DNA of 20,572 nt. Source: a virus. Under the pieces are notes generated by a model, which was given only the letters and a program-made list of their open reading frames with translations, was not told the DNA's origin and made no database searches. A program made the translations under genes and the position numbers. The stretch spans positions 1 to 20,572 of IMG/VR virus record IMGVR_UViG_3300028925_012323; one strand, given 5' to 3'. Positions 1 to 20,572 of this stretch are shown here, one piece after another (within the stretch, counting starts at the first letter, position 1; the number at the start of each line of letters is the position of its first letter).

Positions 1-52
1 GAAGAGTACAGAGAGGAAAGCGGACTGTTTTTCTGTTAAATTCTTGCTCACT

Positions 53-481
53 TTATTTCATCCTTGTAGCCACGCCGCCTTTACGATAGTCTTTGTGCCC
101 ATGTCGATACTTTGGACCTATGAGTGCGCCCTTTGCTGCACCTTTACGCTTTTTAGGTGGCGTAGTTAATTCAGGCCCTGTAGCTTTTTTCATTCTAATT
201 TTCTTTTCAGCCTTTGCTACACGAGCTAAATACTCCGCTTCTGACATATCTAGGCCGTGTTTTTTCCTCATTGTAGCATTAAACCACTTCGTAAATTCTG
301 GGCCAAGTTTTTGGTCTGACCCATACTGTCTACTACGCTGGGAGGTAAGAAAAGTTTTTAGGCCCTTATATTTGCCAGTCTTCTTATCATAAAATTTTGC
401 TGGAATAAGACCAGCATCTTCATAAGCCTTTATATCAATAGCATCTCCTTCTTCTTTATTTTGTTTTTTCTTGTCTGCCAT
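53..481 (-). CDS. small basic phage protein with YRHG/YRKGG tail, function unknown
   Basis: A 142-residue, Lys/Arg-rich, probably soluble protein with no signal peptide or membrane segment. I do not recognise a catalytic domain. The last 25 residues contain ALIGPKYRHGHKDYRKGG, which closely matches the C-terminal tail of the product at 3021-3653 (LIGPSYRHGRKEYRKGG). Basic tails ending in KGG are common in small proteins near the structural genes of marine phages, so a virion-associated or DNA-associated role is possible but unproven. It is the last gene seen in the leftward block, 18 bases after the lysozyme gene. ATG start; upstream on the minus strand is AAAGGATAAT, a usable ribosome site. 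No terminator is visible in bases 1-52. Confidence 0.8.
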   Translation of the reverse strand: MADKKKQNKEEGDAIDIKAYEDAGLIPAKFYDKKTGKYKGLKTFLTSQRSRQYGSDQKLGPEFTKWFNATMRKKHGLDMSEAEYLARVAKAEKKIRMKKATGPELTTPPKKRKGAAKGALIGPKYRHGHKDYRKGGVATRMK

Positions 482-499
482 CTTAATTATCCTTTTTCT

Positions 500-991
500 T
501 TAATTTAAGTATGTGCCATAATGCATGGAATGAGCTAAGTTAGTTGCTCTACTTTTTACTTGCTTTGCCCATTTAGAATCTAGCATTTCATCTGCTGCTT
601 TAGTATAGTCCTGCTGTTCTAATGCAGCCCACATGTTAATAAACTTGCATAGTCTAGGTACACCCATGTTAAATGCCATATCCATTAGTACTAGTTGTCT
701 AACAGAATCGATATGTTCAATAATAGGTTTTACCTTAGACAATTCCTTTTCTACAATACTAATATCTGTTTGTAAAAGAAAGTATGCATCCTCTTCTGTG
801 ATACCTTTTTCATAAATTTCTTCTACTGTTTTAGCTATTACATGCAGTTCAAGTTCAGAGAAGCCTCTATCTTTAACATTTCTTCCAATACCAATTGTAT
901 CAATACCTAAACTATCTTGATACACTTTCAACATAAGACCCTCATGTTTTACAAGTTGTTTAATTAAAACAGTAGTATTGAAAGACAGCAT
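500..991 (-). CDS. endolysin, GH24 (T4-type) lysozyme
   Basis: A 163-residue peptidoglycan muramidase of the T4 lysozyme (GH24) family, which cleaves the MurNAc-GlcNAc bond to release progeny. The catalytic triad is visible near the N-terminus: Glu17 (KHEGL), Asp26 (YQDS) and Thr32 (DTIGIG). The spacing of 9 and 6 residues is the same as in T4 lysozyme (E11, D20, T26). Length is typical for the family. There is no signal peptide or SAR-type N-terminal helix, so export should need a holin, which fits the membrane protein encoded immediately upstream (992-1312, stop and start abutting). Function is confident from the motif; bond specificity is inferred from the family. Confidence 0.93.
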   Translation of the reverse strand: MLSFNTTVLIKQLVKHEGLMLKVYQDSLGIDTIGIGRNVKDRGFSELELHVIAKTVEEIYEKGITEEDAYFLLQTDISIVEKELSKVKPIIEHIDSVRQLVLMDMAFNMGVPRLCKFINMWAALEQQDYTKAADEMLDSKWAKQVKSRATNLAHSMHYGTYLN

Positions 992-1312
992 CTACTTTTT
1001 TCTACGAGAGGTAGAGGATGGCTTACCTACGTACAAACCAAAAAAAGCAGCACCTGCACCTACAATAGTAGACATGAAGGCAGCTTGTGCATTACTAGGC
1101 GTAGGCAAAGCCATAAACCACATAGTGGATTGATAGAAAGAATATATATACGCTAGCATAATTAAACGAGGTACAGTACGGAATCTATCTAGTACATCTG
1201 CTATTTTATAATACCACGTGGATTCTTCTTCGTCCACCTCTGGTACTAGATCAGAAACAGAAAGATTATACTCTTTTGTGGTTTCAATTACCTTTACTTT
1301 ATCTTTTTTCAT
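992..1312 (-). CDS. putative holin, two membrane segments
   Basis: A 106-residue protein with a charged N-terminal cytoplasmic stretch (about 1-45), two hydrophobic segments (about 47-69 around RLIMLAYIYSFYQSTMWFMA and 77-96 around STIVGAGAAFFGLYVG) and a short basic C-terminus (SSTSRRKK). This is the layout of a class II holin, and it sits directly before the lysozyme gene with no gap. The sequence resembles proteins annotated as holins in marine podoviruses, from memory. It overlaps the preceding gene by ATGA, so translation is probably coupled. A second holin-like protein is encoded at 1518-1907, so which of the two makes the lethal pore, or whether one is an antiholin, cannot be told from sequence. 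Confidence 0.72.
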   Translation of the reverse strand: MKKDKVKVIETTKEYNLSVSDLVPEVDEEESTWYYKIADVLDRFRTVPRLIMLAYIYSFYQSTMWFMALPTPSNAQAAFMSTIVGAGAAFFGLYVGKPSSTSRRKK

Positions 1313-1518
1313 GTAGCATTATTCCCATAAATCTCTTGTAATTCTTTAAATGGAATATTCAATAATCGTGAACCATACTCAAGTTGTCCTTTAGACAAAG
1401 TATTAAAATTTTTTGTATTATACTTTTTCTGTAATATTTTATTAACTTTATTAATACGAGAATTGCTAGGATTTTTTATTTGCCCAGAATAATTCATAAT
1501 ATCTTTACGTGTCCACAT
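1309..1518 (-). CDS. small basic protein of unknown function in lysis cassette
   Basis: A 69-residue soluble, Lys/Asn-rich protein that I do not recognise. It begins MWTRKDIMNYSGQI and has no transmembrane segment or cysteine. Its start shares one base with the stop of the holin-like gene at 1518-1907, and its stop overlaps the start of the next holin-like gene (ATGA). It is therefore locked into the lysis operon by overlaps on both sides, which supports it being translated. Conserved position between two holin-like genes suggests a lysis-timing or structural accessory role, but that is only context. Confidence 0.72.
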   Translation of the reverse strand: MWTRKDIMNYSGQIKNPSNSRINKVNKILQKKYNTKNFNTLSKGQLEYGSRLLNIPFKELQEIYGNNAT

Positions 1519-1907
1519 TATTTTTTCTTCCCAAAAAATTTAGTAGCACCCCTAACCCCAAAGCTAGCGGCAATTATTACCCCTAAACTATACTGATACC
1601 ACTCAGGCATTTTTTCTAATTGGGTAAAGCCATTCTGTACAATCTCTTCTCCACCGGGAATAAAAGCTAAGATCAATGGTATGGAAAATAAAATTACTAG
1701 CCACTCATCTTTCCAACTATTCTGTGATCCTTTAATCGCCTCTAAGTCCCAGTCAATCTCACCAGTAGCTTGCTTTTGCATAATGGTTGCCTTAGCCTTA
1801 GCTTCAGCTACCTTAACTTCATTATTTGCTTTTGATGTAGCTAGCTGCCCTTCTAAAAAGGTACTAGCTAAACCAGCAATCGGACCTATTAATGCGCTTA
1901 GTATCAT
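1518..1907 (-). CDS. 3-TM holin-like protein (GTA_holin_3TM type)
   Basis: A 129-residue protein resembling the GTA 'holin of 3TMs' family found in marine phages and gene transfer agents. The N-terminus MILSALIGPIAGLASTFLEG is a first amphipathic or hydrophobic helix. A helical charged region (about 25-60, KVAEAKAKATIMQKQ) follows, then WKDEWLVILFSIPLILAFIP as the second membrane segment, LEKMPEWYQYSLGVIIAASF as the third, and a basic C-terminus. The DEWL...P...MPEWY pattern is the part I recognise. It overlaps its neighbours by ATGA (upstream) and one base (downstream). Role in lysis is inferred from family and position; some relatives are annotated only as structural proteins. Confidence 0.7.
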   Translation of the reverse strand: MILSALIGPIAGLASTFLEGQLATSKANNEVKVAEAKAKATIMQKQATGEIDWDLEAIKGSQNSWKDEWLVILFSIPLILAFIPGGEEIVQNGFTQLEKMPEWYQYSLGVIIAASFGVRGATKFFGKKK

Positions 1908-2068
1908 TTTTTTGTAGCACTCGCTAATTCGTATGCTTGTAAAACAGCTACAGCTTTTTTATGTTTAGCATGAAACACCACATTAACCCAACCAAAGGGT
2001 TTGGCTAAAGCTAAATATACTCTAGCTTTGTACCTGTAGTACGTAATTTTAATACACGTTTTAAACAT
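1904..2068 (-). CDS. 54-residue basic small protein of unknown function
   Basis: A short gene that fits the operon exactly. ATG at 2066-2068 lies 8 bases after the hsp20 stop, and TGA at 1904-1906 overlaps the ATG of the 3-TM holin-like gene (ATGA). The 54-residue product starts MFKTCIKITYYRYKARVYLA and ends YELASATKK. It is basic and aromatic-rich with a moderately hydrophobic centre (KPFGWVNVVFHAKHKK), and has no domain I recognise. The precise overlap with the following gene is the main evidence that it is real. The ribosome site (TTGGAT) is weak, consistent with coupling to hsp20. Confidence 0.62.
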   Translation of the reverse strand: MFKTCIKITYYRYKARVYLALAKPFGWVNVVFHAKHKKAVAVLQAYELASATKK

Positions 2069-2076
2069 TTTAAATA

Positions 2077-2526
2077 TTATCCAATTTTAATTGTTTTTCT
2101 ATTCTTGCATTCTTCTTTTAAGAAGCTAATACTGAGTACACCATTTTCTAATGTCGCCTCTGTTATTTTTATATTAGGGGCAATGTTAAAGTTACGAGTA
2201 AACACTCGCTGTGCTAATCCACCATAGTGAAGCACTGTAGAATGTTTCGCATTGTCATTACTTTTAATAATACCTTTAACGGTAAGCTTACCATCTTCTT
2301 CAAAGATTTCAATTTCGTCTTTAGTAAAACCTGCTACAGCCATATCAATACGATATGAGTTGTTAGTTTTATCTTCAGTAAGGTTATACGGTGGGTAGTT
2401 ACTTGTTGGCATAGGGGTAGTAAACAACCAGTTGTCAGCAAACCCTACAGACATTTTATGGAATAACTCTTTAACATGGGCATCCATGCGGCCCATTTGA
2501 TCTTTTGCACCTATATTAGTATTCAT
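2077..2526 (-). CDS. hsp20: small heat shock protein (Hsp20/alpha-crystallin family)
   Basis: A 149-residue ATP-independent chaperone of the IbpA/Hsp20 family, which binds unfolding proteins and keeps them refoldable. The alpha-crystallin domain spans about 40-135. PPYNLTEDKTNNSYRIDMAV opens it, followed by GFTKDEIEIFEEDGKLTVKG, a loop, and the signature TLENGVLSISFLKEE. The C-terminal I-x-I anchor is present as KTIKIG. Length and order are normal for the family. ATG has a good ribosome site (AAAGGAGAAATGAA). Unlike its tightly packed neighbours it has a 138-base leader with its own promoter-like elements. Hsp20 genes are known in cyanophages; here it may aid virion assembly or protect host or phage proteins (inference). 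Confidence 0.93.
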   Translation of the reverse strand: MNTNIGAKDQMGRMDAHVKELFHKMSVGFADNWLFTTPMPTSNYPPYNLTEDKTNNSYRIDMAVAGFTKDEIEIFEEDGKLTVKGIIKSNDNAKHSTVLHYGGLAQRVFTRNFNIAPNIKITEATLENGVLSISFLKEECKNRKTIKIG

Positions 2527-2565
2527 ATTTCATTTCTCCTTTTCAGCGAGTACATGTACACTCCT

Positions 2566-2618
2566 ATTATAGCAAGTATACATATATATAATATATTATT
2601 TTACAATAGCATTGTCAA
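2566..2618 (-). promoter_or_regulatory. sigma70-like promoter(s) for hsp20 and lysis genes
   Basis: On the minus strand TTGACA (2613-2618) is followed after 17 bases by TATATT (2590-2595), a near-consensus sigma70 pair. A second element, an extended -10 TGCTATAAT, lies at 2566-2574. Just downstream is the perfect 10-bp palindrome GTACATGTAC (2550-2559), which could be an operator near the transcription start. Sequence evidence only. Confidence 0.68.
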
Positions 2619-2642
2619 GTTTTTTATCACTTAACTTTATAT

Positions 2643-2659
2643 TCCTGTACGTGACAGGA
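2643..2659 (-). other. small hairpin after the Cys-rich gene
   Basis: TCCTGT-ACGTG-ACAGGA forms a 6-bp stem with a 5-base loop a few bases past the stop of the Cys-rich gene. No U-run follows on either strand, so it is not a canonical intrinsic terminator. It could be a transcript 3' end stabiliser or chance. Confidence 0.3.
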
Positions 2660-2664
2660 TACTA

Positions 2665-2790
2665 TCAGACACTCCAGCCTTCTTCAGACTTTTCCATAGG
2701 CACCCTGACGCACTCACACATTTCAGGAGTACAGTTTTTACAAGAACACTCTTCTGGACATTGATTACAGGTACAGTTTTTACATGCCAT
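2665..2790 (-). CDS. Cys-rich, metallothionein-like microprotein (41 residues)
   Basis: A 41-residue protein with nine cysteines in its first 27 residues: C3, C6, C8, C11, C15, C17, C20, C25 and C27. They are arranged as CxxCxCxxC...CxCxxC....CxC, with CKNCT occurring twice. The C-terminal 14 residues are Cys-free and acidic. This density of CxC and CxxC is what metallothioneins use to bind Zn, Cd or Cu as thiolate clusters, so metal binding is a reasonable inference. The cysteine codons are almost all TGT, one TGC. ATG lies 3 bases after the stop of the preceding gene, which points to coupled translation in the leftward operon. Too short for most gene callers; I cannot exclude another Cys-rich family. 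Confidence 0.68.
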   Translation of the reverse strand: MACKNCTCNQCPEECSCKNCTPEMCECVRVPMEKSEEGWSV

Positions 2791-2793
2791 TAT

Positions 2794-3021
2794 TTATAAA
2801 TCCCACATCTTAGTTAATAGGTTAGAAGTAGTCACAGCGCGCTTACGACTTCGTGCCTTATACTTACGTTTAGGAAAGTGTTTATCTAAGAAATTTTTTG
2901 ACATCTTACTTTTAGAAAACAACCCGCCTGCCCGATAATCTTTATTGACTACTTTAGCTTTAGCAGCAGCTTTATAACCCGCCTTTGTATACGGATAATG
3001 TTTATCTCCTACTTGTGGCAT
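2794..3021 (-). CDS. small basic phage protein with YRAGG motif, unknown
   Basis: A 75-residue very basic protein. The N-terminus MPQVGDKHYPYTKAGYKAA resembles a segment often seen in small marine phage proteins (VGxKxFPYTxxGKxxA, from memory). It also carries KDYRAGGLF, related to the YRKGG tails of the products at 53-481 and 3021-3653. No membrane segment or enzyme motif. Its ATG shares one base with the stop of the upstream gene (TAATG), and it is followed 3 bases later by the Cys-rich gene. Likely a structural or DNA-associated accessory protein; not established. Confidence 0.78.
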   Translation of the reverse strand: MPQVGDKHYPYTKAGYKAAAKAKVVNKDYRAGGLFSKSKMSKNFLDKHFPKRKYKARSRKRAVTTSNLLTKMWDL

Positions 3022-3653
3022 TAGTAAAACATCCCTCCTTTACGGTATTCTTTACGGCCATGCCTATAAGATGGCCCTATGAGGCCACCTCTTTTCATTA
3101 CCATGCCTTCTTTAGGATTCCACTGACGCTGACCCTCTTTCATAATCTGTCCTACCTCTTTTTCAGTACGTGCCTTAGAGTCAATGGCCCTTTGCAGTCG
3201 TAGAATCTGACTAGTTTTTTCTTTCGCTGATAATTCTTTTCCTATACGCCCACTTTTTACACTTGTAATCATTTTCTTTAATTCGGTAATATTATGATTT
3301 TCAGCAAGATGTTTAGCTGAAACACCACGAAGTACAGGGCCGGGATCACTCTTTTGCTGAACGTGCCCTTGCCAACCAGCGCCTCTTTCTACAACACGCC
3401 CTTTTACAGGAGTACCGGGAGGTAGCTTTAAATACTGACGCAATTTATCTTCTTGGTCAGCTTTCCATTTTGCTTCTGCTACCCGTCCTTTTTCTATACG
3501 GGCTTCATTGGCTGCAGCAGCGCCTGCTGGTCGCCCATCATCTCCTTTTGCTCGTAATGCTCTTAGTTTTCTTACTCGTGCCCTATTAGCTGCATCACCT
3601 GTTAATGCTTTTACACCCGCAATAACTTTTTTAGCTACTTTTTTCTTAACCAT
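3021..3653 (-). CDS. basic phage protein, longer copy of a tandem duplicate
   Basis: A 210-residue strongly basic, helical protein. The N-terminus MVKKKVAKKVIAGVKALTGD is nearly identical to that of the next gene upstream (3660-3923). Its region GQRQWNPKEGMVMKRGGL also matches that neighbour's GQRQYDSASGMVMNKGGL, so the two share both ends and differ in the middle. After this comes a tail LIGPSYRHGRKEYRKGG, shared with the product at 53-481. The middle contains RAAGAA/EAR-type helical sequence and KHLAENHNITELKKMITSVK. No enzyme signature. Probably virion- or DNA-associated (inference from charge and position). Confidence 0.8.
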   Translation of the reverse strand: MVKKKVAKKVIAGVKALTGDAANRARVRKLRALRAKGDDGRPAGAAAANEARIEKGRVAEAKWKADQEDKLRQYLKLPPGTPVKGRVVERGAGWQGHVQQKSDPGPVLRGVSAKHLAENHNITELKKMITSVKSGRIGKELSAKEKTSQILRLQRAIDSKARTEKEVGQIMKEGQRQWNPKEGMVMKRGGLIGPSYRHGRKEYRKGGMFY

Positions 3654-3670
3654 CTTAAATCATTTCTTCT
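3591..3670 (-). repeat. 80-bp direct repeat, copy A (gene start duplication)
   Basis: Matches 3861-3940 at an exact 270-bp offset with only a few mismatches. It covers the first codons of one basic-protein gene plus about 17 bases upstream, including the ribosome-site region. The longest identical run starts at TTTTACACCCGCAATAAC. Confidence 0.9.
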
Positions 3671-3923
3671 TATTCTTTTTAGCCAAACCACCTTTATTCA
3701 TTACCATACCAGATGCAGAATCATACTGACGTTGACCCGAATCCATAAGATATTTCATATCCTTCTCTGTACTTTTTTTCTCTTTAGCAGCCTTAGCCTT
3801 AGCCTTAGCTGCTTTATCTTTCTTACTTTTAGCTAGCTTACGTGCTCGTGCTCTTTTGGCTGCATCACCTGTTAAATCTTTTACACCCGCAATAACTTTT
3901 TTAGCTACTTTTTTCTTAACCAT
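3660..3923 (-). CDS. basic phage protein, shorter copy of a tandem duplicate
   Basis: An 87-residue Lys/Ala-rich protein, essentially a compressed version of its downstream neighbour. It shares the N-terminus (MVKKKVAKKVIAGVKDLTGD, AxRARxRKL) and a C-terminal block (GQRQYDSASGMVMNKGGLA) but has a short KAKAKAAKEKK linker between them, and ends KKNKKK. It lacks the YRHG...YRKGG tail of the longer copy. The composition suggests nucleic-acid binding. ATG start with AGAAGGAA about 12 bases upstream. The gap to the next gene is 6 bases. Function unknown. Confidence 0.78.
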   Translation of the reverse strand: MVKKKVAKKVIAGVKDLTGDAAKRARARKLAKSKKDKAAKAKAKAAKEKKSTEKDMKYLMDSGQRQYDSASGMVMNKGGLAKKNKKK

Positions 3924-3940
3924 CTTAAATCATTCCTTCT
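3861..3940 (-). repeat. 80-bp direct repeat, copy B (gene start duplication)
   Basis: Partner of 3591-3670. It covers the start of the shorter basic-protein gene and its upstream ribosome-site region. Differences are confined to GTTAAT/GTTAAA-type changes and one T/C. Confidence 0.9.
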
Positions 3941-4131
3941 AATTTTAAAGCGCCTTCTACATGCGCTAACGTATAGCGAACTCCTGTGTCCGCTTCTATA
4001 GCTGCTCTCACATAGAATACATCACTCTGTGGTATATGTAGTTTAGTAAAGGAGCCAGCATGTGCAGCTACAAAGAAGTCTTCTAATACGGATTCTGAGG
4101 CTGTAGGATATAGTTTTACTGATTTTTTCAC
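3925..4131 (-). CDS. conserved-looking small phage protein, unknown function
   Basis: A 68-residue acidic to neutral protein and the first gene of the leftward operon. The start is GTG at 4129-4131; an in-frame TAA sits directly before it and no in-frame ATG follows near the N-terminus, so GTG is forced. The sequence pattern YPTASESVLEDFFVAAHAG ... LHIPQSDVFYVRAAIEADTG ... HVEGALKLEGM reminds me of a short protein found near structural genes in other marine phages, but I cannot name it. The ribosome site is poor. The leader from the promoter at about 4322-4350 would be about 185 bases long and contains two operator-like dyads. Confidence 0.75.
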   Translation of the reverse strand: MKKSVKLYPTASESVLEDFFVAAHAGSFTKLHIPQSDVFYVRAAIEADTGVRYTLAHVEGALKLEGMI

Positions 4132-4231
4132 TTATGTCAATCTTTTTATTACGAAATATAAAAATAATTATACATAAAGTTATTATACCTTAAATATTAT
4201 AATAGATTTTTATTTTAAGAAGGGGGAAAGT

Positions 4232-4251
4232 GTCACTTAAAGTGATCACTT
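4232..4251. promoter_or_regulatory. operator-like dyad O1
   Basis: GTCACTTAAAGTGATCACTT: a 13-bp perfect dyad (TCACTT-A-AAGTGA, 4233-4245) followed by a third TCACTT half-site. It is the mirror image of the site at 4295-4315. It lies in the leader of the leftward transcript. Probably a repressor or activator site. Confidence 0.65.
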
Positions 4252-4294
4252 CTGTGTTTCTTTTTTTAATATTTAAGTACTTTTGAAAACAACT

Positions 4295-4315
4295 AAGTGA
4301 TTCACTTAAAGTGAC
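4295..4315. promoter_or_regulatory. operator-like dyad O2 at leftward transcription start
   Basis: AAGTGA-T followed by the same 13-bp dyad TCACTT-A-AAGTGA (4302-4314) and C. It is nearly the reverse complement of O1, so each site has three half-sites arranged in opposite orientation. It overlaps the predicted start point of the leftward promoter at 4322-4350, so a bound protein should block or modulate transcription (inference). Confidence 0.68.
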
Positions 4316-4321
4316 CCTACT

Positions 4322-4350
4322 GTTATACCATTATTTAAATACTGTGTCAA
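4322..4350 (-). promoter_or_regulatory. leftward sigma70 promoter for structural/lysis block
   Basis: On the minus strand: TTGACA (4345-4350), a 17-base spacer, then TATAAC (4322-4327), matching consensus at 11 of 12 positions. Predicted start about 4315, inside O2. It would drive the leftward operon beginning at 4131. Confidence 0.75.
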
Positions 4351-4488
4351 GTAAAAAATGCATACACTTTTATGTATTTGTAATAGGACATGTGTACACA
4401 CTAAGTACAAATATATTAACAGTAGTCTTCGTGGTTAACAGTCTCATTTTCCTGATCTGTGAGTATGTGTGTATATAATAACGGTGGG

Positions 4489-4502
4489 GGGCCGGGTGGC
4501 CC
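4489..4502. other. GC-rich hairpin in AT-rich control region
   Basis: GGGCC-GGGT-GGCCC, a perfect 5-bp GC stem with a 4-base loop inside a short GC-rich island (about 4484-4520) that stands out from its surroundings. No U-run follows on either strand, so it is not a typical terminator. Confidence 0.4.
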
Positions 4503-4573
4503 ACGCCCCGCCCTGCGCACGCTATACATGGGGTATGTGTAACAATGTATGTCATGTAGCGCCACATAATATA

Positions 4574-4624
4574 CGATAACCCGTTGTATTATAGGCATGT
4601 TATCGATACAGGCCAACTGTTGGC
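4574..4624. promoter_or_regulatory. inverted repeat and palindrome upstream of early genes
   Basis: CGATAAC (4574-4580) and GTTATCG (4599-4605) form a 7-bp inverted repeat with 18 bases between. Immediately after it is the 13-bp palindrome GCCAACTGTTGGC (4612-4624). The latter resembles the core CCAACCTTGG of the repeated early-region element. Operator-like; no protein can be assigned. Confidence 0.4.
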
Positions 4625-4688
4625 TTAACAGTGACAGGCATATTTGGGGCTTGTAAAGTGAAGCATTTGAGAATGGCCAAAAACAACC

Positions 4689-4940
4689 ATGCCGATGCAT
4701 ATTACCTCACCACCAACCTTGGTGCTAAATACCCTATCCCCCATTCGCAAAGTCCTCTTACCTGCTACCTCGTGCGAAGCTACGCTTTCCTGCGAAGTTC
4801 ACGCTAAGAGGGGAGCAGCTAATCAAAGCAAAATAACCGTTGACATCGATCTGCCAACCCCTTACGTTGTTCTTAGTGATTTTACTCTCGAACTAGTGAG
4901 AGAGTTAAATCACTTAGAACAACTAGGAGAAGTACCATGA
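4689..4940 (+). CDS. first early gene, unknown 83-residue protein
   Basis: Open frame of 83 residues whose TGA overlaps the ATG of the next gene (ATGA). The C-terminal two thirds (KVLLPATSCEATLSCEVHAK ... ITVDIDLPTPYVVLSDFTLE) read like a real beta-rich protein, so this frame is favoured over the others. The start is uncertain: ATG 4689 has no ribosome site, and GTG 4722 lies inside the first copy of the repeated CCAACCTTGG element. A different overlapping frame, 4673-4807, encodes 44 residues containing TTNLGAK from that element. Function unknown; no domain recognised. Confidence 0.55.
   Translation: MPMHITSPPTLVLNTLSPIRKVLLPATSCEATLSCEVHAKRGAANQSKITVDIDLPTPYVVLSDFTLELVRELNHLEQLGEVP
4713..4730 (+). 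repeat. early-region NLGA element, copy 1
   Basis: CCAACCTTGGTGCTAAAT preceded by CACCA, so this copy also forms a CACCAA-CC-TTGGTG dyad. In one frame it reads ACC ACC AAC CTT GGT GCT AAA (TTNLGAK). Confidence 0.85.
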
Positions 4941-5527
4941 CCACCGAAACCCAAACCACCCCAATTCTCGTCACCGAAGCAATTGCAACCGAAGGCAAAG
5001 CGTTGGCCGTACTGGACAAGACCCGTGAGAGCAAAGCTCGTCGGGACTTCCGCAAAGACATCTCAGCCGATGGTGGCTTCCTATGGCGGTTAGGTTCACT
5101 GATGGTTGAGCTTCGTAAAGACTTAGACGAAGGTTCACGAGTTTCGTCCAAGCTCATCAAGGCGGCTGGCGTTGCATCAATCCCTGCTGCAAGGCGAAGC
5201 GAAGCTCATCGGCTTGTAACAACATGGGATGCAATCGATGCTTTCCTGAAAGCCAAAGGCAGCAAGGCAACGTCACTGACGTGGATATTCGCCGAGATGG
5301 ACAAGCAAGCGAAGCTCGATGAAGCGGACAACAGCGAAGCTCAAAGCGAAGGTGAAGGCGATGAAGGCGAAGGCGATGCGGAACATGGTGATCCGCTTAC
5401 ACTGGACATGATGGTTGGCAGCTTCATTGCTCACCTGAAAGATTGCGGTTTCACGGTTGAACAAGCAATGGACGCCATGATAGAAACTCAAATGCAAGCA
5501 ACCGCTTCATTAGAAGACGCTGCCTAA
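4937..5527 (+). CDS. early protein with acidic linker, unknown function
   Basis: A 196-residue mostly helical, soluble protein. Residues 1-30 are Thr-rich. About 30-130 form a helical region with basic patches (ESKARRDFRKDI, GSRVSSKLIKAAGV, IPAARRSEAHRLV). About 133-152 is a low-complexity acidic linker (SEGEGDEGEGDAEHGD), and the last 45 residues are another helical domain. It is visibly more G+C-rich than the leftward block and reuses GCGAAG/GAAGGC codon pairs, hinting at a different history. Good ribosome site (TAGGAGAAGTACC-ATG). As the first sizeable rightward gene beside the control region it could be a regulator or host-takeover factor, but I see no clear helix-turn-helix. Confidence 0.85.
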   Translation: MTTETQTTPILVTEAIATEGKALAVLDKTRESKARRDFRKDISADGGFLWRLGSLMVELRKDLDEGSRVSSKLIKAAGVASIPAARRSEAHRLVTTWDAIDAFLKAKGSKATSLTWIFAEMDKQAKLDEADNSEAQSEGEGDEGEGDAEHGDPLTLDMMVGSFIAHLKDCGFTVEQAMDAMIETQMQATASLEDAA

Positions 5528-9928: not shown

Positions 9929-10268
9929 CGATTTGCTGGCTATACCTGACTGGCTGCGCCGTCCTCGAAAGAGGGGGCGTAAGCCAAAGGTGTTGGCCTC
10001 TAATGGTGAAAGAACCTACGTCATACCACCTGTTCCTGAAGAGTTTAGTGGCTGGCCTAAAAACTGGGCTAAGAGTAATTGTTACCTTATGTATGTGCAA
10101 GGTAGCATGCCTGTCTGTGGATATAGGCAGGTCCGTGCTGTTGTAGGTCGTAAATGGGTTCGAGTATGCACTGATAATAAGGATAGTCGTATGAGAGTTA
10201 AATGGAGAATGTCCCGCAAAGAATGGGACAGGCTTGACCATACTCTATTGGAGGGTGTTCATGTTTGA
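9921..10268 (+). CDS. basic protein of unknown function (115 residues)
   Basis: Begins MPNDLLAIPDWLRRPRKRGR. ATG 9921 is preferred over ATG 9915 because AAGGAG lies 7 bases before it. The N-terminus is Arg/Lys-rich (RRPRKRGRKPKV), followed by a region with YLMYVQGSMPVCGYRQVRAV and a C-terminal basic helix (MRVKWRMSRKEWDRLDHTLL). No known domain; possibly nucleic-acid binding. Overlaps the downstream cell-wall hydrolase gene by 8 bases. Confidence 0.75.
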   Translation: MPNDLLAIPDWLRRPRKRGRKPKVLASNGERTYVIPPVPEEFSGWPKNWAKSNCYLMYVQGSMPVCGYRQVRAVVGRKWVRVCTDNKDSRMRVKWRMSRKEWDRLDHTLLEGVHV

Positions 10269-10686
10269 AACTGCCTTACTCTGCCTTGCCCTTAACGTGT
10301 ACCATGAGACACGGGATCAGCCTGTGCATGGTATGAGGGCAGTGGCAGAGGTTGTACTCAATAGAGTTAATGATCGTAGGTTCCCTGATACTGTATGTGA
10401 GGTGGTCAAACAAGGCCCAACGTATACATGGAAGCCTGATCTTACTGTCCGACACAGGTGCCAATTCAGTTGGTACTGTGATGGTAAGTCAGACAAACCT
10501 AAGAACAAAAAAGCATGGGACGTATCCCTAAACGTTGCCCGTGATGCCTTGTTGGTCGGTACTACAGGACGAGTAGGGTATGCTACACATTACCATAGTA
10601 TACATGTCTTACCTAATTGGGCAGCAACAAAAGTATTTACAGGCAAGATAGGGGAACATCTTTTTTATAGGTGGTCACTTAGATAG
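10261..10686 (+). CDS. SleB-type cell wall hydrolase
   Basis: A 141-residue peptidoglycan hydrolase of the Hydrolase_2/SleB family (lytic transglycosylase-like). Family motifs are in order: LALNVYHETRDQPVHGMRAV with the likely catalytic Glu16, AEVVLNRVNDRRFPDTVCEV, CQFSWYCDG, YATHYHS and a C-terminal IGEHLFYRW. ATG 10261 is chosen because GGAGGG lies 6 bases upstream. No signal peptide. It lies in the replication operon rather than beside the GH24 lysozyme, so the phage has two wall hydrolases. It may serve DNA entry as a virion protein or act as an accessory lysin (inference). Confidence 0.88.
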   Translation: MFETALLCLALNVYHETRDQPVHGMRAVAEVVLNRVNDRRFPDTVCEVVKQGPTYTWKPDLTVRHRCQFSWYCDGKSDKPKNKKAWDVSLNVARDALLVGTTGRVGYATHYHSIHVLPNWAATKVFTGKIGEHLFYRWSLR

Positions 10687-10739
10687 TCTTGCCTATTGTA
10701 GTAAGCGTATTCATAATAACATATGTAAGGAAAAAACTA

Positions 10740-11606
10740 ATGAATGTAATTACATTACCTAACGTAATCCCCCAGCGTGTGTTCGGGGACATTGATTCTC
10801 GCATTAACTTTGATGTAGGGTTTGAACTTACCAAGGCCCCGACTAAGAAGTATGTTATCAATAAGGAGACAGGTGAGTACCTCGACACCGTTGGTACATC
10901 TTTCAAGTGTGCGTCTCACCCGGAGTTCTTTCGGGGTGTACAAGGCTGCATGATTGAGGAGATGCCGGGGCATGATCTTGAAGATATCATCTGCAAGTAT
11001 CGTACTTCCCGTAATAATGCATGGGCTATGATGGACTGCACTTTACCTAATGCCAAGGTAACAGTGCGTACACCTAAGCATGAGTCAGAGATATCGCAGC
11101 GTATCATTGCGTTGCATGGCATTGACGGGTCATGTAGCAACCAAGTATTCTTTGGAGGTATCGATTTCTTCTGCACCAATGGTCAGATCAGTGGTGATTG
11201 GGATAAGGTACGCAGGAAGAATACTTCTGGCTTTGTTCTGGAACACTTCATTGATGAGCTACGTGTAGCTAAGGTAGCGTTCTACCAGCATGGTGAGCGG
11301 CTGCAGGAGTGGGCTGACACGTTGACCCAGACGTTCGAGGTGAAGGAGATGCTTACTTCTTTGCTGGCATCAGAGCGTAAGGCAGAGAAGATGTTAGACC
11401 TGTATCATGCAGAGGCAGCAGTACGTGGGGATAATAAGTACGCCTTGTATAGTGCCTTTACTAACTATGCTACCTATGCAGATGAGCGTAATGGCTTTGG
11501 TCTTCGCAATACTGGTAATGATACTGCCAGTGTTTCAATGTGGAAAAGAGAACATGAGGTGAGCAAATGGATAAGCAGTCCACAGTTCCTGCAACTAGCA
11601 GCGTAA
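10740..11606 (+). CDS. DUF932 domain protein
   Basis: A 288-residue protein of the DUF932/phage-plasmid family (TIGR03299-like), soluble, function not established. It is typically found near replication or recombination genes of phages and plasmids. Supporting segments are DIDSRINFDVGFELTKAPTK, PKHESEISQRIIALHGIDGS, QVFFGGIDFFCTNGQISGDW and RKNTSGFVLEHFIDELRVA. ATG 10740 is chosen over an upstream TTG because AAGGAAAAAAC sits directly before it. It ends 40 bases inside the next gene in another frame. Confidence 0.82.
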   Translation: MNVITLPNVIPQRVFGDIDSRINFDVGFELTKAPTKKYVINKETGEYLDTVGTSFKCASHPEFFRGVQGCMIEEMPGHDLEDIICKYRTSRNNAWAMMDCTLPNAKVTVRTPKHESEISQRIIALHGIDGSCSNQVFFGGIDFFCTNGQISGDWDKVRRKNTSGFVLEHFIDELRVAKVAFYQHGERLQEWADTLTQTFEVKEMLTSLLASERKAEKMLDLYHAEAAVRGDNKYALYSAFTNYATYADERNGFGLRNTGNDTASVSMWKREHEVSKWISSPQFLQLAA

Positions 11607-11758
11607 TTGACCCCCGCATTTTCTGGGAGATGAAGGTGGACCGTATCATTGAGAAACTATCTTATGGTCAGATTGATGAGCTACAGGCTCAACATGAACT
11701 GGCCTTGATGGGTTATGATAAAGAGGTTCTTGAGGATATATTTGAGGAGGAAGAATGA
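11567..11758 (+). CDS. small acidic protein upstream of integrase
   Basis: A 63-residue helical acidic protein: IDPRIFWEMKVDRIIEKLSY then GQIDELQAQHELALMGYDK and a very acidic end (EDIFEEEE). GAGGTGAGCAA precedes the ATG. It overlaps the integrase start by ATGA, so the two are almost certainly co-translated. Similar small proteins precede integrases in related phages as far as I recall. Excisionase or a regulatory partner is conceivable, but there is no winged-helix signature. Confidence 0.75.
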   Translation: MDKQSTVPATSSVIDPRIFWEMKVDRIIEKLSYGQIDELQAQHELALMGYDKEVLEDIFEEEE

Positions 11759-12834
11759 CCTTACCCCGGTACGTACAAGTGTATCGGGCAGCAGATAATA
11801 CTTTACTCTATCGCTTCAACCCCCCGCAAAAATCAATACTTGCGGGTGTGGTTGGGCGTGTGAGTCTAGGTAGTGTGCGGTCTGATGCCTATGCAAAAGT
11901 GCAAGTGTTAAATGCCAAGATAGATGCTTGGCGTTTATCTATTAATACAATCGTAAGTAGCAATAGCAAGTTGTCTGAATTGGCAGATGATTACTTTGAA
12001 AGCAACAACTATAAGCTGTTAAGGATGAGTACACAAAAGGACTACCGTTATTTTATTGGGATAGCTATTGCTACACTAAAGGATGCTAAGTTCCACAGTG
12101 TTACCTCACGCCAAGCCAAGGCTGCGTATGAAGAGTGGGTAGGTAGGGGTGTATCATTTGCTAATCATGTTTGTGCTACTACCAACGTGTTATATAATTA
12201 CGCTATTGATAAGGAGTATTACGCTACCAATCCTTTCGTTAGGGTTAAGCGTAAGCAAGCCCCACAAAGGAAGGTTGTATGGGAACATACACACGTTATG
12301 CAATTCCTTGACACAGCGTATAGTGAATGGAAATGGCGTAACGTAGGGCTGATAGTACAGATGGGCTATGAATGGGTACAGCGCATAGGTGACATGCGTA
12401 ACCTGACATGGGACAGCCTCGACATGGACAACAAGATATTAAATCTCGAACAGTCCAAACGTAGGGCATCAATAAGTCTGCCTATATCAGATGGGTTACA
12501 TAGTATGTTGACTACACAGCAGAATGACTTCGGCTTCCAGCAATACGTAGTCCCTATGATGCAGCCTCGTGCTGGTAAGTACCTGCCTTACACTAAGACA
12601 AACATAGGTAAGATTGGTAAGAAGGTGATGACAGCAGCCAATCTTCCTAAAGAATTGTGGCTCATGGACTTACGTAGGACAGGTGCTACTCAGATGAATG
12701 ACGCTGGTGTGTCTATGGGTCAGATCATGGCCGTGACTGGTCATGCTAATCCGCAAAGTGTTAAGCCATATATAAACCATACCTATACGTCTGCTAATGC
12801 AGCGTTAACTCTACGACAGGAAATGGATAGATGA
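11755..12834 (+). CDS. int: tyrosine recombinase (phage integrase)
   Basis: A 359-residue site-specific recombinase. Residues about 65-165 form the core-binding domain (LSELADDYFES ... YNYAIDKEYYATNPFV). The catalytic domain follows, with Arg210 (WVQRIGDMRNLTW), Arg307 (MDLRRTGATQ), His330 (VTGHAN) and the nucleophile Tyr339 (VKPYINHT). The usual His of box II (HxLR) is Met304 here. Length and order are normal for phage integrases. It joins phage and host DNA at att sites, so a temperate lifestyle is possible. No attP core or tRNA-like segment can be recognised from this window alone. Overlaps the next gene by ATGA. Confidence 0.93.
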   Translation: MTLPRYVQVYRAADNTLLYRFNPPQKSILAGVVGRVSLGSVRSDAYAKVQVLNAKIDAWRLSINTIVSSNSKLSELADDYFESNNYKLLRMSTQKDYRYFIGIAIATLKDAKFHSVTSRQAKAAYEEWVGRGVSFANHVCATTNVLYNYAIDKEYYATNPFVRVKRKQAPQRKVVWEHTHVMQFLDTAYSEWKWRNVGLIVQMGYEWVQRIGDMRNLTWDSLDMDNKILNLEQSKRRASISLPISDGLHSMLTTQQNDFGFQQYVVPMMQPRAGKYLPYTKTNIGKIGKKVMTAANLPKELWLMDLRRTGATQMNDAGVSMGQIMAVTGHANPQSVKPYINHTYTSANAALTLRQEMDR

Positions 12835-13097
12835 CTTACAAACCAGACGGTCCTTTTGATGGCTTTATGTTTATACCTGACCTTAAACCCTGTGGTGGAC
12901 TGGTAGTATTCATACCAAGCTTCGGGCCGTGGTGGCTGGATCGGTCTTGGTATTACGAGGAAACCTCACTTGACCAACTCCCAATACAGGAAGATTTTTG
13001 TGATAAGGGGTTTGCTAAACGGCTAAACGCAGCTATATACGAGTACATCACCACATTGGAGGCATGGGATAAAGCAGAATTGGAGATGCTATTTTAA
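12831..13097 (+). CDS. unknown protein between integrase and primase
   Basis: An 88-residue aromatic-rich soluble protein: GPFDGFMFIPDLKPCGGLVV then FIPSFGPWWLDRSWYYEE and a helical C-terminus (LNAAIYEYITTLEAWDKAEL). No domain recognised. It overlaps the integrase stop (ATGA) and shares one base with the primase start (TAATG). It is therefore part of the same translation-coupled chain, and may be a replication accessory factor by position only. Confidence 0.78.
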   Translation: MTYKPDGPFDGFMFIPDLKPCGGLVVFIPSFGPWWLDRSWYYEETSLDQLPIQEDFCDKGFAKRLNAAIYEYITTLEAWDKAELEMLF

Positions 13098-13873
13098 TGT
13101 TTGATGTATTAGATTATGTAGAGTATCTAGACTTAGCTAGTGAAGATACTACCCGTGTAGACTGCCCTGTATGTCAAGGCATCAGGACTTTTACTGCATC
13201 AAACCGTGATGGGTTCTTGGTATGGAATTGCTACAAGGCAGGGTGTAAGGTACATGGAGGAGTAAAAACTCACATGACAGCAGAGGACATTAGAGCTAAG
13301 TTGATAGGCAAACAAAACGATAGTGTTGAACTGTTTGATAAGCCTGAACATATCGTTTCAATAAAGAAAGCCAACAAGGAGGTTCAAGAGTGGTTGCACA
13401 AATGGGATTTGGGTGTTGAACTTATGTGGGATGTTAAAGAAGATCGTATTGTGTTCCCTGTCTACGATGGCAACGTCATGGTGGATGCCACAGGCAGAGC
13501 ATTCGGTAGACACCTACCCAAATGGAAACGTTACAGTAACGCTTCTGTACCCTATGTAGTTGGCGGTACTAAACGTGTTGTTATAGTAGAGGATTGTATG
13601 AGTGCAGCCGTAGTGGCACAAGAAATACCGGGGGGTTCTGGTATGGCTATCATGGGTACATCCTTATCTGATGGACAAAAGAACTTCATAGTACGTCAAG
13701 AGTATGAATGTATAGTAGTGGCATTAGACCCAGATGCGTTGCCTAAAACTATAAGCATGTCAAAGGAATTGCGTAATGTAGCGGAGAATGTTAGGGTATT
13801 AAAACTAAAGGATGATTTAAAGTATCGTAATTTGGAAGACATATATAAATTGGAGAACGTGTTATGGAATTAG
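13097..13873 (+). CDS. DNA primase (T7 gp4 primase-like, zinc finger plus Toprim)
   Basis: A 258-residue primase corresponding to the N-terminal half of T7 gp4, which makes RNA primers for the lagging strand. The zinc-binding domain uses Cys23, Cys26, Cys45 and Cys50 (CPVCQG ... NCYKAGC). The Toprim core follows, with the acidic residue in VIVEDCMSAAVV and the DxD-type pair in VALDPDALPK. The helicase half is a separate gene starting 10 bases before this one ends, so T7's fused enzyme is split here, as in several marine podoviruses. Cofactor would be Mg2+. Confidence 0.9.
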   Translation: MFDVLDYVEYLDLASEDTTRVDCPVCQGIRTFTASNRDGFLVWNCYKAGCKVHGGVKTHMTAEDIRAKLIGKQNDSVELFDKPEHIVSIKKANKEVQEWLHKWDLGVELMWDVKEDRIVFPVYDGNVMVDATGRAFGRHLPKWKRYSNASVPYVVGGTKRVVIVEDCMSAAVVAQEIPGGSGMAIMGTSLSDGQKNFIVRQEYECIVVALDPDALPKTISMSKELRNVAENVRVLKLKDDLKYRNLEDIYKLENVLWN

Positions 13874-15099
13874 CTCTGCTTAGGTCTTTACTGGACAAGG
13901 AATTTTATGACAATCACATTGGAGTTAAGTGTCCACCACGTTTGTTTACTAAGGATGCACAGAAAATTAAAAGTGTGGTTGACTATGCAATGAACAAGTA
14001 CAAGCGAAGCTTAACTGTTGATGAGGTAGAGGCCGTGTTCATGGTTAGTAATCCGACACTAACAACGGCACAAAAAGAAGGCTACACCAAGCTGTTCTCT
14101 AGAATTAAAAGAGAATCTCCTATGGGTAATGATGTAGCAGATGATGTTCTATCTAAATTGTTTCAACAATTAATTGGTGAAGACATAGCCAACTTAGGTT
14201 TTGAGTATGTGAATGGGACACAGACAAGTCTAGAACCTTTGCGTAAGTTGTTGGAGAGTTACAATGATAACTTTCTTCCTGATTTAAATGTTGAGTGGGA
14301 AGATATATCTATTGAAGCTATTCTTGCAGCTAACACACTCGAATCACGTTGGGCATTCAACATCCCTGTGCTTAGTTCACATGTTAAGGGAGTGAATGCA
14401 GGGCATCTCATTGAGGTAGGTGCTCGTCCCAATACAGGGAAGACTTCCTTCCATGCCAGTGCCATAGCCGGTCCAAAAGGATTTGCAAAGCAAGGTGCCA
14501 AATGTATAGTGCTTGTAAATGAAGAGGCATATGCTCGTGTAGGAGCAAGGTATCTGACCAGTTGTAGTGGCATGAACTTAGAGCAGATACACAGCAATAA
14601 AAAGATGGCCCACTCTTTATATGATGAGGTACGGGATAACATCTTTATGAAAGATTCTACAGGTAAGGACATGTCTTATGTAGAAAGTGTATGTAAGAGT
14701 GAGTCACCTGATGTAGTAGTACTAGACATGGGGGATAAGTTTGCCCGATCAAACTCTAATGCTAGAACAGATGAGATTCTCAAAGAGAATGCTATACATG
14801 CAAGACAGATAGCAAAGACACATAACTGCGCTATGTTTTATATGTCACAGTTGAGTGCAGAGGCAGAGGGCAAGATAGTATTGAACCAAGCTATGATGGA
14901 GGGGAGCCGCACAGGTAAGGCAGCAGAAGCAGACCTGATGATACTAATAGCTAAGAACCCACAGCTTTCTATAGGCCCAACGGATTCAGTGGAGGAAGAC
15001 CCCATGCGTCATCTGACCATTGCTAAGAATAAATTAACTGGCTGGCATGGTACTTTACATTGTAACTTCGACCATAAGACAGCTAGATACACTGCATAG
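13864..15099 (+). CDS. replicative DNA helicase (DnaB/T7 gp4 helicase-like)
   Basis: A 411-residue ring helicase of the RecA-like SF4 type. The N-terminal about 150 residues are helical (linker or primase-interaction region). Then come Walker A GARPNTGKT (186-194), the catalytic glutamate segment NEEAYAR (about 219-225), Walker B VVVLDMGD with Asp288 and a sensor-like FYMSQLS. A C-terminal arginine-finger region includes SRTGKAAEADLM. It unwinds DNA ahead of the polymerase and should act with the primase encoded by the overlapping upstream gene. ATG 13864 lies 8 bases after TTGGAGAACG. Confidence 0.93.
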   Translation: MELALLRSLLDKEFYDNHIGVKCPPRLFTKDAQKIKSVVDYAMNKYKRSLTVDEVEAVFMVSNPTLTTAQKEGYTKLFSRIKRESPMGNDVADDVLSKLFQQLIGEDIANLGFEYVNGTQTSLEPLRKLLESYNDNFLPDLNVEWEDISIEAILAANTLESRWAFNIPVLSSHVKGVNAGHLIEVGARPNTGKTSFHASAIAGPKGFAKQGAKCIVLVNEEAYARVGARYLTSCSGMNLEQIHSNKKMAHSLYDEVRDNIFMKDSTGKDMSYVESVCKSESPDVVVLDMGDKFARSNSNARTDEILKENAIHARQIAKTHNCAMFYMSQLSAEAEGKIVLNQAMMEGSRTGKAAEADLMILIAKNPQLSIGPTDSVEEDPMRHLTIAKNKLTGWHGTLHCNFDHKTARYTA

Positions 15100-15110
15100 G
15101 AGAAGACATA

Positions 15111-15275
15111 GTGAAAAGCTTAATTGAAAAAGTTTCGGCGCTTTCGAAACAATTATATAACGATAAAAAGGTGTTGGAGGTTTACCAAGCAAGATGGGTA
15201 TGGTATCATACTCTCTTAGCGGCAGAGCTTTTCATCTTGATTGTTCTACAAATACTGATATTGGAAAAACTGTGA
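15111..15275 (+). CDS. 54-residue C-tail-anchored membrane protein, GTG start
   Basis: A GTG at 15111 with AGGAGA 7 bases upstream opens a 54-codon frame: MKSLIEKVSALSKQLYNDKK, VLEVYQARWVWYH, then one hydrophobic segment TLLAAELFILIVLQILILEK. The TGA at 15273-15275 overlaps the GTG start of the next gene (GTGA). It is more convincing than the other frame over the same bases. Single membrane anchor with a basic cytoplasmic helix; function unknown. Confidence 0.66.
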   Translation: MKSLIEKVSALSKQLYNDKKVLEVYQARWVWYHTLLAAELFILIVLQILILEKL

Positions 15276-15490
15276 CTGAGGAAGAAAAACTACAGCTAAT
15301 TAAGGGTGCTTCAGAGGAAGCTATCTTATTGGCAGAGATATCTTACAATATGCTTGCTAGGTTTAACAACTATGAAAAACTTTCTCAACAAGACTTTAAT
15401 GCTATATGGCATGCACATGTAAACTTATCTATTCTGTGGAAAGAAGCACTATCAATGGAGCATGCGCCCCCAAGTGGGAGACTTAATTAG
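15272..15490 (+). CDS. small helical protein, unknown (72 residues)
   Basis: GTG 15272 overlaps the stop of the preceding membrane protein. The product starts MTEEEKLQLIKGASEEAILL and ends EHAPPSGRLN, and is almost all helix. A longer upstream start at ATG 15194 would overlap the membrane gene by 82 bases and give an unlikely N-terminus, so it is rejected. No family recognised. It lies between helicase and polymerase, 45 bases before the latter. Confidence 0.68.
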   Translation: MTEEEKLQLIKGASEEAILLAEISYNMLARFNNYEKLSQQDFNAIWHAHVNLSILWKEALSMEHAPPSGRLN

Positions 15491-15535
15491 TACACTAACT
15501 GCTTGTTAAAAATGCACTAGATACAGGAGGTGCTT

Positions 15536-17539
15536 GTGAAAGTTACATTAGACGTAGAGAACAGCGTAACGCACCGTGGTGGTAAGACACACTTCGATCC
15601 CTTTGAACCTACCAATGAACTATTGTTGGTGGGTGTTCTTACGGAGACAGGAGAAGAACATCGTTGCCGTCCAGAAGAGCATGCTACTATACAAAAGGTA
15701 CTAGATAAAACTACATTACTTATCGGACATAACATAGCCTATGATCTGGTATGGCTATGGGAGTGTGGCTTTAAATATAATGGTGAAGTGTTTGATACCA
15801 TGCTAGGTGAGTACTTGCTACAGCGTGGTCAGAAACAACCTCTATCCTTAGAGGCTTGTGCTCAGAGATATGAACTTGAGACACAGAAAGAAAGTACGTT
15901 AAAGGATTACCTAAAGAAAGGAGTAGCTGTTGAAGACATACCTATAGAAGAACTGTCCAGCTATCTTAGTGGAGACTTACATGCTACACAACAACTGTAC
16001 AATAAGATACAGGAACGTCTTACTAGTGTTGCAGATAGTACATTATACAATACAGTTAAGATGACTAATGCTGTAGCATGTGTGTTAGCACGTATCTTTC
16101 AGCGTGGCTTCACAGTTAATAAAGAAGAATTAAATCAGGTTAAGAAAGAGTTTGAAACAGAGAGACTACATCTACAGAATACCTTGGGGTTAGAGGTGCA
16201 GCAACTAATGGGTGACACTCCTATTAATCTGAATAGCCCAGAACAATTGTCATGGGTAATCTATTCTAGGAAGGTACTTAATAAATCTACATGGGAACTT
16301 GATACTACTTACACCCAAGATTCCCAGTTCCGGTCGGCTATTAAAGAAGCCTCTCGTATTCTATACAAAACAGTTGCTACTAAATGTTCTTCCTGTTATG
16401 GGTATGGTAAGGTTAAGAAAACCCGTAAGGATGGTAAGCCTTTTATCAAAGCAACCAAGTGTGCAGCATGTACAGGAAATGGATACACTCTGGCATCTAC
16501 CAAAGCAATTGCTGGCCTAAAGTTTAATGCACCCAATAAGAGTTGGGTAACTACAGGTGGCTTTACTACAAATAAAAGTAAGCTTGAAATCCTTGAGGCT
16601 ACGGCACGGGGCAGGAATAATACTACAGCAGCAAACTTCTTACGTGATGTTCGTAGGCTTAATGCTCTGGACACCTACCTATCAGCCTTCGTTGAGGGTA
16701 TCAACTTGCACACTAAGCCAGACGGTAGGTTACATGTGCAGCTAACCCAACACATGACAGCTACTGGCAGGTTCAGTGGCCGTAATCCTAACATGCAGAA
16801 CATGCCTAGAGGTGGCACCTTTCCTATCAAGCGTGTGTTTGTCAGCCGCTTTGATGGAGGTAAGATAATTGAAGCAGACTTTGCACAGCTTGAGTTCAGA
16901 ACGGCTGCGTACTTATCACAAGATGAGATAGCCATGCGAGAAGTTAAGGAAGGCTTTGATGTACATAGTTATACCGCTGACGTTATAAGCAAGGCTGGTC
17001 AGCCTATAAACAGACAGGAAGCTAAAGCACACACCTTCGCCCCCTTGTATGGAGCTACCGGCTTTGGTCGCAGTCCAGCGGAAGCTACGTACTACCGACA
17101 CTTTATCAAAAAGTATACTGGCATAGCTAAGTGGCATACCGCTTTAGCTAATTGTGTTCTATCTACTGGTGTTATAGTTACACCCTCTGGTAGAGAGTTC
17201 TCCTTCCCAGATTGTGTGCGTAGACGTAACGGAACGCCTTCACACTTCACACAGATAAAGAATTACCCTGTGCAATCCTTCGCCACAGCAGACATCGTGC
17301 CTTTAGCACTACTGTATATTGAGGATTTGCTTTATGGTAGTAAGACATGCATCGTTAACACTGTGCATGATAGTATAGTACTCGATGTTCATCCAGAAGA
17401 AGAGGAGTATGCCCTAAGTGTAATAGATAAAGTTAATGTCTGTCTTCACGATTTGATTCAGCAGCAGTGGCAAATAGATTTTAATGTGCCATTGTTATTA
17501 GAAGCAAAGATAGGCGACAATTGGCTTGACATAAAATAA
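15536..17539 (+). CDS. polA: DNA polymerase, family A, with DnaJ-like zinc insertion
   Basis: A 667-residue replicative polymerase. The 3'-5' exonuclease domain has Asp6/Glu8 (DVE), Asn66/Asp70 (GHNIAYD) and Tyr143/Asp147 (YLSGD). The polymerase domain has motif A Asp448 (DFAQLEFR), motif B Arg493/Lys497/Phe501/Tyr505 (RQEAKAHTFAPLYG) and motif C His611-Asp612 (VHDS). The residue equivalent to E. coli 762 is Phe. Between exo and palm sits an insertion with two CxxCxGxG knuckles (Cys284/287 and Cys309/312), like a half DnaJ zinc domain; this is reported for phage HMO-2011. GTG 15536 is the start because AGGAGG ends at 15530, where an upstream GTG begins. Confidence 0.95.
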   Translation: MKVTLDVENSVTHRGGKTHFDPFEPTNELLLVGVLTETGEEHRCRPEEHATIQKVLDKTTLLIGHNIAYDLVWLWECGFKYNGEVFDTMLGEYLLQRGQKQPLSLEACAQRYELETQKESTLKDYLKKGVAVEDIPIEELSSYLSGDLHATQQLYNKIQERLTSVADSTLYNTVKMTNAVACVLARIFQRGFTVNKEELNQVKKEFETERLHLQNTLGLEVQQLMGDTPINLNSPEQLSWVIYSRKVLNKSTWELDTTYTQDSQFRSAIKEASRILYKTVATKCSSCYGYGKVKKTRKDGKPFIKATKCAACTGNGYTLASTKAIAGLKFNAPNKSWVTTGGFTTNKSKLEILEATARGRNNTTAANFLRDVRRLNALDTYLSAFVEGINLHTKPDGRLHVQLTQHMTATGRFSGRNPNMQNMPRGGTFPIKRVFVSRFDGGKIIEADFAQLEFRTAAYLSQDEIAMREVKEGFDVHSYTADVISKAGQPINRQEAKAHTFAPLYGATGFGRSPAEATYYRHFIKKYTGIAKWHTALANCVLSTGVIVTPSGREFSFPDCVRRRNGTPSHFTQIKNYPVQSFATADIVPLALLYIEDLLYGSKTCIVNTVHDSIVLDVHPEEEEYALSVIDKVNVCLHDLIQQQWQIDFNVPLLLEAKIGDNWLDIK

Positions 17540-17554
17540 AAAGTATGTTAGAAT
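17526..17554 (+). promoter_or_regulatory. rightward sigma70 promoter before SSB-like gene
   Basis: TTGACA (17526-17531), 17-base spacer, TAGAAT (17549-17554), 11 of 12 consensus positions. It begins within the last codons of the polymerase gene. Predicted start about 17561, giving a short leader to the ATG at 17591. Confidence 0.78.
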
Positions 17555-17590
17555 TAATATTCTTTGTAACCCCAAAAGGAGAAATATAGG

Positions 17591-18493
17591 ATGAACCAAG
17601 TAGAAACAATTGATACGACTAACTACGAAGCTATGGCTAAGGTAATGGGCATGGCAGGAGAGCAACCTTCCAGCAAGAGTAAGAGTACTCTAGCTAGACT
17701 ACGCATCAACCATTCTGCTATCATGGGAACAGCCGAAATTAAAGGCAAGACCATGAACCTAGAGGTGGTCAAAGGTGGAACGTACCGTCTTGAGCTTCCA
17801 GACACAGATGAAAGTTACTATGCTAGTAGTGTTCGTCTCCGTCCTTACTTGCAACGGTTCATGTACAAGCGTTTCGTAAAAGGTACAGCTAATAATAAAA
17901 ACATGTTTGTAAAAACTGTAATGGCTGACAATCTTAACATGGACTTAAAGGATAACTCTGGCGGTGTTAACTGTGGTAAGCTTGCTGGTTACGTCCAAGA
18001 CTTCAAGGCTCTACCAGAAGAGATGCAAAATCTAATCCGTCAGATTAAACGTGTACGTGTTGTCCTTGGCACAGTAGATTTTATTGACCCTGTTACAGCA
18101 AATGGTGATCCTATAGATAAGGAACTACTTAACATCCCATGCATCTGGGAAGTGGATCAGCGTGAGGCATTCAAGCATGTAGGAGAACCCTTTCAAACAC
18201 TACTGAAGCAACGCCGTCTGCCTGTCCAGTACACATTGGATTGCGTAACGGATGAACGTAAGCTACCCAATGGTAACACTTACTTTGTACCTAATGTTAA
18301 CCTTGATATGAGTGAGGTACTGCCTCTTGGTGAGGATGTACAGAATACTTTACGTGACTTTATTGATTGGGTTGATAACTACAACTCATATATTACTTCT
18401 GAATGGGAGGATAAAAATGTTAGTAATCTTTCCCCTGAAGATGCTACCTTAGTTGAAGAGTTTATTACTGTTGACACTGCTGTTAATAATTAA
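17591..18493 (+). CDS. putative single-stranded DNA-binding protein
   Basis: A 300-residue soluble protein directly after the polymerase with its own consensus promoter and a strong ribosome site (AAGGAG), so probably made in large amounts. The central part (STLARLRINHSAIMGTAEIK ... YRLELPDTDESYYASSVRLR ... YLQRFMYKRF) alternates strands and basic/aromatic residues as in OB-fold proteins. The C-terminus is acidic (SPEDATLVEEFITVDTAVNN), like the tails by which SSBs contact partners. Between polymerase and nuclease genes, T7-like phages place gp2.5-type SSB. I assign SSB by context and composition; the fold is not proven by any motif. Confidence 0.6.
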   Translation: MNQVETIDTTNYEAMAKVMGMAGEQPSSKSKSTLARLRINHSAIMGTAEIKGKTMNLEVVKGGTYRLELPDTDESYYASSVRLRPYLQRFMYKRFVKGTANNKNMFVKTVMADNLNMDLKDNSGGVNCGKLAGYVQDFKALPEEMQNLIRQIKRVRVVLGTVDFIDPVTANGDPIDKELLNIPCIWEVDQREAFKHVGEPFQTLLKQRRLPVQYTLDCVTDERKLPNGNTYFVPNVNLDMSEVLPLGEDVQNTLRDFIDWVDNYNSYITSEWEDKNVSNLSPEDATLVEEFITVDTAVNN

Positions 18494-18504
18494 GGAGATT
18501 TAAT

Positions 18505-19353
18505 ATGCAACACCCTGCTGAATTGGCGGTGCATCAGTACCTTGATGACGCCACTAACAATAAAACAGAGATGTCTGAAGACACAATAGAGGCGGTATGT
18601 CAACAGATTGGCAGTGCTCTACGCCGTCAGTTTGGCAGGGACTCTACCAGTAGAAAGGATTTCGGACTACGTATGTCAAACGTAGGACGACCTTACTGTC
18701 AGCTTTGGTATGCTAAAAACAAACCAGAGTTGGCAAGTCCGAAGGCTACCACCTTTGTTATGAATATGATGATAGGTGACATAGTAGAGGCTGTGTTTAA
18801 AGCAGTGCTTACTGAAGCAGGAGTTAAATATGAGGATAGTGAACACGTTACTCTTAAGCTTACAGATGGCACCACTATATCTGGAACTACTGATCTTAGT
18901 ATTGATGGCGCTGTTGACGACATTAAGTCTGCATCCAACTGGTCTTACTGCAATAAGTTTTCTTCCTATAGAGACTTAGAAAGTTCGGACTCGTTTGGCT
19001 ATGTAGGACAGCTAGCAGGCTATGCTAAGGCATCCAATAAAAAGGTTGGTGGTTGGTGGGTTATTAATAAAGCTACTGGTGAATTTAAATATGTGCCAGC
19101 TTCAGAGCTAGACCTTGAGCAAGAGTATGGTAAGATAGAAGCTGTAAAGGCTCGTCTGGATGATAACAGATTTGGTAGGTCGTTCGATAAAAAACCTGAA
19201 ACCTTTAGAAGTGTAGCCACTGGTAGACATGTGCTAGGAGTTACGTGTGGGTTCTGTGATTATAAAGCAGATTGCTGGCCTACCTTACAGCAGCTTCCTT
19301 CCATACCGTCTAAGGCTAAAGAGCCTAAGATAGTTAACTACGTTACTGAGTAG
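18505..19353 (+). CDS. PD-(D/E)XK exonuclease with Cas4/AddB-like cysteines
   Basis: A 282-residue nuclease of the RecB/Cas4-like superfamily. Active-site parts are Asp130 (GTTDLSIDG), Asp139-x-Lys141 (DDIKSA) and the QxxxY motif Gln169...Tyr173 (GQLAGY). Four cysteines are placed as in Cas4 and AddB: Cys65 (GRPYCQLWY) early, then Cys248, Cys251 and Cys257 (CGFCDYKADC) at the C-terminus, which suggests a 4Fe-4S cluster (inference). Likely degrades or resects host or phage DNA during replication and recombination. It contains copy B of the 37-bp repeat (PASELDLEQEYG). Good ribosome site TAAGGAGATTTAAT. Normal length. Confidence 0.85.
   Translation: MQHPAELAVHQYLDDATNNKTEMSEDTIEAVCQQIGSALRRQFGRDSTSRKDFGLRMSNVGRPYCQLWYAKNKPELASPKATTFVMNMMIGDIVEAVFKAVLTEAGVKYEDSEHVTLKLTDGTTISGTTDLSIDGAVDDIKSASNWSYCNKFSSYRDLESSDSFGYVGQLAGYAKASNKKVGGWWVINKATGEFKYVPASELDLEQEYGKIEAVKARLDDNRFGRSFDKKPETFRSVATGRHVLGVTCGFCDYKADCWPTLQQLPSIPSKAKEPKIVNYVTE
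19094..19130 (+). repeat. perfect 37-bp in-frame direct repeat, copy B
   Basis: Identical to 9852-9888 and in the same codon phase; it lies within the nuclease gene between the QxxxY motif and the C-terminal cysteines. Confidence 0.95.
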
Positions 19354-19363
19354 CCTTTACCGT

Positions 19364-19825
19364 ATGAACTACAAACAGTATGGTGCTGCTAGAAAGCATG
19401 GATATAGGTCCGGTCTAGAACTTAAAGTCTCACGATACCTCGACACTAAAAAAGTAAAATATAAATATGAGGCTATCAAAATAGAGTGGGAAGACTTAGC
19501 TTACCGGACCTATACTCCAGACTTTATACTGCCTAACAATATAATCATAGAAGTAAAGGGCAGGTTTATGACGCAAGATAGGAGGAAACATAAAGAGATA
19601 AAACGACAGCATCCATATCTAGACATCCGGTTTGTGTTTGAAAACAGCAACAGGAAACTTTACAAGGGAGCCAAGAGCACATACAAAGAATGGTGTGACA
19701 AGCATGGCTTCCTTTCCTATGATAGGATCATACCTGAAAGTTGGCTGAAAGAAAAGAGCCTTACTAAGTTACAAAAATTTATATCCTATAATGATAGGGG
19801 GACTAAAGGAAATGCTAAAATATGA
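19364..19825 (+). CDS. endonuclease I, Holliday junction resolvase (T7 gp3-like)
   Basis: A 153-residue junction-resolving enzyme that debranches replicating DNA before packaging and helps break down host DNA. Catalytic residues match T7 gp3 E20, D55, E65 and K67: Glu19 (RSGLELKVS), Asp53 (TYTPDFILP), Glu63 and Lys65 (IIEVKGRF). Length is close to T7's 149 residues, and the gene sits with the polymerase and exonuclease as in T7. The start ATG has no clear ribosome site 11 bases after the upstream stop, so re-initiation is likely. Confidence 0.93.
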   Translation: MNYKQYGAARKHGYRSGLELKVSRYLDTKKVKYKYEAIKIEWEDLAYRTYTPDFILPNNIIIEVKGRFMTQDRRKHKEIKRQHPYLDIRFVFENSNRKLYKGAKSTYKEWCDKHGFLSYDRIIPESWLKEKSLTKLQKFISYNDRGTKGNAKI

Positions 19826-20150
19826 AATTGGACACAACGATATTCTTATACACATAAGTCCTAGTGTAGATGCTAATTGTAACTGGACAGGAGAAATAAA
19901 TGTTGATCTAGTTGAGAGCAAAGAATCCTCCTTATGTGAAGATGATCACGACAATTTACTACTGCTATCAAAAGCTGTGTGTGCTTCTATACCTATGTAT
20001 GAGGACGATGTAGAGTTGTATGACAAAGCACTGAGCTATATTGCTATGGCAGAGGACGCAACACATGGTATAGAAGACCCATACCTTTTTGAGAAATATA
20101 CAAAGGAGGGTAACATACTAAATGTCAACTTCAGCAAAGTTAAAAAGTAG
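19812..20150 (+). CDS. small acidic protein of unknown function
   Basis: A 112-residue acidic protein: MLKYEIGHNDILIHISPSVD, NCNWTGEINVDLVESKE, then a helical stretch (HDNLLLLSKAVCASIP, ELYDKALSYIAMAED). I start it at ATG 19812, with AGGGGGA about 10 bases upstream; an in-frame ATG at 19791 is possible and adds 7 residues. It overlaps endonuclease I by 14 bases. No domain recognised. Confidence 0.72.
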   Translation: MLKYEIGHNDILIHISPSVDANCNWTGEINVDLVESKESSLCEDDHDNLLLLSKAVCASIPMYEDDVELYDKALSYIAMAEDATHGIEDPYLFEKYTKEGNILNVNFSKVKK

Positions 20151-20181
20151 TATGAACAACTCTTATAGGGAGGTACCAGAT

Positions 20182-20454
20182 ATGACGATGAGACAGGAGA
20201 GAGAGAAAGTAACAGTGGTGTACGATGATCCAATCACTAACCCACCTCACTACAATAGTAATACGATGGAGACTATTGATTTGATAAGAGGAAGTATGGC
20301 ACCCACCGAATACGAGGGGTACCTTAAAGGAAACATCTTCAAGTATGTCAGTAGGTATCGTTATAAAGAAAAAGAAAATCCTAAGAAAGATTTATTGAAG
20401 GCACAGTGGTACCTGAATAAGTTGATATTGGAAATGACTAATGACAGAGAGTGA
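20182..20454 (+). CDS. DUF3310 domain protein
   Basis: A phage protein with the DUF3310 signature: DPITNPPHYNS, IDLIRGSMAPTEYEGYLKGN, IFKYVSRYRYKEKENPKKDL and AQWYLNKLI. The family is widespread in phages, often beside nucleotide-metabolism genes, and sometimes annotated as a nucleotide kinase-like protein; its reaction is not established. ATG 20182 (GGGAGG 8 bases upstream) is my choice; ATG 20122 with AGGAGGG 11 bases upstream would add 20 residues. It overlaps the next gene by 14 bases. Confidence 0.88.
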   Translation: MTMRQEREKVTVVYDDPITNPPHYNSNTMETIDLIRGSMAPTEYEGYLKGNIFKYVSRYRYKEKENPKKDLLKAQWYLNKLILEMTNDRE

Positions 20455-20572
20455 AACCTTAGAAGCTAAGTTGCGTACCTTTCACCGTGCTTTCAAACAT
20501 CCTTTGGGGCTTGACTATCCTACATCTCATACTATAATGGACAGTGAGAAGAAGTTACGAAGGGTTTTAATT
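20441..20572 (+). CDS. MazG/PRA-PH-like nucleotide pyrophosphohydrolase, 5' part only
   Basis: The last 132 bases are an open frame starting at ATG 20441 and running off the window: MTESETLEAKLRTFHRAFKH then PLGLDYPTSHTIMDSEKKLR and RVLI. The pattern FHxAFxHPxxxxPT...LRxxLI is the opening of phage phosphoribosyl-ATP-pyrophosphohydrolase-like (MazG superfamily) enzymes, in which LIxEEExE normally comes next. Such enzymes hydrolyse (d)NTPs. The metal-binding EExxE motif lies beyond the window, so this is a partial call. It overlaps the DUF3310 gene by 14 bases. Confidence 0.66.
   Translation, partial: MTESETLEAKLRTFHRAFKHPLGLDYPTSHTIMDSEKKLRRVLI

Follow-up and report, generated by a model that had tools for sequence, protein, structure and literature searches.

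By sequence comparison, the reverse-strand frame at positions 2665–2790 of the window (the whole stretch analyzed here, 20,572 nucleotides of IMG/VR record IMGVR_UViG_3300028925_012323) is a real gene that belongs to a phage-borne, previously unprofiled family. It encodes a 41-residue microprotein whose number of cysteines is what evolution keeps. We hypothesize, and consider it likely, that the product is a late-expressed cytosolic metal-thiolate peptide, similar to metallothioneins, which would bind metal and protect virion assembly by buffering it.

The microprotein gene and its reading frame

The features of the locus are as follows, all on the reverse strand.

2665..2790 (−): microprotein gene, 41 aa, ATG start, nine cysteines; relatives in at least 57 IMG/VR contigs
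2710..2784 (−): cysteine module, residues 3–27, CxxCxCxxCx3CxCxxCx4CxC
2668..2709 (−): C-terminal tail VRVPMEKSEEGWSV, window clade only; other lineages have different tails or nearly none
2794..3021 (−): upstream ORF, 75 aa, basic, with RAGGL motif, 3 bases ahead of the microprotein
2637..2672 (−): remnant of a DUF6321-like ORF, which in the window stops after 11 codons
2590..2618 (−): sigma-70-like promoter before Hsp20, TTGACA-17-TATATT, 11/12 match
2077..2526 (−): Hsp20 gene (PF00011, E 1.6e-13; phrog_432, E 4.2e-30)

The cysteines occupy residues 3, 6, 8, 11, 15, 17, 20, 25 and 27, so that the reading of 2665–2790 bears out the frame described in the initial annotation, with nine cysteines among its first 27 residues in CxC and CxxC patterns. 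Its internal CKNCT repeat (residues 3–7 and 17–21) was also found, as was the 3-base gap after the upstream stop, the 75-aa ORF ending at 2794; this ORF matched no family in the Pfam and PHROGs scans. The repeat is peculiar to the window’s sequence, and its relatives mostly retain just the second CxxCT. At the window’s base composition, nine or more cysteines in 41 codons are expected with a probability of about 5e-6 per frame. More telling than these odds, relatives have the frame with its start and the complete set of nine cysteines, which argues for a real, conserved gene and agrees with the earlier description of a cysteine-rich phage gene of metallothionein-like composition. A Shine–Dalgarno-like stretch of at least 4 bases precedes 13 of 25 microprotein starts; the window’s own start is without one.

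In four relatives (L004, L009, L011 and L012), a DUF6321-like ORF (GYNKPKRTPxHP...; weak Pfam match, E 0.011) overlaps the microprotein gene at its 3′ end, with a GTG located inside the last codons of the latter. This overlap may constrain part of the conserved tail WSV.

Extent of the family and its carriers

The family was entered via relatives of the Hsp20 gene and then widened by alignment and pattern scans. All eight IMG/VR loci reached through Hsp20 alone have a frame of 41 codons upstream of Hsp20, with the window’s nine cysteines in it. A family profile (alignment A7, 25 distinct versions) was run over all loci fetched up to then and matched at least 78 of them, which were merged by a hand-made table into at least 57 distinct IMG/VR contigs, not counting the window, and comprise at least 36 distinct versions of the protein; these counts are lower bounds, because the scans reach near relatives only and one of them was evaluated among the matches listed. 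The GC content of the carrying loci ranges from 0.36 to 0.56, and every carrier seen is a virus contig of metagenomic origin.

A DNA pattern scan for eight cysteines returned, among the matches listed, at least 119 viral stretches and at least 118 stretches of bacterial genomes. Most of these listed matches were poly-cysteine readings of repeats, and after filtering of the listed matches family members were found among the viral loci only. The bacterial loci left at this point (L157, L181, L183, L186 and L250) do not belong to the family; two of them, L181 and L183, encode cysteine-rich proteins of different make-up. From a later pattern scan of 53 stretches, L465, L469 and L480 were dropped as poly-cysteine readings and L479 for having no ORF with the pattern.

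The DNA polymerase encoded in the window shares 59.7% identity with its counterpart in Puniceispirillum phage HMO-2011 at a query coverage of 100%, which identifies the window as part of an HMO-2011-type phage. A search of ten related isolates (HMO-2011, CRP-1, CRP-345, CRP-207, CRP-603, HTVC033P, CRP-3, CRP-738, HTVC115P and HTVC103P) recovered the microprotein in none of them at E 1, with the control record, L012, as the single match (1/11). The absence from all ten isolates indicates that the microprotein is dispensable for such phages. GenBank phages gave no match or matches at E 0.2 and above only, with no cultured carrier found, and plasmids gave matches at E 0.5 and above only. In bacterial genomes, none of the 79 candidate stretches from the alignment scan was confirmed, and a search of 754 genomes yielded one match in 385 of one class and none in 369 of another; the single match (E 0.0037, with an internal stop) is at chance level across 385 genomes. 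Within the databases searched, the gene is accessory and phage-restricted in its distribution.

Conservation of cysteine number

Nine cysteines are present in 34 of the 36 distinct versions, and the other two (L470/L475/L478 and L484) have eleven, which arise by a tandem CTPDKCD repeat. Among the 25 distinct proteins of the A7 alignment, no column is invariant except Met1 and those of the nine cysteines; the core has 26 columns beyond Met1, and the nine that never vary match the cysteine columns exactly, a coincidence with a probability of 3.2e-7 if they were randomly placed. Insertions and deletions between cysteines occur at three places, namely an x5 loop in L022–L027 (the L024 type), two extra residues in L315 and a shorter final gap in L310; the count of nine cysteines is unaffected by any of them. 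Because indels never cost a cysteine, cysteine number outweighs spacing, which suits a metal cluster over a rigid fold.

The initial annotation had called for a check of the frame, its cysteines and a synonymous bias in close relatives. Frame and cysteines are retained, and within the window clade (the window, L012, L004, L005, L007, L008 and L009; 21 pairs, of which three were synonymously saturated and one identical) dN/dS was 0–0.42 in the 17 computable pairs. At the codon level, TGT and TGC are freely swapped for one another in the 18 sequences with codons displayed, and no cysteine is lost. The microprotein gene is under purifying selection, and the family offers a clean example of selection acting on cysteine number instead of spacing.

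Gene neighbourhoods

At least six different gene neighbourhoods contain the microprotein gene, and in each of them it lies among genes for head, packaging or lysis functions.

Context A (window clade): small basic proteins, microprotein, Hsp20 or not, phrog_2524 protein, lysozyme; in L012, small and large terminase come after the lysozyme
Context B (L013, L016, L462): HNH or HNH-like gene, microprotein overlapping by 4 bases, then terminase genes
Context C (L015, L024, L026, L123, L283, L284, L297): major head protein, decoration protein (a second head-region protein, named by place alone), microprotein, often Hsp20, then tail or head-tail protein
Context D (L017, L018): close to a trypsin-like protease and a lysozyme-like gene
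Context E (L021): upstream of a head-to-tail connecting protein (PF12236)
Context F (L463, L475, L482): upstream of the portal gene (phrog_1216 in L475)

The exact neighbours vary by lineage and the backbones differ, with the late-gene surroundings constant. This placement suggests that production of the microprotein probably falls late in infection. In the part of the neighbours that was scanned, neither a metal transporter nor a metal-responsive regulator was recognised.

The proximity of terminase, portal, head or head-tail genes across different backbones would also be expected of a virion or assembly factor, i.e., a small clip held by zinc or by disulfides, or a donor of metal to a head or packaging protein, in which the metal is structural. 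In L013 the microprotein shares 4 bases with the HNH gene, ahead of the terminase genes, and the conserved tails QDDFGY..., GNGLLPTYRV and EExxxWSV could be docking peptides. Nevertheless, the variation of exact neighbours between lineages, the nearly tailless versions of L015, L017 and L021, and the existence of related isolates without the microprotein make such a role rather unlikely. We judge it still less probable that the microprotein acts against the host as a zinc stripper or host-protein binder, taking metal from, or docking on, a host zinc protein. A small, accessory, thiol-rich protein that was phage-restricted in our searches could have such a role, but the gene sits with late genes and not with early takeover genes, and its core is variable apart from the cysteines.

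Several further observations concern the neighbours. A phage GroES-like co-chaperonin (phrog_3188, E 4.4e-15) is encoded at 9198–9659 of L482, a few genes from the microprotein. A 2OG-Fe(II) oxygenase (PF13640) lies near the microprotein in L024 (2282–2950), and similar-looking 222-aa ORFs occupy the same place in L026 and L288. A protein of about 100 aa with an apparent signal peptide (phrog_25396, weak) is encoded downstream of the microprotein or Hsp20 in L024 (4690–4992) and L012 (6520–6831), with look-alikes in L015, L026, L123 and L297. Small lysine-rich proteins of the window (2794–3021, 3021–3653, 3660–3923 and 53–481) have (R/K)GG C-terminal motifs in common, in the forms MKRGGLIGP..YRHG, MNKGGLAKK and RAGGLF, and those of them that were scanned had no convincing family match; similar tails, KGGYVKKYA(K)GGG, adjoin the microprotein in L024, L026, L283 and L288. 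In L468 (5018–5497), the HNH-like gene and the microprotein read as a single ORF. An indel or slippery site is likelier here than a designed fusion, because the corresponding run in L481 is one A shorter. L473 contains a 162-aa read-through frame.

Relation to Hsp20

In the window, 138 bases separate the microprotein gene from the Hsp20 gene, and the neighbour is a true Hsp20, as initially annotated. The further suggestion that the two genes form a stress-protection pair is weakened by the promoter-like site between them and by how often each gene occurs alone. The TTGACA-17-TATATT site is present in all seven window-clade gaps (window, L004, L005, L007, L008, L009 and L012), with at most 5 of 300 shuffles reaching the promoter score in any of them, and in none of the four lineage C gaps tested; L012 keeps it though without a full Hsp20. 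Judging from this site, Hsp20 probably has its own transcription start in the window, which argues for separate transcription of the two genes there.

Among 80 Hsp20-anchored loci, the microprotein was found in five. Anchoring on the adaptor gene gave 80 loci, with both genes in 11, the microprotein only in 4, Hsp20 only in 13 and neither in 52; for the adaptor-anchored loci with a decoration gene (n = 67) the respective numbers were 8, 4, 9 and 46, all of these co-occurrence counts being limited by the many anchored loci that are truncated at a contig end. The 12 carriers in the set of 67 all fall within a single close clade (adaptor identity of at least 80%), so the association between the microprotein and Hsp20 is confounded by shared descent. 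Hsp20 is missing from the carriers L012, L015 and L026. A looser tie to chaperone genes is possible, with Hsp20 present in two lineages and the GroES-like gene in a third.

The same chaperone genes, Hsp20 nearby in two lineages and the GroES-like gene a few genes off in the third, would fit a thiol or redox buffer that has no metal role and soaks up oxidants or exchanges disulfides, perhaps together with chaperones. We find this explanation very improbable, as CxC and CxxC patterns with a fixed number of nine cysteines would exceed the needs of a redox buffer, and in the window clade the promoter-like site stands between the microprotein and Hsp20.

Physical character and proposed function

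The cores of the microproteins comprise 24–29 residues with nine cysteines (31–38% Cys) and have a net charge of −2 to −8, i.e., they are acidic. Aromatic residues are absent from the core in 23 of 25 versions, hydrophobic residues number one to four, and histidine is lacking in 18 of 25 cores and occurs once in the other seven. AlphaFold modeling returned no confident fold (mean pLDDT 62, pTM 0.30). No signal peptide is apparent on reading the sequence, whose N-terminus is M-x-C. Being small and cysteine-rich, with CxC and CxxC motifs and few aromatics, the microprotein has the characters of a metallothionein in the broad sense, and its composition, together with the lack of a confident fold, fits a protein that would fold around a metal-thiolate cluster. 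That eight or more cysteines hold iron–sulfur clusters instead is hardly credible, given that the ferredoxin-type motif CxxCxxCxxxCP is absent from the family modules, as judged by eye, and that the core is nearly without hydrophobic residues to shield a cluster.

For the metallothionein-like peptide that we favour, we infer metal binding, stoichiometry, timing and benefit to the phage as follows. A small, acidic, cytosolic peptide without a hydrophobic core would fold only around metal, its nine cysteines forming a thiolate cluster with soft metal ions such as Zn(II), Cu(I) or Cd(II); nine thiolates might hold three divalent ions, on the model of M3Cys9 domains. It would probably be produced late in infection, as its place among head, packaging or lysis genes suggests, and would most likely buffer or scavenge metal, and secondarily oxidants, while host metalloproteins are dismantled. 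Such metal handling would protect virion assembly. Counting against this reading are the acidic core, the lack of recognised metal transporter or regulator genes among the neighbours scanned, the absence from the ten related isolates and the lack of a metallothionein profile match. In many metallothioneins, lysines near the cysteines balance the anionic cluster; the core of the microprotein is acidic instead.

A broader proposal, possible though doubtful, is that diverse tailed phages carry, within their morphogenesis programme, a phage-restricted metal-thiolate family of their own, which would have moved between head, packaging and lysis modules and would either manage metal in assembly or ride in the particle. 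If metal binding is true, some phages manage trace metals via a dedicated gene, which would bear on the release or retention of Zn and Cu in the environment by infection and lysis. The family has been missed by length cut-offs and by current profile libraries.

Comparison with known families and metallothioneins

No match to the microprotein was found in Pfam, PHROGs (best E 0.084), NCBIfam (four versions searched) or the PDB. In the metallothionein profile search proposed in the initial annotation, no known profile matched; the composition is metallothionein-like, and the reading given in that annotation is partly supported overall. The bacterial metallothionein profile PF02069 matched none of the 25 versions and none of five carrier records at E 10. 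Cysteine-rich queries do register, as controls show: PF02069 was found in about 38–40 of a set of 59 genomes from a single class, and an SmtA-like protein matched PDB metallothioneins at E 2.3e-16. An hhalign comparison with 12 fetched SmtA-like proteins gave a probability of 1.6% over 6 aligned columns, and the histidine ligands and aromatics typical of the PF02069 domain are mostly absent from the microprotein cores. On these alignments and residues, the microprotein falls outside the bacterial metallothionein family PF02069; it may still work like a metallothionein. In the accessible part of a paper on phage small proteins (PMC11323111), the terms cysteine, zinc, metal, disulfide and metallothionein are absent, and no paper describing a phage-encoded metallothionein was found in the accessible portions of the open-licence literature. 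As far as sequence searches reach, no described family like the microprotein is found in the databases searched.

Among known systems, mycobacterial MymT, described in the accessible part of PMC7387436 as a copper-detoxification metallothionein, is likewise a small, cysteine-rich protein, of bacterial origin; no Pfam or NCBIfam match connects it with the microprotein. SmtA, BmtA and PsdMT (PF02069) are also small, with nine cysteines and some CxC and CxxC motifs, and the same part of PMC7387436 reports Zn3Cys9His and Cd4Cys9His clusters for a Pseudomonas member. The SmtA-like proteins fetched here have histidine, aromatics and a longer linker, whereas the core of the phage proteins is acidic, shorter and largely free of histidine. 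The M3Cys9 domains of animals differ from the phage module in cysteine spacing and are lysine-rich. These domains, named for metallothioneins in the accessible part of PMC10612145, likewise have nine cysteines in a module nearly without aromatics. Compared with them, the phage module is acidic and forms a single domain.
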